Of a DNA stretch of 64,000 nt, positions 1-64,000 are shown piece after piece. Origin of the DNA: Planctopirus ephydatiae (lineage in GTDB: Bacteria > Planctomycetota > Planctomycetia > Planctomycetales > Planctomycetaceae); contig NZ_CP036299.1 of NCBI RefSeq assembly GCF_007752345.1, forward strand, positions 4,994,001 through 5,058,000. The letters run 5' to 3'. Both the position numbers and the translations under genes were made by a program. Each line of letters starts with the position of its first letter. Position 1 is the first letter of the stretch. A model generated the notes under the pieces. It had not been told where the DNA came from and did not search any database. It was given only the letters and a program-made list of their open reading frames with translations.

Positions 1-717
1 GACAGACATCGGCTCGGTGCCGTCGCGCACCTTGGGCTGGGCGGTGTATCCCATCACGGGGAACGCGGCCCGCTCGGGGGCGGTGTTGAACTGGCTGAAG
101 GTCATCTTGCGGGCGAACGAACTTTGTTCGCGGGCATAGTACTTCTTTACGGTGACCTCTGGTTGCTTCACCTGATCGACCACAACGCCGCTCAGGGCCC
201 GATCAGCGGCTTCCAGATAGCGGGCCATCTGTACGTGGGAGACATCCAGTGCATCGCCGACTTTGTTGTAGCCGTGGGCGACTGCGTCCTCGGGCAGGAC
301 CGAGCGAATTGGCAGCCACGGGGCATCCAGCAGATCTCGCAGCGTGTTCTCGTACTCGATGCGGTTGAGGCGACGCCGGGTGGCACGGCCCTGGACTTTG
401 GTTTGCCGCTCTTCCTCGGTGGTGATGGCCTGGTTGATGACGCGGAGCAGTGCGGTGCGATCCGACGGTGTGATCGGGTCGCCATCCCTGGGAGGCATCT
501 CCCCCGATTGAACGCGGTCATGAATCCGCACCCAGACTTCGGCATTCCGTGGATCGGCCGGATGGAGTGGCAAAGCGGAGAGGTTCGGCTGACCCGAAGG
601 ATTTGACGCATCATGGCAGGCGAGGCAATTGGTCTTGAGCAGGGCCGTCAAATCCTCCGCGCCCCGCGCGGAGGGCGCGAGAAACAATCCGGCAACGAGG
701 ACGAAGACCCTCAGCAT
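1..717 (-). CDS. Planctomycete cytochrome c / DUF1587-DUF1592 family protein (3' part cut by window edge)
   Basis: Reading back from an ATG at 717 gives an open frame of 239 codons that runs off the left edge. Residues 1-20 form a signal peptide (MLRVFVLVAGLFLAPSARG, then AED). A single haem-binding CLACH motif follows at about residues 32-36, and the sequence RRRLNRIEYENTLRDLLD at about 112-129 is typical of the DUF1587 segment of planctomycete DUF1592-type proteins. These are exported, haem-carrying proteins found in large paralogous families in Planctomycetes; their reaction is not established. The gene would continue with DUF1592/DUF1588/DUF1585-type segments outside the window. Its upstream region holds three GGTCCGC palindromes. 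I am confident of the family, not of the function. Confidence 0.88.
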   Translation of the reverse strand, partial: MLRVFVLVAGLFLAPSARGAEDLTALLKTNCLACHDASNPSGQPNLSALPLHPADPRNAEVWVRIHDRVQSGEMPPRDGDPITPSDRTALLRVINQAITTEEERQTKVQGRATRRRLNRIEYENTLRDLLDAPWLPIRSVLPEDAVAHGYNKVGDALDVSHVQMARYLEAADRALSGVVVDQVKQPEVTVKKYYAREQSSFARKMTFSQFNTAPERAAFPVMGYTAQPKVRDGTEPMSV

Positions 718-867
718 TACAAAACCTCAGCCTGGGCCAGTTCGACATTCTCTGGCCAATACAATGTGAACACACTGATAAGCATACATTAATGTAATGT
801 ACGGCATGGGGAATTGCGATGGGATTGTGCCATACGGGGATGGGGAGGAGGAATCGGATTCTTCATC

Positions 868-891
868 CGTAGGGTCCGCTGTGCGGACCAT
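868..891 (+). repeat. GGTCCGC palindrome, copy 1
   Basis: GGTCCGC (873-879), spacer TGT, GCGGACC (883-889): a perfect 7-bp stem with a 3-nt loop, flanked by CCGTA on the left and AT on the right. It is in the opposite orientation to copies 2 and 3. It could act as a REP-like element or as a transcription terminator without a U-tract. Confidence 0.8.
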
Positions 892-945
892 GTTCGACCT
901 GCCCTGTTGATGTAATTCGAGAATCTCAGGCAAAAAAGCACGCAA

Positions 946-972
946 TATGGTCCGCACAGCGGACCCTACGGG
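946..972 (-). repeat. GGTCCGC palindrome, copy 2
   Basis: GGTCCGC (949-955), ACA, GCGGACC (959-965), followed by CTACGGG. Core and flanks match copy 3 over about 26 bases (ATATGGTCCGC...CCTACGGG), including the preceding ATAT, so the repeated unit is longer than the palindrome. Confidence 0.8.
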
Positions 973-1077
973 CTAAGGCGTGGGGACTGTGGTCGGAGGG
1001 TGTTTGATTGTTGATGGTTGGGAGTTGGGAGAGCATGGCGGCAGGTGGGGATTGCGGATGGAGAGTAGGGTGTTGAA

Positions 1078-1104
1078 TATGGTCCGCACAGCGGACCCTA
1101 CGGG
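1078..1104 (-). repeat. GGTCCGC palindrome, copy 3, overlapping the uvrA-like stop codon
   Basis: GGTCCGC (1081-1087), ACA, GCGGACC (1091-1097), followed by CTACGGG. On the minus strand the repeat begins CCCGTAG, and its TAG is the stop codon of the UvrA-like gene (1098-1100). The hairpin therefore starts directly behind the stop codon, where a terminator or an mRNA 3'-end stabiliser would be expected. Confidence 0.8.
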
Positions 1105-3794
1105 ATTGAGTCGCCACGCAAGGCTTGACCTGTCAGGCTGGCTGGGTTCTGGCGAAGATCGTGCTGGCTGCCCCAGGCCACGAGTTGTCCTCCCTGTAGG
1201 CCGGCACCGGGGCCCAGGTCGAGAATCTGATGGGCAGCCCGGATGACGTCCAGGTGATGTTCGACCACCAGCAGCAGATGCCCCGCCGCCACCAGCCGGT
1301 CAAAAACTTTCAGCAAGGCCTGCACGTCGGCAGGATGCAATCCGGTGGTCGGTTCATCGAGAGCAAAGCAGCGCTGGCCTTGAAAATCGGGGCGTGCGAG
1401 GTAACTGGCCAGACGGATTCGCTGAGCTTCTCCTGTCGAGACCGTGCGCATGGGCTGGCCCAGTTTCAGATATCCTAATCCCAGTTCACAAAACAGATGT
1501 AACGGACGGGCCAGCCGCTCAAAGTTCGCAAAGAACTCGGCGGCTTCAGAGAACTCCATCCGTAAGACATCACCCAGCGATTTCCCACGAAACCGAATGG
1601 CCAGTGTCGCCGGGTTGAAACGATCTCCCGCGCAGGTTTCGCAGGTCGTTTTCCAATCGGGGAGAAAATCGGCTTCCAGGGTCACTTCACCCTGGCCCAG
1701 ACAAACGGGGCAACGAGCCTCAGGGTGCCAGGGGCTGAAGCGTGCGGGGGTAAAGCCTCGCAGTTTGGCATCTTTCGTCGCAGCGTAGATTCTACGCACC
1801 AGATCCCACAGACCGGCCACTGTCATCGGAAAGGACTTCCAGCCACGACCAGCGGGGGATTGACCAATTGTCACGACCTCGATCAGTTCGTCAGGAATCG
1901 TGGTTATCAGATTGCGATTGCCACTGGCAAGAGATTTTGAACCGGGCCGCTGATGTCGAGCATTCAATGCCTGCTGAAGTGCAGGCAAGATCCCTTCCAT
2001 CAGCCAGGTGGTCTTTCCTGAGCCGGAAACACCGGTGAAACAAACGACTTGCCCCATCCCCAGCCTGAGTGCGGGAACATGCACATTTCGCACTCGTATG
2101 GGCGGTATGGTGATGGATCCCACGTCACAGGCACCCAGGACAATCACTTCCGGCAATGCGTGGTTGATGGATGATTTGTTGTGCTGTCGATCACTGGATA
2201 AGTCGGCAGTCGGGTTGCGTTGACGACATTCCTTCAGCCATGGGCCAATCACAGATTCGGGAGCTTCCGCAGTAGTTTCGGGCGTACCGGTTGTCACCAG
2301 TTTTCCCCCGAGATGGCCAGCTCCGGGGCCGAGTTCCACGAGCCAGTCCGCCCCTTGCAACAGATCGACTTCGTGCTCGACAACCACAACCGTGTTGCCC
2401 ACATCCCGCAGAGCATTCAATGCGTTTTTGACACGATAAAGATCGGCACGATGCAAGCCGCTGGAGGGCTCATCCAGCACAAAGCAATAACCCTTCCGCT
2501 GGCTGGCAATCAATGTTGCCAATCGACTGCGGGTCAGTTCTCCTCCCGATAAGGTCTGAGCCGATCGATCGAGTGTGAGATAGCCCAATCCCAGCCGCTG
2601 GAGTCCATCGAGCCGGCGGATGATTTCGGGGATCAGGTTCTGCCGGAGAAGACCCTGCTGAGTCGTCTTTCCTCCCGGTAGAGCTTCCTGTTGCCATGCC
2701 GTTTCGATCTGCCGTATGGCCTTCAAGGCATCATCGACATTCAGCTTTAACCAGTCGGGCAGAGTTCGCTTTTCCCAGAAAGTGTGCCGGGCGACTTCCC
2801 CCAGTCGGCTCCCCTGGCACTCTTCACATTTCTCGGAAGACACCACTTGAGCAACAGCTCGCTGGGACTGGGCCTTGGAGGCCGATTTTTGCTGCCGTTT
2901 AGGTTTTGTTGATTCTTTGGCCACGCGAACACCCAGACCAAGGCAGGCAGGGCATGCTCCAGCAGCACTAAAGTGACTGAAGGTACGCAACTGAGGATCA
3001 GCAAACGAGCGATGACAGGCGCCGCAAAAACGGATGGTCGCATAATGACGATCCGGGGCGCCATCGATCGTGACCAAACAACAGCCATGCCCCAGACGCA
3101 GAGCCACATCAAGCGACTCCGCCAGTCGACTGAGAATTCCTTCCTTGATGATCACTCGATCCACCACGGCTTCAATCACCGGCCGAGGGGCATCTTCAGC
3201 CAATACAAAGACATCTGAAGTATCGACCAGTTTCCCGTTGATCCTGGCTCTGACAAAGCCTGACTGTGCGATCTGCCGGAGTCGATCTTGAGGCGAGATG
3301 CCAGGGTCATCATCGACTTTTGCCAGCAGCTGCAGTTTCGTTCGCTCGGGCAAAGCCACGAGGTCATCGAGGATTTCATCGTGTGTCGACTGCTCGACAA
3401 TCGACTGGCACGATGGGCAGTGCAGCACACCGGCTCGAACATAGACCACTCGCAGAAGATCATGAATCTCCGTGAGAGTGGCTAAGGTCGCCCGCGGACC
3501 TACCGATAACGTGCGAGAATCGAGACAGATCGTCGGTGGCAAGCCTTGAATTTCATCCACATCGGCCCACGATTGTCTGCGAAGTTGTCTACGAATCTGA
3601 GGACTTAATGTTTCCAGATATCGCCGTTGTCCTTCCACAAACAAAGTATCCAGTGCCAGCGATGTCTTGCCAGAACCACTGATCCCTGTGACTCCCACAA
3701 GTTTCCCCAGTGGAAGATCGAGACTGAGATTCTGCAGGTTATGGGTGCGGGCACCGCGAATTCGAATCGTGCCGACGGTCTCAGTTTCCTCCAT
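1098..3794 (-). CDS. uvrA: Divergent UvrA-family excinuclease ATPase (898 aa)
   Basis: UvrA proteins are tandem-ABC ATPases that find DNA damage in nucleotide excision repair. Both ATPase halves are present. Half 1 has Walker A GISGSGKT (about residues 37-44), signature LSGGE (about 413) and Walker B FVLDEPSSGLH (about 437). Half 2 has GVSGSGKTT (about 587), a changed signature VSTGE (about 787) and FALDEPTTGLH (about 808). Zinc-finger cysteine pairs CGAC...CPAC and CPVC...CETC are visible. The protein is somewhat shorter than housekeeping UvrA (about 940 aa), and it has ETLSPQIRRQL where canonical UvrA has ESLSAYARQFL. I therefore suspect a paralogue (class II/III UvrA, which includes resistance and DNA-binding types). 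The gene starts 49 bp after the gene at 3844-6864 and probably shares its transcript. Confidence 0.85.
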   Translation of the reverse strand: MEETETVGTIRIRGARTHNLQNLSLDLPLGKLVGVTGISGSGKTSLALDTLFVEGQRRYLETLSPQIRRQLRRQSWADVDEIQGLPPTICLDSRTLSVGPRATLATLTEIHDLLRVVYVRAGVLHCPSCQSIVEQSTHDEILDDLVALPERTKLQLLAKVDDDPGISPQDRLRQIAQSGFVRARINGKLVDTSDVFVLAEDAPRPVIEAVVDRVIIKEGILSRLAESLDVALRLGHGCCLVTIDGAPDRHYATIRFCGACHRSFADPQLRTFSHFSAAGACPACLGLGVRVAKESTKPKRQQKSASKAQSQRAVAQVVSSEKCEECQGSRLGEVARHTFWEKRTLPDWLKLNVDDALKAIRQIETAWQQEALPGGKTTQQGLLRQNLIPEIIRRLDGLQRLGLGYLTLDRSAQTLSGGELTRSRLATLIASQRKGYCFVLDEPSSGLHRADLYRVKNALNALRDVGNTVVVVEHEVDLLQGADWLVELGPGAGHLGGKLVTTGTPETTAEAPESVIGPWLKECRQRNPTADLSSDRQHNKSSINHALPEVIVLGACDVGSITIPPIRVRNVHVPALRLGMGQVVCFTGVSGSGKTTWLMEGILPALQQALNARHQRPGSKSLASGNRNLITTIPDELIEVVTIGQSPAGRGWKSFPMTVAGLWDLVRRIYAATKDAKLRGFTPARFSPWHPEARCPVCLGQGEVTLEADFLPDWKTTCETCAGDRFNPATLAIRFRGKSLGDVLRMEFSEAAEFFANFERLARPLHLFCELGLGYLKLGQPMRTVSTGEAQRIRLASYLARPDFQGQRCFALDEPTTGLHPADVQALLKVFDRLVAAGHLLLVVEHHLDVIRAAHQILDLGPGAGLQGGQLVAWGSQHDLRQNPASLTGQALRGDSIP

Positions 3795-3843
3795 GGTCTC
3801 TCGCAGTTCCGGTCATCATGAGGTCGATCAAACAGGTGCCAGA

Positions 3844-6800
3844 TCAGTCGTTCGTTTCAAAGACCGGCAAGAGCAGGTTATCCACCGGGGCATGATCATC
3901 AGTCAGGATCAAGCCCCGCGCAAGCCCCAGGAGCGACTCCATCTGGCCCGTCGTCTTGACGGTCTCATCGACTTTTGACGAAGTCGCAAAGGGGAGGCCC
4001 GTCCAGTGATCGGAAGCTTCGAGTTGCGTCCAGTCGATAGGCGTTTTTGAAGCAGCAATCACGAAAGTATCTCGATTGTCATTCGGGCTTCCCGCTTCAC
4101 TGCTGAACACAGCCACATGTGGAAAAACCTGATGCAAGGTCGCGACAAACGCTGCCAGAAAACGGCCTGAAGCCAGCTGTTCCGAACGATTCGCCAGACC
4201 TTCCAGCCCCTGTTTCCAGGCAGCATTATCGGGATCGAGTGACAGCAGACGATGTTTTAGGTCTCGCGAAAGAGCACCCCGGACAGCCAGAGAATATCCC
4301 GTTCCCACACGTTGAATCTCGACAAACTCAAAAGGTGCAGGTGCCGGCGTCCATTCGTCATCCAGCAGCAATGAGGGGATGAGGATCGCGGGGAGTTCGA
4401 ATGGGAGCCTGGGTGGCTGACGGGTTTTCTTTGCCAGTTCGGTGACGGTATTTTTCCATGCCGGTGAGGCGCTGCTTAACGATTTCAATCGGTTCTCGAC
4501 AGGAGTCGGCATTTCTCCTCGATACCGTAAGGAGAAAATGCGCGTGCCATGTCGATGGAGCGAAAACCCGGCAAAGCCTGGTGTCTCGATCCAGCCACTG
4601 TTGTTCCATTCATTCCAGCCTGCAAAGGGAGGCTCACCATCGAAGGTCACCTGCTGCTCTTCGTCTTGAATTCGTGGCCAGACAGTTCGCGGGTAAACAT
4701 CGATCACGTTGACAAGGTAAGCCCCTTCCGGCGAAAGCAACTGATGAATCTTCTCGGCAAACTCCTTCGTCGTGAGATGCCACGGAACACTGAAATCATT
4801 GAAGGCATCACCATAGGCAAAGTCGTAGGCGATCTTTCCTTGCTGGTTCGATTCCCGCAGGAGGTCATCCACGACGTTCCGGGCATCACCAATACGGGAA
4901 TGAACGCGTGTGGCCGGTGGTTTGGCCAGGCCCATTTCACTTTCCACAGCCGCCAGGACGGCTGGGTCGAGTTCAGCCACATCAATGCGTTCGCTCCCTG
5001 GGAACTGACTTTCAATCCAGCGGGGAAAGATATATCCCCCTCCCCCAATAAACAGCGAGCTGGCCTTTCTCGATTTCTTGCGAAGTTCGTCAATCGCATC
5101 GATCCAGGGCATCGATGGGCTGGTGGCCAGTGCCAGCCTGCGGGACTTTTCATCCAAAGGCTTCCAGACACTCAGCATTTCGAGTGTGCGGTCGTAGCGC
5201 AGAATCTCATTGATTTCCTGAGGGATCCTGAAGTTTTCCGGTAACTCGGTCACAGCGACGGAAGAAAACCCTCCCCAGTCGGCTCTGGTGGAAAGATCCG
5301 ACAGCTCATTGACAGCCGCAATATAAGCACCATCCGGGGCCAGCTTGAGTAACGCAGACCAATCGACAATCGCTCGTGGCTTGAGCGAAATGGACTTCCG
5401 ATCCGGGTTCCAGGAAAGACCTGCGGGAAGCTGAGCCACTACCTGATCTCGGCCCGGGAAATTCGCGACCTGAATTTCGATATCGGTTTCGGAGGAACCA
5501 GCGAGCATTTCCGTGATGGCTGCATAGACTTTCTCATAATCGTAGTCGAGACGGTTCGGATCAGCCGGGTCATAGTAGCTATGGATCAGCTTGTCGAGCT
5601 TTAACAGCTTGATAGGCCGACCATCCTCGCTGTAATCTTCTGAGACGTTGATGTAAGAGTAGGAACTTTCGTCGTGATATTCGCCTTGTCGGTCATCTCG
5701 TAAGGCAAGTGAAAGTCCCAGATCGTGTACCTGGCGGCCAATCGTTTCGCCAAATGTTCGCCAGCGCGAAGTGCGGGCATCCGTCGTCTGTGGATCTTCC
5801 CAGACGCCCACCATGCGTGCTGAGAAACCGGCCGCCGACGCCACGCTGGTTTCTGTGAGTGTCGCCAGTCCCCACGTCAGTCCCAGCAGCTGGCACCAGC
5901 CCAAAGCCACACCTGTGCGAAAGACTTTGTTTTTCGAGGCTATAATCAAGGCCATGGCTGCCAGCGTCATGGCGACTAACCCGACAATGGCCCGTGTCCC
6001 AAACTGATCAATGAGATAAAAGCCCGTGAGGAATGTCCCGACAATCGAACCCAGGGCACCCCAGGCGTAGACATTACCCATGGTGAACCCTGTGCGCGAT
6101 GATGAAGCGACCGCCAGGCTGGCCACAATGGGAGAAATTGTCCCCATCGCACAAGCGGGCAGAAAGAAGATCAGCGAGACAGTCATCAGCACCCACAAGG
6201 GCCACGAAATTGATGCGGGCCGGGTGAAGGATGGAATCAGTTGATCCAGCCATAACACCGACCAGCAGGTGATACTCGAAATGAGAAACGTCCAGGCGAG
6301 AGAGCGACGAGGACGCGGAAGATCGGCCAGATAGCCACCGATGTAGTTACCAACCGTAATGCCTGCCAGCACAACACCAATGACCGACGTCCAGGTATAG
6401 AGCGAGTTGCCGACATGCTTGCCAATCAACCGGGAGGCAGTCAGCTCAAGCGTCATAATGCAGACGCTGGTGACAAACACAATCGCATTGAAGCCGATGA
6501 GTGCCGAGACTTCATGACTGGCCAGCTTTTGTAATGGTTGCGCGATACCTGAGATTGCTTTTTTGGATCGCGGCTTTTGCGAGACATGAGAAGCAACTTC
6601 CACAGCCGGGACGGCTCTTACAGCGGCCACAGGCTCGCTCCAGCGGGCTGGAGGATCTGCGAGGCGATACGTCTCGGCTGAGGAAGGTTCGGAGGATTGT
6701 CCAAATGGAATGGGAAGATCGACTTCGGAGCGATCGTCTGGACTGCTTGGATTCGTTGGGCCGGTCAATTCACTTCCTCCCCGGAAGAATGATGCTGGCT

Positions 6801-6864
6801 GAGGTCTCTGGAGTCGAAAATCTGCCGGTTCTTGATACACGATCTTACGCTTGCTGATGAGCAA
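3844..6864 (-). CDS. Fused membrane protein / spermidine synthase-like protein (1006 aa)
   Basis: An N-terminal hydrophilic stretch of about 115 residues precedes a block of hydrophobic helices (about 118-345). A long soluble part carries an aminopropyltransferase-type Rossmann core: IGGGGYIFPRW near residue 605, followed by an acidic VAELDP, and YDFAYGDAFND near 685 where spermidine synthases have their catalytic aspartate loop. This architecture matches the 'fused MFS/spermidine synthase' family. The substrate is unknown, and aminopropyl transfer should not be assumed. The start is a TTG; no ATG occurs before the first membrane helix, so the N-terminus is uncertain. It is the first gene of a likely two-gene unit with the UvrA-like gene. 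Confidence 0.8.
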   Translation of the reverse strand: MLISKRKIVYQEPADFRLQRPQPASFFRGGSELTGPTNPSSPDDRSEVDLPIPFGQSSEPSSAETYRLADPPARWSEPVAAVRAVPAVEVASHVSQKPRSKKAISGIAQPLQKLASHEVSALIGFNAIVFVTSVCIMTLELTASRLIGKHVGNSLYTWTSVIGVVLAGITVGNYIGGYLADLPRPRRSLAWTFLISSITCWSVLWLDQLIPSFTRPASISWPLWVLMTVSLIFFLPACAMGTISPIVASLAVASSSRTGFTMGNVYAWGALGSIVGTFLTGFYLIDQFGTRAIVGLVAMTLAAMALIIASKNKVFRTGVALGWCQLLGLTWGLATLTETSVASAAGFSARMVGVWEDPQTTDARTSRWRTFGETIGRQVHDLGLSLALRDDRQGEYHDESSYSYINVSEDYSEDGRPIKLLKLDKLIHSYYDPADPNRLDYDYEKVYAAITEMLAGSSETDIEIQVANFPGRDQVVAQLPAGLSWNPDRKSISLKPRAIVDWSALLKLAPDGAYIAAVNELSDLSTRADWGGFSSVAVTELPENFRIPQEINEILRYDRTLEMLSVWKPLDEKSRRLALATSPSMPWIDAIDELRKKSRKASSLFIGGGGYIFPRWIESQFPGSERIDVAELDPAVLAAVESEMGLAKPPATRVHSRIGDARNVVDDLLRESNQQGKIAYDFAYGDAFNDFSVPWHLTTKEFAEKIHQLLSPEGAYLVNVIDVYPRTVWPRIQDEEQQVTFDGEPPFAGWNEWNNSGWIETPGFAGFSLHRHGTRIFSLRYRGEMPTPVENRLKSLSSASPAWKNTVTELAKKTRQPPRLPFELPAILIPSLLLDDEWTPAPAPFEFVEIQRVGTGYSLAVRGALSRDLKHRLLSLDPDNAAWKQGLEGLANRSEQLASGRFLAAFVATLHQVFPHVAVFSSEAGSPNDNRDTFVIAASKTPIDWTQLEASDHWTGLPFATSSKVDETVKTTGQMESLLGLARGLILTDDHAPVDNLLLPVFETND

Positions 6865-7187
6865 TCATGCCGAGGAATTGTCATCTTGTGGCAGATTTGA
6901 TCAACGACGATGGAAGTCATCAGATTCATCAGGCTCAGCGAGCGACCTTCATCAAGTCTTCATTAACTGTCTTCAGTCTATTGTAGTTGAAAGTCAGTGA
7001 AAAGAATCGGTAACGAGCTTTCAGTGTGCTCCTTTTGGATTGCTGCATTGTCTAAGGTCTAAAAGAGTCTGCCTTCTTGCCAACCGGCTCAGTCAGGTAT
7101 CACCTCACCTGATGTAACCTCAGAGGCATAACAGGTATGTAAATGTGAAGAGGGATGGCTCCATCTTCCAACGAATGATTTCCATGG
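6865..7187. other. Intergenic region between divergent genes
   Basis: These 323 bases lie between the starts of the spermidine synthase-like gene (minus) and the TPR membrane gene (plus), so they should hold both promoters. I found no convincing -35/-10 pair, no strong hairpin and no plausible small gene. Confidence 0.5.
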
Positions 7188-9068
7188 ATGAGATCGGAAA
7201 TGGTGGAGTCGCATCAATTGACTATGTCTGCTTCAATGTCAAATCTGGGGGCACGCTTGCTGATTCTGCTGGCTGGTCTGGCGGCCTACGTGGTCGGGAT
7301 GGCAGCAGATTTCACTTTCGATGGCATTGAGTTCGTTGCCAATAATCCAGTGTTGGGTCAACTCTGGCCTCCTGAATATCTCTGGAAGTACACCAGGCCG
7401 TTCAGCTTTTTAACATTCGCCCTGAACAAGGCTTGCGTCGGGCCGAGGCCATTCAGCTTCGCACTGACCAACATCCTCATTCATATCGCCTCAGCACAGA
7501 TTCTGTATTCTCTCGTGAAGATTGTGCTCGAAAAAGCCCCTCGAATTCCTGAGTCCATTTCGGGAGCTGCTGTACCCATCGCGCTGGTCTCCAGCCTGTT
7601 GTGGGTCGTTCATCCGCTCAACTCCCAAGGAGTGGCCTATCTCATTCAGAGGCAGGAGTCTCTGACCAGCCTGTTTTACATCGGAACGATTTGTGCGTTC
7701 GCGCAGGCTGTACTGAATCAGCAGCGTTACTGGTTTATTGTCGCATGGATCAGTTGTGCGTTGGGAATGTTATCCAAAGAGATGATGGTGACGGCCCCCT
7801 TGTGTGTCTTCTGGTTCGATTTTGCCGTTTTATCAAAATCATGGCGGGAAGTGGTGGGCCGCTGGTTCTGGCACCTCGGATTGTGGCTGACACTCGGCTT
7901 CCTCGCCCTGGTCATTTTTGCACATCGTGGGGAATATGCCCAGGCAGGGATTGGAGACGTTCCGGATATCTCGCGTTGGCAATATTTTCGATCACAACCA
8001 TGGGTCGTGGCAAACTACCTTCAGATTTGGATCTGGCCAGCTGGTCAATGCGCAGATGCTCTGAAGATTCCCGTCAATAACCCTGCATGGTACTGGCCAG
8101 GTCTGCTGATCACTGGACTTTGGCTCTCGATTGTTCTGCGGCTGACTCTCAGCCGTCCGGCACTTGGATTTCTCGCTGGAGCATGGCTGCTCGTCCTGGT
8201 TCCTACCAGCTCGATCGTTCCTATTCAGGATCTTTACTTTGAACACCGAATGTATTTACCCAGTATGTTTCTGGCCGTCTTTTCGAGTTTACTGCTCCAG
8301 GCTTTGATGGATCGCTTGAAGTGGACATCTCACACACTGCACTGGGGTGTTCTCACGACGATGCTGGTATTGCTGATCGCGGTGAACAACTACCGCTGTA
8401 CTGTCTACCTGAGTGACGAGTCATTCTGGCGCGATGCCATCGCCAAATCTCCGGGTAACAGCCGGGCCTATACCAATCTGGCTTTGGCGGTGAGTAACAG
8501 AGCCAGACGAACTCAAGATCCTGCCGAAAAACAATCGCTTCACGAAGAGGCGATTGCAGCTGCACGTAAGTCGATTGAAATTCATGCTCTCAATGCGATT
8601 ACCTATCGTAATCTGGCACTTGTCCTTGGCGAAGCAGGACGTCGCTCTGAGGGTGAAAAGTATGTGCAGATGGAAAGCATTCTGAAGTCAAAGCTGTCTC
8701 AGGAGCAGCTGCTCGAATTAGGAAACTTCTATCGAAAAACCGATCCTGAGCTGGCACTTTTCTGCTATGAAAGAGCTCGTGAGATTCCCCCAGAGTCCAG
8801 TGAGGTTTATAACAATCTGGGAATTCTGACACAGCAGGTCGAGAAGAATTTTCTGAAAGCCGAGGTCTGCTTTCAACGAGCACTCTCTCTCAGTCCCAAC
8901 AACGCAAATGTCCATAACAGTTATGGGAATCTGTTGGTTCGTACCAAAAGGTATCAAGAGGCAGTGGCCGCTTTTGACAGGGCATTGCGACTCGATCCGG
9001 AGTTGAAATCAGCAATTCAAGGCCGTGAGGTGGCTCTCCAAAGGTTGACGCAGTCACCATCCAGATAG
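7188..9068 (+). CDS. Multipass membrane protein with C-terminal TPR repeats (TMTC/O-mannosyltransferase-like)
   Basis: The first ~400 residues contain about nine to ten hydrophobic helices. An early luminal/periplasmic loop reads FTFDG...ANNPVL and YTRPFSF, resembling the first loop of TMTC and related lipid-linked-sugar-dependent glycosyltransferases, in which acidic residues are catalytic. From about residue 415 the protein is soluble and made of TPR-like helical pairs (for example YNNLGIL, AEVCFQRALSLSPNN, YQEAVAAFDRALRLDP). The likely role is glycosylation of exported proteins, but this is inferred from architecture. The first ATG at 7188 has a weak ribosome site; an in-frame ATG about 36 bases later, preceded by GGTGGAG, is an alternative. 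Confidence 0.75.
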   Translation: MRSEMVESHQLTMSASMSNLGARLLILLAGLAAYVVGMAADFTFDGIEFVANNPVLGQLWPPEYLWKYTRPFSFLTFALNKACVGPRPFSFALTNILIHIASAQILYSLVKIVLEKAPRIPESISGAAVPIALVSSLLWVVHPLNSQGVAYLIQRQESLTSLFYIGTICAFAQAVLNQQRYWFIVAWISCALGMLSKEMMVTAPLCVFWFDFAVLSKSWREVVGRWFWHLGLWLTLGFLALVIFAHRGEYAQAGIGDVPDISRWQYFRSQPWVVANYLQIWIWPAGQCADALKIPVNNPAWYWPGLLITGLWLSIVLRLTLSRPALGFLAGAWLLVLVPTSSIVPIQDLYFEHRMYLPSMFLAVFSSLLLQALMDRLKWTSHTLHWGVLTTMLVLLIAVNNYRCTVYLSDESFWRDAIAKSPGNSRAYTNLALAVSNRARRTQDPAEKQSLHEEAIAAARKSIEIHALNAITYRNLALVLGEAGRRSEGEKYVQMESILKSKLSQEQLLELGNFYRKTDPELALFCYERAREIPPESSEVYNNLGILTQQVEKNFLKAEVCFQRALSLSPNNANVHNSYGNLLVRTKRYQEAVAAFDRALRLDPELKSAIQGREVALQRLTQSPSR

Positions 9069-9125
9069 CGGCTTTTCGAGTGAGAGAGAGTCCTGAGCGA
9101 GCCACCCGACAATCGGTCTAAGAGA

Positions 9126-11198
9126 TTACTGCAAGCCACTGATTGTCACTGTCGATTTCCCTAGCGCAGCAGTGGAACTTCCAGCGGTGGCGTTCTCTGC
9201 GGGTTTCGTCAACAGCTTGGGAATCTCACAATGCTCAAAAAAGTGGTAGTTGGGCTTTTCGTGCTTTTTGAGAGCCTGCTCGATCGTTTCGTCTTTGCTG
9301 AGAGACAAAAAGCCCGGAATGTTATTGCCTGAACCTTCCCAGACATCTTTCCCATTCCAGACAAACTTCAATCGACTCATGTACGACTGCACGTTGTACT
9401 CTTTGGCATTCCAGGGAGCTTCTCCAAACGAGCGATACGACATTTTTTCCGATTTGCCGGATTCTGTACTCGCCTTGAGAATTATGCTGCCTGAAGTTCC
9501 CACGATAAAGCCTCGCTGAGTGAGCTTTGCGGTGAGCTTGTCTTTGATCGCTGCCTGCTGGGCAGCATCCTGAATGCCGGAGACATCGATTGCTACCTGT
9601 GTTCCTTCCTTGAGAATGAACAGGTTCGGATCCTGCAAGGCCCTGGCCAGAAAATTCTTCGCCGCTGGATGTGGTAAGGCAATGGGAATCAGGCTGCTGG
9701 ATTGAGATGGCCCACCCACCACAAAGAGTCCCGTCCTATCATAAAACGTTGTCATTTCCGCGCCGGTGTAATCCCACAATCGCAACTGGTTTTTCACATC
9801 GACCAGCAGGTGACCACCCAGCAGCAGAAAGTCGTCATCGAGCCAAAGGGGAGCAGCATCACCAGAGATCGGCCCGGTAGCAATTTCACGAATCTCTTCA
9901 CCAGTCTGAAGATCCCACACAATGATCTTGTCGAAGCCAAAACAGGCCATGCGCGAATGTTCTGCCGAGATCGCCATGCGTGGCCACGGAAGATGTCTCC
10001 CCGTTGTGGGAACAGTGGCCACCACCTCGCCCGACTCCAGATCCATCACGGCACATTGCTTATCGGCGGCAATCGCCATGTACTTTCCATCACGGGTCAC
10101 ATCGGGCCGACTCGAACCTTGTGCCTGCAATCGCCAGAGAGCTTTCATCTGATCACCCTCGGTTTTCCAGCAGGTGATCTTTCCGCCTTCGTTCGCTGTC
10201 AAAACCCGGCCATCAGGCAGAATCTCGCCCCAGACGAGTTCCTCGTCCCGGCCCGATTGACCTTTAGCAGGTTCCCACGACCATTCACGCGCCAGATCTT
10301 TGCCTTTGACGATCCAGCCCTCCATCAGGCCTTTATTGCCTTTCCCGTGATGCTCCACCTGACGCACAAGAATCAATCCGTCGCTACCATAACCGACGCC
10401 GGTGTACAAATTTGGAACCTGGCCTTGAGCAGTGATTTTTCCTGTTTCCAGATTCAGCACCACCACCCGGGTAATGGGAGATTGGCCGGGCGGAGAAATG
10501 TGGTACAGCACAACGGCCTCGGGCTTGCCGGGATGCACCAGCATGCTATTGGCCTTCTCGAAGAAGTTGGCTTTCTTCGGGAGTGCTATTCCTCGCGAAG
10601 GGAGCTTACGATCCACAACGGCATCGTTCCGGGGAAGAGCCAGCTTGTCTGATTGGGGCGTGAGCAGAAGTTCGGTCACGCCATCCACACTGGAGGTCAA
10701 TTGCGCATCGCGACCCGTGTATGTTCCAGTTCCTGCAGCAGGTGCAGGCTCTGTTCCACCGGTGGCAGTACGATCTGGCATACTGGGACCACCGATACTC
10801 CCACCGGTTGCGCTTTTGCCAGCTTTCGGGGCAAATGGGCTGGTTTCCTTGACCTGGAAGGGATTTTCACTCGCCTTTTTGGCCAGATCCTGTGCGAGCT
10901 TCCTATCCCCGGGACTCAGCTTCGACAGATCGATCTCGATCTCTTCTCCCGAGGTCTGCAGCAGAGTGACTTTCGTGCCTTCGAGCGAAACAAACCTGGC
11001 TTCAATCTTGAACTTGCCTGTCGCATCGGTCCAGGTGCGGGATTCCTGTGCCGGCAACGAACTGCTCGATAAAACCAGCAAGAGCCCGGCTGTCCAACCC
11101 AGCCAGGCCGCATAACCTGTTATTCGTTTGTGCGATGCAGCGACAGATTGTTGCCTGGTACACCCAAAGATTTCGCGCTGATGCAGCCTGCTGATCAT
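9126..11198 (-). CDS. Secreted SHD1-domain protein with beta-propeller-like region
   Basis: An N-terminal hydrophobic segment (AAWLGWTAGLLLVLSSSS) ending in LPAQES is a signal peptide. It is followed by an SHD1 domain (about residues 52-105; TWTDATGKFKIEARF, then EIEIDLSKLSPGDRKLAQ), a module common in exported planctomycete proteins. Residues ~200-500 contain repeats of the type VVVLNLETGKI, CAVMDLESGEV and IIVWDLQTGEE, indicating a WD40/PQQ-like propeller. The start is placed at ATG 11198 because GAGG lies 6 nt upstream; a GTG at 11210 is possible. The gene is convergent with the TPR membrane gene, with 57 bases between the stops. No specific function can be assigned. Confidence 0.85.
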   Translation of the reverse strand: MISRLHQREIFGCTRQQSVAASHKRITGYAAWLGWTAGLLLVLSSSSLPAQESRTWTDATGKFKIEARFVSLEGTKVTLLQTSGEEIEIDLSKLSPGDRKLAQDLAKKASENPFQVKETSPFAPKAGKSATGGSIGGPSMPDRTATGGTEPAPAAGTGTYTGRDAQLTSSVDGVTELLLTPQSDKLALPRNDAVVDRKLPSRGIALPKKANFFEKANSMLVHPGKPEAVVLYHISPPGQSPITRVVVLNLETGKITAQGQVPNLYTGVGYGSDGLILVRQVEHHGKGNKGLMEGWIVKGKDLAREWSWEPAKGQSGRDEELVWGEILPDGRVLTANEGGKITCWKTEGDQMKALWRLQAQGSSRPDVTRDGKYMAIAADKQCAVMDLESGEVVATVPTTGRHLPWPRMAISAEHSRMACFGFDKIIVWDLQTGEEIREIATGPISGDAAPLWLDDDFLLLGGHLLVDVKNQLRLWDYTGAEMTTFYDRTGLFVVGGPSQSSSLIPIALPHPAAKNFLARALQDPNLFILKEGTQVAIDVSGIQDAAQQAAIKDKLTAKLTQRGFIVGTSGSIILKASTESGKSEKMSYRSFGEAPWNAKEYNVQSYMSRLKFVWNGKDVWEGSGNNIPGFLSLSKDETIEQALKKHEKPNYHFFEHCEIPKLLTKPAENATAGSSTAALGKSTVTISGLQ

Positions 11199-11497
11199 AA
11201 GGAACCTCACAAGAGAAATCGTGAGAAAGGAATTCGAAAGAAATGTCTTGAGAAAGTGAATTTAACACATTCACTTGCTCCGATGTGTACAGTATCTTCG
11301 CAAATGTGTCACGAAATTCAACGTCGTGTGTCGATTGCCCGACGAAAAAACTTCCGGACACTTTTCCAGGTGGCTGTGAAGATCCCATCATAGGGTTTTG
11401 CCGTCGATCAGGCTGGATTCTCTGCGGTTGATCTCGCAGAGTATAGCGATCTGATGTGGCTCAGTTGACTGCATGGCCAATGAAATCGAGGGTTCAG
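11199..11497. other. Intergenic region with a small hairpin
   Basis: This is the divergent upstream region of the SHD1 gene and a small membrane protein gene. CTCTGCG (11420-11426) and CGCAGAG (11435-11441) form a 7-bp stem with an 8-nt loop about 55 bases before the chosen start at 11498. Whether it is functional is unknown. Confidence 0.35.
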
Positions 11498-11872
11498 ATG
11501 GGTTCCTCCACTTCCGAAACGTTTCTGGTGGTCTGGCAGATCGCTTCTGGTCTGCTGAACCTCGCATTACTTGCCATCTGGATTTACGGCTTTATGGTTT
11601 CATTGCGGGTCATGAAGTGGTACTCCGCTGCCGGCGGATTCCTCGCCTTTGGAACGGGATTGTCCGGACTGACGATCTTCGTTTCAGCGCTTGTCCAGAT
11701 CGCCTTCTTACTGGCTTCAGATAACAGATTGTTTTCCGGCGGTGACATCAACTACTTCATCATCATGACTCAAGGATTGGGTTCGCTCGTGGGCGGCGTG
11801 GGCGTGGTCTCTCTCATGACCGGACTGACCATGCTTGCCAATCGCTGCCGGGATCTTCAAAGAGCCGATTAG
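11498..11872 (+). CDS. Small three-helix membrane protein, unknown function
   Basis: The 124-aa product has three hydrophobic helices (about residues 7-32, 42-66 and 84-110) with short loops and a charged C-terminus (NRCRDLQRAD). I recognise no family. The ATG at 11498 is preferred because GAGGG (11488-11492) lies 5 nt upstream; a GTG at 11456 and an ATG at 11480 are in frame but lack a good site. It is convergent with the DUF1802 gene, whose stop lies 7 bases away. Confidence 0.6.
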   Translation: MGSSTSETFLVVWQIASGLLNLALLAIWIYGFMVSLRVMKWYSAAGGFLAFGTGLSGLTIFVSALVQIAFLLASDNRLFSGGDINYFIIMTQGLGSLVGGVGVVSLMTGLTMLANRCRDLQRAD

Positions 11873-11879
11873 CCATCTC

Positions 11880-12392
11880 TTACCGGCCCCGCATGATGTC
11901 CGGCAAACGCACCCAGCTCTTGCAGCCTTCAAGTTCCGGCCAGATGGGCAAACGGATGGGTGGTTGCACGCTGGTGATCGTCACTCGCAGATACGTTAAT
12001 CCTGGTGACCGATACTCAAAGCGATTTCGCAGAGTCACTTCGCCCCAGATGTGCTCACCTTGAAGCGCTGCCACTTCTTCCCAGGTTGTTAAACGCCGAC
12101 ACTCTTGCACCTGAGCTTTGGCAGGCAACACGATCTCACCGGGAAACGGCTTCCAGATGCTGGCTGCTTCCAGAAACGGCCAGCCCTCTTCGGTCAGTTG
12201 ACCTGCCTCCTGATGAAACTGCGTCGGCAGCAGCCAGAATTCCCGGTGTTCAGGTTGAAACCCGGCTGGCCCTTCGTGAATCCCTCCTTTGCGGAGAATG
12301 ATCGATTGCCTGCCAGCTACTAAAGCGGCGCAAATCGCTGCCCATTCCTTGAAGGCGAAGGGTTCGACTTCATCAACAGGGTTCAAAGTCAC
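11880..12392 (-). CDS. DUF1802 family protein
   Basis: The 170-aa product carries the hallmarks of DUF1802: an N-terminal FKEWAAICAALVAGRQ, then IILRKGGIHEG, and FWLLPTQFHQ. The family has no established biochemical role; it occurs in Planctomycetes, cyanobacteria and some other bacteria. The size is normal and there is no signal peptide or membrane helix, so it is probably cytoplasmic. The start is GTG at 12392, preceded by a weak GGTGAT. The family call is firm; the function is unknown. Confidence 0.82.
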   Translation of the reverse strand: MTLNPVDEVEPFAFKEWAAICAALVAGRQSIILRKGGIHEGPAGFQPEHREFWLLPTQFHQEAGQLTEEGWPFLEAASIWKPFPGEIVLPAKAQVQECRRLTTWEEVAALQGEHIWGEVTLRNRFEYRSPGLTYLRVTITSVQPPIRLPIWPELEGCKSWVRLPDIMRGR

Positions 12393-12522
12393 ATATCACC
12401 AGTGCATCGTGTCGGGGAATCGACCGGATCATCAATCGATAGATGATCTCCAGCGAAAACTGCTTGTTTTGAATCACAACCTGTCGCCACTTTAATCATA
12501 ACGTGTCACCACAATGAATAGT

Positions 12523-12557
12523 GATCATCTAACGGCGATCATCTAACGGCGATCATC
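12523..12557 (-). repeat. 14-bp tandem repeat over the rmlA stop codon
   Basis: The unit GATCATCTAACGGC occurs at 12523-12536 and 12537-12550, and a third, partial unit ends at 12557. The copy nearest the gene supplies the last codons and the TAG stop of rmlA; the other gives a second, unused CGTTAG. It looks like a recent slippage duplication without effect on the protein. Confidence 0.8.
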
Positions 12558-13460
12558 ACTGATCTGCTGCAGATATCGACCATAGGGATGGTTCTTCCCG
12601 AATTCCGCAGCGAGTTTCAGCAGTTGAGCCGTATCAATCCAGCCCATGCGCCAGACGATCTCTTCCAGGCAGGCAATCTTCAAACCTTGCCGGGCTTCGA
12701 TGACACTGACAAATGTTGAAGCTTCAATCAACGATTCATGTGTCCCCGTATCGAGCCACGCAACCCCTCGCCCCAGTTTCTCGACGCGCAATACTCCATC
12801 GTGCAGATAGCTGCGATTGAGGTCAGTGATTTCTAATTCGTTGCGAGGGGAAGGCTTGAGCGAACGTGCTCGTTGCGAGGCTGTCGCATCGTAGAAATAG
12901 ACCCCAGTGACAGCCCAGTTGGAAGGTGGCACGGGTGGCTTCTCGATTAGCTCAATCGCCTTGCCTTCAGCGTCCATCGTGACCACGCCATAACGCTCGG
13001 GATCACTGACATGGTAGGCGAAGACGGTCGCACCTGTCGTCAGGGCACTGGCGGTCTGCAACGAATGACTCAGCTTATCGCCATAAAAAATGTTATCCCC
13101 CAGCACGAGGCAGGAAGGACGCCCGGCAATAAACTCTTCACCGATCACCAGAGCTTCGGCAATGCCCCGCGGGGCCGATTGCGTGGCATAAACAATCTTC
13201 AGCCCCCACTGCGAACCATCGCCCAGCAAGCGTTCGAACAAAGCACGATCATGAGGCGTGGTAATAATCAGAACTTCCCGAATCCCCGACAGGAGCAGCA
13301 CGCTTAACGAGTAATAAACCATCGGCTTATCGTAGACTGGAAGCAGTTGTTTGCTGATGGCTTTTGTTGCAGGAGCCAGCCGGGTACCGGCCCCACCAGC
13401 CAACAGAAGGCCTGCGCGAGGCTGTGAAGTTGCACTGCTCACAAACTGTGTCTCTGGCAT
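12543..13460 (-). CDS. rfbA: Glucose-1-phosphate thymidylyltransferase
   Basis: RmlA/RfbA makes dTDP-glucose from glucose-1-phosphate and dTTP, the first step towards dTDP-L-rhamnose for surface polysaccharides. The nucleotide-binding loop LLAGGAGTRLAPAT is at about residues 19-32, followed by SKQLLPVYDKPM (36-47), and VLGDNIFYG near 118. The length of 305 aa is normal (about 290) with a short N-terminal extension. The next pathway genes are not adjacent; the only other rml-type gene in the window is the RmlD-like one at 54457. The start is ATG 13460 with a poor ribosome site. Confidence 0.93.
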   Translation of the reverse strand: MPETQFVSSATSQPRAGLLLAGGAGTRLAPATKAISKQLLPVYDKPMVYYSLSVLLLSGIREVLIITTPHDRALFERLLGDGSQWGLKIVYATQSAPRGIAEALVIGEEFIAGRPSCLVLGDNIFYGDKLSHSLQTASALTTGATVFAYHVSDPERYGVVTMDAEGKAIELIEKPPVPPSNWAVTGVYFYDATASQRARSLKPSPRNELEITDLNRSYLHDGVLRVEKLGRGVAWLDTGTHESLIEASTFVSVIEARQGLKIACLEEIVWRMGWIDTAQLLKLAAEFGKNHPYGRYLQQISDDRR

Positions 13461-13707
13461 GATGGAACCACTTGATTCAGGAAAGCCCGATCAACAGGGC
13501 TGCGAAAATGAAAAAACGTCAATCTGGAACTGTCAAAATTGAATAAAATTGTTCTTTGAGATCGTCAACTTCACAGATTCCACATGATGGTCAGTTGGTA
13601 GACGACCGCAGGAGTCTTATAGTCATTTGCTGTGAATTTGGGAATTCCTGTCCATTGCCGGCACGAGCTTGTTCGGGGAATGGAACCATCGTCAGAGGGA
13701 TATTCGA

Positions 13708-15444
13708 GTGTTTGCTGGCCCCCTGGTATCTCGCGAAGCATTGACGGCACCACGCCAACTCAAACATTTTCTGATTCGCTCAGGCTATGTGGGTGGTCTG
13801 TTTGTGCTGCTCTATACCGCAGTCCAGGCCACATTTGGTCTGCAGCAGGTGAGTCGTCTGGGAGAACTGGCCCGCTTTGGTGCGTTAATGTTCCAGATGA
13901 TCTCGCTGGTGCAGATGACGCTGATTATCTTCTTTGCCGTCCTCTTTGCCGCAGGTCGAGTCGCCCAGGAGAAAGACCGCCGGACACTTCTGCTGCTCCT
14001 CATGACAGATCTGAAAAGTATCGAGCTGGTGGGTGGTAAACTGGGTGCCAGCCTGCTGCTGGTGAGTGTACTCCTCCTGACTTCTCTGCCAGTGCTGGCC
14101 AGCCTGTTATTACTGGGAGGAGTCTCTCCTTGGCAGATCTTTGGATCGCTGCTGTTGACTGCTGCGGTGGGTCTGGCTGCGGGAGCGTGGGGAAATCTGG
14201 TCGCCTTCTGGCGGGAAAAAACGTTTCAGACACTCGCCATCAGTGTCCTGGGAATTGTGCTTTTCTTCGGTGCTGTCGAATTGCTGGGAGTTCTGCTTTC
14301 CATCATCGGCCAGAATGGTCTGGCCCGGACAGTGATCCTGTTGAATCCGTATCGCGGGCTGTCGGCACTCTTTCAGCCTTTGACCATGCAGGCCAACGGA
14401 CAGAATGCGATTGCTGCAGTACTGACTTCAGCCGCATTGATGACCACGCTGGGTGCCCTGCTGCTCGCGACGACGACCGCTCGATTGCGTATCTGGAATC
14501 CTTCCCGAACGATGGGTGAAGCCGCCAGATCTGAGGATGATCGACTGGCAGCACCCGCTCGAAAACATCGGGAAATCTGGGAGAATCCTGTTGTCTGGCG
14601 AGAAATCTGCACGCGGGCTTATGGCCGGAAAATCGTACTCATCAAACTCGCCTATATCCTCCTGGCGGGATTGATGATCGCTTCGGCGGTCTTCTCGATC
14701 GACCCCTCTCGCAAGCTGCTGGGAATGCTCCCCCCGGTCGGGTTTGCCTTTGTCGGAATGAGCCTCGTTTCCATGTTGTTAATCAACGCCCAGGCCGTCA
14801 CCGCCTTCACCAGTGAACGGGATGGCGGCACGCTCGAATTGCTGCTCGTCACCAACGTAACGGCCAAGGAGTTCATCTATGGCAAGCTCTTGGGTGTGCT
14901 CTATAACACGATGGAACTCTTGATCATTCCCGTCGGTTTCCTCATCTGGCTGATGTTGCAACAGCAGATTACCTTCGAGAATTTCGTCTATCTGGTGATT
15001 GGACTGTTTGTGCTCTGTACCTTTGCAGCGATGCTGGGATTGCACTCCGGTTTGAGTTATTTCAGCTCACGCACTGCCATTTCCAACAGTCTGGGAACCA
15101 TCTTCTTTCTGTTCATCGGGATCTTTATCTGCCTGATGTTGATTGTGCAGGCTCAATCTTCGTTCTCGTTGCAGTTGCCGACCTTCCTGGTCTTCATTCT
15201 GGGTGGGAGCCTGGGCTTGTGGGTCTCGCTGACTCATCACAATCCTTCACCGGCACTCACGCTGGCTGCCGGGATTCTCCCCTTTCTGACCTTCTACGCC
15301 ATTACCAGTTTTCTGCTCGGGCAGACCTTGGGCGTTTGTATCTCGTTGACCGCCGCCTATGGCTTTACCACTCTGGCCATGCTCATACCGGCAATTAACA
15401 GTTTCGATATGGCGTTGGGCCGCTCGACAACGGAAAGAGCCTGA
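13708..15444 (+). CDS. ABC-2 type transporter permease, two repeated halves
   Basis: The 578-aa product has about twelve hydrophobic helices in two similar halves, each beginning with an amphipathic segment (PLVSREALTAPRQLKHFL; ENPVVWREICTRAYGRK) and a soluble loop (GRVAQEKDRRTLLLLLMTDL; FTSERDGGTLELLLVTNV). This is the pattern of ABC-2/GldF-type permeases, with ExxxGTLxLLL in both halves. I place the start at GTG 13708, because AGAGGG (13694-13699) lies just upstream and the protein then begins FAGPL; a TTG at 13669 is also in frame. No ABC ATPase gene lies next to it in this window, so its partner must be elsewhere. The substrate is unknown. Confidence 0.82.
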   Translation: MFAGPLVSREALTAPRQLKHFLIRSGYVGGLFVLLYTAVQATFGLQQVSRLGELARFGALMFQMISLVQMTLIIFFAVLFAAGRVAQEKDRRTLLLLLMTDLKSIELVGGKLGASLLLVSVLLLTSLPVLASLLLLGGVSPWQIFGSLLLTAAVGLAAGAWGNLVAFWREKTFQTLAISVLGIVLFFGAVELLGVLLSIIGQNGLARTVILLNPYRGLSALFQPLTMQANGQNAIAAVLTSAALMTTLGALLLATTTARLRIWNPSRTMGEAARSEDDRLAAPARKHREIWENPVVWREICTRAYGRKIVLIKLAYILLAGLMIASAVFSIDPSRKLLGMLPPVGFAFVGMSLVSMLLINAQAVTAFTSERDGGTLELLLVTNVTAKEFIYGKLLGVLYNTMELLIIPVGFLIWLMLQQQITFENFVYLVIGLFVLCTFAAMLGLHSGLSYFSSRTAISNSLGTIFFLFIGIFICLMLIVQAQSSFSLQLPTFLVFILGGSLGLWVSLTHHNPSPALTLAAGILPFLTFYAITSFLLGQTLGVCISLTAAYGFTTLAMLIPAINSFDMALGRSTTERA

Positions 15445-15504
15445 CAGGCCATCCCTTCCCATGCTGCCACTATGAAATAAATTCCGGGGAAAGGAACATA
15501 GGGC

Positions 15505-16404
15505 CTATAGGCTCTGTCTCGGCAATTGGGCGAGCAGCGACTGATAGACAGGGAGCCTGGCCGCCAGTTTGCTCAGCGACTGTTGAGTCCCTTCTTTGCG
15601 GCCAGTCGTCATTGTCAGGGCAGCTATCAATTGATCACACATGGCTTCGACGGAGGTCGGCAGCGACTCGAAACCCGGGACAGGAACATCGATCGTTTCA
15701 CCATCAGTCGCTGTGCGATAGAGTCGTCCCTGCCGATAGCCCGCCAGAGTGCCATCGACCATCCAGCCTGTGGCCAAGGGGAGATGTCCACGTTTTCTTA
15801 ACTCGATTTCTGCTCGGAAGTCGCCTTCAAACAGGAGCGAAACGGACCAGTCTCTGGGAAGACCGCGGAACTGACACGACAAGAACCTTCCTGTACACAG
15901 TTCCAAGGCTGGTTCAAGGACCAGTGAGATCTCTTCCATGAAACGGGTTGTACGATCGGTGGCTGCTTCGGGCGAAACAGCTTCTTCGGCAAAAGGTGGT
16001 GTCCATGCCAGAGAGCGCACCGCCTTGAGTTCTCCCAGATCCCCTCGCTGTGCCAGCAGCCGTGCCTGCAGAAAATCGGCATCGAACTGCCGGGGAGAAA
16101 TCAGCTCCAGATAGGGTGGCTGTTGTGCATTTTTGGCGGCAGAAGAAATCGACTCGACTTCGTCTGCCTGCCAGAGATGACTCGTCACCAGCCAGATGGT
16201 ATGACCATCGAGAAGAGCTTGAATCAAGCCCTCCTGATAGCTTGCCAGAGGGCCGCAGCAAATGGTGAAGGTTGGTCGATGGGCCAGCACCTGCGAAGTC
16301 GCCTTAAGTTTTTCTACTACCAATCGCTGCAGGTCTTGGAAGAACCCCACCCATGCTCCCGACCCCAGAATCTCGATGGGTGCGGGAGTGGTCTCCTTCA
16401 TCAT
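15505..16404 (-). CDS. Degraded Gfo/Idh/MocA-like protein
   Basis: I do not recognise this 299-aa protein with certainty. The segment GLIQALLDGHTIWLV...ADEVESISSAAK resembles the second half of the Rossmann domain of Gfo/Idh/MocA oxidoreductases, and FDADFLQARLLAQRGDLGELKAVRS strongly resembles the start of their C-terminal domain. The GxGxxG dinucleotide loop is not seen, and the position of the EKP lysine reads VTSH. If the relationship is real, the protein is probably not an active dehydrogenase. It is convergent with the permease gene. No signal peptide is visible. Confidence 0.6.
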   Translation of the reverse strand: MMKETTPAPIEILGSGAWVGFFQDLQRLVVEKLKATSQVLAHRPTFTICCGPLASYQEGLIQALLDGHTIWLVTSHLWQADEVESISSAAKNAQQPPYLELISPRQFDADFLQARLLAQRGDLGELKAVRSLAWTPPFAEEAVSPEAATDRTTRFMEEISLVLEPALELCTGRFLSCQFRGLPRDWSVSLLFEGDFRAEIELRKRGHLPLATGWMVDGTLAGYRQGRLYRTATDGETIDVPVPGFESLPTSVEAMCDQLIAALTMTTGRKEGTQQSLSKLAARLPVYQSLLAQLPRQSL

Positions 16405-16538
16405 GTGTTGATTCCGTTAGCAATTCGCAGTGCAGACCAGTCTTTAAGCCTGATCGACCTGGCTTCGCCAGCCATGGTTGTGACAACGGAAAGACCATGG
16501 AAACTGTTTGCCGGTCCATGACCTGACGTGCCCACAAC

Positions 16539-17258
16539 TTACTGGGCGCGAATGTATCCGCTCAAGCGAAGAGAGAGCTTTCCTGAGCACTTCTGGCTGG
16601 ATGGAGCATTGATCTTGACCATCAGAATACCATCCTGATTGGGCGAAAAGTCCTTGTTATCGCCGATCATGAAAGGCTTGCCAGGTTTTTTGTCAGCCAC
16701 CACAACCCCAATCAATGCACCGGCTGGCGCTCCCGGATACAGTTCCTGACCATTATCGGATGTGGGTAAGCCATTGGCAGAAACATCAGCCGAAATGCTG
16801 AACTTGTAATCGCCTATGGCTTGAATCCGCAGGGGACGATCCTTGAAAACAGCACCTAAAGGCTGGCTCCAGCCTCGACTCACATCAAATTCGATTTCCG
16901 TTTCATTGGAGGAAAGAATCTGCTCGTTGAGTTCTTTGACCTTGGATTGAAGGCCCGCTTGATCCGGGTCGAGCTTCAGAAGCACTTCGTAAAGATTCTT
17001 GGCTTTTTCCAGAAAACCAGCCTCTTCATATTCCTTCGCCACCGCCGCAGCATCTTTGGTGATCGAATCTTTCAGCCGATCGGCTTTCAAATCGATCTGC
17101 TTGAGAGCGGCCGGAGAAATGGGCTTGGTTTTCGTTTTGGACTTACTCGTCGAAGTCCCACTGGTTTTGCTCTGCTGAGCCGACAAGGGAACCCCCAGAC
17201 TGCAGATCAATCCCAGACCAATTATCAGAGAGCAGCAAAATCGAAGTTGAGTCGTCAT
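16539..17258 (-). CDS. Secreted protein with TPR-like and LecA-like regions
   Basis: The 239-aa product begins with a signal peptide (MTTQLRFCCSLIIGLGLICS...LSAQQ) and a Ser/Thr/Lys-rich linker. A helical TPR-like region follows (EEAGFLEKAKNLYEVLLKLDPDQ, about residues 75-98). The C-terminal ~110 residues are beta-rich. The pattern GALIGVVV...FMIGDNKDF...DGILMVKIN...GKLSLRLSGYI recalls the PA-IL/LecA-type galactose-binding lectin fold, but this is tentative. The start at 17258 is chosen because AAGG lies about 8 nt upstream and the signal peptide begins there; the open frame extends 16 codons further upstream. Confidence 0.65.
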   Translation of the reverse strand: MTTQLRFCCSLIIGLGLICSLGVPLSAQQSKTSGTSTSKSKTKTKPISPAALKQIDLKADRLKDSITKDAAAVAKEYEEAGFLEKAKNLYEVLLKLDPDQAGLQSKVKELNEQILSSNETEIEFDVSRGWSQPLGAVFKDRPLRIQAIGDYKFSISADVSANGLPTSDNGQELYPGAPAGALIGVVVADKKPGKPFMIGDNKDFSPNQDGILMVKINAPSSQKCSGKLSLRLSGYIRAQ

Positions 17259-17518
17259 AAGATTGACCTTCAGATAAACAACAGGGCCCGTTGTTCCGGT
17301 TGGCAAGCCAGCCAGAGAATCTCAACCACACAATGAAACACTCTGGAAGCTTGAAAGTTCACCCCGTCCGCTGAACTTTCATTCGTCGAAATTGATCGAG
17401 TCGTACCCAGACTTACTAAAAATGCGTGAATACAAACGCCGGTGCGAATGTTTCCATCCACACCGGCTCGGCATATCTTCCGGCTGATATTTTCTCTCAG
17501 CTCATTCAAGAGCATGCA

Positions 17519-17962
17519 TTAACTGGGCTCAGGCTCATTGATCCCCAGCAGTTCAATCTCAAATATCAATGTTTCACCTGCCAGCGGATGGTTGGCATCG
17601 AGAACGGCTTCGGTCTCGTTCAGTTCCACCACCCAGACAGGAAACTCTTCATCGTCATTGTCGACGGCAGTGGCGGTCAGTTGATCACCCACTTCCGCAT
17701 CTTCTGGCAGCTCAGATCGCTCGACGGTCTGTTCCAGTTCATCGTCGTAATCGCCATAAGCCTGATCGGGCTCAATGACAATGCGTTTCTTTTCTCCGAC
17801 CGTCATGCCGATCACAGCGTTGGTCAATCCCTCGATGACCTCTTCACCGCCAGCGACAAACCTTAAGGGTTCATCAGGGGTGCTCTCATCGAACACGCTT
17901 CCATCGTCCAGAGTTCCCCGATAACTGATGGTGACCATGTCACCTGCAACAACACTTGCCAT
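17519..17962 (-). CDS. FKBP-type peptidyl-prolyl isomerase, SlyD-like
   Basis: The 147-aa protein has the FKBP core split by an insert-in-flap domain, as in SlyD: YRGTLDDGSVFDES and GEEVIEGLTNAVIGM at the N-terminus, IEPDQAYGDYDDEL, an acidic insert, and HPLAGETLIFEIELLGI at the C-terminus. SlyD proteins isomerise prolyl bonds and act as folding chaperones; the histidine-rich metal tail of E. coli SlyD is absent. The start is ATG 17962 (MASVVAGDMV); 13 further in-frame codons upstream look non-coding. It is cytoplasmic and appears monocistronic. Confidence 0.88.
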   Translation of the reverse strand: MASVVAGDMVTISYRGTLDDGSVFDESTPDEPLRFVAGGEEVIEGLTNAVIGMTVGEKKRIVIEPDQAYGDYDDELEQTVERSELPEDAEVGDQLTATAVDNDDEEFPVWVVELNETEAVLDANHPLAGETLIFEIELLGINEPEPS

Positions 17963-18300
17963 TGAGATTCTCGATTCACGAACAGACCGACTGCCATTCA
18001 CGATGACGGCAAACAGATGCCACTCGCATCGCTGGCAGGAAAACTTGCCCGAAGTTTACTCATCGCCACCATGCGGCGGAAGACCCCGGATGTTCAATTG
18101 TCGATCAAGCGAAAATTCTCTCAGGAATCTGGAGTCAACCTCCCAATGTTTTCACCCCCAGAAGAGATCTCGGCCCTGACAACCCCACGGCTACTCCCTC
18201 TCAAATAAAAAGTGATCACGCGTTCACACATGAATAGCCAGTTATCCTGATGGAAGCAGTGGAAAATCCCGACATCCCTACAGAACTCCATTCCCGAACA
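17963..18300. other. Intergenic region, nothing recognised
   Basis: These 338 bases lie between two minus-strand genes, the EEP family gene (stop at 18301) and the SlyD-like gene (start 17962). They should hold the promoter of the latter. Short open frames on the plus strand have no protein-like character, and I see no strong hairpin. Confidence 0.45.
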
Positions 18301-19062
18301 TCAGGGAACAGGCAGACTCAAGCGCGGGAGATGATCCGCCGGTTGTTCAAGAAAACCACTCAGATCAACCACCAGCGGCAGATGATCCGAGGCATCTCTC
18401 AACAGGCGGCTTCTGGCAATGTGGCAACTTTGGATGGCCACTCCCGAATTCACAAAAACTTTGTCCAGTGCTCCTAAAGGCAACCACGCCGGGAAAGATC
18501 GAAATCGGGAAGGCGGGCTGGAAATCTGTTTCCAGCCATGCACTGCAAACGGGCCGTTGGCCAGTGTGTTCCGCCAGTCGTTCGTATCACCAATCGCGAT
18601 GGCCGGCAATTGCCGGTGTTCGCGAAAATGCTGATGTTCAAACATCCGACGAACCTGCCAATGCCTCTCGGTTTCACGCAATCCCAGATGCCAGTGAATC
18701 AGATGCAGCCTGCCTAACGGAGTCTGGACAACGACCAGTTGCGCACCCCGCGGCTTGTAATGTCGCCGGGTGAGTGAAATGGCATGCACCGATGCCAGCG
18801 GATAACGCGAAGCAACGAGATTTCCGTAGCCACCTTCTTTGAGACGCACATTTAACTGATAGTGCGAATGCACCAGACCCAGTGCTTCACTGATGAGTCT
18901 GGCCTGATGATCGTAGCGTGATCTAGCCACATGATGGTCGACTTCCTGCAGGCAGATCACATCGGGCTGAAGTGTGCGCAGTGCTTCAATAATTCGTTCG
19001 AGGCGGTACCGTCGATCACGTCCACCAATCCCTTTGTGAATGTTGAAGCTGACGATCCGCAT
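18301..19062 (-). CDS. Endonuclease/exonuclease/phosphatase (EEP) family protein
   Basis: The 253-aa protein shows the EEP metal-dependent phosphoesterase motifs in order: SFNIHKG (residues 5-11, metal-binding Asn), QEVD (metal-binding Glu, about 39-42), a central HWHLG, GDTNDW (catalytic Asp and Asn, about 157-162), LDKVF (about 198-202) and SDHLPLVVD (C-terminal Asp-His). Members cleave DNA, RNA, phospholipids or inositol phosphates; this small cytoplasmic form cannot be assigned a substrate. It starts 3 bases after the nnrD stop, so the two genes are probably translated from one message. Confidence 0.85.
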   Translation of the reverse strand: MRIVSFNIHKGIGGRDRRYRLERIIEALRTLQPDVICLQEVDHHVARSRYDHQARLISEALGLVHSHYQLNVRLKEGGYGNLVASRYPLASVHAISLTRRHYKPRGAQLVVVQTPLGRLHLIHWHLGLRETERHWQVRRMFEHQHFREHRQLPAIAIGDTNDWRNTLANGPFAVHGWKQISSPPSRFRSFPAWLPLGALDKVFVNSGVAIQSCHIARSRLLRDASDHLPLVVDLSGFLEQPADHLPRLSLPVP

Positions 19063-19065
19063 TCG

Positions 19066-19947
19066 TCACGCCCCAATTTCCAGCCAGGCAGATCCCAGAT
19101 AATCGAGCAGGTCAGAAGCGATGAGTCCTGGCTGGGAATGTTTTTCAGCAGCAATATCTCCTGCTCGACCATGCAGCCAAACTGCCAGTTGTGCCGCTTC
19201 AAAAGGCGGGAGTTTCTGTGCCACCAGTGCGGTGAGCAGGCCCGTCAGGACATCGCCTGTTCCTCCGGTTGCCATACCACTGTTCCCAGTGGTGTTAATC
19301 GCCATGCGGTAGCCATCGGTCACCACAGTTTCTTTGCCCTTGAGAACAACTGTCAGACCATGCCTGCGGGCAAATTCGTTGGCGAATTTTTCGCGGGCTG
19401 CTTGTATGGTCGCGGTGGTTTCACCTGTCAGACGGGCAAACTCACCCGGATGTGGCGTCATAATTCGGGCCCCCGCGCCGGAGTCTCGTGTGAGATCGTC
19501 GCCACTGGCAGCGAGTACATTCAAACCATCGGCATCGATGATCATCGGGATGGGCAATGAGCGATACAGGGCTCTTACAATTTGCCGGGCAGGTTCGGCT
19601 GTCCCCAACCCCGGGCCTATGGCGACAGCCGTGGCGACATGTAACGCCCGATGAATCGCTTCCAGAGCTCCAAACCCAATAGCTCCATGTGTCTCCGGCA
19701 GCCCCAGTGTCAGATAACTGGGCTCGTAGGCAGCAATCGTGGGTTGAATCGAGATCGGCGTGGCAACTGTCACCAGCCCCGCACCACCTCGCAGAGCTGC
19801 TTTTCCAGCCAGGCAGGCGGCACCACTCATGCCTACCTGCCCCGCCACGATGAGCGCGTGTCCATAATCTCCCTTGTGTCCGTCATCACGGCGATGAGGC
19901 ACGATCGGAAGGTGAGTGATGCAGATGACAGCCTGTTCCTGTTCCAT
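19066..19947 (-). CDS. nnrD: ADP/ATP-dependent NAD(P)H-hydrate dehydratase
   Basis: NnrD (YjeF C-terminal, carbohydrate-kinase-like) repairs hydrated NAD(P)H, using ADP or ATP. Motifs: HKGDYGHALIVAGQ and GMSGAACLAGKAALRGGAG at the N-terminus, GPGLG, IDADGLN, TPHPGEFARL, VLKGKETVV, and the catalytic NSGMATGGTGDVLTG (the Asp of GTGD is the base). It is the stand-alone dehydratase; the YjeF N-terminal epimerase domain is absent. I use ATG 19947, because AGG is spaced 8 nt before it; ATG 19953 and a frame opening at 19998 are alternatives. It is followed after 3 bases by the EEP gene. Confidence 0.9.
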   Translation of the reverse strand: MEQEQAVICITHLPIVPHRRDDGHKGDYGHALIVAGQVGMSGAACLAGKAALRGGAGLVTVATPISIQPTIAAYEPSYLTLGLPETHGAIGFGALEAIHRALHVATAVAIGPGLGTAEPARQIVRALYRSLPIPMIIDADGLNVLAASGDDLTRDSGAGARIMTPHPGEFARLTGETTATIQAAREKFANEFARRHGLTVVLKGKETVVTDGYRMAINTTGNSGMATGGTGDVLTGLLTALVAQKLPPFEAAQLAVWLHGRAGDIAAEKHSQPGLIASDLLDYLGSAWLEIGA

Positions 19948-20071
19948 AATCATGACCTGCCTGCGGCGATTCAACCTGGATGACTGTGATTCGACCAATT
20001 CTATAGATTCGATCCTGTCGGCAGAATGATGAGCTTCGATCCGCGAAAAACATAGACAGTGTTTTGCCAGC

Positions 20072-20746
20072 TTATCGCGAACGCATCTGCCGCCGGTGGC
20101 TCAAATAATCCTGCCAGAGATCAAGGAGTGGCTTCCCGCCGGCTTCTTCAAAGAGGCTTTCTTTGTATGTCCCCTGTCGCATGTGAGCATTCAGCTTGGC
20201 AACAATTCCTGGAGCAGGGCCATTCTCCAGCCACAGGAAAAAGCCAGCCGTCATGTTGTAACCCTTGGTGAAGCCCTTAGGGTCGGCACTGGAAGGAAAC
20301 CAGCTCAGTGGTCGCCCTTCATAAACCGCGTAACGCAGGTAGTCGGCCACTCCTTCCGTGATCCAGCCCGGCCCTGAACGAGGTGGATAAGCCTGAATCA
20401 CATGCACCATCTCGTGGATCACCAGTCCGACATCCTCGGGATGATCCTTCACCCATTGCGAGGAAACTGTGATCTGATCCTTGATCGTGTGCGCGACTCC
20501 TTCTTTGCTGTTGCGGAACTTGAGGCCCATTTCACGAGCTGGCTGATAGTTTTCCGAGCCCAGCAGATTCACCATGCGTGGGTACCATTCCACAATCAGC
20601 TCTTGTGCCTCTTTTCCCCAGGTTTCCAGTTCCGGGACTTCGCTGGTGTCGAGATTGACTCTAATGAAAGGTTTCGGCTCATCGGCAGCTGGTGCAAAAG
20701 CCATCACACCCAGAACGCAGCCCGCAGCCAGCAGCAAATGTCTCAC
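20072..20746 (-). CDS. Secreted basic-secretory-protein-type putative metalloprotease
   Basis: The start is GTG 20746: GAGGAG sits 6 nt upstream and the protein then begins with a clean signal peptide (RHLLLAAGCVLGVMAFAPAADEP). The 224-aa product has the zinc motif HEMVHVIQAY (HExxH) about halfway along, followed by WITEGVADYLRYAVY, whose Glu/Asp are expected zinc ligands. This is the signature of the plant basic secretory protein (BSP) family, also found in bacteria and proposed to be peptidases. The open frame extends 81 codons upstream but that part has no protein-like features. It is divergent from cysK. Confidence 0.83.
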   Translation of the reverse strand: MRHLLLAAGCVLGVMAFAPAADEPKPFIRVNLDTSEVPELETWGKEAQELIVEWYPRMVNLLGSENYQPAREMGLKFRNSKEGVAHTIKDQITVSSQWVKDHPEDVGLVIHEMVHVIQAYPPRSGPGWITEGVADYLRYAVYEGRPLSWFPSSADPKGFTKGYNMTAGFFLWLENGPAPGIVAKLNAHMRQGTYKESLFEEAGGKPLLDLWQDYLSHRRQMRSR

Positions 20747-21067
20747 AAAAAACTCCTCAAGAATGATTTTGACAGCCGACTTCTCGCAATTCTGTCGAGT
20801 TATCAGGCCGAAACCAGAAGACTCTGTAAGGAGGGCTGCAAACTTTCTGCATTCCACCTGACGAACTTCCGGCACCACAAGCCCACTGAATTTCGACAAG
20901 TTTCCATAAGGAAGCGGGCTTTGCAGGTTTGCCCAGATGCGCCATAATCGATGTAAACTCTGGCAGGCGCAAGCACTGCACGTCAACATAGATTTCTGGC
21001 AGGCATCGTTCCTGACGGTTGTCAGCCTGTTTATTGAACACTCGTTTCTTTTGGAAGGATCCGGCGA
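20747..21067. other. Divergent promoter region of the BSP-type gene and cysK
   Basis: The 321 bases contain no credible gene. On the plus strand TTGCAG (20921-20926) and TAATCG (20945-20950), 18 nt apart, could be a weak sigma-70-type promoter for cysK; this is a guess. I saw no T-box or other recognisable riboswitch. Confidence 0.3.
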
Positions 21068-21997
21068 ATGCCCATTTTTAAGGACAACTCAGAATCGATC
21101 GGGCGGACGCCACTGGTGCAGATCAATCGCTTGACGGCCGGTCTTTCGAGCCGGGTGCTGGCCAAAATCGAAGGCCGCAACCCTGCCTACAGCGTCAAGT
21201 GCCGCATTGGCGCCGCGATGATCTGGGATGCCGAACAATCCGGGAAGCTCAAGCCCGGCATGCATGTTGTCGAACCCACCAGTGGGAATACCGGCATCGC
21301 TCTGGCATTTGTCTGTGCCGCCCGAGGCTATAAGCTCACCTTGACGATGCCTGAAACCATGTCGATTGAGCGACGGATGATGCTCAAAAGCTTCGGTGCC
21401 GATCTGGTCCTCACTCCAGGGGCTGACGGTATGAAAGGAGCCATTTCCAAAGCCGAAGAACTGGCGGCACAGCCTGGCTGGTTTATCCCTCAGCAGTTCA
21501 AGAACCCTGCCAATCCCGCCATTCATGTGAAAACCACTGGCCCCGAAATCTGGAATGATACTGAAGGACAGGTGGATGTTTTTGTGGCAGGGGTGGGGAC
21601 TGGCGGCACAATTACAGGTGTTGCCCGATTCCTGAAGCACGAAAAGAAACACCCGGTGCATGTGGTCGCTGTTGAACCCGCAGCCAGCCCTGTCCTCGCC
21701 GGTGGCCCGGCAGGCCGCCACAAAATTCAAGGCATTGGTGCCGGCTTTGTCCCCGACACTTTTGATCGTTCGGTCGTCGATGAGATTTTGAGTGTCACTG
21801 ATGATGAAGCCATCGAGACTGCCCGTAAGCTGGCAATGGAAGAAGGCATCAGTTGCGGAATCAGTTGCGGCGCTGCCATGGCTGGCGCTCTCAAAGTGGC
21901 AGCCCGCCCTGAATTCGCTGGCAAAACGATTGTGACCGTCCTGCCAGATGCCGGCGAACGCTATCTTTCGACAGCGCTGTTTGAGAACCTGCGATAG
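21068..21997 (+). CDS. cysK: Cysteine synthase (O-acetylserine sulfhydrylase)
   Basis: CysK is a PLP enzyme that makes L-cysteine from O-acetylserine and sulfide. Clear motifs: [12 protein letters not shown] (residues 11-22), the PLP lysine in [11 protein letters not shown] (Lys near 44), the substrate loop [12 protein letters not shown] (about 69-80), the phosphate-binding [14 protein letters not shown] (about 176-189) and GISCGAAM near 269. The length of 309 aa is standard. The start ATG 21068 follows GGAAGGA. The downstream serine hydrolase gene starts 34 bases after the stop, so they may be co-transcribed. Confidence 0.95.
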
Positions 21998-22031
21998 CTC
22001 AGAACACTTTTCATCTGGCAGGAATGTGGTT

Positions 22032-23336
22032 GTGAAAAAGTCACTGACGTTGCTGATTACCATCCTCTGGTCGTCAGCAGCCGATTTGACTTGGGGCCAG
22101 TCCGTACCAACTGGGAATGGCTCTCCCATTTCGCCCTCACCAACAGTTACGGCCGCAGTCACCGCCAGAGCGGCAGAAACCTGGGAGGTTGTCTCTCCCG
22201 ATTTTCTCCCGCTCAGTCAGAAAATTTCAGCCAGCCTCAATCAAGCGATCGAACGGGGAGAGATCCCTGGTGCCGTCGTGAAAGCGGGCACGCTTGATGA
22301 AACTTTGCTGCAAGGTGCTGTCGGCGATCGAATCCTTTCGCCTGAGAAAATCCCCCTGCGCCCCGGCGATGTATTCGACCTGGCGTCGTTAACCAAACCA
22401 CTGGCCACCAGCCTGGCCGTCATGAAGCTGGTCGATCAGAAGAAGCTAGACCTCAGCGAGCCCGTGGCGAAATACTGGCCCGAGTTCAAAGAGAATGGCA
22501 AAGAAGCCATCACTTCCATTGATCTGCTGACCCATCGTTCCGGGCTGATTGCCGATAACGCACTGGCCGATTACGCCCAGGATCCAGAGATATCCTGGCA
22601 GAAGATGGCCCGCTTGCCTTTACGCCAGCCTGCAGGAACTCGTTTCGTCTACTCCGATGTCGGCTTGATGGTGATGGGCCGGGTGGTCGAAAAGATCAGC
22701 GGCAAATCGCTCGCCGAGTTTTGTGCACAGGAACTCTATCAGCCTCTCGCTCTGCAACGAACTGGGTATCTTCCACCCTCCGCGTGGGCCGATCAACTCG
22801 TCCCAACCGAAGGGCCCGTCGGCACCGTACATGATCCCCGCGCAGCCTGGCTGGGTGGTGTCGCCGGTCACGCGGGCCTGTTTTCCGATGCTCACGGCAT
22901 CGCCGTACTATCGCGAGCCATTCTGGTTTCGCTTCAAAATAAAGACTCTTTAGCGGCCAACATGCCCCGACTCTTCACTCCGGCGACTGCTCGGTTCATG
23001 GTCGCCCCTATTGAAGTTCCCGCTGTCAATTCCAGCGGGCCCACGACTGTTCACAGAGGTTTAGGTTGGGATATGCGATCGACCTACTCATCAAACAGAC
23101 CCACGAAAATGTCAGACAGCGCCTTTGGTCATGGCGGATTTACCGGCACATCGCTCTGGATTGACCCGCAGCGAAAATTGTTCGTCTGCATTCTTTCCAG
23201 CAGGCTCTATCCCGATGGCAAGGGCGTCATCAATCCCCTCGCCCGCGAAATCGGCGATCGGATTGTCGAACAGTTCGATGCGCGAACAACGAGGCCCACG
23301 CCAGAAATTCTTCAGCCACCATCCGCGAATCGTTGA
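22032..23336 (+). CDS. Exported serine hydrolase (beta-lactamase/class C-like)
   Basis: The 434-aa protein has a signal peptide (KKSLTLLITILWSSAADLTWGQS). The penicillin-binding fold motifs are present: SxxK in DLASLTKPLA, a Tyr motif YSDVGLMVMG (YxD in place of YxN) and GHGGFTGTS as the KTG equivalent. LLTHRSGL and GGVAGHAGLFSD are typical of the beta-lactamase/D-aminopeptidase/esterase family. The substrate (peptidoglycan peptide, ester or other) cannot be read from sequence. I choose GTG 22032, spaced 8 nt from AGGA; GTG 22026 is possible, and the open frame reaches back into cysK. Confidence 0.85.
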   Translation: MKKSLTLLITILWSSAADLTWGQSVPTGNGSPISPSPTVTAAVTARAAETWEVVSPDFLPLSQKISASLNQAIERGEIPGAVVKAGTLDETLLQGAVGDRILSPEKIPLRPGDVFDLASLTKPLATSLAVMKLVDQKKLDLSEPVAKYWPEFKENGKEAITSIDLLTHRSGLIADNALADYAQDPEISWQKMARLPLRQPAGTRFVYSDVGLMVMGRVVEKISGKSLAEFCAQELYQPLALQRTGYLPPSAWADQLVPTEGPVGTVHDPRAAWLGGVAGHAGLFSDAHGIAVLSRAILVSLQNKDSLAANMPRLFTPATARFMVAPIEVPAVNSSGPTTVHRGLGWDMRSTYSSNRPTKMSDSAFGHGGFTGTSLWIDPQRKLFVCILSSRLYPDGKGVINPLAREIGDRIVEQFDARTTRPTPEILQPPSANR

Positions 23337-23406
23337 AGCTGCCCCCATGGTTGATGAAGCAGTTTCCGCACTGGCAAACGCTCGAATTTACCGAAGAAGA
23401 CCTGAA

Positions 23407-23598
23407 ATGAATCTGTCGAACGGAAAACTGTGGTTGATGATCATTCTCGCCATGGTTCCATTGGGCTTGGCGACTGCAGCCACCATTGCGACCGGCATGA
23501 CCACTTCCGAGCGAGTGGCCATCAGTGCCTGGGTTTCGGTAGCCGTGGTCGGAACGGCTTCTGTGATTGCCTCCGCCACAATTGCTCGTCATCAATAA
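23407..23598 (+). CDS. Small two-helix membrane protein
   Basis: The 63-aa product has two hydrophobic helices, WLMIILAMVPLGLATAATIATGM and VAISAWVSVAVVGTASVIASATI, with a short linker (TTSER). I recognise no family. It lies 70 bases after the serine hydrolase stop on the same strand. The start at ATG 23407 follows GAAGAAGACCTGAA; an in-frame ATG at 23347 would add 20 residues. The compositional pattern supports a real gene, but this is a judgement. Confidence 0.5.
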   Translation: MNLSNGKLWLMIILAMVPLGLATAATIATGMTTSERVAISAWVSVAVVGTASVIASATIARHQ

Positions 23599-23754
23599 TC
23601 GATGCTGAGAACAGATTGGCTTGGGGGCCAAAGAACCTCGCGGCTCATCGCACTGAATCCTTTGAGAATGAGAGCTGCATCGCCTTCAGGCTCTGGTTAT
23701 GATCTCGGCAAGAGTTTGGAGTTCGTTGTCGAGTCAGGAAAATTGAGGAAGAGC

Positions 23755-24183
23755 ATGGCTCGTAAGACACGCATGACGCGCGAGAAGCTGCCGCCGGGGG
23801 AGCACCTTTGCAGTTACTGCACTGCCAAGTGCTGCCGCTACTTTGCCCTCCCGATTGATACTCCCACCAGCTGGGATGATTTCGACAACATGCGCTGGTA
23901 CATCATGCATGGTCGCACATCGATCTTTATCGATGGAGGCACCTGGTATCTGCTCGTTTACGGCGACTGCAAGAATCTGCTCCCCGACAATCGCTGCGGC
24001 GTCTACGACACCCGTCCCGCCATCTGCCGCAGTTACTCCACAGACAACTGCGAGTACGAAGTCGGCGGCTGTTACGACAAGTTCTTCGAAGCTCCGGAAC
24101 AACTCTGGGAATACGCCGAAGCCATCCTGCCACCACGAAAAGTCAAACGCGAAAAAGCCACAGCTCTTCCTGTACTCAATTAA
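23755..24183 (+). CDS. YkgJ family cysteine cluster protein
   Basis: The 142-aa protein has the YkgJ (UPF0153) cysteine pattern: CSYCTAKCCRYF near residues 21-32, then GDCKNLLPDNRCGVYDTRPAICRSY and a further CEYEVGGCYDKF. The family binds zinc or an iron-sulfur cluster; its role is unclear. The start is ATG 23755, preceded by an excellent GAGGAAGAG; the open frame extends further upstream but without protein character. It is followed by a CATGCTTGC hairpin between convergent genes. Confidence 0.88.
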   Translation: MARKTRMTREKLPPGEHLCSYCTAKCCRYFALPIDTPTSWDDFDNMRWYIMHGRTSIFIDGGTWYLLVYGDCKNLLPDNRCGVYDTRPAICRSYSTDNCEYEVGGCYDKFFEAPEQLWEYAEAILPPRKVKREKATALPVLN

Positions 24184-24241
24184 TCTCAAGCGTTTTTCCG
24201 AACTGCGTTTCTCCGTTTGAAATTCTGATTTCTAACAGCTG

Positions 24242-24272
24242 TGTGCCATGCTTGCAGCTCTGGGCAAGCATG
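24242..24272. repeat. CATGCTTGC hairpin, copy A (between convergent genes)
   Basis: CATGCTTGC (24247-24255), loop of 8, GCAAGCATG (24264-24272): a perfect 9-bp stem preceded by TGTGC. It is identical to copy E (50926-50956) over the whole element and a few bases of flank. It lies between the YkgJ gene (stop 24183) and the sugar isomerase gene (stop 24407), where it could serve as a bidirectional terminator. Confidence 0.85.
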
Positions 24273-24406
24273 TTTTCACAACCAAGCTCGCACCCTTGCT
24301 TTCTGGGATACCTATCACCTGCATCCAGCCAAACAACAGCGGCGTATGCGGCTCTGGTCATGACACCAAAGCCTCATACGCCGCATGGCTTTTAATCAAT
24401 CAGGTT

Positions 24407-25402
24407 TCAGTCGCTGAAGGCTGCATCAAAGGCCCGGCCGCTAGGCTTGAAATCGACGTTCTTCACATACTGGCAGGCTTCGCGAGCACCATGTTCGCGA
24501 TCCATGCCGCTGTCTTCCCATTCAATCGAAAGCGGGCCTTCGTACTTGATGTGATTCAGAGCACGAATGATGTCTTCAAACTGGACACCACCACGGCCCA
24601 CACTGCGGAAATCCCAGCCCCGGCGGGAATCACCAAACGAAAGGTGGCTGGAAAGAATGCCACTCTTGCCATTGAGTGTGACTTTGGCATCCTTCATGTG
24701 TGCATGATAGATGCGATCCGGGAAGGAGCGGATGAATTCGACAGGGTCCACGCCTTGCCAGATCAGGTGGCTGGGGTCGAAATTGAAGCCGAATTCTTCC
24801 CTGCGGTCGAGCACCTGCAAAGATCGCTCAGCGGTATAGATATCGAAAGCAATCTCTGTGGGGTGAACTTCCAGTGCGAACTTGACGCCGCATTCCTGGA
24901 AGACATCGAGAATCGGGTTCCAGCGGTCGGCCAGAAGCTGGAATCCATCATCGATCATCGATTTGGGTGTGGGAGGAAAATCGTAAGTCAGGTGCCAGAT
25001 GCTGGAACCGGTAAAGCCGTTCACGACACTGACACCCAGCTTGCGGGCAGCGCGAGCCGTGTTTTTCATTTCTTCCGCGGCACGGTGATTGACCCCTTCC
25101 GGTTGCCCATCGCCCCAGACATAAGCGGGAAGAATCGATTTGTGCCGCAGGTCAATCTTGTCGAGGACAGCCTGACCCACGAGATGGTTCGAGATCGCGA
25201 ACACCTGCAGGTCGTACTTTTCGAGCAGGTCGCGCTTCCGCTGGCAGTAGCCATCATCAGAAAGGGCCTTATCCACTTCAAAGTGGTCACCCCAGCAGGC
25301 CAGTTCGAGACCATCAAAACCAAAGTCCCGAGCTTTCTTGCAAAGATCTTCCAGCTTGAGGTCGGCCCACTGGCCGGTAAAGAGCGTGACAGGACGAGAC
25401 AT
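24407..25402 (-). CDS. Sugar phosphate isomerase/epimerase (AP endonuclease family 2 TIM barrel)
   Basis: The 331-aa protein is a xylose isomerase-like TIM barrel. Expected metal ligands are visible: Glu in [12 protein letters not shown], Asp/His in [12 protein letters not shown], His in [10 protein letters not shown] and Glu in [15 protein letters not shown]. An N-terminal [13 protein letters not shown] is typical. Such proteins isomerise or epimerise sugars or inositols; the exact substrate is open. Start ATG 25402 follows GAGGTCACGTC. It is a single gene, divergent from the GNAT gene. Confidence 0.87.
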
Positions 25403-25668
25403 GACGTGACCTCGGCGCGAGAGAACAATGACGGAATTTCAGACCCTCGCCTGAACGAGAACCGAGGTCAAAACCCGGTTCCGGCACAGATCAAGAGTCG
25501 CACATAAGAATGGTATGGCCGTTTTCTGGACGTTTGTAAAGTCACGCGACAGTGACAAGCCTATGAGCGATGCCTTTCCCAATTCCCTGATTCGATATGA
25601 TAGGGAAGATCTGGCTTCCCCGATTCAGTTTCTGAGACACTCTTCACGAAATTTTAAGGTCCTTCGTC

Positions 25669-26547
25669 ATGCCTTCAGCCATCATTCGTCCTCTGAACTT
25701 CCCCGAAGTGGAACAGCTCGTCAACTGGGCGGCTCTGGAGGGATGGAACCCGGGTGTGCATGATGCAGCGAACTTCTGGGCCGCTGATCCTGAAGGGTTT
25801 CTAGGCCTTGAAGTCGATGGCGAACTGGCGGGAGGCGGGAGTGTTGTCCGCCACAATGCTCATTTTGGATTCATGGGCCTCTTCATCCTCCGGCCTGAGT
25901 TTCGCGGCCAGGGCTTGGGTGAGAAGCTCTGGTATGCCCGCCGGAATCATCTGCTGGCCAGGCTCACACCGTTACCAGAAAACTCTTCCGGAACGATCGG
26001 CCTAGATGCCGTCACGAACATGATTCCCTTCTATGCCAAAGGCGGGTTTGTGCCCCAATATCGACATTGCCGGTACGAAGCCCTGGCCGATTCGCTGCCA
26101 GCAATTGCGAATTTTCCCGAGATTGTCGAATTGAGTTCCATTCCCAGAGAACGAATCGAAATCATGGACGCGCGCTGTTTTCCCGGTGCCCGCCCGAATT
26201 TCCTGAATCGCTGGCTGACACAGCCGGGTGCTGTTTCACTCGCCTGGCAGGAAGGAAACCAGCTCCGGGGCTATAGTCTGCTAAGGCGTTGCCGAGTGGG
26301 TTGGAAGCTGGCTCCTTTGTATGCCGAAACTCCCGAAATTGCCCGGGCGCTGTTGCTCACCAGCTTTCAGCATACCGAAGGACAATCGCTGGTCATGGAT
26401 GTTCCCGAGAACGACCAGGCTGCGATTGCACTCTGTCAAAGTCTGGGGATGACTCAGATCTTTGAATGTACACGTATGTATTTCGGCCCCATTCCAACGC
26501 TCGCGCATGAGCAGATCTTCGGGATTACGTCTCTGGAACTGGGTTAA
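25669..26547 (+). CDS. GNAT family N-acetyltransferase (YitH-like, two domains)
   Basis: The 292-aa protein starts with a complete GNAT fold: the acetyl-CoA loop is in LFILRPEFRGQGLGEKLW (about residues 71-88; R/QxxGxG/A type) and the C-terminal part of the fold reads NMIPFYAKGGF. The remaining ~150 residues (SLAWQEGNQLRGYSLLRR, VMDVPENDQAAIALCQSLGM) form a second GNAT-like domain as in YitH/HolE-like proteins. The acceptor is unknown. The start is ATG 25669 with AAGGTCC upstream. Confidence 0.83.
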   Translation: MPSAIIRPLNFPEVEQLVNWAALEGWNPGVHDAANFWAADPEGFLGLEVDGELAGGGSVVRHNAHFGFMGLFILRPEFRGQGLGEKLWYARRNHLLARLTPLPENSSGTIGLDAVTNMIPFYAKGGFVPQYRHCRYEALADSLPAIANFPEIVELSSIPRERIEIMDARCFPGARPNFLNRWLTQPGAVSLAWQEGNQLRGYSLLRRCRVGWKLAPLYAETPEIARALLLTSFQHTEGQSLVMDVPENDQAAIALCQSLGMTQIFECTRMYFGPIPTLAHEQIFGITSLELG

Positions 26548-26583
26548 CGACAAGCCACGCAAATCACGTGAGGCTACTCACTG

Positions 26584-26615
26584 CGTGCCATGCTTTGCGG
26601 CTCGGAGCAGGCATG
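26584..26615. repeat. CATGCTTGC-type hairpin, copy B (between convergent genes)
   Basis: CGTGCCATGCTTTGC, then GCTCGGA, then GCAGGCATG: an imperfect version of the same element with one inserted T and one changed base, still able to pair. It lies between the GNAT gene (stop 26547) and the PmoA-like gene (stop 26659). Confidence 0.75.
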
Positions 26616-26658
26616 CCTCACAGACTCTCAACCCGCCATTGATTTCCCAGTATGGAAA

Positions 26659-28044
26659 TTACTCAATCACCCGGCTGGCCACAGGCTGTGCATAATCTTC
26701 CCAGAGTTGGTCAATGAGAGAGGCCTCGGGCTTGCCGGTATGCGTGAAGAATCGAAAGCGGGTGATATAAGGCTTGCCCGGTTCGATCTCAAAAGGGCCC
26801 AAAGGTGCGGGTGTGACCGAAAGGTACGGCATGCTGGGATGCAGCCTGACAGGTTGCGGGAAGCGAAAGTTCGAGGGATGGTCGAGAACCGCAATCCCGC
26901 CCCAGGGAGCAAGTGATATCGCTGGATCTTGGGTGGTGCCCGTCGCTGGAGTCGCCTCAGGCATTGGCTTGACCTCAGGCACTGGCTTGGCCTGAAGTAT
27001 GGGGCCGGAAAGATCGCACCAGTGAGGCCGCGTATGGTTCCCATTGGCTCGTGTTTTGCCTTCGCTGGTCAGGAACTCGCCACCATCGGCTTTGTTCCAC
27101 TCGTCGCGTCCACGCAGGCATAAGCCACCGTAATCATGCTTCAAGAGTTTGAGAGGAGACTCCGTCGCACAGGTCAGGGTCGATTGCCAGTCGAAGAGAA
27201 ATCCATCCGTTCGATGGAACACCTTAACTTCCCAAAGCTCCTGCAGCGCGACTCGAGGGCCATCTTCCGGAGTTTCATCGACATGTTCGAGTCGGGCTTT
27301 GAAGCTGATAAAGACCGGGCCCACCTGGATATCTTCCAGACGAACATTCCGGACAAGCCCCTGCTCTTTATGACTGTTCCAGAAATCAACCTTGCGGCCT
27401 TCGAACTCGGCATTCACCCAGGCGAACATGAGGGCGTGCTGATGCATATGGTCAGCGGGCATCGCCTCCGTGACTGCGCGTCCAGCCGGGTCAAAGATTG
27501 GGTGAATAAACCCGCTGCGGGCATAGAACGGCTTGGCAGGATCAGCCGAGGGCATGACCGCCTGCTGATACTTGAGGACTGGCAAGCCTTCGACCGAAAT
27601 CGCCAAAGCCTGCCCATCAACCGCGGCTGTCATGTCTGGAGCGGGAGCAGTGGTGCCGTTCCCGGCTTTTGAATTGTCGGAATTAACCGCCGAGAGCCGA
27701 TATCTCCGCGACTCACCCGCCGGCAGATGCTCAAGCATCCACCAAACCTTCAGCGGCGAACCAGCTTCGATCTGGCAAGGAATAGACTTACCGATGGCAG
27801 CATCACCACTCCCGGTGACCTCCCTTAATGAAAGCTCTTTCGCCTTTTGCAGTGCCGCAGGTACTTCAACACATAGTGGCATCGCTGCCCGCTCGACTGG
27901 GCCCGAAGAAATTTCCACGACCAGACAAGCCTGGTCAGTGGCCTGGGCCACGGTGTTAAGAGTAAGACACTGCAATAACATCAAGATCTTGCAGATGAGA
28001 ATGAGCGATTGACTAAAGGTAAGTTCTCGAGTGATTTGCGTCAT
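26659..28044 (-). CDS. Exported PmoA-like (DUF6807) protein
   Basis: The 461-aa product has a signal peptide (SQSLILICKILMLLQCLTLNTVAQA). Its second half matches the PmoA/DUF6807 family: HPIFDPAGRAVTEAMPADHMHQHALMFAW, VDFWNSH, LKHDYGGLCLRG and PHWCDLSGP. Despite the name, no methane oxidation activity should be inferred; the family is frequent in Planctomycetes and of unknown function. A short Pro/Glu-rich insert (PVPEVKPMPE) comes from an 18-bp tandem repeat. I take ATG 28044, preceded by GAAGAAG; the open frame starts 14 codons earlier. Confidence 0.8.
   Translation of the reverse strand: MTQITRELTFSQSLILICKILMLLQCLTLNTVAQATDQACLVVEISSGPVERAAMPLCVEVPAALQKAKELSLREVTGSGDAAIGKSIPCQIEAGSPLKVWWMLEHLPAGESRRYRLSAVNSDNSKAGNGTTAPAPDMTAAVDGQALAISVEGLPVLKYQQAVMPSADPAKPFYARSGFIHPIFDPAGRAVTEAMPADHMHQHALMFAWVNAEFEGRKVDFWNSHKEQGLVRNVRLEDIQVGPVFISFKARLEHVDETPEDGPRVALQELWEVKVFHRTDGFLFDWQSTLTCATESPLKLLKHDYGGLCLRGRDEWNKADGGEFLTSEGKTRANGNHTRPHWCDLSGPILQAKPVPEVKPMPEATPATGTTQDPAISLAPWGGIAVLDHPSNFRFPQPVRLHPSMPYLSVTPAPLGPFEIEPGKPYITRFRFFTHTGKPEASLIDQLWEDYAQPVASRVIE
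26955..26997 (-). repeat. 18-bp tandem repeat inside the PmoA-like gene
   Basis: Two 18-bp units, CCTCAGGCATTGGCTTGA and CCTCAGGCACTGGCTTGG, start at 26955 and 26973, with a third partial CCTGAAG at 26991. They differ at two positions and encode the KP(V/M)PE-type insert. The reading frame is kept because the unit is a multiple of three. Confidence 0.75.
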
Positions 28045-28124
28045 GTCGTACTTCTTCAAGAGACGCCCAAAGACAACTAACATCATCGGGAATTGGTCAA
28101 AGGCAATAGGCCGTGTAGCTCAGT

Positions 28125-28165
28125 AAAAAAGCCCGCCTCTAGCAATGATAGCATGAGGCAGGCTT
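28125..28165 (-). terminator. Rho-independent terminator of frr
   Basis: On the minus strand AAGCCTGCCTC (28165-28155) pairs with GAGGCGGGCTT (28139-28129) with one mismatch and a 15-nt loop, and is followed by a run of six T (28130-28125). It lies about 47 bases beyond the frr stop codon, as expected for an intrinsic terminator. Confidence 0.85.
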
Positions 28166-28212
28166 ATTGTGTTTGATGGCAGTGTTCAGGTCGGCCAGCA
28201 GGCAACAGCCTC

Positions 28213-28773
28213 CTACTGCTCCATCACTTCCTTTTCCTTCGCTTCCGCGACGGTGTTGACTTTGCCTTCGTACTTCTTGGTCAGTTCCTGAACCGACTCC
28301 TTGGTCGATTCGTGGATGTCTTCGCTCATCAGCTTGTCTTTGAGAGCGGTGTCGGCATGCTTGTTGGCGTCGCGGCGGATGTTGCGGATGGCCACGCGGG
28401 CGTCTTCGGCCATTTCCTTCACGCGGGCCACAATCTGCTTGCGGCGTTCCGTCGAAAGTGGTGGCACATTCAGGCGGATCACGCGGCCGTCATTATTAGG
28501 GGCGAGGCCCACATCGCTGGCCTGAATCGCCTTGCCGATTTCACTGAGAATCGACTGATCGAACGGCTTGATCATGATCTGCTGCGGCTCGGGAACACTC
28601 ACTGTCGCCAACTGCTTGATGGGAGTCGTTGATCCGTAATACTCCACTCGAATGGAATCAACGAGACTGGCGTTCGCCCGGCCTGTCCGCAAGCCCACCA
28701 ACTGGTCTTGCAGCACCTGCGCGGCCTTGTCCATGCGTTCTTCAGCATCCAGTAGAATTTCGTCGGGATCCAT
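28213..28773 (-). CDS. frr: Ribosome recycling factor
   Basis: RRF splits post-termination ribosomes together with EF-G. The 186-aa length is standard. Typical sequences are LRTGRANASLVDSIRVEYYG, LATVSVPEPQQIMIKPFD, NDGRVIRLNVPPLSTERRKQIV and ARVAIRNIRRDAN. The start is ATG 28773, with GAGAGG upstream; the open frame runs 49 codons further but those are not RRF. pyrH, the usual neighbour, is absent; pyruvate kinase lies 183 bases upstream on the same strand, and a clear terminator follows. Confidence 0.96.
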   Translation of the reverse strand: MDPDEILLDAEERMDKAAQVLQDQLVGLRTGRANASLVDSIRVEYYGSTTPIKQLATVSVPEPQQIMIKPFDQSILSEIGKAIQASDVGLAPNNDGRVIRLNVPPLSTERRKQIVARVKEMAEDARVAIRNIRRDANKHADTALKDKLMSEDIHESTKESVQELTKKYEGKVNTVAEAKEKEVMEQ

Positions 28774-28956
28774 GAAAGTGCCTCTCAAAAGCTTGGGCAT
28801 CCAAAGTTGATAGAACCAGAACTTCAAAGAATACTCATTTATGAGACTGGCGGAAAGTCGCCAGCCCCTGCTTCGACATGCTGACCAAAGCCGACATTCC
28901 AGTGCTGGTTCATTCTGCACACAGCCAGAACGTCAAGCATGCTCACGAAACATTCG

Positions 28957-30420
28957 TCATGGCATGACATGCACAATCATCACGTCATGATATTCCTGGT
29001 TCCAGTCCGAGTTCCCGACGAGGACGAGCTTACTGCCAGATGAGAGCAGGCCATGCTCTTTGCCGTAATTGGCGACGAACGCCAGAAGTTCGCTGGGTGG
29101 GTACTTGACCGCTTCGGTCGCGAGGGGCGTGACCCCCCAATAGAGCTTCATCCGTCGGGCAATTTCCGGTCGATCCGTCAGTGCGAGAATGGGAACTGTC
29201 CCGCGCTGTCTTGAAAGAGCCATGGCCGTTTTGCCGCCGCGAGTGGCGACCACAATCAGGTTCGCTCCCAGTTGCTCGGCCGCATTGCCAGCACCACAAA
29301 CCACCGCCTCAGTAATGGCGGTGGCCCGATTGCGGGGAAGAGCCAACTTGTCGACGAACTTATGAGGGTCAAGCAGCCGTTCGGCATGTCCGGCAATGCG
29401 GCTCATCATCGAAACCGCCGCCACAGGATGATCGCCCACAGCCGTCTCGCCCGAAAGCATGACCGCATCGGTGCCATCGAGGACAGCATTCGCCACGTCC
29501 GTCGCTTCAGCCCGAGTGGGAAGTTCATTCTTCTGCATACTGTCGAGCATTTGTGTCGCTGTAATCACAGGGATTCGATGCTCGTTGCAGAGGCGGATAA
29601 TCCGCTTTTGAAGTACGGGTACCCGATCCACATCAGCTTCAACGCCTAGATCACCGCGGGCCACCATGACGGCATCAGTCTCACCGATAATCGCTTCCAG
29701 ATCATTGATCGCCTCGACTTTTTCAATCTTGGCGACAATCCAGGGAGGCGTCGTCGTGGAGTGCTCGGCAATCACCTTGCGCAGATCTCGCAGATCCTGG
29801 GCGGAACGCACAAAACTCAAACCAATATAATCCAGTTGATGATCCAGGGCCCATTGCAGATCTTCGCGATCTTTGAGTGTCAACGAAGGTGTGCTCAGCG
29901 CCACACCAGGAAGATTAACCCCTTGTTTGGAGCGGATCATGCCAGCCTGGGTGACTTCGCAAACCACCTTGCCCGCGCTGGCATCCTGCTCCAGAACTTT
30001 CATCGAGACCGTTCCGTCGGCGAGCAGCACACGGTCGCCAGGCCTCAGATCGTCAATCAGTTGCTCATAGGTGCAGGTGAGCTGGTTGTCTGCACCGGCG
30101 GCAACCTGTCGGACAAATTCAAACTTTGCACCGTAACGGCAGCGAATGCCATCTTCTGGCAACAGACCGAGACGAATTTTGGGGCCGGAAAGATCGCCGA
30201 GCACGCCAATCGGTGTGCCAAGTTCGTGAGAGATCTTCCGAATCGAATCGAGTACTCCTTCGAGAATGTCGTACTTGGCATGGGCAAAGTTCAGCCGGAA
30301 GATATCGACCCCGGCGATGGCCAGCTCGCGAAGTTTTTCGGGAGACGAGGAGGCGGGACCCACTGTCGCGATAATCTTGGTTTTTGCAAACGGTGTTTCG
30401 GAACGAAGTACATAAGACAT
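28957..30420 (-). CDS. pyk: Pyruvate kinase
   Basis: Pyruvate kinase makes ATP and pyruvate from phosphoenolpyruvate at the end of glycolysis. The 487-aa protein has KIIATVGPAS (residues ~15-24), FRLNFAHA, GDLSGPKIRLG, the catalytic-lysine region WIVAKIEK, MVARGDLGVE (metal-binding Glu/Asp nearby) and TQMLDSM...PTRAEATDVANAVLDGTDAVMLSGETA. The C-terminal ~130 residues form the usual regulatory domain. The start is ATG 30420 after GAGGAAG; a further 29 codons upstream are not conserved sequence. The gene is divergent from the histidine kinase gene. Confidence 0.96.
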   Translation of the reverse strand: MSYVLRSETPFAKTKIIATVGPASSSPEKLRELAIAGVDIFRLNFAHAKYDILEGVLDSIRKISHELGTPIGVLGDLSGPKIRLGLLPEDGIRCRYGAKFEFVRQVAAGADNQLTCTYEQLIDDLRPGDRVLLADGTVSMKVLEQDASAGKVVCEVTQAGMIRSKQGVNLPGVALSTPSLTLKDREDLQWALDHQLDYIGLSFVRSAQDLRDLRKVIAEHSTTTPPWIVAKIEKVEAINDLEAIIGETDAVMVARGDLGVEADVDRVPVLQKRIIRLCNEHRIPVITATQMLDSMQKNELPTRAEATDVANAVLDGTDAVMLSGETAVGDHPVAAVSMMSRIAGHAERLLDPHKFVDKLALPRNRATAITEAVVCGAGNAAEQLGANLIVVATRGGKTAMALSRQRGTVPILALTDRPEIARRMKLYWGVTPLATEAVKYPPSELLAFVANYGKEHGLLSSGSKLVLVGNSDWNQEYHDVMIVHVMP

Positions 30421-30813
30421 ATCTGGAACTTCCTCATGGGCCAGGGATGAAAACGAGCAACCCCCTGAAGAGTCGAAAGATGAGCGTTTGACGCGGCAGG
30501 ATAGCACATCCGGAGAAATTCGCGCAGTCTGGGGAGCTCGCCATTCGCTCGATTTTCACGGAGATCGGTCAGGTACGGTATTCGCTAAACATAATTGACA
30601 GAATCATTTCGACCGAGTTGAAAGGTGCCGCCCTGTTCGATCAGCTTCCAGCAGATGACCGGTTTTCCTCCAGATTGATCAATTTTTGTCGTCTCCGTTG
30701 GTATGTGGCACTGACCGGCTGGCCCCCAATGAAGCCCCTTCTTTGTAGAAACTGCTTTGGGCGATCGTCACCGGGTGAATTGCAGAAACAAGAACGAATG
30801 GTGGTGCAGAATC
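30421..30813. other. Intergenic region between pyk and the histidine kinase gene
   Basis: These 393 bases separate divergent genes and must hold both promoters. On the plus strand there is a perfect TTGACA at 30595-30600, but the sequence 17 nt downstream (TTGAAA) is a poor -10, so I do not call a promoter. No credible small gene is visible. Confidence 0.4.
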
Positions 30814-33800
30814 ATGCCTCAGACGAAGCGGAGAATCATATCGATCAACCTGGTCCTCGTGATCGTCTTACTGGCTGTCAATGGGTTCGTCACCAGTGTG
30901 AATATCGGTCGACTGTTCGATGCCCAGCGGGATGTCTCGCACACTTTTGAAGTGCTAAGACTGCTGGCCAATCTGCAGGAAGAAATGGTGACGTTTGAAT
31001 CAAGTTGCCGTGGTTTTGTAATCGCCAGAGAATCGACATACCTCGATAGCGGTCTGGTCGCGCTGGAGCAGCTCCCTCGAACTTATGCGAACCTCTCCGA
31101 TCAACTGGCTGATAATCCCGAGCAAACCCGACGTTTAGTCGAACTGGCACCAATCATTGCCGAGAGATTGCGAGTCGCCGCCAATGCTGTTCAGGTCTTT
31201 ATTGAATCTGGTGAAGCGGAATTGATGAAGATTGCCCGGACAGGCCGAGCCCGTGTGCAGATGGATGAAATCCGTTCGCGAGTGGCAGAAATGATCAACG
31301 CCGAAAGGACATTGCTGGATCAGCGTTCGGCTGGTGTCGAATTCAATTACTACGTGGCCATCATGACGACCTTGCTGGCCGTACTGATCTCAACAGGTGT
31401 AGCGATCGGTGCCTGGAGATCCATCGATCAGGAACTGGCCGCCAGAATTGTGGCTGAGCAGTCGGCCCGCCTGACGAGCGAAAACTTTCGTGTCACAATT
31501 CACAGTGTGGATGATGCCCTGGTGACAACCGATGCCCAGGGCCGCATTACCTTGATGAACGATGTGGCCAAATCACTCATTCAGGTGAGCGATGACGTGC
31601 TTGGTCAACCTGTCGATCAGATCTTTCAGATCATGCCGGATTCGGCGACGAGGACTGCTGAGCATCCCGTGCATCAGGTCCTTCGAACCGGGCAGAAACT
31701 GGCTGCCAAAGAAACCAACTGGCTCATCCGGGCTGATGGGACGCGTGTTGCCGTCGATGACAGGGCTTCGCCAATTCGTAATACCAATGGGAAGCTTCAG
31801 GGAACGGTTCTTGTTGTGCGGGATATCTCGGAAAAGCTCAAAGCGGCACAGGCGATTCGACGCCGTGATGAGCGTTTTCGCAGAGTGTTCGACAGCAGTC
31901 TGGTGGGCATGGCGCTATGCAACAAGGATGGTCGCATCATTGATGCGAACGAAACGTACCTCGAAACGATTGGCTATTCGCGCGAAGGGCTCTATAGCGC
32001 TGACCTGAGTTGGGGCGATATCACACCGACGCAGTTTTCGGGATTGGATACCGGCGCCTGGGAAGAGTTACGAGCCACAGGTCGCTGCCGACCGTTCGAG
32101 AAGGAGTTTATCGCACAAAACGGCATGCGGGTTCCAGTGCTGATTGCCGCTGTCAAATTGCTTGATGACGAGGAAAGTGAGGTGGCGATCTACACCGTCA
32201 ACCTGTCACAACTGCGGGCTGCCGAACAGCGTTATCGGATGCTCACCAATGCCTCGCCACAGATCGTCTGGATTGCCCGGCCCGGCGAAGACAATCTTTA
32301 CTGCAATGACCGCTGGTACGAATACACAGGGCTGACACCCGAAGAAACACGTGGTATGGGCTGGCTGCACGCTGTCCCAACGGAACATCAGGAACTGGTC
32401 GCGCGTGAATGGTCGACGGCCTCCCGCAAGCCGGAAACCTGTGAGTTTGAACTTCCAATCCGCGGACGAGATGGATTGAGCCGGTGGCATTTATTGCGAG
32501 GGGTGCCACAGATCAACAGCGATGGCGTCGTGGTGGAAATGATCGGCACCATGACCGACATCGACGCGTTGCGTCAGGCTCAACAGGAGCTTGAACTGGC
32601 AGACCGCAGGAAGGATTTGTTTCTGGCCACATTATCGCATGAATTGAGAAATCCACTGACGCCGATTTCGAATGCTCTGGAAGCGTGGCGGGCTGCAGAT
32701 CTACCTCCCGGAGAACTGATCGAAGTTCGTGAGATGCTCAGTCGCCAGACAAAGCAGATGGTGCGTCTGATCGACGATCTGCTGGATGTTTCTCGCATCA
32801 GTGGTGGCAAAATCCAGCTAAAACCAGCCATTCTCGATGTTCGGGAATGTATCAGGACCTCAATAGAAGTTGCCCAACCGCTGATTCAACAGGCGGGTCA
32901 CCAGTTGACCACCGACTTACCGAACGAACCGGTCTGGATTAACGCCGATGCCACACGCGTTGTGCAGATCGTCGCCAATCTGTTGAACAATGCGGCCAAG
33001 TACACCGATCCCCAGGGCAGGATTCATCTCCAGGTCGTGCCGTTTGAGCATCAAGTGGAAATTCAGGTCATTGATAACGGTGCAGGAATCCCGGCACACA
33101 TGCTGGAGCAGATTTTCGGCATGTTCGAGCAGGTGGGAAGTTCGCTTGATCGAGCTCAAGGTGGATTAGGGATTGGTCTGACGTTGGTTCGCTCACTGGC
33201 AGAACTGCATGGCGGAAGTGTGGTGGCCTTCAGCGAAGGACTCGGCAAAGGAAGTCGCTTTACGATCACCCTGCCAAGGTCTGCTGCCCCTGTCGCCAAG
33301 GATCCTCCCGTTAACAACAATTCTGGCGAGCCGCCTGAGAATGCCGCGAAGGTCGAAACCCCGCTTTCAGGCGATGATGAAGGAACAGCTACTCAGCTTA
33401 AGACCTTGAATACCAATGGATCTTTTCAGGATCAAACCACAAAACAACCGGCGGCAAACTTACGCATCATGATCGTGGATGATGTCGCTGCGAGTGCAAA
33501 AACTCTCGGGATGATGCTGCGTGCGATTGGTCAGCCGGCGGAAATCTGTCTCGATGGTCATGAAGCGATCGAGCGAGTTCTTGCCAATCCTCCCGATCTG
33601 GTCTTTCTGGATATCGCCATGCCCGGGATTGATGGTTATCAGGTGGCCCGACAGATTCGCGAACAATGCCCCCAGCGGCCGGTCTTGGTGGCACTCACTG
33701 GTTTTGGCCAACCCGATGATCGTCAACGCACACAGGCAGCAGGATTCAATCAGCATCTGACGAAACCCACCAGCCTTGACTCTCTGCGGGCACTCCTTAA

Positions 33801-33861
33801 GCATTATGGAAGTTCGGAGCGGCCAGGTGAGTCAGTCAGAAGCGATATTCACACGGACTGA
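30814..33861 (+). CDS. Hybrid sensor histidine kinase (CHASE3-PAS-PAS-PAS-HisKA-HATPase-REC)
   Basis: The 1015-aa membrane protein has a first helix (about residues 9-28), a periplasmic CHASE3-type helical domain (about 30-180) and a second helix (about 181-203). Three PAS domains follow at about 222-340, 350-470 and 475-590. The H-box is LSHELRNPLTPI with His at about 609, followed by an HATPase domain (NLLNNAAKYT; DNGAGIP; GGLGIGLTLVRSL). A C-terminal receiver domain has IVDDV and the phosphoacceptor Asp at about 933 in FLDIAMPG, and the conserved Lys in LTKPT. All catalytic motifs look intact. The output partner is not in the window. The start is ATG 30814, just before the first helix. Confidence 0.92.
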   Translation: MPQTKRRIISINLVLVIVLLAVNGFVTSVNIGRLFDAQRDVSHTFEVLRLLANLQEEMVTFESSCRGFVIARESTYLDSGLVALEQLPRTYANLSDQLADNPEQTRRLVELAPIIAERLRVAANAVQVFIESGEAELMKIARTGRARVQMDEIRSRVAEMINAERTLLDQRSAGVEFNYYVAIMTTLLAVLISTGVAIGAWRSIDQELAARIVAEQSARLTSENFRVTIHSVDDALVTTDAQGRITLMNDVAKSLIQVSDDVLGQPVDQIFQIMPDSATRTAEHPVHQVLRTGQKLAAKETNWLIRADGTRVAVDDRASPIRNTNGKLQGTVLVVRDISEKLKAAQAIRRRDERFRRVFDSSLVGMALCNKDGRIIDANETYLETIGYSREGLYSADLSWGDITPTQFSGLDTGAWEELRATGRCRPFEKEFIAQNGMRVPVLIAAVKLLDDEESEVAIYTVNLSQLRAAEQRYRMLTNASPQIVWIARPGEDNLYCNDRWYEYTGLTPEETRGMGWLHAVPTEHQELVAREWSTASRKPETCEFELPIRGRDGLSRWHLLRGVPQINSDGVVVEMIGTMTDIDALRQAQQELELADRRKDLFLATLSHELRNPLTPISNALEAWRAADLPPGELIEVREMLSRQTKQMVRLIDDLLDVSRISGGKIQLKPAILDVRECIRTSIEVAQPLIQQAGHQLTTDLPNEPVWINADATRVVQIVANLLNNAAKYTDPQGRIHLQVVPFEHQVEIQVIDNGAGIPAHMLEQIFGMFEQVGSSLDRAQGGLGIGLTLVRSLAELHGGSVVAFSEGLGKGSRFTITLPRSAAPVAKDPPVNNNSGEPPENAAKVETPLSGDDEGTATQLKTLNTNGSFQDQTTKQPAANLRIMIVDDVAASAKTLGMMLRAIGQPAEICLDGHEAIERVLANPPDLVFLDIAMPGIDGYQVARQIREQCPQRPVLVALTGFGQPDDRQRTQAAGFNQHLTKPTSLDSLRALLKHYGSSERPGESVRSDIHTD

Positions 33862-33951
33862 ACTCGTGTGGATGGAAACTGTGCGGATTAGACTCGTGCG
33901 GACTAACCTGTGATGAATGGTCATTTCTTCCTGCCCTGAGGATCACTCCGA

Positions 33952-35244
33952 GTGACGACCGCTCCGCTGCATGAGTTTCCTACGCCTGCGCGTATTGCCA
34001 GACAGATCCGACTGTTCACGAGGCAATTCCCCGTCACCATCAGTTTCATGCTGTTGTCGACGATGCTGTTTTTGCTCACCTTTATTTCGGGAGTGGAATC
34101 GACAGAGAGCCAATCCAGGAACTGGGGTGCGATTTCGACACTCAGTTTCTTTCGGGAAGTCGAACCACAGATCTGGAAAAATGTCACCCCCGAGTTGTAT
34201 GGGCCCTTTGAATTGTGGAAGGGAGAATGGTGGCGATTGCTGGTGACAGGGTTTCATCATGGTGATCCTGTCCACCTGACTTTGAATCTGATGGTACTGG
34301 CATTTCTGGGCCCGCTGGTGGAACAACGCCTGGGAAAGACTTCTTTCAGCCTGTTCTTCATCTTCTCGACTGTCTTTTCAGTCTGTGCCGAACTCTTCTG
34401 GGGTGAGAGTGTTGTCGGGATTTCGGGCGGTCTCTTTGCACTCCTTGGCTATCTCGTGATCGCACGACTTCGAGACGAAGAACTCGCCCGGCAACTCCCC
34501 GATGAACGCTGGATTTTCTACCTGCTGATGGCGGCGGTGATGGCCGGCTTATCGGCTCTGGAAATCCTGAACATCGGAAATACCGCTCATGTAAGCGGCC
34601 TGCTGGTGGGAGTTGCCTGGGCTGTCATCAATCCATGGTCCTGGCCCTGGCGAATGGTCTTCATCGCAGCCGCATTCGTGCTGCTCTTGGTTGCCGGGTA
34701 TGGAGCGGTTCATCCATTTTGGCTGGGCCGGTATCACTGGTATCTGTCGCGACTCGACAAACCAGATTCGGCAGCGCGTATCCAATTGCTGCGACGAGCC
34801 ATCTCGTATGATCCCCGCCTTCCCGGTGCATGGATGGAACTGGCTGAACGACAACAGGCTTCGCAACAGCCCATGGATGCGTGGAAAACTCTTCTCGAAG
34901 GAATGCTGATCAATCGCAACAATCTCGAACTGCTAGAAGTCACCAGCCAGCAGTGGGGATTATTGAAACGATTGCATCTGGAGCCGTTAGCCACTGAGAT
35001 CGCCGTGCAGACACTCGGCGAAGATTCGTCCATCTGGCTCAAGCAGTTTGATGAACATCTGGCACGAAACAGTCTTGCCCCATCCATGGAAGATGATCTG
35101 CAGGATTGGTCTCAGCAAAACCCTGATTCATGGTTGAGATCTCCCCTGATTGAACTGGTTCGGCCACGATCTGTCGAACCCTTCAAACCGAGCGGATTAC
35201 CAGACGATTCGCCAAACTCAGCAAGTGAAGGAACAACACTGTAA
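33952..35244 (+). CDS. Rhomboid family intramembrane serine protease
   Basis: The 430-aa protein has a six-helix rhomboid core in the first ~250 residues. Key elements are HLTLNLMVLAFLG (helix 2 Asn/His region), the nucleophile in GISGGLFALLGY (GxSG) and the partner His in NTAHVSGLLVG. The C-terminal ~170 residues are soluble, helical and TPR-like (IQLLRRAISYDPRLPGAWMELAERQQ). The start is GTG 33952, with GAGGA 9 nt upstream. Rhomboids cut membrane proteins within or near their helices; the substrates here are unknown. It is 90 bases behind the histidine kinase gene on the same strand. Confidence 0.88.
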   Translation: MTTAPLHEFPTPARIARQIRLFTRQFPVTISFMLLSTMLFLLTFISGVESTESQSRNWGAISTLSFFREVEPQIWKNVTPELYGPFELWKGEWWRLLVTGFHHGDPVHLTLNLMVLAFLGPLVEQRLGKTSFSLFFIFSTVFSVCAELFWGESVVGISGGLFALLGYLVIARLRDEELARQLPDERWIFYLLMAAVMAGLSALEILNIGNTAHVSGLLVGVAWAVINPWSWPWRMVFIAAAFVLLLVAGYGAVHPFWLGRYHWYLSRLDKPDSAARIQLLRRAISYDPRLPGAWMELAERQQASQQPMDAWKTLLEGMLINRNNLELLEVTSQQWGLLKRLHLEPLATEIAVQTLGEDSSIWLKQFDEHLARNSLAPSMEDDLQDWSQQNPDSWLRSPLIELVRPRSVEPFKPSGLPDDSPNSASEGTTL

Positions 35245-35267
35245 GACAGGTTCGAGAATACCATTGG

Positions 35268-35298
35268 TGTGCCATGCTTGCGGCTCGGAGCATGCATG
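35268..35298. repeat. CATGCTTGC-type hairpin, copy C (between convergent genes)
   Basis: TGTGCCATGCTTGCGGCTCGGAGCATGCATG; the right arm has one A-to-T change against the perfect copy. It lies between the rhomboid gene (stop 35244) and nadE (stop 35400), the third convergent gap carrying this element. Confidence 0.8.
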
Positions 35299-35399
35299 CT
35301 TAATCGACTACCGAGGCGTATCTGATTTCTGGGATCGGTATAAGACCCGGCAACACAGTCGTTAAGAAAGACTGGCGACACAGTCGATTTCAGTGGCGA

Positions 35400-37064
35400 T
35401 CACGCCCAATCACCATCGCACCTGGCGGCCATCGGCATGCGACGACCAACTCCAAAGGCTCGTGGTGAGACTTTAATCCCGGGTGGCATTTGCCAGCGTT
35501 TGTACTCGTTCCGATCCAGTCTTCTGGCGACCCACTCGACTGTCGAAGCGGGGAACTTGTGGCTGAGAGCCGCCACAGATTCTTCCCGGTCAATCAGACC
35601 TCGCAGAATCTCATCCAGCAAGTCGTAAGGGGGAAGCGTATCCTGATCGAACTGATTGGGGGCCAGCTCTGCGGAAGGAGGTTTCGTGAGAATGTTCGCC
35701 GGAATGATCTCCTTCCCTTCCTGTTGGTTAATGAACTCGCAAAGCCGATAGACCTCGCCCTTGTACAAATCTCCCAGGGGTGCGAGAGCACCGTTCATAT
35801 CGCCATAGAGTGTGCAATACCCCATGGCGAGTTCACTTTTATTACCTGTAGCCAGAGCCAGCCAGCCGTGATGATTGCTGCGTGCCATCACAATGGCACC
35901 ACGAATTCGTGACTGCAGATTCTGATCAGCCAGCCCTGCTGGCTTAGATGCCAATTCCTCTCCCAGCACTGCGATCGTTTCATACGCCCGGTGCACAGCA
36001 TCGATGGGTATGGTGCAATGATCGATCTTTAATCGTTCTGCCAGCAGAATGGCATCTTCCAGGCTATGGTCTGTGCTGTATCTGCTGGGGAGCAGCAGGC
36101 CATGAACATGTTCTGCGCCCAGGGCTCTGGCTGCCAGATACGCGACGAGCGCGCTATCCACACCTCCCGAAAGCCCCAGAACGCAATCCGTGAAGCCCGA
36201 CTTGTGGCAATAATCGCGAATGCCCAGCACGAGAGCTTCATGAAGATCAGACTCGACGGGCATCTGCAGTGAAATTTGCCGCGGAGGAAGTGCCTGGGTA
36301 TCAACCTGCAACAATCCCCGTCGAAAAGCGGGTAAAGTCGCTACACACGCCCCATTGGCATCAAGGACAAAACTCTGTCCGTCGAACACGAGATCATCAT
36401 TGCCGCCAATCTGATCCGCAAAGAGAAAAGGAATCGACCAGTGCCGGGCATGATAGGCCATCAGTTCGTGACGCCGCCGCGACTTGCCGACTTCGAACGG
36501 GCTGGCTGAGAGGTTAATCAGCAGAGTCGCTCCCTGCTTCCCTAATTCGGCGACGGGGTCTCCCAGCAGTTCAGGGTCTGTCGCATAGAACGTGGCCGGG
36601 TCATGAAACCAGGCATCTTCACAGATGTGAATTCCCAGCTTTTCACCGCGAAACGGGATGGGTGCAAGTTTTTGAGCGGGGCGGAAGTATCGCCTTTCAT
36701 CAAAGACATCGTAATTGGGCAAGAGCCGCTTATGGATGGTGGCGAGAACTTTTCCCTCATGGATCAGGCTGGCAGCATTGGCAATACGTCCCTGCGGGCA
36801 ATCCCGCTGAGTCGGATGTCCCACGACGACACCCAGCTCTTTGGGAAGCTGGCCTGCCAGTTGATCGATCCACCGATCGCAGGCGGCAACAAATCCTTGT
36901 CTCGAGAGCAGGTCTTTGGGTGGATAACCCGAAAGTACCAGTTCGCTGGTCACCAGCAGATCGGCCCCGCTCGATGCTGCCATGTGTGCGGCCTCCTGCA
37001 CCAGCCGGGCATTTCCCGCCAGATCACCGACAGTGGGATTGGTTTGCAGGAGAGCGATTTTCAT
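35400..37064 (-). CDS. nadE: Glutamine-dependent NAD+ synthetase
   Basis: NadE amidates nicotinic acid adenine dinucleotide to NAD+. The 554-aa protein has an N-terminal nitrilase-type glutaminase domain with the Glu-Lys-Cys triad visible in SELVLSGYPPKDLL, KRLLPNYDVFDE and GIHICEDAWF. A C-terminal synthetase domain carries the PP-loop LGLSGGVDSALV, ALATGNKSELAMGY and LGDLYKGEVYRL. The start ATG 37064 (MKIALLQTNPTVGD) agrees with family members; 14 in-frame codons upstream are less likely. It lies 123 bases downstream of dapB on the same strand. Confidence 0.95.
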   Translation of the reverse strand: MKIALLQTNPTVGDLAGNARLVQEAAHMAASSGADLLVTSELVLSGYPPKDLLSRQGFVAACDRWIDQLAGQLPKELGVVVGHPTQRDCPQGRIANAASLIHEGKVLATIHKRLLPNYDVFDERRYFRPAQKLAPIPFRGEKLGIHICEDAWFHDPATFYATDPELLGDPVAELGKQGATLLINLSASPFEVGKSRRRHELMAYHARHWSIPFLFADQIGGNDDLVFDGQSFVLDANGACVATLPAFRRGLLQVDTQALPPRQISLQMPVESDLHEALVLGIRDYCHKSGFTDCVLGLSGGVDSALVAYLAARALGAEHVHGLLLPSRYSTDHSLEDAILLAERLKIDHCTIPIDAVHRAYETIAVLGEELASKPAGLADQNLQSRIRGAIVMARSNHHGWLALATGNKSELAMGYCTLYGDMNGALAPLGDLYKGEVYRLCEFINQQEGKEIIPANILTKPPSAELAPNQFDQDTLPPYDLLDEILRGLIDREESVAALSHKFPASTVEWVARRLDRNEYKRWQMPPGIKVSPRAFGVGRRMPMAARCDGDWA

Positions 37065-37187
37065 GTCAACAGCTTTGAAGCAGGTGAAAGCGAATACAAG
37101 GCACAAAATCGAACGCGGCGATCTTCTGCTGATGAATCATCCAGCGCGAGCAGAACGCGACGTTCATTGATGGAAAGAAGTCGCGAA

Positions 37188-37991
37188 CTAGGCATTCAAT
37201 CCGAGAGCATCAGCCATCGAATACAGACCAGCCGGCCGGCCGGCCAGAAACTTGGCAGCGGTCAATGCTCCCTGGGCGTAGCTGTCGCGCGAATTCCCTC
37301 GCACGGTCACTTCCAGAGTTTCGCCCATCAGGCCAAAGACGATCGTGTGTTCACCCACGTTATCGCCAGTGCGCAGTGCGTGATAACCGATCTCATTGCG
37401 AGGTCGCTGGCCAATCCGGCCTTCACGACCATGCACATGCTCGGTTTGCCCCATACCTTGTGCGACAATTTCGCCAAACTTGAGGGCGGTTCCACTGGGG
37501 GCGTCTTCTTTGAAGCGATGATGCCTTTCGATGATTTCGACATCGACGCCACTGGAGACATCTTTCAAAGCACGTCCCGCATCAGCGACGAGCTTCATCG
37601 CCACGTTCACTGCCAGGCTCATGCTAGGCGCCCAGAGAATCGCGGTCTTCTTCGCTGCCTGCGAAATCACTTCTCTCTGCTCAGCAGAAAAGCCAGTGGT
37701 TGCCAGAACCAGACGCAATCCCCGCTCCGCACAGACTTTGGAAAGCTCGACCGAGCTTTCTGGCGTGGAGAAATCAATGATCACATCGGGAGGCGTCCCG
37801 ATTTCCCCCGCCAGTGGGACGCCGATAGTGCCAAGGCCGGCAATTTCACCCACATCTGTACCAATCGCTGGATGAGTGGGACGCTCGTAAGCCGCAGAAA
37901 CCTTGAGTGATGAATCGGTCGCAGCACAGGCCAGAACTCGCTGGCCCATACGACCTGTCGCACCGAAAACGCCGATTGTGGTCACTGACAT
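37188..37991 (-). CDS. dapB: 4-hydroxy-tetrahydrodipicolinate reductase
   Basis: DapB reduces hydroxytetrahydrodipicolinate with NAD(P)H in lysine and diaminopimelate synthesis. The 267-aa protein has the nucleotide loop GVFGATGRMGQRV (residues ~7-19), DFSTPE, ATTGFS, and the catalytic ERHHRFKEDAPSGTAL (His pair and Lys). The start is ATG 37991; an upstream extension of 109 codons in the open frame overlaps the cupin gene and is not DapB. The normal DapB length supports the shorter form. It is 58 bases behind the cupin gene. Confidence 0.95.
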   Translation of the reverse strand: MSVTTIGVFGATGRMGQRVLACAATDSSLKVSAAYERPTHPAIGTDVGEIAGLGTIGVPLAGEIGTPPDVIIDFSTPESSVELSKVCAERGLRLVLATTGFSAEQREVISQAAKKTAILWAPSMSLAVNVAMKLVADAGRALKDVSSGVDVEIIERHHRFKEDAPSGTALKFGEIVAQGMGQTEHVHGREGRIGQRPRNEIGYHALRTGDNVGEHTIVFGLMGETLEVTVRGNSRDSYAQGALTAAKFLAGRPAGLYSMADALGLNA

Positions 37992-38049
37992 TGTGATTGA
38001 CTTTCCGCAGAGATCTCTAAAGAAAAAAGTGTTCGAGGCCTGTTTGATT

Positions 38050-38409
38050 CTAATCGCGATGAACAGTTTCCATCGAGAAAGCCGGCAGGCAGATAGCAAT
38101 GTATTCCGCGCCACTTGCATCCGGTGTACTGTAGCGAACCCATTCACCCTTTCGGGCCAGTACAGCTTGCCCCGCTGCCACAAAGAGCGTGCCATCGTTA
38201 GATTCGACCTGCAGCGAACCCTTGAGAACCAGTGTGTATTCGTCGAACTCCGGTGTTTGCCCAGGTTCCACCCAGCCGCCAGGGCTCTGCATGTGGGCAA
38301 TACTGATGTGAGACTCATGGGAATTCACGCGGCCAATGAACTCACGAATCAGCTTGGGTTTGTTTCCAGCCGCTTCAATCTGCGTGGGTGAGGGAATGAG
38401 AACAGGCAT
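38050..38409 (-). CDS. Small cupin-domain protein
   Basis: The 119-aa protein is a single cupin barrel: GGWVEPGQTPEFDEYTLVLKGSLQVE is cupin motif 1, in which the usual HxH reads EPGQTPEFDE. AGQAVLARKGEWVRYSTPDASGAEYIAICLPAF covers motif 2. The ligand histidines are largely replaced by acidic residues or Gln, so metal binding is uncertain. It sits between queG and dapB on the same strand, suggesting co-transcription rather than a shared pathway. Confidence 0.8.
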   Translation of the reverse strand: MPVLIPSPTQIEAAGNKPKLIREFIGRVNSHESHISIAHMQSPGGWVEPGQTPEFDEYTLVLKGSLQVESNDGTLFVAAGQAVLARKGEWVRYSTPDASGAEYIAICLPAFSMETVHRD

Positions 38410-38466
38410 GGTGTGATCCCAGGAATTTCGACAAAGGTGCTCGGTTCAATCACTCAACGAGAGCTC

Positions 38467-39681
38467 TTAAGCAGGTGGACTTGTCAATCGATCCAGTGCT
38501 GCCCGCAGTTCCCGATATGTGGCGACTGCTTCTGTTGAATTATCTTCGAGAGGCAATCGATTTCGCAATGCAGTCTCGGCAATTGACTTAAGAAGTGGTT
38601 CGCGCAAAGCCAGTTCCACCGCTGCCCAGGCACAGGCACTGCGCACCACATCCGAAGAATCTGCTAGACCGTGTTCGATCTCGGGCCAATCGTTGAAGGT
38701 ACCGATATTCCCAAGCACAATCGCGGCATTACGGGCCATACCTGCACGACCCGGGCGTTCTAAGGGAGTCTTCCCAAACCGCTGTTGAAACGCTTCTTCG
38801 GAGATGGTGAGGAACAGCGCAGGGTTGTTTTCTGCTTCGACAAGCGAAGCCTCTCTCGTCTCGTTGTCGGTCACCGTTGTTAGCTGCTGTTCGTTCGCAA
38901 TTTGCGCTCTCGACCAGACTTTTTGCCGCTTGGTATTCCAGGGACAAACATCCTGACACAGATCACATCCCAACAACCATGGGCCGATTCCTTTTCTCAG
39001 CGGTTCGACTGGCAAGCCCTTTTGTTCGATTGTCAGGTATGAAATACACTTTCGGGCATCGAGGACTCCGGGCTGTGGGAAAGCCTCGGTCGGGCAGATC
39101 TCGAGGCAGCGAGTGCAGCTTCCGCAATGATGGGTCTGATGCGGTGCATCGGGTGGCAATTCTGTCTGTGTGAGAATACCAGCCAGCAGCAGGTAGCTCC
39201 CTTGCTGCCTGTCAATCAGCATGGTGTTTTTGCCGAACCATCCCAGGCCAGCCAGACTGGCATATTCTCGCTCCAATAGCGGAGCAGTATCGATGGCAGT
39301 ACGGGTGCGATCGTTCGGAAAATGTTCTCTCAAGAAAGAGACTGCGGGATGAAGCTTTTCCTTGAGCCAGTGGTGATAGTCTTCGGGAAGCTGAGCGTAT
39401 GCAGCAATCCGACCTCGCTGGCGAGAATCGTGGAGCCCCGCTTGTGATCCTTGTGGCTGATAATTCCACGCAGCCATCACGATCGATGCAACTTTAGGAA
39501 GTACATTCTCGGGGTGGGCATAGGCGTGTTGCCGACGTTCGATGTAACTCATCTCGCCCGCATAGCCTGCCTTGAGCCAATCCTGCAGGCGATCCAGCCC
39601 CAGCGGACTGACAGCCGGTGCAATGCCGACCAGGGCAAAACCTGCATCGAGCAAAGTCTGCTTCAGACGAGCGGCGATCAT
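38467..39681 (-). CDS. queG: Epoxyqueuosine reductase
   Basis: QueG makes queuosine in tRNA from epoxyqueuosine, using cobalamin and two [4Fe-4S] clusters. The two ferredoxin-like cysteine sets are clear: CGSCTRCLEICPTEAF and LLGCDLCQDVCPWN. N-terminal GFALVGIAPA and a central LGWFGKNTMLI are family hallmarks. The last ~100 residues carry a HEAT-like region (RAGMARNAAIVLGNIG, VRSACAWAAVELAL). ATG 39681 is used; a TTG at 39708 is in frame. It follows the secretin gene by about 67 bases and may be read through from the pilus-type cluster. Confidence 0.93.
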   Translation of the reverse strand: MIAARLKQTLLDAGFALVGIAPAVSPLGLDRLQDWLKAGYAGEMSYIERRQHAYAHPENVLPKVASIVMAAWNYQPQGSQAGLHDSRQRGRIAAYAQLPEDYHHWLKEKLHPAVSFLREHFPNDRTRTAIDTAPLLEREYASLAGLGWFGKNTMLIDRQQGSYLLLAGILTQTELPPDAPHQTHHCGSCTRCLEICPTEAFPQPGVLDARKCISYLTIEQKGLPVEPLRKGIGPWLLGCDLCQDVCPWNTKRQKVWSRAQIANEQQLTTVTDNETREASLVEAENNPALFLTISEEAFQQRFGKTPLERPGRAGMARNAAIVLGNIGTFNDWPEIEHGLADSSDVVRSACAWAAVELALREPLLKSIAETALRNRLPLEDNSTEAVATYRELRAALDRLTSPPA

Positions 39682-39748
39682 GGCTTTATCGGCTGGAATA
39701 ATGAGCAATCCTGGAACGTCGGCAAATTGGCACGACGGCAGATTAACA

Positions 39749-42376
39749 TCAAAATCCCGGCGCAGGAACTGGTGGAGGAAGCGGGGCGGGTGTCGGAGGT
39801 GGTGGAAGTTCCGCAGGCATCTCCCACGTGTCGGTCGTCTGGCTTACAGTTGTGGTGCCTGTCGAAGGGAGCAATACCGTGGGTGTGATCGGTGACGGCG
39901 TGATGGCGGCTGCGGCTGCTTGCCGGGCACTCTTCTTGTTACGACCTGGCCAGCGGAACATCTCCCCAGTTTTGGCTTCAATCTGCGTGTTGATTTCATT
40001 GCGCAATTGAAGGGCATCAAGATCGGCACTGTTCTGATGAAGTGCGGCATCAATATGCTGCCTGGCCCGCATCAGCTCACCCTTTTGCAGATAAAAAGCG
40101 GCTCGTTCATAGTGGGCTCTGGTCAGGCTGTTGCGATTGACGGGAGAGAGATGATCACGAAAGTGAGCGGCCCGTTCTTCAGTCGCTGCCTGTAAAATAT
40201 CCCCTTCGGCAGCAGCCGCGAATTCATCGACAATGCGGGGCGTGATCAGCACAATCAGCTCGGTCCGTTCGATGCGACTGCTCTTGTTGCGGAAGGCCGC
40301 TCCCACCAGCGGAATCGCCCCGAGAACTGGAACACGATCGATCGATTCGGTCGATTCTTCACTGATGAGACCGCCAATCACGACGGTCTGGCCATCGCGA
40401 ACCATGACGTTCGTGGTGACTTCGGTCGTATCCTGATCAGGCAATCCCGTCGACTGATTGATCACAGCACGTGATCGTTCGGGATGCACTTCCATCCGCA
40501 CCAGTCCATCGGGAGCAATGAAGGGCCGGATAATCAGCTTGGTGCCCGATTCGAGGAAGTTGACGTTTTCGATGGTTTGAGTGCTGTTGAACGCCAGAGT
40601 TTTATAGCTCAATCGATTGCCGATAATCATTTCGGCCCGCTGCTTGTTGAGTGCCCGTATCTGCGGAGAGGCCACGAGGCTGGTATCGGCAATCGATTCG
40701 AGGGCCCGGATAAACCCGGTGATATCGCCAGCAATAAACCCATACTTCAGGCCCGCCGTATTCGCGAGAAATTGGGCACCCGGGGGAATGATCGAGCCGG
40801 TCCCGCCAGGAAAGCCACTACTGGTTGCAATCGAAGCTCCGTTCCCGGTGACGGCGAGATTCTTGTCTCCACCCAACAAAGCCAGATTGACTCCAAACGC
40901 CATGTCATCCGTCAGTTTCACACTGAGGATTTTGGCATCGATGATCACCTGCAATGGAGGAATATCCATCTCGATAATCACGCGATCAATTTCGTTAATG
41001 ACCTCTTCGTAATCCTGCACCAGGATTGCATCCCGTTGAGAAAGACTGTCACCTCCTGCATCGGTGGCGTTCTCAGCAATCCCGACGGAAGACGGAGAGG
41101 TGATGGAGACTTTGCCCAGTGTCGGTGTCAGAATGGGTTGAACGAGCTGCTGAAGTTCCTTCACGTTGATGTAGTTGGGCTGATAGATCTTTGTCAGCAC
41201 TTTTCGTGAAGCCAGCCGGCGGGCTTCGGCTTCGCGAGCCGTCATCACAAAGACTATGTCGCCTTCGCGCTGATACAGATATCCGCGTGTTCGCAACAGT
41301 CCATCCAAAGCCGCTTCCAGAGTGACCCCCTGTAGGTTCACCGTCACTTTTCCCACAACTTCCGGGCTGGTGAGAATGTTGATTCCCGCCATTTGAGCCA
41401 ACAGTTCTAACACACGGGGAAGTTCGGCCTGCTCCACCTGCAGATCGAACTTCTCATCACTGGTGACAGTTCCCCCAGGGCCATCCGGCCCGTGAGGGAT
41501 TTGTGGCATCACACGAATTTGCGGCAAGGATTCCCCTTCGGGAGGTGTCGCTGTACTGGGAAGTACTGTCTGTTGGAGCAGATCATCTTTCGAGGGATTA
41601 GTTGTAGGAGTCGTCTCAGGACTTGATTTGTTCTCGACAGGAACAGCGGACGACTGCGTGGAAGTGGCTGGTGCCGTCAGTTGCGCCTGTGTGGATTTGA
41701 GCGAGAGTTCATTGAGCCGATTCTCGATCTGCTGCAATTGCTGACTGTTCCGCATCTGGTCGTACAAAGCTCGCGCCCGCTCGAGGTCGGATTGCTGGCG
41801 ATCGGTCTGGGCCTGTGCCAGCATTTCGATCTTTCGTTCCAATCCAGAAAGCTGAGCTTCGATTTGCCGATTTCCCGGTGGTGAAGACTTGCCGGTATGG
41901 GGTTGGCGAAGAGGTGGCTCATCCACGGGAAGCGTATGGAAACTGATGACGGGAAGATCTTGGGTATCGACTTCGGGCAGATCGTGAGGTTCTGGAACTG
42001 CGGGTATGTTCCTCGAATCGGGTATGTTCCTCGAATACTGTGCAGGGCGGGAGATGCTCGACTGTGCCGGTGAGCTGAGCCGATCTGCAGCTGCTGTTTG
42101 TCCCACGGACGGTTTGACGTTTGAGAGTGAGATCGCCCTCTGAGATGTCGTCGCTGGAGTCGAGCGAGTCTCCAGTGCAGAGCGAGTCTCTGAAGCTGGC
42201 GGCACGTCCGTCTGAGGGAACTGCGCTGCGCTGCGGGTTGCGGTTGTGCTACCTCGAACCAGAGGAGTCGATTTCCATTCGGAAGGCCAGAATTCCGATC
42301 CGACAAAGAGTGTTACCGGCAGGGCGAAACCCAAAGCCATGGCGCGAAATGCCGTATTGAAAGGTGATGCTGGCAT
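39749..42376 (-). CDS. Secretin of a type IV pilus / type II secretion-like system (PilQ/GspD-like)
   Basis: Secretins form the outer-membrane pore. The 875-aa protein has an N-terminal hydrophobic signal (FRAMALGFALPVTLFVGSEF) and a long Ser/Thr/Pro/Gln-rich linker with a coiled-coil-like segment (about 180-240). An STN/N0-type domain (VEQAELPRVLELLAQMAGINIL) and an N1-type repeat (IYQPNYINVKELQQLVQPIL) follow. The beta-barrel gate contains VIIDAKILSVKLTDD and VPVLGAIPLVGAAFRNKS. A TPR-like segment (AAFYLQKGELMRARQHIDAAL) and a Pro-rich tail come after the barrel. Start ATG 42376 has GGAAGA upstream; a TTG at 42478 would overlap the previous stop by 4 nt. Last gene of the pilMNOPQ-like order. 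Confidence 0.9.
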   Translation of the reverse strand: MPASPFNTAFRAMALGFALPVTLFVGSEFWPSEWKSTPLVRGSTTATRSAAQFPQTDVPPASETRSALETRSTPATTSQRAISLSNVKPSVGQTAAADRLSSPAQSSISRPAQYSRNIPDSRNIPAVPEPHDLPEVDTQDLPVISFHTLPVDEPPLRQPHTGKSSPPGNRQIEAQLSGLERKIEMLAQAQTDRQQSDLERARALYDQMRNSQQLQQIENRLNELSLKSTQAQLTAPATSTQSSAVPVENKSSPETTPTTNPSKDDLLQQTVLPSTATPPEGESLPQIRVMPQIPHGPDGPGGTVTSDEKFDLQVEQAELPRVLELLAQMAGINILTSPEVVGKVTVNLQGVTLEAALDGLLRTRGYLYQREGDIVFVMTAREAEARRLASRKVLTKIYQPNYINVKELQQLVQPILTPTLGKVSITSPSSVGIAENATDAGGDSLSQRDAILVQDYEEVINEIDRVIIEMDIPPLQVIIDAKILSVKLTDDMAFGVNLALLGGDKNLAVTGNGASIATSSGFPGGTGSIIPPGAQFLANTAGLKYGFIAGDITGFIRALESIADTSLVASPQIRALNKQRAEMIIGNRLSYKTLAFNSTQTIENVNFLESGTKLIIRPFIAPDGLVRMEVHPERSRAVINQSTGLPDQDTTEVTTNVMVRDGQTVVIGGLISEESTESIDRVPVLGAIPLVGAAFRNKSSRIERTELIVLITPRIVDEFAAAAEGDILQAATEERAAHFRDHLSPVNRNSLTRAHYERAAFYLQKGELMRARQHIDAALHQNSADLDALQLRNEINTQIEAKTGEMFRWPGRNKKSARQAAAAAITPSPITPTVLLPSTGTTTVSQTTDTWEMPAELPPPPTPAPLPPPVPAPGF
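42001..42036 (-). repeat. Perfect 18-bp tandem repeat in the secretin linker
   Basis: The unit CGGGTATGTTCCTCGAAT occurs twice without mismatch (42001-42018, 42019-42036). It encodes a duplicated SRNIPD/SRNIPA-type segment in the low-complexity linker and keeps the frame. Confidence 0.9.
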
Positions 42377-42474
42377 AACGTCTTCCGTGACGTGGCGAAG
42401 GTTCTCTGGAATTTTGCAGGGCTGGCTGGCGGCAGGTGACTTGAAATCAATACAGGGAAAAAGTGAGGGATTGG

Positions 42475-43212
42475 TCAAAGTTCAGGGAGTGCGGGATAGT
42501 CTTCGAGCGGAAGTTCATCGCTGGTGGTGTCATGCCCCACAACAACCTGCACAGACCGCGTGAGTTTCACTTCAAAGGGGCCCTGGGCATCTTCGACAAT
42601 GACTCGTTGAGGTTCGACATGCACGAGACGCAGCTTGATGCCGGCAATCGTGAATGTTTTACCTTCAAGAACCAGACGGGAATTGATCAGGGCTGCTCGT
42701 CGCTGACTTCCCACAACGGTCGACTGCAGTTCCAGTGTGGGCCTGGGAGCAGCTTCTACTTTCTCGATGGGTGTCGTCTTCCCGGAGTCATGATCCTGAC
42801 GAACGACTTGAGGGATCGGTTCTGGTTCAAAGAGTGGGAAGAGAGGGTCGTTGTCCAATGTTCTCAGAAAAGGATTCGCACTGGTCTTCGAAAGCCCTTT
42901 CCCTGCCAGCGGGTCGCGCGCCAGAAGTTCTTCCCAGGTAGGCCAGTCAACTTCGGGAGAGCCGGCTGGCATATCTGAACCTTTGCCGGGAGCAATGGAA
43001 CTCGTTGTGGGAGGCGTTGGCGAAACAGTGGCTGTATTGACGGAAGCAGCCGCATTCTCTGGTCGAATAGGATTCCCCTTCCCGAGCGACTTGAGCAACA
43101 TGGGTGTCCAGATCCAGAACCCGACACCGAGCAAGCCCAGAAGCATGGCCGTTTTCGGCCAACTGGTTCGCAAATCCACCAGCAGTTTTTGGGAGATGGT
43201 CTTGGCAGACAT
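42475..43212 (-). CDS. PilP/GspC-like inner-membrane linker protein
   Basis: The 245-aa protein has one N-terminal membrane helix (TAMLLGLLGVGFWIWTPMLL), a Pro/Thr-rich periplasmic linker, and a C-terminal beta domain (LELQSTVVGSQRRAALINSRLVLEGKTF..., RLVHVEPQRVIVED) like the HR domain of GspC and the beta domain of PilP. These proteins connect the inner-membrane platform to the secretin, and the secretin gene follows directly. Start ATG 43212 has AGGTG 7 nt upstream; a GTG at 43221 is alternative. A 260-base gap separates it from the PilO-like gene. Confidence 0.82.
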   Translation of the reverse strand: MSAKTISQKLLVDLRTSWPKTAMLLGLLGVGFWIWTPMLLKSLGKGNPIRPENAAASVNTATVSPTPPTTSSIAPGKGSDMPAGSPEVDWPTWEELLARDPLAGKGLSKTSANPFLRTLDNDPLFPLFEPEPIPQVVRQDHDSGKTTPIEKVEAAPRPTLELQSTVVGSQRRAALINSRLVLEGKTFTIAGIKLRLVHVEPQRVIVEDAQGPFEVKLTRSVQVVVGHDTTSDELPLEDYPALPEL

Positions 43213-43472
43213 CAGGTTCACCTGGTGAAACCAGCGAAGGGAATGGAGCTGGCAGGCATTCCGTGGGAAGGGAAAGGTGGTTGGTTGGTGAGTTGATGGG
43301 CGTGGTAGCGCATCGCTGCGCAGACCGACTTATCGCAACCATCGGCCAGACGATGCTTGAACTTTCGTCAAAATCAGAAAAGTCGTCGCAAAGGATTCAA
43401 ATTCTCAATCGTGGTTGCTCGACAGCTCGAAATCGGCAGATTCTGCGTGTGATCGATGATCACCTGAAGCCG

Positions 43473-44168
43473 TTACTTCTTGCCTGGCATATTCAGATTT
43501 GCTGCAGGTATTTCGGGAAGTAGACGACGGGCAATATGCATCTCACCCGAGATGGCAGCATGAGGCGAACTCGACAATCGACTTCCAGCCGCAGAGATGA
43601 ATCGAGCTTCGGGTAGAGAGTCACTTCCTGAGGACATGCGATGAATCATCGGTGAACTCTCGCTGTTTTTCGCCGAGCGGTTCTGCCGGGAACTTCGAAC
43701 ATCGTTCATGGAGAGTCGAAAGTCGAGAATCTCGAATTCATCGGGTGAGTTATCAAGTTCCTGGAGGAGCAGATTCCAGTGATCATATTCTCCCGAAAGT
43801 TGCACACGCACTGAAGCCACATGATGTGTGCTCAAATCTTGTGGTGCCAGTGGTTCGAGTCGATCGATGGATAGCTGTTGGGTATGTGCCAGTTGACTGA
43901 TCGATTTGAGGATTTTCGTTGTCATGCCGCTGGTTTCGACAGGTTTTGGGCTGGCTTGCTGCCGCTCGCGAATCTCTGCACGAAGATGTTCCACTTCCGC
44001 TAACTGAACTGGTATGTGCTGCAATTCGAGATGCTGTGCTTGAATCTGCTGCTCCAGACGTCGGCATTCGTTTTCAGCCGGTCGATGCACGAAGAACAGG
44101 TAGGCGAGCGTCATTGCCAGAAGCAATCCGCCGGTTCGCGCCAGTTCAAATGTTCGAGAATCGTGCAT
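43473..44168 (-). CDS. PilO-like pilus/secretion assembly protein
   Basis: The 231-aa protein has a short cytoplasmic tail, one membrane helix (ARTGGLLLAMTLAYLFFVH), a coiled coil (ECRRLEQQIQAQHLELQHIPVQLAEVEHLRAEIRERQQ) and a ferredoxin-like beta/alpha core (VRVQLSGEYDHWNLLLQELDNSP, FEILDFRLSM). This is the PilO/GspM layout, and PilN lies just upstream. The C-terminal ~70 residues are Ser-rich and not typical. ATG 44168 is used; a TTG at 44189 is in frame. Confidence 0.78.
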   Translation of the reverse strand: MHDSRTFELARTGGLLLAMTLAYLFFVHRPAENECRRLEQQIQAQHLELQHIPVQLAEVEHLRAEIRERQQASPKPVETSGMTTKILKSISQLAHTQQLSIDRLEPLAPQDLSTHHVASVRVQLSGEYDHWNLLLQELDNSPDEFEILDFRLSMNDVRSSRQNRSAKNSESSPMIHRMSSGSDSLPEARFISAAGSRLSSSPHAAISGEMHIARRLLPEIPAANLNMPGKK

Positions 44169-44198
44169 GGGGTCGATCCAGGTTTTCAAAGCAAGTCA

Positions 44199-44227
44199 TG
44201 TCATGCTTGCGGCACTGAGAAAGCATG
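44199..44227. repeat. CATGCTTGC-type hairpin, copy D (inside the pilus-type cluster)
   Basis: CATGCTT (44202-44208) pairs with AAGCATG (44221-44227); the loop region GCGGCACTGAGA is diverged and the leading GTGC is shortened to GT. It lies between the PilN-like stop (44270) and the PilO-like start (44168), the only copy placed between two co-directional genes. Confidence 0.7.
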
Positions 44228-44269
44228 CCGGCAAACATGATCAAGCAACAATTTGCGAAGGATGATCCA

Positions 44270-45139
44270 TTAGTTTTTCGTCGATTTATTGAGTTTCGAT
44301 TGTTCAGCTGTCTGATGAGGCACAATGTCTCTCGCAATCTCGTGTTCATTGGTGAAATCAGGCCGGGGAGCAGGTGCGATTCGTTCGACAGGTTTTGCTT
44401 CGGGTGCAGGATGTTTGTCGAAAGAGAGATCCTTGGTCCCCGCCACAAATTGCCCCAGTGGTCTGAGTTTTAGCAGGATCTGAAATTGCTGAAGCTCCAG
44501 ATCATTCAGTTTTCGCACATGGCTCAGTTCCAGACGGACTTCAACAAAGTTGTTCGACGCTTCCAGAGCATTCAGATAATTGGCCATGGCCAGATGATCC
44601 AGGGCTAACCCGATCAACTGCAAAGTGGGCTGTCTCTGGGAAAGTTCTGCCAATGTGCGATTCAGTAACTCCCCAGGAGCAAAGAGGCTTTCCGGACGCT
44701 GTGGATTCTGAGAGGTTGCCGACGAGCGGCCAGGATGACCCGAGTTGCTGCTGGCACTGTTACCCATTGTGCTCACGGGGTTCTGCCAATGGATTTCGCT
44801 TAGTGAAACGCCAGGTGGTCTGAGCCCATTGACCTCATCGAGAATACTGGCCAGCGAATGATCCTGTTCGAGAACTTTGATCACCCGCTCGTGTTCAATC
44901 AACCGGTCGAGTTCAGCCTGAAGAGGAGCCGCTTCTGGCACGCCCGCTCTGGCTGTAGCGACGGAACTCTGCAAATGCAGCAGTCGTGTCCGATCTCGCG
45001 AAACTCGTGACCATTGGCCGACTGTACCGGTGATGACCAGCCCGGCAAACACGATGGAAACCACGCGATGCCAACGACGTTGCAGCCGTTTTTCTCGATC
45101 GCGATGATATCCCGCAGGGAGAAAATCAATCTCAGTCAT
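44270..45139 (-). CDS. PilN-like pilus/secretion assembly protein
   Basis: The 289-aa protein starts MTEIDFLPAGYHRDR: the IDFLP matches the conserved INLLP-type motif by which PilN tails bind PilM. One membrane helix follows (VVSIVFAGLVITGTVG), then a coiled coil (DRTRLLHLQSSVATARAG) and a periplasmic domain with NYLNALEASNNFVEVRLELSHVRK, typical of PilN/GspL. Start ATG 45139 overlaps the PilM-like stop by 8 bases and has AGGAG upstream. A Ser/Asn-rich insert occupies about residues 125-150. Confidence 0.85.
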   Translation of the reverse strand: MTEIDFLPAGYHRDREKRLQRRWHRVVSIVFAGLVITGTVGQWSRVSRDRTRLLHLQSSVATARAGVPEAAPLQAELDRLIEHERVIKVLEQDHSLASILDEVNGLRPPGVSLSEIHWQNPVSTMGNSASSNSGHPGRSSATSQNPQRPESLFAPGELLNRTLAELSQRQPTLQLIGLALDHLAMANYLNALEASNNFVEVRLELSHVRKLNDLELQQFQILLKLRPLGQFVAGTKDLSFDKHPAPEAKPVERIAPAPRPDFTNEHEIARDIVPHQTAEQSKLNKSTKN

Positions 45140-46379
45140 GGGGCACTCCTGCGGGAGGCTCACCTGCTGAAGGAGTCATTGCATCGCTGGCTTCACCGGC
45201 AAGTACGGCAGCCAATTGGTGATTTTTTGGTCTGACCGATGGAGCCAGTTGATACAAGTTGGTCGTCAGAGAAAACTTTCGCAAGGCTAAACCTAACGCC
45301 ACCACCCAGGCACCATCCGGATAAATACTCCGGCCATGTGGCGTTGAATTGGATTGATGGACAATCTGTCCGATATGGCGGGGGAGTTGATCGGCCAATG
45401 ATTCCGTCAAATGGGTATCAAGCTGAGTGTCGCGGCATAAGGTCACTGGCATACCAAACCGGTCACCCAGATAATCCGCCAGCCAACTCGAAACACCTTC
45501 GCCACTCAACCAGAGTTGTCCTGCGGGTCGGCCTCGAAATGTGACTTTGCAATATCTCAAGCACATCTCGACTTCGTTGGTAACCGTTTCCAGCAGCGAT
45601 CGAATAGCATCAATCACCGAGCGATGCACATCGTCATCGGCGTTGAGTTCTTCAGCATGGCTGACCGATGTTCTCAGTTGCCTCGCTTCCAACTCGGTGA
45701 GTTCGAGTTCTTCGGCAATCGCCCGGTCGAACTGATAGTTTCCGACAAGGATATACTTGAGGAACAGGATTCGTTCGCCTTCCGCGAAGATAACGGTAGA
45801 AAGTTTTTCTCCGAGATGTAGGACGACGGTTCGTTTCTCGGAGGCGTCCACCGCCTGTTGAAATCGAATCAAGGCGTGGGATTCTGTATCAATGGCCTGT
45901 GGAACCAGCCCCGCTCTCTCGCAAATCTGGATCTGTTGCTGGATGGCTGTCTTCCGGCAAGCCATGAGAATCACTTCGTGCTTCGAAACTCCATCCTGCT
46001 TGACATCACCCGCTACGATCAACCGCAATTCCGCCTCATCGACGGCATAAGGCAATCGTTCTTCGGCTTCAAAACGGGCGACCTGTGGTAACTCTTCACT
46101 GGGAACTTGAGGCAACCGGGCATTGTGAATCCACAATTCGTGGGAAGGAATTCCCAGCACCACCTGCCAGCCACGGAAGAGTCGATTTCTCCACCAGCGT
46201 TTGAGAATGGCAATGACGGCCCGTTCATAATCGATGGAAGAATCTGACATTTGGCTGGCCAGATTTTCTACCGCAGCGCCGCAAACTCTCCCTGATCGAT
46301 CCAGTTGAATGGCACGCACCGACCCTGCCTGCAGAAGCAGTCCGACAGGTGAATATTGGGTCGATTTGCCATACCACAT
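45132..46379 (-). CDS. PilM-like actin-fold pilus assembly protein
   Basis: The 415-aa cytoplasmic protein has the actin/FtsA-like fold of PilM: VGLLLQAGSVRAIQLDRSG at the N-terminus, VVLGIPSHELWIHNARLPQ, ARFEAEERLPYAVDEAEL, a phosphate-loop region VVLHLGEKLSTVIFAEG and QLWLSGEGVSSWLADYLGDRFGMPV. It would bind the PilN tail encoded next. The last ~35 residues (Ala/Pro-rich) are extra. The start ATG 46379 lies 15 bases after the FimT-like gene, and the gene overlaps the PilN-like start. Confidence 0.88.
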   Translation of the reverse strand: MWYGKSTQYSPVGLLLQAGSVRAIQLDRSGRVCGAAVENLASQMSDSSIDYERAVIAILKRWWRNRLFRGWQVVLGIPSHELWIHNARLPQVPSEELPQVARFEAEERLPYAVDEAELRLIVAGDVKQDGVSKHEVILMACRKTAIQQQIQICERAGLVPQAIDTESHALIRFQQAVDASEKRTVVLHLGEKLSTVIFAEGERILFLKYILVGNYQFDRAIAEELELTELEARQLRTSVSHAEELNADDDVHRSVIDAIRSLLETVTNEVEMCLRYCKVTFRGRPAGQLWLSGEGVSSWLADYLGDRFGMPVTLCRDTQLDTHLTESLADQLPRHIGQIVHQSNSTPHGRSIYPDGAWVVALGLALRKFSLTTNLYQLAPSVRPKNHQLAAVLAGEASDAMTPSAGEPPAGVPHD

Positions 46380-46394
46380 GGATGGGAGATCCTG

Positions 46395-46958
46395 TTAAGG
46401 CATCCAGACCTGCCCTGTTTGCCACGAGACAGTCAGGATCAGACTCGTTTCGGATGCACCGCTTCCATGAATGAGCGTGATCTCTGTATCGGCACTTCGA
46501 GTTGGCCCCGCGCCTCCAGTCGATGCGAACGGAATATTCGTTACAGTCCGGTTTTCTACAGGAACCCTGACAGACTTGAAGCGCACTCCAGCCGCCTGTG
46601 ACGAGCGGCTCTGATATCTGGCCATGGGCACCACATAACCACTCTGCGAACTTCCCGGCGGAGCCAGTGGATCGACCAGCAGAGGGACTGTCGCTGTCCC
46701 TGTGTGCACAATTCGATAACTTTGGCCTGTCAGATCAAACTGAACTTCATAAGTCGTGTTCTGATCAATCGCCAGCTGTCGGGCCAGACGAAGATCAGCC
46801 GCCAGCCTGCGGGCTGCCACCGGCAGCATTTGCTCTCCCCAGGACTCCATGGCGGAAATCCCCACAGAGGCCAGAATCCCGACAATCACAATCACAATCA
46901 GCAATTCCACAACCGTATAGGCTTTTCGGGAAGGTGCTGAAGTGCAGGAGCTTTTCAT
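46395..46958 (-). CDS. Prepilin-like protein (GspH/FimT-like)
   Basis: The 187-aa protein starts with a basic leader (MKSSCTSAPSRKA) followed by YTVVELLIVIVIVGILASVGI, the class III prepilin helix with Glu at position +5. The residues around the predicted cleavage site are Ala/Tyr where Gly/Phe is usual. MESWGEQMLPVAARRLAADLRLARQLAIDQNTTYEVQFD is typical of GspH/FimT minor pilins. Start ATG 46958 has GAGGGAAA upstream and overlaps the preceding stop by 4 bases (ATGA). Confidence 0.87.
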   Translation of the reverse strand: MKSSCTSAPSRKAYTVVELLIVIVIVGILASVGISAMESWGEQMLPVAARRLAADLRLARQLAIDQNTTYEVQFDLTGQSYRIVHTGTATVPLLVDPLAPPGSSQSGYVVPMARYQSRSSQAAGVRFKSVRVPVENRTVTNIPFASTGGAGPTRSADTEITLIHGSGASETSLILTVSWQTGQVWMP

Positions 46959-48886
46959 GGGAAAATTTCCCTCGAAATGACCAGCCACTGATAACCAGGC
47001 GTCCCCAGGCCGGCAAGCACACCACCTGGTGGAGTGATCGTCGAGGCTCGCAGAATCGGGAGTGTTGTCACTTCATTCACAACAGGGAGATCATGCAGAT
47101 GAAGTGTGGGTTCGATGTTCTGTGCGAAAGTCGCCTGGTAACTTCCTAACCAATAAACATTCGCCGGGTTGGCGAGCCATCGGGTCAAAGTCATCTCTGC
47201 CTGACCAGTAGCAGCCAGGAGGCTGTTGGTCTGTTCCCATTGAGTCCTGAGGAGTGTCCAGTTCAAAGAGCTGATTTCCCAATGTGAGGCACGATTGAAA
47301 TTCGCAGTATCGCCCCAGAGCCTGCCGAGAATACGAACTTCCGCCTGAGGAGTACGTGACATTCTCCAGGCCACAGGGCCCGTTGTGGTGACCTGGCCGG
47401 CGACCGTAATTCTGTGGGCGTTTTTATCGACTGAAATAATCGGCAAAGTACGACCAGTCCCTCCCGTGAATAAAGTAATCTGATGTCGCCAACCCTGATT
47501 GATGGCGTCGAAGTTCACGTCGTCGTCAATTTGAATGGTCGAGAATGGCTGGGTACTCACGGACGCTGTGGCCAGAGTTCCAGTGAGGCCCATGGCGGTG
47601 CTGTTCGTGCGTAATCTCCAAGAGGCACCGGCACCACTGATCGTTCTTGTCGCCTGAACAAGACCTTCGACATGGCAAAAGCATTCGCGGTCGAATTCGA
47701 CAAACTGCGCCATGATGGTCGGCAATGTGGTCGAAAGAGCACTGGTTCGAAGATCGGCTGGCAGCAAGTCAGTCAATCGGGCAGGAACGATGATATTGTT
47801 GGTGCCCTCGATAGTGATTCTGCCGGTGACGATCAACGTCCCCACAATCGTGGTGTTCCCCTGAATTCGAAGATCGCCCTGTCGAATGTAAATGCCCAAA
47901 GGATTGGCAGGCGTGGGCCGTAATTCGCTCCAGGAAATGGAACTCCCCAGCGTTTGTGCGTTGTAGACAAACCCTTTGTCATATAGGCGATACTGACTCC
48001 ATGATGAAATGGAAAATGTCGGTGTCGGCGGATGTGAGGCACTGATTTCGACTGGCACACCCAGTAATGACAGGCTTTCCGCCACACTCGATTGATTCGC
48101 CGAGGAAGAATTCGAAAATACAAATTTCTGAGCAAACGGATGCGGGAATTTTTCGATGCTGCTCAATGCCCCATAATCTTGAGCCAGATGCTGCAGGTAG
48201 ATCTGCCGCGTGGAGGTTGACCACAAAGGATCGCCAAAAATTGCCGGTCGTCCTCTGAGCCACAAGGGGCCTTCGACACGGTTACTGGGATCAACGACGA
48301 GAGCGCTGCTGGAGTTGGAAGCCAAAGTTAACGAATAAGGTCGGGTGCTGATCGACTCATTCGAGGGAGGATTCCAATCGGCAGGCAGATTGGTACTGGT
48401 ACCCGGAAGTTCCACTCGAGGACGCATTTCGACAATCAGTCGAATTGTCTTTTGCGAGGGGATGGAATTATTACCGGCCGGCGTGAAGCGTCCCGTGCAG
48501 CGAACTTCCACACGCAGCAGTTGTGAGAGTGTCGAGGCTGTGACCGTGATCGGATGAAAGGTCGCTTCGTAACTGGCTGTTCCTTCAGATGTTTGCCACA
48601 ACTGACCCGATAGTGACTGATTAACCCCCGCCCAACTGGCGGAGTGCATTTGTCGCAATGTCAGACGGGCGGCTGTCTCGGCAGCATCTTCCGCATGTCG
48701 GTTCCCAATGGAGTTATTCGTCACACGGGTCGAGATGGCCTGGGTTTCCAGAAAAGCTAATGTCACGGCACAAGTTAACCCCAGTGCAACGACCACCATC
48801 AGAAGTGCGGCCCCCTTGCGGGCATGCTCAATGCCCGGCACTTCCCCATTACGGCCCATCGATCGAAGAATTTGTCTCACTCTCAT
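46955..48886 (-). CDS. Large PilX/GspK-like minor pilin component (643 aa)
   Basis: After a basic N-terminus (RKG) comes a hydrophobic helix AALLMVVVALGLTCAVTLAFLETQA, then RVTNNSIGNRHAEDAAETAARLTLRQM, the pattern of PilX/GspK proteins. The remaining ~540 residues are beta-rich and Ser/Thr/Asn-rich; IRQGDLRIQGNTTIVGTLIVTGRITIEGTN resembles the polymer-forming/DUF7305 type segment of some PilX-like proteins. It is much longer than typical PilX (about 170-200) or GspK (about 320). Start ATG 48886 lies 4 bases after the previous stop; ATG 48904 is an alternative. Confidence 0.75.
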   Translation of the reverse strand: MRVRQILRSMGRNGEVPGIEHARKGAALLMVVVALGLTCAVTLAFLETQAISTRVTNNSIGNRHAEDAAETAARLTLRQMHSASWAGVNQSLSGQLWQTSEGTASYEATFHPITVTASTLSQLLRVEVRCTGRFTPAGNNSIPSQKTIRLIVEMRPRVELPGTSTNLPADWNPPSNESISTRPYSLTLASNSSSALVVDPSNRVEGPLWLRGRPAIFGDPLWSTSTRQIYLQHLAQDYGALSSIEKFPHPFAQKFVFSNSSSANQSSVAESLSLLGVPVEISASHPPTPTFSISSWSQYRLYDKGFVYNAQTLGSSISWSELRPTPANPLGIYIRQGDLRIQGNTTIVGTLIVTGRITIEGTNNIIVPARLTDLLPADLRTSALSTTLPTIMAQFVEFDRECFCHVEGLVQATRTISGAGASWRLRTNSTAMGLTGTLATASVSTQPFSTIQIDDDVNFDAINQGWRHQITLFTGGTGRTLPIISVDKNAHRITVAGQVTTTGPVAWRMSRTPQAEVRILGRLWGDTANFNRASHWEISSLNWTLLRTQWEQTNSLLAATGQAEMTLTRWLANPANVYWLGSYQATFAQNIEPTLHLHDLPVVNEVTTLPILRASTITPPGGVLAGLGTPGYQWLVISREIFP

Positions 48887-48890
48887 CGGG

Positions 48891-49925
48891 TTAACTCCCT
48901 TCATGAAGCCAACTTTTGAGAGCAGAACCCACAAACAAATTCACTCCCTGACTTCCCGACAGCAGTCCGGTCGAGGCATTGTTCGTGCCCCCAGTTGCCA
49001 GCGAAACTGGGGAAGACGCTTGCGGATCAATCGCGATCTGCCACGAGATGTGGCTGACACGTTGACCCGCTGAGTTTGAACAGAACCCTCCATACCAGGG
49101 AAGTTCTTTCCAGGCCTGGCTGCCTCGAACTCCCGACGCCAACTCATGAGTTGAGGGAGATTGCAGAAGTTGAAAGCGGATGGCTCCGCGAAATGAAGGC
49201 GCACTTGGATTGCCAGTCGACTCTAAAGGAGTGATGGCCAGTCGAGTGATGATCGGCAGCCTCCGCGCAGAGGGTGACAGGACAGCTTCACGAAGAGTGG
49301 CTGCGAAGTTGGCAGCATCGAATGAGACTGTTTGAGAATCCTCAGGAAATGTGACTTCCACCAACCGGCGGGCAGTGGTTTGTAAGGGAGAGCCTACCGA
49401 CTGGGATTCAAGGACGGGAACAGGAGCCGCATCCCAGGTGTAGACCACCAGTTCACTCATAAGCGGTGTTCGATTGGGAAAGTCACCCCCCACCAGATTG
49501 CCATTCGAACCACCACTCCACAGGACCAGCAGATCGCCTGAAGAGTTTGCGGATAGTCCCGCTGTACCCCATTGCTCGATGACAAAAATTCCGGGTTGCC
49601 TGACTCCCGATGAATCGCGATAGGTGGCAGCTTGCCGAATCATCCAGTTTAAACGCTGATGGAAGGCATCGGATTCATGTCGTGCCCTTTCCATCGATTC
49701 GCTGAAAGTCCAAGCCGTATGGACTGCCAGCGAAAGTGATCCAATCACAGCACTGAGCAGTGAAAAAATCATCATCGAAACCAGCAGTTCGGGAAGAGTA
49801 AATCCTCCCGGACCACGGGCTCGATGAGTCGAGAACGAACGGGTTCCCGGAAGCACATGTTTCTGCATTTCCGGAAGCCAGCGACAAGTTTCCAGTGCAG
49901 TGAGATCAGGGGGCGGGAGGAACAT
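48891..49925 (-). CDS. Prepilin-like protein (GspJ/PilW-like)
   Basis: The 344-aa protein has a long leader of about 40 residues ending in PGG, then FTLPELLVSMMIFSLLSAVIGSLSLAV: a textbook class III prepilin site (G/FTLxE). The pattern ARHESDAFHQRLNWMIRQAATYRD and the large beta-rich C-terminal part fit GspJ/PilW. ATG 49925 is used, since GAGGA lies 9 nt upstream and it overlaps the preceding gene by 20 bases; an internal ATG at 49868 would give a shorter, more usual leader. Confidence 0.85.
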   Translation of the reverse strand: MFLPPPDLTALETCRWLPEMQKHVLPGTRSFSTHRARGPGGFTLPELLVSMMIFSLLSAVIGSLSLAVHTAWTFSESMERARHESDAFHQRLNWMIRQAATYRDSSGVRQPGIFVIEQWGTAGLSANSSGDLLVLWSGGSNGNLVGGDFPNRTPLMSELVVYTWDAAPVPVLESQSVGSPLQTTARRLVEVTFPEDSQTVSFDAANFAATLREAVLSPSARRLPIITRLAITPLESTGNPSAPSFRGAIRFQLLQSPSTHELASGVRGSQAWKELPWYGGFCSNSAGQRVSHISWQIAIDPQASSPVSLATGGTNNASTGLLSGSQGVNLFVGSALKSWLHEGS

Positions 49926-50538
49926 AAGCCATGATCCTCACACTTTGAGTTATGATCGGGGCGTTCGCTAAACTTTGTGGCAAAGGCCCGCTTTGCGTCG
50001 TGCCAGTTTCTGAAATGGCGAGTGGTGCCGTCAGTTCTCGCACACGGACTGTCACCCGGCGGAAGCCTGTCTCGCTGGTCGCCACTGGCCAGGTCGAACC
50101 TGTCCCTTGCTGGATCCGCTCAACAACGACTTCCTGTACAAAGCGGTTCATCGCTGGAAGATCTGGCGGTGAAGTGCCGTTATCGATGAATGTTGCCGAT
50201 GGATTCAGTGCCAGGTGACCCAGGAGTCGTCCATGTCGATCTGCCGGCGGCGACTGAACATAACCGGCATAGTCGTCAAGATCGTTGAATTCCAGACGAC
50301 TGGGCACAGTTCCCATTGTTCGCACCGTGGGCCGGGAGTCAGCCAGAAGTGGGAACCGCGCTAATGAGATTTCATCCATCAGTTGTTGACAGATGCCTCG
50401 CGCGACAGTGGTCGAAATGGCACTGGAAGAGGCTTGCCCCAGTCCGTACACCACCTGCACAAGTGCTGCACAAGCCATCGTCGTTACAGTGACAGAGACG
50501 AGGGCTTCGATCAGTGAGAAGCCATTTCGCGGGGTCAT
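49906..50538 (-). CDS. Prepilin-like protein (GspI/PilV-like), first gene of the cluster
   Basis: The 210-aa protein starts MTPRNG/FSLIEALVSVTVTTMACAALVQVVYGLG, a short leader followed by a class III prepilin helix with Glu at +5. ARGICQQLMDEISLARFP is typical for GspI/PilV-type minor pilins. ATG 50538 gives the normal leader of six residues; an ATG at 50574 is in frame but has no ribosome site. A consensus-like promoter and a hairpin leader precede it. Confidence 0.85.
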   Translation of the reverse strand: MTPRNGFSLIEALVSVTVTTMACAALVQVVYGLGQASSSAISTTVARGICQQLMDEISLARFPLLADSRPTVRTMGTVPSRLEFNDLDDYAGYVQSPPADRHGRLLGHLALNPSATFIDNGTSPPDLPAMNRFVQEVVVERIQQGTGSTWPVATSETGFRRVTVRVRELTAPLAISETGTTQSGPLPQSLANAPIITQSVRIMAYVPPAP

Positions 50539-50655
50539 CTGACACTCGAGTGATGGGGGTTTGGCTGAATCCATGGTTAGCGACTGTGTGAAAGTGATGG
50601 ATCTGCAGTTTGATGGCAGGTCGTCTGTAATGTCGCCTGGACATCATGAAAACGG

Positions 50656-50706
50656 AGAACGCGGCAAGGTCCCCTCGAAGCTCCTAGCTCCTCCTTGCCG
50701 CGTTCT
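50656..50706 (-). promoter_or_regulatory. 14-bp perfect hairpin in the leader of the pilus-type cluster
   Basis: AGAACGCGGCAAGG (50656-50669) and CCTTGCCGCGTTCT (50693-50706) form a perfect 14-bp stem with a 23-nt loop. Being a perfect inverted repeat it can fold on either strand. It lies about 60 bases downstream of the predicted promoter and about 120 bases before the first gene. In the minus-strand RNA it is followed by CCGTTTTC, a weak U-tract. It could be an attenuator, an RNA-stability element, or the end of a short RNA of roughly 110 nt. Confidence 0.6.
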
Positions 50707-50767
50707 TTCGTAGTCGGTTATCGCCTCGTCAGCTCGTTGATTGCTGCGGCGTTGTTTGCATGTGGGA

Positions 50768-50795
50768 AACATAGGACATGGTTGGCGTGTGTCAA
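50768..50795 (-). promoter_or_regulatory. Predicted sigma-70 promoter for the pilus-type cluster
   Basis: On the minus strand a perfect TTGACA (50795-50790) is followed after 16 nt by TATGTT (50773-50768). A run of nine T (50802-50794) overlaps and precedes the -35 box like an UP element. Transcription would start near 50761 and read through the hairpin leader into the first prepilin-like gene. Confidence 0.6.
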
Positions 50796-50925
50796 AAAAA
50801 AATGCGAATCCACTCAAGAATCCAGAAGTTGCGATATCACGACGCCTTGAGTCTTCTGGAAGCCGTGACATGGTTGATCAAAGAGTTAAGTCGCTTTCCA
50901 TGAAACAAAAACGCTCTGTGTGCTG

Positions 50926-50956
50926 TGTGCCATGCTTGCAGCTCTGGGCAAGCATG
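50926..50956. repeat. CATGCTTGC hairpin, copy E (upstream of divergent genes)
   Basis: CATGCTTGC (50931-50939), 8-nt loop, GCAAGCATG (50948-50956); preceded by TGTGC and followed by TTTTC. It is identical to copy A at 24242-24272, although 26.7 kb apart, which suggests recent duplication or strong conservation. Confidence 0.85.
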
Positions 50957-51274
50957 TTTTCTTAACCAGCAACGCGCTGTAGTTTTCTGCGAAACGTATA
51001 ACTGGGGGCGGATGACAACAGCCAACTCCAACCTACCAATCGAGTTGCCTGGCAAAAGGACGCGCATGGCACGATTTCGATGTGTTGTTGTTCGTTCAGC
51101 GAATACTTGAGGCTGTTCAGGAAACTGTGTTAAGCCTGCGGAGTTATGCCAGAGGGATTGTCTGCGTTAAGCGGTTCAGTTGTAGTGTTCGACGGGATTG
51201 CGTCGCGTGGATAGAATCAACAGGCGAGTGATTTTGCGAGTGTGGTCTGGCGACGCCCCGAACTGCGTGCTGTA

Positions 51275-53377
51275 ATGGAAGACCGCGTCGATCGATTGCC
51301 CGATCTGGATGAACTCTCTCAAGACAAGAGACGTATTTTGAGTAATGCTGCCCCCGGGCCATTTGAACGTGCTTTTGCGAACCGAGATCTGTTTCGAGGT
51401 GCGGCTCGATCCGGTTTATTCTGGTCGCTCGCATCGGCTGTACTCACACTCCTGCTGGTCGCTGTGGCGGGTTTAATCCTGGGCTTGTGCATTCATCACG
51501 GCAAAATGTTTCTGGAACTCGATGGCACGGCTGCCAAGCAACTGGAAAAGCTGGCTGGTGAGCGGCTGATTCCCCCAGAATTCAAAGCCATCTCAGAGTT
51601 GCCCCCTTTCGATATGACGCTCAATCCCTCGGCCTCTCCTCCACCACTGATTCCGATTATCCGTGATGACACCGGAATTCTGCCCACCGTCTGGAATCGT
51701 CGAAACTACTGGTATGGCCCGGCTCTGGCCTGGTGCTACCAGTCGATTATGACCCTTCAATCGACAGTCCCCGCGCTGGTGACATTGTTACTCAGTGGTG
51801 CTGTCCTGACTCTGCTGCGGATGGGTTGTATCGGACAAGTGAAACTCAGTGCCCGCAAAGCCGCTCTCGAAATGAGTGCCCAGATGCGGAGGAATATCTA
51901 CCGCGCCAACCTGCGATTGGGCGTGGAGGATATCGAAGGCCACACGACACAAAGGGCTCGTCGGATTTTCGTCCAGGAAATTGAAAGCCTGCAGAATCTT
52001 CTGTTCGAGTACATCGATCGAACCTTGCGATTGCCGGTGGAGATCGTGGTTATGCTGGCCGCACTGCTGCTGATCAACCCACTCTTGACGATTGAATGGT
52101 TACCACCTTTAGCATTGTGCTGGTATCTGCTTTCACAGGGTAATGCTCGCGCTCAATCCGCAAGGCGACTGGCGGCGGATCGTGGAAATCATGAGCTGCA
52201 GGTGATGGCCGATGGTCTCAATCGTTCTCAGCTCATTCGCAGTTATGGGCTGGAACAGACTGAGCAGGAAGCGTTTTTAAACCACCTGGATCGATACACT
52301 CAGAATATGAAACTGAAAGCCCGCGTTCAGGATGACGCACTGTGGCTGAGGATTTTCGTCTATATGGCGGTTGTCGCAGTGATGGTCTTCCTGCTGTTCA
52401 TTACGCTGGTACAACTGGCCATCGATTCCCCATTACTTTCCCTCGCAGATGTGCTGGTCTTCCTCTCGGCAGCAGCGGCACTCATGTATGCCTCGCGGGA
52501 GCTTGCCCGCGTCCCAGGGATTCGTCGACAGGCCGCAGAGATCTCGACACATATCTTTCAGTACCTGGATCAGATTCCTCAGGTCAGCCAGGCTGTGGGT
52601 GCCAGGTTCCTGAATCCACTGAACAAGCGTCTGCAGATCGATCAGGCGACCTATAAGGCTCCGAATTCCGATCAGGAACTTCTCGATAAGCTCGATTTGA
52701 TTATCGATGCCAATCACAAGTATGCCCTGGTGGGAATTGACGAGCTGGATGCCCGGGCTGTGGCGATGGCCATTCCTCGATTCATTGAATTGAAATCGGG
52801 GCGAGTGCTGATTGATGGTGAAGATGTCGCCTGGGCGACATTGGAATCTTTGCGTTCAGAAATCATCTTTGTGACTTCGAACGCGGCGGTCTTTCCGGGT
52901 ACGATCCTCGATAACATTGCCGCCGGTGGAGAATTCACACTCCAGCAATGCACGGACGCCGCCAAAGAAGCTCACGCTCATCAGTTCATCGTCGGGTTGA
53001 TGAACGGTTATGAAACAGTGCTTGATCCGCGCGATCATCAACTCAGTGAAGGACAGATCTTTCAACTGGCTCTGGCGAGAGCACTGGTTCGGCGCCCGGC
53101 ATTGTTGATTATCGAAGAACCTGAGGCGGCTCTCGATGACGACACGAAAGCCTTACTCGATGATACTTACGACCGGATCACCTCCGGACGAACAGTGATC
53201 TTTCTGCCACAGCGGCTGGCCACACTGAAGCGAGTCGATGAGATTATCGTGCTGGGGCAAGGCCGCGTCGCTGCTCAGGGCCCGCATAGCGTGCTGGTCA
53301 AAGAATCGCCGATTTACCGCCATTGGGAGTACCTGCGGTTCAACGAATTCCGTCATCTGAGTGACTCCGGACGATAA
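51275..53377 (+). CDS. ABC exporter-like protein with a degenerate nucleotide-binding domain
   Basis: The 700-aa protein has an ABC exporter layout: a membrane domain of about six helices (residues ~50-425, with a large loop after helix 1) and a C-terminal NBD (about 455-690). The NBD keeps the A-loop Tyr (KYALVG) and the D-loop (AALDD), but Walker A reads GIDELDARAV (487-496; no Lys, no Ser/Thr). The Q-loop Gln is replaced (VTSNAAVF), the signature is LSEGQ (590-594), Walker B is LLIIEEPEAALD (610-621; Asp to Glu) and the H-loop His is Gln646 (LPQRLAT). Overall NBD similarity is high, so it is a pseudo-ATPase rather than a random decay product. It probably needs a partner or has a non-transport role. 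ATG 51275 has a weak ribosome site; GTG 51242 is possible. Confidence 0.85.
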   Translation: MEDRVDRLPDLDELSQDKRRILSNAAPGPFERAFANRDLFRGAARSGLFWSLASAVLTLLLVAVAGLILGLCIHHGKMFLELDGTAAKQLEKLAGERLIPPEFKAISELPPFDMTLNPSASPPPLIPIIRDDTGILPTVWNRRNYWYGPALAWCYQSIMTLQSTVPALVTLLLSGAVLTLLRMGCIGQVKLSARKAALEMSAQMRRNIYRANLRLGVEDIEGHTTQRARRIFVQEIESLQNLLFEYIDRTLRLPVEIVVMLAALLLINPLLTIEWLPPLALCWYLLSQGNARAQSARRLAADRGNHELQVMADGLNRSQLIRSYGLEQTEQEAFLNHLDRYTQNMKLKARVQDDALWLRIFVYMAVVAVMVFLLFITLVQLAIDSPLLSLADVLVFLSAAAALMYASRELARVPGIRRQAAEISTHIFQYLDQIPQVSQAVGARFLNPLNKRLQIDQATYKAPNSDQELLDKLDLIIDANHKYALVGIDELDARAVAMAIPRFIELKSGRVLIDGEDVAWATLESLRSEIIFVTSNAAVFPGTILDNIAAGGEFTLQQCTDAAKEAHAHQFIVGLMNGYETVLDPRDHQLSEGQIFQLALARALVRRPALLIIEEPEAALDDDTKALLDDTYDRITSGRTVIFLPQRLATLKRVDEIIVLGQGRVAAQGPHSVLVKESPIYRHWEYLRFNEFRHLSDSGR

Positions 53378-53487
53378 GTGAACCGGAGAACTGAGAGATC
53401 TTCGCCCATGGTGCGCACCGAGTGGATTTGTCATAGTTCCCACAGGCCGATTTCGTCGCGATGAACCTATAAGTCTTCAGGATCAAA

Positions 53488-54396
53488 ATGTCTGTGCGCC
53501 ATTCAACCGGGATTCCAGAACTTGATCAGCTGCTGGGTGGTGGCCTGATTCCTGGAACATTGACAGTCATTCTGGGTGCGACCGGGATTGGCAAAACCCA
53601 ACTGGGAATTCAGTTTGCCGATGCAGGAATTCATCAGGAAGGAGCACCCGGCTGTATTGCGGATCTCACCACGCGCGGCGATTCCCAGAATCATCTCGCG
53701 TATGCAGCCCGCATGCGTGACTGGCAACTCAAGACGACCGACAGCGCTGAAGAAAATCAATCGGGTGAAAACCTGCTGTATGGGGCAAAGGTCTTTCTGC
53801 ACCTGGAAGATCGCGCCCAGTATTTGAATCTGCTGGAAATGACGGGTCGCCGGGTGACTCGTGAATCGACCACAGCGGAAGAATGGCAGGATTGGAAAGC
53901 CGAGTGGAATCATCGTCTGGAAAGGGCCATTGCCTTTTTCTATCGCAATTTTGTGGGTGGCACCCGCCGCTGTGTGATTGACGGTATCGAGCCAGCGGCC
54001 AGGTCGGCAGATTCCCAGCAGTTCGAGATGTTCTCGTACATCTATCATCAGGTATTACGCAAGGATCATGACTGGCTGGCCCGCGACCTGTTCCGCATTC
54101 GGTATCGAGAGCTGGAACCATTGGTGATGCAGCATGCCTACGAGACCAGCCAGATCTCATGTGTCCTGCTGGCAACTTCGCACGAAGTGATGCTGGAAGA
54201 TCTGATTCGTCGTCCAATTGCGACTGGCGATGAACTCTCGAACGCGAATACGATTATCCTCATGGGGAAGATCCACGAAGGAACCCGCATGTCGCGAGCG
54301 CTCTATGTGGCCAAGCATCGCGGCAGTCCTTGTGAAGAATCGATTGTGCCCTACACAATTACTGAGTCGGGCCTGAAACTGCATCCTTCATGCTGA
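53488..54396 (+). CDS. KaiC/RAD55-like RecA-fold ATPase
   Basis: The 302-aa protein starts STGIPELDQLLGGGLIPGTLTVILGATGIGKTQLGIQFA: the KaiC/Rad55 signature with an intact P-loop GATGIGKT (about residues 31-38). A Walker B-like RCVIDGIEP occurs near 170, and SCVLLATSHEV further on resembles the sensor strand of RecA-fold ATPases. The protein is a single domain without kinase-duplicated halves. It follows the pseudo-ABC gene by 110 bases on the same strand; a functional link is possible but unproven. The role (regulation, DNA or protein remodelling) is unknown. Confidence 0.82.
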   Translation: MSVRHSTGIPELDQLLGGGLIPGTLTVILGATGIGKTQLGIQFADAGIHQEGAPGCIADLTTRGDSQNHLAYAARMRDWQLKTTDSAEENQSGENLLYGAKVFLHLEDRAQYLNLLEMTGRRVTRESTTAEEWQDWKAEWNHRLERAIAFFYRNFVGGTRRCVIDGIEPAARSADSQQFEMFSYIYHQVLRKDHDWLARDLFRIRYRELEPLVMQHAYETSQISCVLLATSHEVMLEDLIRRPIATGDELSNANTIILMGKIHEGTRMSRALYVAKHRGSPCEESIVPYTITESGLKLHPSC

Positions 54397-54456
54397 CGAT
54401 CTCAGTGATCATGCTTGAAACATGGCTGTGTCGTTCCGTGACTTCGCGATGATGGG

Positions 54457-55365
54457 TTATTCCGAACGCTGAAGCATCTGCAGATAAGTGGCCAGTGCTT
54501 CTTTCCAGCTTGGCAATTCGCCGTACCTTTGGGTGAAGCGAGAAGTATCGAGCACGCTGTAACCTGGCCGGTGGGCAGGGGCATTGAATTCGGCTGTGGT
54601 GATCGGAATGACTTCGGTCGTGAAGCCTTGGAGTGAAAAGATCTCACGCGCCAGTTGAGCCCATGTCGTGCTCCCGGTGTTGGTGATATGCCAGATGCGT
54701 GACGTGAGATTGGTCGTCGGGTCAAAGGGTTCGGGATCGTCCAGAAGAGAACAGATGGCCTGCGCCACGTCTTTAGCCGATGAAGGCGTACACCACTGGT
54801 CATCGACCACTTTAAGCACAGGCCTTTGCTGAGCCAGTCTGAGCATCGTCTGAACGAAGTTTCCTTTACCTTTCGCTGGTCGCTCACCATAGAGGCCACA
54901 GGTCCGCACCACAATGCTGTGCGGGCATGCTTCAAGAGTGGCCTGTTCGCCAGCCAGTTTACTGCGTGAGTAAACCGAAACCGGCTGCGGTTCATCGGTT
55001 TCCCGCCACGGCCTCGCATGAGCCCGATCGATGGCCTGGCCAAAAACATGATCCGTGCTGATGTAGACCAGTTTGGCACGATTCGCAGCGCACCATCTGC
55101 CGACATGGCCCGCACCGGTCGCGTTGATGGCAAATGTGTTTTCGCTCGTCGATTCGGCCACATCGACCTGAGTCTGAGCAGCACAGTTGATGACAATCTG
55201 CGGATGAATCCCCGAGAGCACCGCATCGACCTGGGCAGCTTTCGTCACATCAAGATCTTCTCTTCCCAGTATCGAAAGCGATCTGCCTGAGTCGGGTGCC
55301 AGGAGGCACTGAAGTTCGAAAGCCAACTGACCCTGGCCACCTAAAATTGCGACAGATTCCACCAT
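54457..55365 (-). CDS. rfbD: dTDP-4-dehydrorhamnose reductase
   Basis: RmlD/RfbD reduces dTDP-4-keto-rhamnose to dTDP-L-rhamnose with NAD(P)H. The 302-aa protein has VAILGGQGQLAFEL (nucleotide loop), VINCAAQTQVDVAE, VYISTDHVFG, the catalytic YSRSKLAGEQ (YxxxK), VRTCGLYG and the C-terminal RPGYSVLDTSRF. The start is ATG 55365; a further 77 in-frame codons upstream have no RmlD similarity and are probably leader. RmlA lies 41 kb away, so the rhamnose genes are dispersed. Confidence 0.92.
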   Translation of the reverse strand: MVESVAILGGQGQLAFELQCLLAPDSGRSLSILGREDLDVTKAAQVDAVLSGIHPQIVINCAAQTQVDVAESTSENTFAINATGAGHVGRWCAANRAKLVYISTDHVFGQAIDRAHARPWRETDEPQPVSVYSRSKLAGEQATLEACPHSIVVRTCGLYGERPAKGKGNFVQTMLRLAQQRPVLKVVDDQWCTPSSAKDVAQAICSLLDDPEPFDPTTNLTSRIWHITNTGSTTWAQLAREIFSLQGFTTEVIPITTAEFNAPAHRPGYSVLDTSRFTQRYGELPSWKEALATYLQMLQRSE

Positions 55366-55660
55366 GGGTACAAAAACTTTCAACAGAGATCCAACAGTTT
55401 TCTCGGGAGATACAGCCATCGATAACGTGAGGAAGGCATGACTTCGCTCGGCACATCGAGAATTCATCACGCGGTAGAAATCATCATAGGCAGCGAAGCA
55501 AATCACTCCTGATGGCGATAATATCAGGTGGCTCGTTTCACCAAAATGTGAATCCTTTGCGGAGCAAAAACTCTGATCAGGGGGTTCAGCCTGCAAGATC
55601 GTTCCCTGCGGTTGCCCTGATCGTTTTGCCTGTCCCCATGAGCAGTCAGCAAGGTTGCCT

Positions 55661-56329
55661 ATGTCGCTGAATGACCGCCCCGATGACGCATCACAAGAAA
55701 AGCCAACAGGTTTTGGAACAGGCCACGGTTTTCGGCCCGTAGTCCCTCAGGTTGTCTCGCAACGTACGGTTCAAACGCGCGAAGAATATCTGGCGGCTCT
55801 GGAAAATGGGGAACGCTGGATTGAGATCGAAGAAGGGACGTTCTTACGTCAGGACCCTCCCGACGAAATGCATGGCAACATCATTCGTAACCTGACAGCC
55901 GCTTTGGGCCCTTCTCTGAAAAGTGACGCCAAGTCGATTCCCTGTTTTGAACTGCCACTCCTGCTCGATGAAGAGCGATTGACTATCCGCATCCCTGCGA
56001 TCAGTTTTTATCCACCGGCAACAGGATTTGCTGTGATGGATGAGTTGATGACCACAGAGATTCCAGTGCTGGTCGTGGAAATTGCATCATCGAGACTTCG
56101 CCGGGATTCGATGTCGGCTCGGGTGAAAGGCTATCTGCAAAAAGGAGTTCAAGGCGTCTGGGTCATCGATCCTGTAACCAGGCATGTGCATCAGTTCTCG
56201 GAGGGGCTGCCTCCAAAAATGATCAAAGAGACCGAAACAATGCATGGCTACCCTTACTTTGCAGACCTGCATCTGCTGGTGATGGATCTTTTTGCAGATC
56301 CAGTCTGGCTGAGAAGCTCAGGGAACTGA
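55661..56329 (+). CDS. Uma2-like (DUF820) restriction endonuclease-fold protein, altered active site
   Basis: The 222-aa protein matches Uma2/DUF820: WIEIEEGTFLRQDPPDEMHGNIIRNLTAAL, IPVLVVEIASSRLRRDSM, and GVQGVWVIDP. In the PD-(D/E)xK core, the position of the usual PD reads PA (IRIPAISFYP), the Glu of VVEIAS is kept, and the Lys before the YLQKGV helix appears to be Arg. It may be inactive as a nuclease. ATG 55661 is preferred, with AAGG 6 nt upstream; TTG 55655 is in frame. Confidence 0.8.
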   Translation: MSLNDRPDDASQEKPTGFGTGHGFRPVVPQVVSQRTVQTREEYLAALENGERWIEIEEGTFLRQDPPDEMHGNIIRNLTAALGPSLKSDAKSIPCFELPLLLDEERLTIRIPAISFYPPATGFAVMDELMTTEIPVLVVEIASSRLRRDSMSARVKGYLQKGVQGVWVIDPVTRHVHQFSEGLPPKMIKETETMHGYPYFADLHLLVMDLFADPVWLRSSGN

Positions 56330-56679
56330 TGGCACTGACACCCTGCTCGCACGTTTTACCTGATCGGTAAACTTCAGCAAGTGGGTATGGCCGGTACGAC
56401 TGTTCCTATACCTACATCAGGCAGGATGGACGACTCCTCGTCATGTTGTTGCTTTCGCGGTGAAAATTGCCGCTTTTTGGCAATCGATTCGATCGATGAA
56501 GTTAAAGAAGTCGCAGGTGTGAGCCGGGTCTTTATTGAACCCGCGTTTCCCCTTTCGGCTTGGAATAGCACGGATAGCATATGTTGCGAGAGCCAGGTAA
56601 GGCGTCAGCTGGCCTGAGTATCTCGGCATTGTTGATCCCTGCTCCGCCCTGCCTCAGGGTATCATGGAAGGTGAGCAAG
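56330..56679. other. Intergenic region upstream of the proline-rich lipoprotein gene
   Basis: These 350 bases lie between two plus-strand genes. They contain no convincing gene, terminator hairpin with T-tract or promoter that I can defend; the open frames crossing the region look non-coding. Confidence 0.4.
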
Positions 56680-57957
56680 ATGCTGAGCTGGAATTGGCGT
56701 ACAAGTGACTGGCGAACACGGAACTGGTCAGTTCTCTGCGCTGGAACTTTGCTGGCAACCACAGGCTGCTGTTCGATTTCTGTCGGGCCTAAAGTTTGCA
56801 ACACACCGGCCTGCGACAGTACCTTGCCCGCTGGATCATCAGCTTCCTGTAACAGTGATGGAGTCGTGGCTCCCACGTGGCAATCGCCTTTGCCCGATGT
56901 CAACATGCAGCCACTGCCTCCCGATGCGAACTCATCTCCATCGCCTTGGCAAGGTGGGCACACACCTCCGTCACCCGAGATGTTGCGTGAAGAACCTGCC
57001 AACACGCCCGCTCCCCTTCCCCCTGTTAAAGATGATGTACCACCGTTGCCGGGAGTTGGGGCCAAATCGAAAGTGCAGCCGGAAGCTGATCCTTCAGCAC
57101 CCAAAAAGCTCCTTGATCAGGCCAAAGACTGGTTACCCACATGGCCTAAACCCAAACCGATTTCTGAACCAACTTCGACCACACAGAATCGATCATGGAA
57201 GCATCGATTCCTTCCATATCGATCGTCCCAGCCATCTTCAGTGGCAAGCGCTGGGGAATCTCGCGTAGCGAAGACGACTGATCGCCCGACCGAGGAAGTT
57301 ATTGAGCGAGTCACTGGGGACGCACTGGAAAATTCCCAGGGAGATCTGGGCTTGGCCGAGAGCACAATTCTGACAACTTCGCAGTCTGTCGCTCTGACAA
57401 AAGGGAGCGTGGATTCAGAACGGTACGAATCTGCACAGGTTACGAATGATGGGCCTTTAATGATCCCTGGCCTGGTTGAACTTCCAGCCGCTTTGCGAAC
57501 AAACCCACTGATGCCTTTGGATTCTGAGCCAGCGTCAACAGAGCTGTCGATTCAACTGGGTGAGATTGAATGGATTGAGGAGATCGAGGCGCCCAAACAC
57601 ATCCCGCAGACTCAGTCTGTCGCACAGATTCAGTCCGTCGATCAGGCTCAGTCTGTTATGCAGACTCCGGTACCTGAAGCGGCCATGCCTCCGCTGCCTC
57701 ATTTGCCCTCTTTGGAGCTACCTGCCGCCCTTCCGATTCTCAGAGACTCCTCTGTGAGCCAAAGTCTGGATACGGGAGCATTCAAACAACCTGCGGGCGA
57801 AACCCCTGCTCCGCTTCCAAAAGTGTTGCCGATGATGGCAGGAAGTGCTCGTCCGCTACCCGCGATTGTGCCAGCCACCACTCCGACCGCGAGTGAACCC
57901 AAAGTCGCCGTGTGGCCACCGCTCCCTGTCAACATTCAACCCCATGTCCCTCGCTAA
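56680..57957 (+). CDS. Proline-rich lipoprotein, unknown function
   Basis: The 425-aa product has a lipoprotein signal: a basic start (WRTSDWRTRNW), a short hydrophobic stretch VLCAGTLLATTGC with a lipobox, then CSIS. The mature part is of low complexity, rich in Pro, Ser, Thr, Ala and Gln, with many PLPP/PPLP-type stretches and the thrice-repeated QxQSV hexapeptide. No domain is recognised. It probably spans or decorates the cell envelope. Start ATG 56680 is preceded by AAGGTGAG; the open frame begins 33 codons earlier. Confidence 0.72.
   Translation: MLSWNWRTSDWRTRNWSVLCAGTLLATTGCCSISVGPKVCNTPACDSTLPAGSSASCNSDGVVAPTWQSPLPDVNMQPLPPDANSSPSPWQGGHTPPSPEMLREEPANTPAPLPPVKDDVPPLPGVGAKSKVQPEADPSAPKKLLDQAKDWLPTWPKPKPISEPTSTTQNRSWKHRFLPYRSSQPSSVASAGESRVAKTTDRPTEEVIERVTGDALENSQGDLGLAESTILTTSQSVALTKGSVDSERYESAQVTNDGPLMIPGLVELPAALRTNPLMPLDSEPASTELSIQLGEIEWIEEIEAPKHIPQTQSVAQIQSVDQAQSVMQTPVPEAAMPPLPHLPSLELPAALPILRDSSVSQSLDTGAFKQPAGETPAPLPKVLPMMAGSARPLPAIVPATTPTASEPKVAVWPPLPVNIQPHVPR
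57607..57660 (+). repeat. 18-bp triplicate repeat in the lipoprotein gene
   Basis: Three 18-base units (57607-57624, 57625-57642, 57643-57660) encode QTQSVA, QIQSVD and QAQSVM. Copies share CAG-xxT-CAG-TCx-GTx and differ at third positions and in the last codon, so the repeat is older than the perfect one in the secretin gene. Confidence 0.8.
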
Positions 57958-57995
57958 GCGAACTGGTTTGCTCTGGAGGTTCACTGGCTGACGCC

Positions 57996-58667
57996 TTATC
58001 GACGTTGCCACAGGCCCCGATGGATCACCCAGCCATCCTGCCTTTTGCGGCGTTCGAAGCTGGTGTGATAATCGTCATCATGCTCAGCCTCTTTCTCAGG
58101 TGCTGGCGGAAGCTCGACAAACAGCGGGTGATTGTCCATCAAGCCTTTGATGACCACAAAGTAGTCTTCCACATCAGTCCATGAATGAACATGGCCCCCG
58201 GGCATGACAATGCGGGCTAGAAGATCGACAAACTGATCGTTGAACAAACGCCTGCGCATATGCTTTTTCTTCCACCAGGGATCGGGGAAGTAGACATGTG
58301 CCGCAGTGACAGAAGCTTCGGGAAGCTTTTTCGAGAGAACTTCGCGAGCATCTCCCCCCACAATGCGGGCATTGGGTTGCTTACGCCGGACCAGACGTCT
58401 GGCAGCTCTCCGGGCTTCTTTGAAATCGAGTTCGAGACCAAGAAAGTTTGTGTCGAGCCTGGTCGTCGAGGCCTTGAACATGAACATCCCGCGACCACAG
58501 CCAATATCGACTTCCAGCAGGGCCGGCGAGGTGAAAAATGTCTGCGGGTCAATGGCCGGGCCGACATCTTCCAGCGTCTGAAACCAGGGCCTTAAATCTT
58601 CGGCTGGCTGCCGACGGCGAGGTTCAGGGACGACCGGGCCATCAAAGATCACATCGTCAACATTCAT
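57996..58667 (-). CDS. trmB: tRNA (guanine-N7-)-methyltransferase
   Basis: TrmB methylates G46 of tRNA with S-adenosylmethionine. The 223-aa protein has VDIGCGRGMFMFK (SAM loop, residues ~53-65), FLGLELDFKEARRA, the hallmark VYFPDPWWKKKHMRRRLF and the catalytic-region TDVEDYF. Length and order are normal. ATG 58667 is the start. It is convergent with the lipoprotein gene, with 38 bases between the stops. Confidence 0.94.
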   Translation of the reverse strand: MNVDDVIFDGPVVPEPRRRQPAEDLRPWFQTLEDVGPAIDPQTFFTSPALLEVDIGCGRGMFMFKASTTRLDTNFLGLELDFKEARRAARRLVRRKQPNARIVGGDAREVLSKKLPEASVTAAHVYFPDPWWKKKHMRRRLFNDQFVDLLARIVMPGGHVHSWTDVEDYFVVIKGLMDNHPLFVELPPAPEKEAEHDDDYHTSFERRKRQDGWVIHRGLWQRR

Positions 58668-58876
58668 AACGTGGGCATACTATCCACAAGCGTGGAATGA
58701 AAAGAGAACTTGAGAATCGACAATACATGGATGGGTATTGCAGAGATCAATGCTTCGAATGGATGCAAACACTTTCGTTGTCTGGTGAGCGCCGGATCAG
58801 CATGGGCGGCAGGCACTCCGAGAAGGGAAGCACTGAATCGCAGTGAACGCTGGCAATCCAAGATTCATCAGACCAG

Positions 58877-59395
58877 CTATTCGCTGGCATCGCTGGTGGT
58901 TTTGGCGGGATCCTTCTCGATGGGGACACCAATCATCTGGCCACTGTAGACCATCTTCTGACCCACAAAGCCCTGAAAATCAAATTCGGCCCGCTTGCCA
59001 GTTCGCAGTCGAGTGAGCTTCGCCATAATCAGAAGGCGGTCTCCGGGCACGACTGGCGCGCGGAAACGAACTTCGTTCATGCCACCAAAGCCCAGGAAAT
59101 CACCATCCAGCAGACGGTACTTTCGGGCATAGAAGCCAGCCAGCTGGGCAGCACATTCGCAGAGAATCACCCCGGGCATCAGGGGGAAGCCAGGCATGTG
59201 GCCACGCACCCAGAACTCCTGGTCGGTCACTTGCTTGTAGCCAATAATGCCGTGCCCCTCAGTATCGACATACAGAATGGACGTGAGCTGCTCCATTTCG
59301 AACCGCTGGGGGTTAATCTCCCGAATCTGTTCGAGGGTAAAAATGGGGCGGTCGAAATCAACCAGGTCCATGCTGTAGATGGATGGTGCGGGCAT
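58877..59395 (-). CDS. FabZ-like 3-hydroxyacyl-ACP dehydratase (hotdog fold)
   Basis: The 172-aa protein has a hotdog fold with the FabZ active-site sequence FWVRGHMPGFPLMPGVILCECAAQLAGFYA: His in GHMPGFP and Glu in ILCECAAQ are the catalytic pair. GMNEVRFRAPVVPGDRLLI is the second FabZ hallmark. It is longer than FabZ (about 150 aa) by an N-terminal DRPIFTLEQIREINPQRFEM segment, so it may be a planctomycete FabZ/FabA-type paralogue and not the housekeeping enzyme. ATG 59395 is chosen (GAG 7 nt upstream); GTG 59407 and ATG 59371 are possible. Confidence 0.87.
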   Translation of the reverse strand: MPAPSIYSMDLVDFDRPIFTLEQIREINPQRFEMEQLTSILYVDTEGHGIIGYKQVTDQEFWVRGHMPGFPLMPGVILCECAAQLAGFYARKYRLLDGDFLGFGGMNEVRFRAPVVPGDRLLIMAKLTRLRTGKRAEFDFQGFVGQKMVYSGQMIGVPIEKDPAKTTSDASE

Positions 59396-59484
59396 CGCGA
59401 AACTCACTATCCGTTGAAAATCTGCCAGAGTTATTCCATCCCTTCCTTGCGAAGAGATCTGGAATAACGAAATTACTCGATCGA

Positions 59485-60417
59485 CTAAGCCATAATGTCC
59501 AGAATCTGACGGGGATTCGTCAAGAGTCGGTCAGGTTTCTTCGCGGGATCTCGAAAATCTTCATTCGAAGCGATCAGTCCTGACTTTTCTACAGCGTACA
59601 GAATTGTCTTGAAATGCCAGGTTTTCGCAGCCGCCAGAACTGGCATGCGGGAGCTGACGATCGCCACACGATCCGACTCAAGTCCATGGGATTGCAGGCT
59701 TTTCGCGAATTTCTCCCAGAAGCTCGGCGATATAGCCCGCATGCCCGTCTGCCAGGAAAGCTGTCCCCAGTTTTCTTTGAGGGTGGCAATGGATGCTGAC
59801 TTCCTCAACATGCCCAGAGTCAGTTGATCGACAGTAAAAGGTTGTCCATCTCCTGCCAGAGTCTGAGAAATCGGTGACAGTTCGAATGTCCGGGCGATAT
59901 CTTCCGACACTTCCCAGCCCTGTAATGACGCTTGAAAGAACCAGGCAATTTTCAAACTCAGTTCATCAAGATCGCCATAAATCGATTCGTCGTAGCTGTA
60001 ACTTTTCTGTTCAAGCTTCCCCAGGACTTTTCGCCAGTAACTGGCCATGTTCGGGTCGGGAGTTTCCCCTCTTTTGACTTTGGCCTGCAGCTTCGAGTCT
60101 TCGACAATCTTCTGATAGATCTGCCACAGATATTCCCATGGCGCGCCAGGTTTGCGCGTCATGCTGTTCCACATATTGAACTCTTTGAGCGTTTTATCGA
60201 GGGCGATCTCCATACGCAGCATTTGCGGCACAATGGGTTCCAACTGGCCATCGGCAATCCGGATCAGCGTCCCATAAGGATCCCACGCCATGAGTTTAAG
60301 CCCCGCCAGAGGCTTGATCGAAGGCGTGGCTTTGATCTCCTCGACTTTGGGAGGAGCAGGCCACCGTCGCGACGGATCATCGAGCATCTGCATGTACTGA
60401 AGCAGCGATTTCGCCAT
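59485..60417 (-). CDS. HAD-like protein with altered motif I
   Basis: The 310-aa protein has a segment LKLMAWDPYGTLIRIADG, which looks like HAD motif I (DxDGTL), but the second Asp is Tyr (DPYGT). VAIVSSRMPVLAAAKTWHFKTILYAVEKSGL resembles motif II and the following helix, and a later DFRDPAKKPDRLLTNPRQIL could carry motifs III/IV. The cap region (about 60-210) is helical and Trp-rich. Phosphatase activity is doubtful. No signal peptide; cytoplasmic. The family is unclear beyond HAD-like. Confidence 0.65.
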   Translation of the reverse strand: MAKSLLQYMQMLDDPSRRWPAPPKVEEIKATPSIKPLAGLKLMAWDPYGTLIRIADGQLEPIVPQMLRMEIALDKTLKEFNMWNSMTRKPGAPWEYLWQIYQKIVEDSKLQAKVKRGETPDPNMASYWRKVLGKLEQKSYSYDESIYGDLDELSLKIAWFFQASLQGWEVSEDIARTFELSPISQTLAGDGQPFTVDQLTLGMLRKSASIATLKENWGQLSWQTGMRAISPSFWEKFAKSLQSHGLESDRVAIVSSRMPVLAAAKTWHFKTILYAVEKSGLIASNEDFRDPAKKPDRLLTNPRQILDIMA

Positions 60418-60535
60418 ATTCAACCGAAAAAACTGAGTGAAGAGTGTCTTGGCACGATCGTCGAGAGGGGTCTCATAAAACCTGACATCGATCGAAATCT
60501 CAGAAACTGCAAGCGTTGTGATTTACTGAGAAATG

Positions 60536-61594
60536 CTATTTCCCCAACCAGCGAACCTTGTAAACCCCCAGCTTACCCAATGGAATCTGAGTGATGCCCA
60601 ACGGGGGTTGTGCTTCGATACGAATCGATTCCTGACCAGCATCATTCTTCGTGATGGGAACAGGCTGGGTGAACAGACCTATCGAGTGGCTCCACCAATG
60701 TTCCTCACTCGCTTGCACGAACAAAGTTTCCAGTTGCTGGCCCTCCCGCCGAAAACTGACGCATTTCATGTGCTGATAATCACCCAGAACAGGATGCTTG
60801 CGGAATGACTTTGTGTTCCGGTCGAAAAGATAGACATGATCGTGAGTCGTGATACTCAGATCCTGGGAATCCGGGACAGGTTGCAGATCATGCCCCCCTT
60901 CATCGGGAAGCGCATTGGTTTCATCGAGACGCAGTGCCAGTTTGCCATCGCCATCAGTCGTTAACTCGTAGCGATTCAATTCGCGAAAACCGACCGCATA
61001 AAGCCTCTGCCGCTGATGATCCCAGACCACACCATGTGCCGAGTACAGCGGGGTCTCGGCTAGCGGTTCATCCCCTTTCGCCAGATCGAAGACCACCAGT
61101 TTATTGCCAGCTTTGGCAGTGCTGGCCGCCACTACCACTCGATTTTCTGGCAAAGGTTCAATCGAATGGGCATTCGCGACCGTGGCTGACCACAGGACCG
61201 TCCCTGCAGGAACTTGAGGCGTCGCCACCCTTTGAATCAAGGCACAGCCACCACCCGACGAGGTGACCAGCAACTGCTTCCCACCATCAACCAGCTTGAT
61301 TTCATCCGTCGTGCCGAACTGCTTCTGCAGCACAACTGGCAACTCCTCGCGACCATTCGCTTTCCAACTCCAGAGTGTTGGAGGAAGTGCCGACTGAGTT
61401 TCATCGACAGAAACCTTGTTCAGATCGAACAGGGCGATTTCTGCAAAGCCGGCTGTGAAGACCTGCCGAGCCGGACTTTCAACAAGGGGCTGATCACTGG
61501 CGGACAGGTTTTCAAAATAACCACAACAACTTACCACAAAGAACGTTACAAAAAATAAAGAGGTCATCCACTGAAATCGCAACTCAGCTTTCAT
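60536..61594 (-). CDS. Exported propeller-like protein (DUF6528-like)
   Basis: The 352-aa product has a signal peptide (FQWMTSLFFVTFFVVSCCGYFENLSAS) and then repeats of a beta-propeller type: IALFDLNKV, LWSWKANG, NRVVVAAS, NKLVVFDLAKGDEPLAETPLYSAHGVVWDHQRQRLYAVG and HVYLFDRNTKSF. The start of the mature protein and the LWSWKA element recall DUF6528 proteins, which I recall only moderately well. It is periplasmic or cell-surface; the function is unknown. ATG 61594 has AAGGA 6 nt upstream; six further in-frame codons precede it. Confidence 0.72.
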   Translation of the reverse strand: MKAELRFQWMTSLFFVTFFVVSCCGYFENLSASDQPLVESPARQVFTAGFAEIALFDLNKVSVDETQSALPPTLWSWKANGREELPVVLQKQFGTTDEIKLVDGGKQLLVTSSGGGCALIQRVATPQVPAGTVLWSATVANAHSIEPLPENRVVVAASTAKAGNKLVVFDLAKGDEPLAETPLYSAHGVVWDHQRQRLYAVGFRELNRYELTTDGDGKLALRLDETNALPDEGGHDLQPVPDSQDLSITTHDHVYLFDRNTKSFRKHPVLGDYQHMKCVSFRREGQQLETLFVQASEEHWWSHSIGLFTQPVPITKNDAGQESIRIEAQPPLGITQIPLGKLGVYKVRWLGK

Positions 61595-62050
61595 GATGAT
61601 CCTTACAGACATAACAACATCCGGGCCAAACTAAAGCCAAAGGGAGTTTGAACGACTCGGCTCGTCGAGTCCTGCCCCAGAAAATTTGTGTTTTAAGTCC
61701 TGAAATGAAAACGATTTATGAAGGATTTAACTTCACACGAACACCCTCAGTGCCCTATCTTAACGTAAAGAGACCTGCGGATGGACTGGAAATCTCTGGG
61801 AAGGTGAGAAGGTCCACAACAGGCAGATCCACAAAGGGACAGGGGCGCTTCAATTCACTGGCACGCACAGACTGTCTGTTTTACCTATGTTACAGCAATG
61901 CCAGTTTCAGAGGCGTCGAAATGCCGAACATGTCTTCCTCTAGTTGTTTAAGTAAGCTAAGACAGTATTCATCCAACCGGCCGCGTCGCCAGACATCAAC
62001 ACTTCGTGATGGGAAGATCTTTACGGATTTGACCAACAGGAAATTCGGGC
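61595..62050. other. Divergent intergenic region before the RND transporter gene
   Basis: These 456 bases separate the DUF6528-like gene and the RND-type gene. A 137-codon plus-strand frame (61648-62061) overlaps the RND start and has no protein-like composition, so I treat it as non-coding. Promoters for both genes must lie here; I could not assign boxes. Confidence 0.45.
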
Positions 62051-64000
62051 ATGAGCAGTAATTTCTTCGACCGTCGCGACCCTTGGGGCCACGGATACGG
62101 AGTTTACATTTTTCTGCTGATGCTGTTTCTGATTCCACCAGCCTTGTGGGGTCTCAAACAGACAAACCTGCAGAATGACGTCGAAAACTGGCTCCCTTCG
62201 GACGACCCGCAACTGAAGATCCTTAAATGGGCCCATTCACGATTTCCCGTCGAAGATCGCATCTTCATCACCTGGGATTCCAGTTCCCTCAGCGATCCTC
62301 GCATTGCACGCCTCGCCCAAAAGCTTGAAGGGGTGGCTGATGCCGAAGGCATTCGCCGTGATGGCATGAGTTGCATCTCTCGGGTTGTTCAGCCCGCGAC
62401 TGTCTTGCGATCCATGATTGAAAACGGGGTCGAGTTTCATGAAGCCGTGCGCCGGCTCGAAGGCACGATCATTGGTGCCGGGCCACTCAAGCTGCGGTTA
62501 ACACCCGAAGGCCGCAATCGCTTGCGGACGACAGAGCGTCAGCTTGCCGAAGCGATTCGAGAAAAATTTCACATTGATGTGACCATCCAGCCTGCGATGT
62601 CGGATGCGGTTTCAGCAGCGACTCTGGCTTCTGTTTCGGTCGAAGCTTCCACACCTTCAGAGGTGACCATGGCCAAGGCGGAAGCTGTGGATCAGGAATC
62701 GGCCAACGTCCTCGCGACAGCCATTGATGCAGACGGAACCGAACCAGCGACAACTCCTACGATTCTTTCACCGCAAGGTGAACTTCTGGAAGATGCCTCT
62801 CACACCCACGATTTACAAATCTCCTGGAATGGTCTGCGACTCGGTCATCCGCAAACCATCGAAATTGCCGAGTGGCTCACCAGCCTCCAGAGTAAGCCCA
62901 CGCGACCCAATGAAGTTGTCCACCCCCTCGTCGAGCAGGCGTTCTTTATTCCGGGATCTCCCGTCGCTCTGGCTGTGAGCCTTTCCGAAGCCGGCACAGC
63001 CGATCGTAAAGGGACACTTGCTGTCATTCGGCAAGCGGTGCTTTCTTCAGGTGTTCGCGAAGAGGAAATGCATATCGGTGGGTCGGCTGTCGTGGGGACA
63101 GAACTCAATGGAGCGGTCTCCCGAGCTGCCTGGGATGAATCGCAGCCCTGGCGTTTCCCGCATCGAAAATCAGTTCTGCTGTTTTCCGCCCTAGTAGGAA
63201 CAGCCCTCGCGTTTGTCATGCTCAAACGCGTCAGTCAGACGTTGATTGTCCTGTTTGTGTCGATGTACGTTCCCTTTCTGACGACAGCTATTGTTCCTGT
63301 CACTGGTGGCAGCATGAACATGGTGCTGGTGGTCATGCCATCGCTGCTGATGGTTCTGACGCTCTCCGGTGCGATCCATATTGTCAACTACTACAACAAA
63401 TGCGCAGAAACCAATCCTTCGCTCGCACTTTCTGAAGCCTTTCGACATGCCGCCATGCCCTGCTTTCTAGCAGCTCTGACGACAGCCATTGGCCTGTTAT
63501 CGCTGGTAACCAGTCCACTCTCTCCCGTGCGGGATTTTGGCATCTATTCTGCAATTGGGATGGTCGTTTCACTCGGCATGATTGTCTACGGCGTCCCTTC
63601 GCTCTTACAACTCTGGCCCGATAAGGTAGCGCCTTCTGCCGAGACAAATTCGAATGCCTGGCGCTGGCTGGGCAACAAGCTCGCCACCGGCACCAACCTT
63701 CAATTGGCTGCCTGTCTTGCACTGAGTTTAGTGGCAAGTTACGGCCTCATTTTCTTCCAGACCGAAACCAAAGTCATCCGCTATTTCCCTGAGTCATCGC
63801 GTGTCGTGCAGGACTATCGAGCGATTGAAAATCATCTCGCGGGGATCACGCCGGTCGAAGTGATTGTTCGCTTCGATGATGTCGCCCAGCAGCAGACCAA
63901 CTTTCTGGAACGTATGGAAGCGGTTCGAGAAGTTGAGGCCCATATCAAGCAGCACCCGGAAATCAGCGGTGCTGTGGGGCTGGCCGACTTTTTACCCGTG
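62051..64000 (+). CDS. RND/MMPL-family membrane transporter (5' part; cut by window edge)
   Basis: An ATG at 62051, with AGGA 9 nt upstream, opens 650 codons that run off the right edge. The N-terminal helix (YIFLLMLFLIPPALWG) is followed by QNDVENWLPSDDPQLKILKW and a large periplasmic domain with a Ser/Thr/Glu-rich insert (about residues 185-255). From about 375 the protein has consecutive helices with MVLVVMPSLLMVLTLSGAIHIVNYY and AALTTAIGLLSLVTSPLSPVRDFGIYSAIGM, the sterol-sensing-like core of MMPL/HpnN-type RND transporters. A second periplasmic domain begins near 570. Such proteins export lipids or hopanoids in some bacteria; the substrate here is unknown. Confidence 0.88.
   Translation, partial: MSSNFFDRRDPWGHGYGVYIFLLMLFLIPPALWGLKQTNLQNDVENWLPSDDPQLKILKWAHSRFPVEDRIFITWDSSSLSDPRIARLAQKLEGVADAEGIRRDGMSCISRVVQPATVLRSMIENGVEFHEAVRRLEGTIIGAGPLKLRLTPEGRNRLRTTERQLAEAIREKFHIDVTIQPAMSDAVSAATLASVSVEASTPSEVTMAKAEAVDQESANVLATAIDADGTEPATTPTILSPQGELLEDASHTHDLQISWNGLRLGHPQTIEIAEWLTSLQSKPTRPNEVVHPLVEQAFFIPGSPVALAVSLSEAGTADRKGTLAVIRQAVLSSGVREEEMHIGGSAVVGTELNGAVSRAAWDESQPWRFPHRKSVLLFSALVGTALAFVMLKRVSQTLIVLFVSMYVPFLTTAIVPVTGGSMNMVLVVMPSLLMVLTLSGAIHIVNYYNKCAETNPSLALSEAFRHAAMPCFLAALTTAIGLLSLVTSPLSPVRDFGIYSAIGMVVSLGMIVYGVPSLLQLWPDKVAPSAETNSNAWRWLGNKLATGTNLQLAACLALSLVASYGLIFFQTETKVIRYFPESSRVVQDYRAIENHLAGITPVEVIVRFDDVAQQQTNFLERMEAVREVEAHIKQHPEISGAVGLADFLPV

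Follow-up and report, generated by a model that had tools for sequence, protein, structure and literature searches.

Can an ABC exporter that no longer has an ATP site be kept by selection, and if so, for what job? This question is raised by a gene on the forward strand at positions 51275-53377 of the window, the stretch of 64,000 nucleotides of Planctopirus ephydatiae DNA analysed here. An earlier note on this DNA had described the product as an ABC exporter-like protein with a degenerate nucleotide-binding domain (NBD) and had taken it for a selected pseudo-ATPase. Starting from an ATG, the gene encodes 700 amino acids; an alternative GTG start at 51242, with the same stop at 53377, gives a product of 711 amino acids. 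The open reading frame (ORF) is a real and intact gene. We found no match to it at an E value of 1e-30 among 72,556 plasmid records.

The exporter-like character of the protein was borne out. Pfam recognizes ABC_membrane (PF00664) at residues 171-405 and ABC_tran (PF00005) at residues 496-616, both above cut-off. The transmembrane domain (TMD), of the type IV ABC exporter kind, covers about residues 25-435 (51347-52579, forward strand), with the model and its structural matches beginning near residue 25, and the NBD is placed by Pfam and structural matches at about residues 440-690 (52592-53344, forward strand). The structure prediction that the earlier note had proposed returned an ABC fold: an AlphaFold2 model from 53 sequences reached a pLDDT of 88.2 and a pTM of 0.81, and its whole-chain PDB matches were CmABCB1, TmrAB, MsbA, and P-glycoprotein (Z about 30-31, residues ~25-693). 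The modelled NBD lies 2.0 Å from the MsbA-type NBD 5eum_B over 247 residues. By both Pfam and predicted structure, then, an exporter-type TMD is followed by an ABC NBD of known fold, and the protein is predicted to have the complete fold of a type IV ABC exporter half-transporter, though its ATP site is dismantled. The ABC_tran match begins at profile position 27 of 137, past Walker A, so that the Walker A part of the profile is unmatched. Because this match is above the curated cut-off, an annotation as "ATP-binding protein" drawn from it would mislead. Among the 54 ABC_tran matches in the window genome (5.2 Mb, one contig), the gene ranks 46th. The best NCBIfam model is MsbA_lipidA, at 194.8 bits (cut-off, 602), and among the matches listed (25 of 139) none is at its cut-off.

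We compared the NBD motifs in a table of 139 rows, which excluded rows under 550 amino acids or 200 bits and counted identical last 300 residues once. The rows were split by Walker A pattern into 103 Walker-A-minus and 36 canonical rows, so the absence of the pattern in the 103 is partly definitional; four pairs among the 103 are more than 97% alike. In the window protein, the Walker A position reads GIDELDARA (residues 487-495; 52733-52759; like every motif given here, on the forward strand), without the Lys or the Ser/Thr. The Q-loop Gln is lost to Ser535 (52877-52879), and the H-loop His has become Gln646 (53210-53212). Walker B is LLIIEEP (residues 610-616; 53102-53122), with Glu614 for the Asp, Glu615 kept at the catalytic-Glu position, and Pro616. 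The signature is LSEGQ (residues 590-594; 53042-53056), nearer to the canonical one than the LDAGQ-like signatures of many relatives, and the D-loop retains Leu620-Asp621. The earlier note, which was silent on the catalytic-Glu position, had otherwise read these losses, the signature, and the D-loop correctly. It had also stated that the A-loop Tyr is kept, and here it was mistaken: the canonical Tyr column corresponds to Ala462 of the window protein (52658-52660), while Tyr460 aligns with a canonical Phe. That column holds Tyr in 34 of the 36 canonical rows and His in the other 2; none of the 103 Walker-A-minus rows has Tyr there, and 4 have another aromatic residue or His. Judged by these residues, the NBD of the window protein cannot form a normal ATP site.

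The same loss runs through the relatives. In none of the 103 rows are there three glycines; the second glycine is always missing, as is any Ser/Thr behind the Lys position. An acidic residue stands at 488-492 in every one of them, versus 2 of the 36 canonical rows. The Walker B Asp column holds Glu in 91 and Asp in 1 of the 103. Other losses are graded: the Lys is kept in 25, the Gln in 29, and the His in 23 of the 103 rows, mostly outside the window's family, and 16 rows keep Lys, Gln, Glu, and His together without the glycine loop or the Ser/Thr. Odd or weak nucleotide binding may occur in those 16. The description of the NBD as "fully degenerate" goes somewhat too far, given that Glu615 is retained and that relatives still carry individual residues.

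Orthologues with the same Walker A loss occur in 53 of the 59 genomes of the class. They are found in every genome of the window's family (37), of f2 (7), and of f3 (6), in 2 of the 3 genomes of f4, and in the single genome of f6; none was found in the four genomes of f5 or the one of f7. Two f2 genomes (G042 and G055) are counted by a profile match plus permease linkage, and the orthologues in G019 and G051, each cut by a contig end, are represented by a C-terminal fragment. From one f7 row that stands beside a named Pirellulales row, we infer that f5 and f7 are Pirellulales. Walker-A-minus loci include members of Planctomycetaceae, Isosphaeraceae (Singulisphaera, Paludisphaera), and Gemmataceae. 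Among the best 80 matches in named genomes, those from other phyla, one from Pirellulaceae, and one from Pirellulales were all canonical. A phylum-wide search of 294 genomes at an E value of 1e-40 gave a match in 81. Of these, 63 lie beyond the class, and the rows examined, which came from 12 of the 63, were all canonical. In a quick tree with five long end branches, made with the motif columns removed, a single branch (SH-aLRT 99) separates 38 Walker-A-minus rows from 36 canonical ones. The earlier note had held that orthologues with a canonical Walker A would mean local decay, and no canonical row lies inside the Walker-A-minus branch. This is most simply read as a single ancient loss of Walker A, and no reversal was seen. 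That the group is older than the split of Planctomycetaceae, Isosphaeraceae, and Gemmataceae is a more tentative proposition, part of a reading to which we return below and which we consider rather doubtful as a whole.

Relaxed selection, with a dN/dS near 1, was another outcome that would have spoken against a selected pseudo-ATPase. We calculated dN/dS by the Nei-Gojobori method for 11 chosen pairs, of which 2 were saturated in overall dS and 2 more had a dS above 1. In the 9 pairs with finite overall dS, the ratio was 0.028-0.076. For the NBD only it was 0.012-0.056 (10 of the 11 pairs), and it was below that of the TMD in 8 of 9. The dead NBD itself is under strong purifying selection. Column conservation across the NBD is 0.61 in the Walker-A-minus rows versus 0.61 in the canonical ones. 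Such constraint on a dead domain argues for the NBD having a job. Binding motifs have been lost across an old group in which the fold is kept under purifying selection, and we regard it as highly probable that the protein is a selected pseudo-ABC exporter without a canonical ATP site, as the earlier note had proposed.

What this job might be is suggested by a neighbour. Of the 51 class genomes with both a pseudo-ABC gene and an ABC-2 permease gene, 41 have the permease gene directly upstream and in the same orientation; a script counted 40, and G018, in which the two matches share 7 bases, makes up the number. The two are not adjacent in the other 10: the window's genus accounts for four of these, and the remaining six are G005, G026, G033, G043, G048, and G051. 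In G048 and G051, contig ends limit the view. In the window genome the permease gene is at C1:1012334-1013209, far from the pseudo-ABC gene. Within the flanking sequence examined, the length of which differs between loci, the permease accompanies 87 of the 103 Walker-A-minus rows versus none of the 36 canonical ones. The permease matches PF12679 above cut-off. Its model has a pLDDT of 84 and among PDB entries comes closest to NosY chains (E value of 5e-4), with a modest TM-score of about 0.5. A search of the 59 class genomes found the permease in 57, including all six without a pseudo-ABC gene, and no orthologue in G019 or G022; at an E value of 0.001 the count is 58, the G022 match (3e-4) being too weak to count. 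Since the six genomes without a pseudo-ABC gene have the permease, it does not need the pseudo-ABC protein everywhere.

With an exporter fold kept under selection, the ATP site lost, and a permease gene usually adjacent, it is probable that the fold of a pump has been turned to an ATP-free job. The explanation we prefer, and to which we give an even chance, is that of an old, selected pseudo-ABC exporter that serves the ABC-2 permease without using ATP, with the ATPase of the permease encoded elsewhere; that serving this permease is the job of the protein is, taken by itself, a suggestion we hold at slightly short of even. The identity of the protein is well supported, and its mechanism we infer as follows. 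The pseudo-ABC protein would dimerise in the membrane free of nucleotide, with neither binding nor hydrolysis of ATP. Its dead NBDs would hold the shape of the dimer or dock partners, and the permease usually encoded upstream would have in the whole its scaffold, gate, or receptor within the membrane. One part that could sense or dock is a long loop at residues 75-163 (51497-51763, forward strand), between the first two long helices, which by analogy with exporter topology is presumably extracytoplasmic. The columns of this loop hold a median of 74 residues (range, 21-197) in the Walker-A-minus rows versus 31 (1-133) in the canonical ones. The permease itself would be energised by an ATPase encoded in trans.

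The alternative that survives best dispenses with the permease, whose proximity would be incidental: the protein would be a stand-alone, ATP-independent channel, facilitator, or lipid scramblase of exporter fold. The full TMD is retained, and in the window's genus the two genes lie apart. According to PMC7756269, a D-loop mutant of TAP1 (ABCB2) turns into a facilitator, still gated by nucleotide; downhill movement of substrate through an exporter TMD is thus feasible. This reading leaves the linkage to the permease in several families unaccounted for, and an NBD under at least as much constraint as the TMD is needless for a bare channel. We consider it unlikely.

A dead half of a heterodimeric ABC exporter, similar to TM287/288 or TAP and with its active half elsewhere in the genome, is less probable again. 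ABC exporters with degeneracy on one side are frequent, as PMC7756269 describes, and the window genome has further half-exporter matches, for example, at C1:721848, 4461573, and 2059903. We searched 151 pseudo-ABC loci (flanks of 1.5-10 kb, some loci being the same genome twice) with a profile of canonical NBDs. Another canonical NBD ORF was present in only 5 of them (L055, L062, L064, L181, and L184); none resembled an exporter half, and none recurred. We therefore rejected an active ABC half as a linked gene next door. Of the earlier suggestion that the protein pairs with an active ABC subunit, the linked partner falls and the unlinked one is left standing. The nature of the lesion also counts against a dead half. 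Heterodimeric or full-length exporters with one degenerate site (TM287/288, TmrAB, TAP, CFTR, ABCG5/G8) likewise combine the exporter fold with a selected degenerate NBD. Their degenerate sites, as described in PMC7756269, mostly have the signature and the catalytic Glu altered, with the Walker A Lys changed to Arg in ABCG5/G8; the second site stays active, and the degenerate one still binds ATP. In the pseudo-ABC proteins, by contrast, the phosphate-binding loop is destroyed across the whole group and the Glu position is kept, and no paired active half is seen at their loci. Degenerate ABC sites are well known already, but as the partner of an active site.

It is more improbable still that the remodelled site serves as a sensor, binding a ligand other than ATP or binding ATP in a new way. 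Some residues fit the idea: Glu615 is kept in 103 of 103 Walker-A-minus rows, Arg647 in 102, and Pro616 in 100, and the loop is acidic in every row. Glu615 and Arg647 are each present in 35 of the 36 canonical exporters too, and with the two near-invariant in working exporters, their retention may be simply structural. In the segments beside the site, 498-506 and 560-582, conservation equals or exceeds that of canonical exporters (0.73 and 0.75 versus 0.71 and 0.67). Against a sensor, the Walker A segment (0.52 versus 0.79), the Q-loop (0.46 versus 0.64), and the signature (0.46 versus 0.72) are less conserved than in canonical rows, and no single new pocket motif stands out. Decay of the gene, whether local or as a pseudogene, has only the motif loss in its favour and next to no probability, being ruled out by a dN/dS far below 1 and by the spread of one old group, on a single branch, through 53 genomes.

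A pseudo-ABC exporter that serves the permease leaves the energy source to be found. We inspected the surroundings of 31 ABC matches in the window genome, mostly stand-alone NBDs. By eye, no multi-helix gene was seen beside the NBD genes at L219, L221, L224, L225, L239, and L242. One of these encodes an orphan ATPase (L239; C1:1253132-1254055, or L239:2950-3873), for which the best model is GldA_ABC_ATP at 235.6 bits against a cut-off of 402.6. The L224 NBD likewise scores with DrrA, at 235.5 bits. The orphan GldA-like ATPase is present at an identity of at least 59% in 56 of the 59 class genomes, with the next matches at 52% or below; across the other genera of the class, identity to the window genome's copy is 59-84%. 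Among 20 loci compared with 5 kb of flank on either side, 17, as counted by eye, have an ORF of 732-839 amino acids with 1-4 predicted helices ahead of it. Four of these ORFs, the window genome's included, gave one Pfam match, which was below cut-off. The orphan ATPase and the permease are a candidate pair by their shared presence, and no locus joins them. Phylum-wide searches on this point mix orthologues and paralogues; around permease homologues outside the class (20 loci), no ORF matched the orphan ATPase at an E value of 1e-6. That this ATPase energises the permease is doubtful, one candidate among several; we keep its chances low because several other NBD genes of the window genome also have no adjacent permease. 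The fullest version of our preferred explanation, in which a split NosFY-like transporter would be made up of the ABC-2 permease, a trans ATPase, and the pseudo-ABC protein as a scaffold subunit of exporter fold that is independent of nucleotide, is the reading mentioned above as rather doubtful. If true, two unrelated ABC transporter folds would be joined in one machine, and a whole group of ABC exporter-fold proteins would have been ATP-free from a time before Planctomycetaceae, Isosphaeraceae, and Gemmataceae diverged.

How does this protein compare with known systems? With exporters of the MsbA/ABCB type (type IV) it has in common the domain order and the TMD and NBD folds; unlike them, it does without the Walker A, A-loop, Q-loop, Walker B Asp, and H-loop residues, and its first extracytoplasmic loop is longer. 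An analogy for the proposed role is offered by SUR1/SUR2 (ABCC8/9), in which an exporter fold regulates another membrane protein. They are described as channel regulators in PMC7756269, and their NBDs interact with nucleotide according to the abstract of PMC4699857. The partner of SUR1/SUR2 is a K+ channel, whereas that proposed for the pseudo-ABC protein is an ABC-2 permease. The third likeness is to NosDFY, of the ABC-2 type: the neighbouring permease fits NosY best, the orphan ATPase fits GldA_ABC_ATP best, and here the permease and the candidate ATPase are encoded apart. We know of no NosF/NosY that works with an exporter-fold protein. In the literature covered, which takes in few subscription journals, we found no report of an exporter group without ATP sites or of this planctomycete gene. 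Here a conserved exporter has lost its phosphate-binding loop group-wide while the NBD is as conserved as a working one. This makes testable the role of an ABC exporter NBD that is blind to ATP.

Several other genes lie near the pseudo-ABC gene or the permease. A KaiC/RAD55-like ATPase gene at 53488-54396 of the window is co-directional with the pseudo-ABC gene and close by on one contig in G000, G001, and G003 (in G002 the gene itself is split over contigs). We rejected it as a partner: relatives occur in 42 of the 59 genomes, beside the pseudo-ABC gene only in the window's genus. Further upstream, an acylphosphatase gene is found in 16 of 51 loci (15 genomes), and an HD-domain gene lies downstream in 9 of 51 (8 genomes), each assigned by Pfam on one representative. 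A single genome has, downstream of the pseudo-ABC gene and in the opposite orientation, an NBD gene followed by what appears to be a permease gene of its own (L062:5826-7840). In f5 genomes, which have no pseudo-ABC gene, the permease is extended at its N terminus by about 200 amino acids (L123, L128, and L130); in L123, helices are predicted on both sides of a soluble stretch. This extension might replace the role of the pseudo-ABC protein. Outside the class, 9 of 20 permease homologues adjoin a metallophosphoesterase-like gene, recognized by eye from a GDIHxN-type start. Finally, at 48891-50574 on the reverse strand of the window, divergent from the pseudo-ABC gene, are genes whose products start with GFTLPELL and GFSLIEAL, which we take to be starts like those of prepilins or type II secretion pseudopilins.
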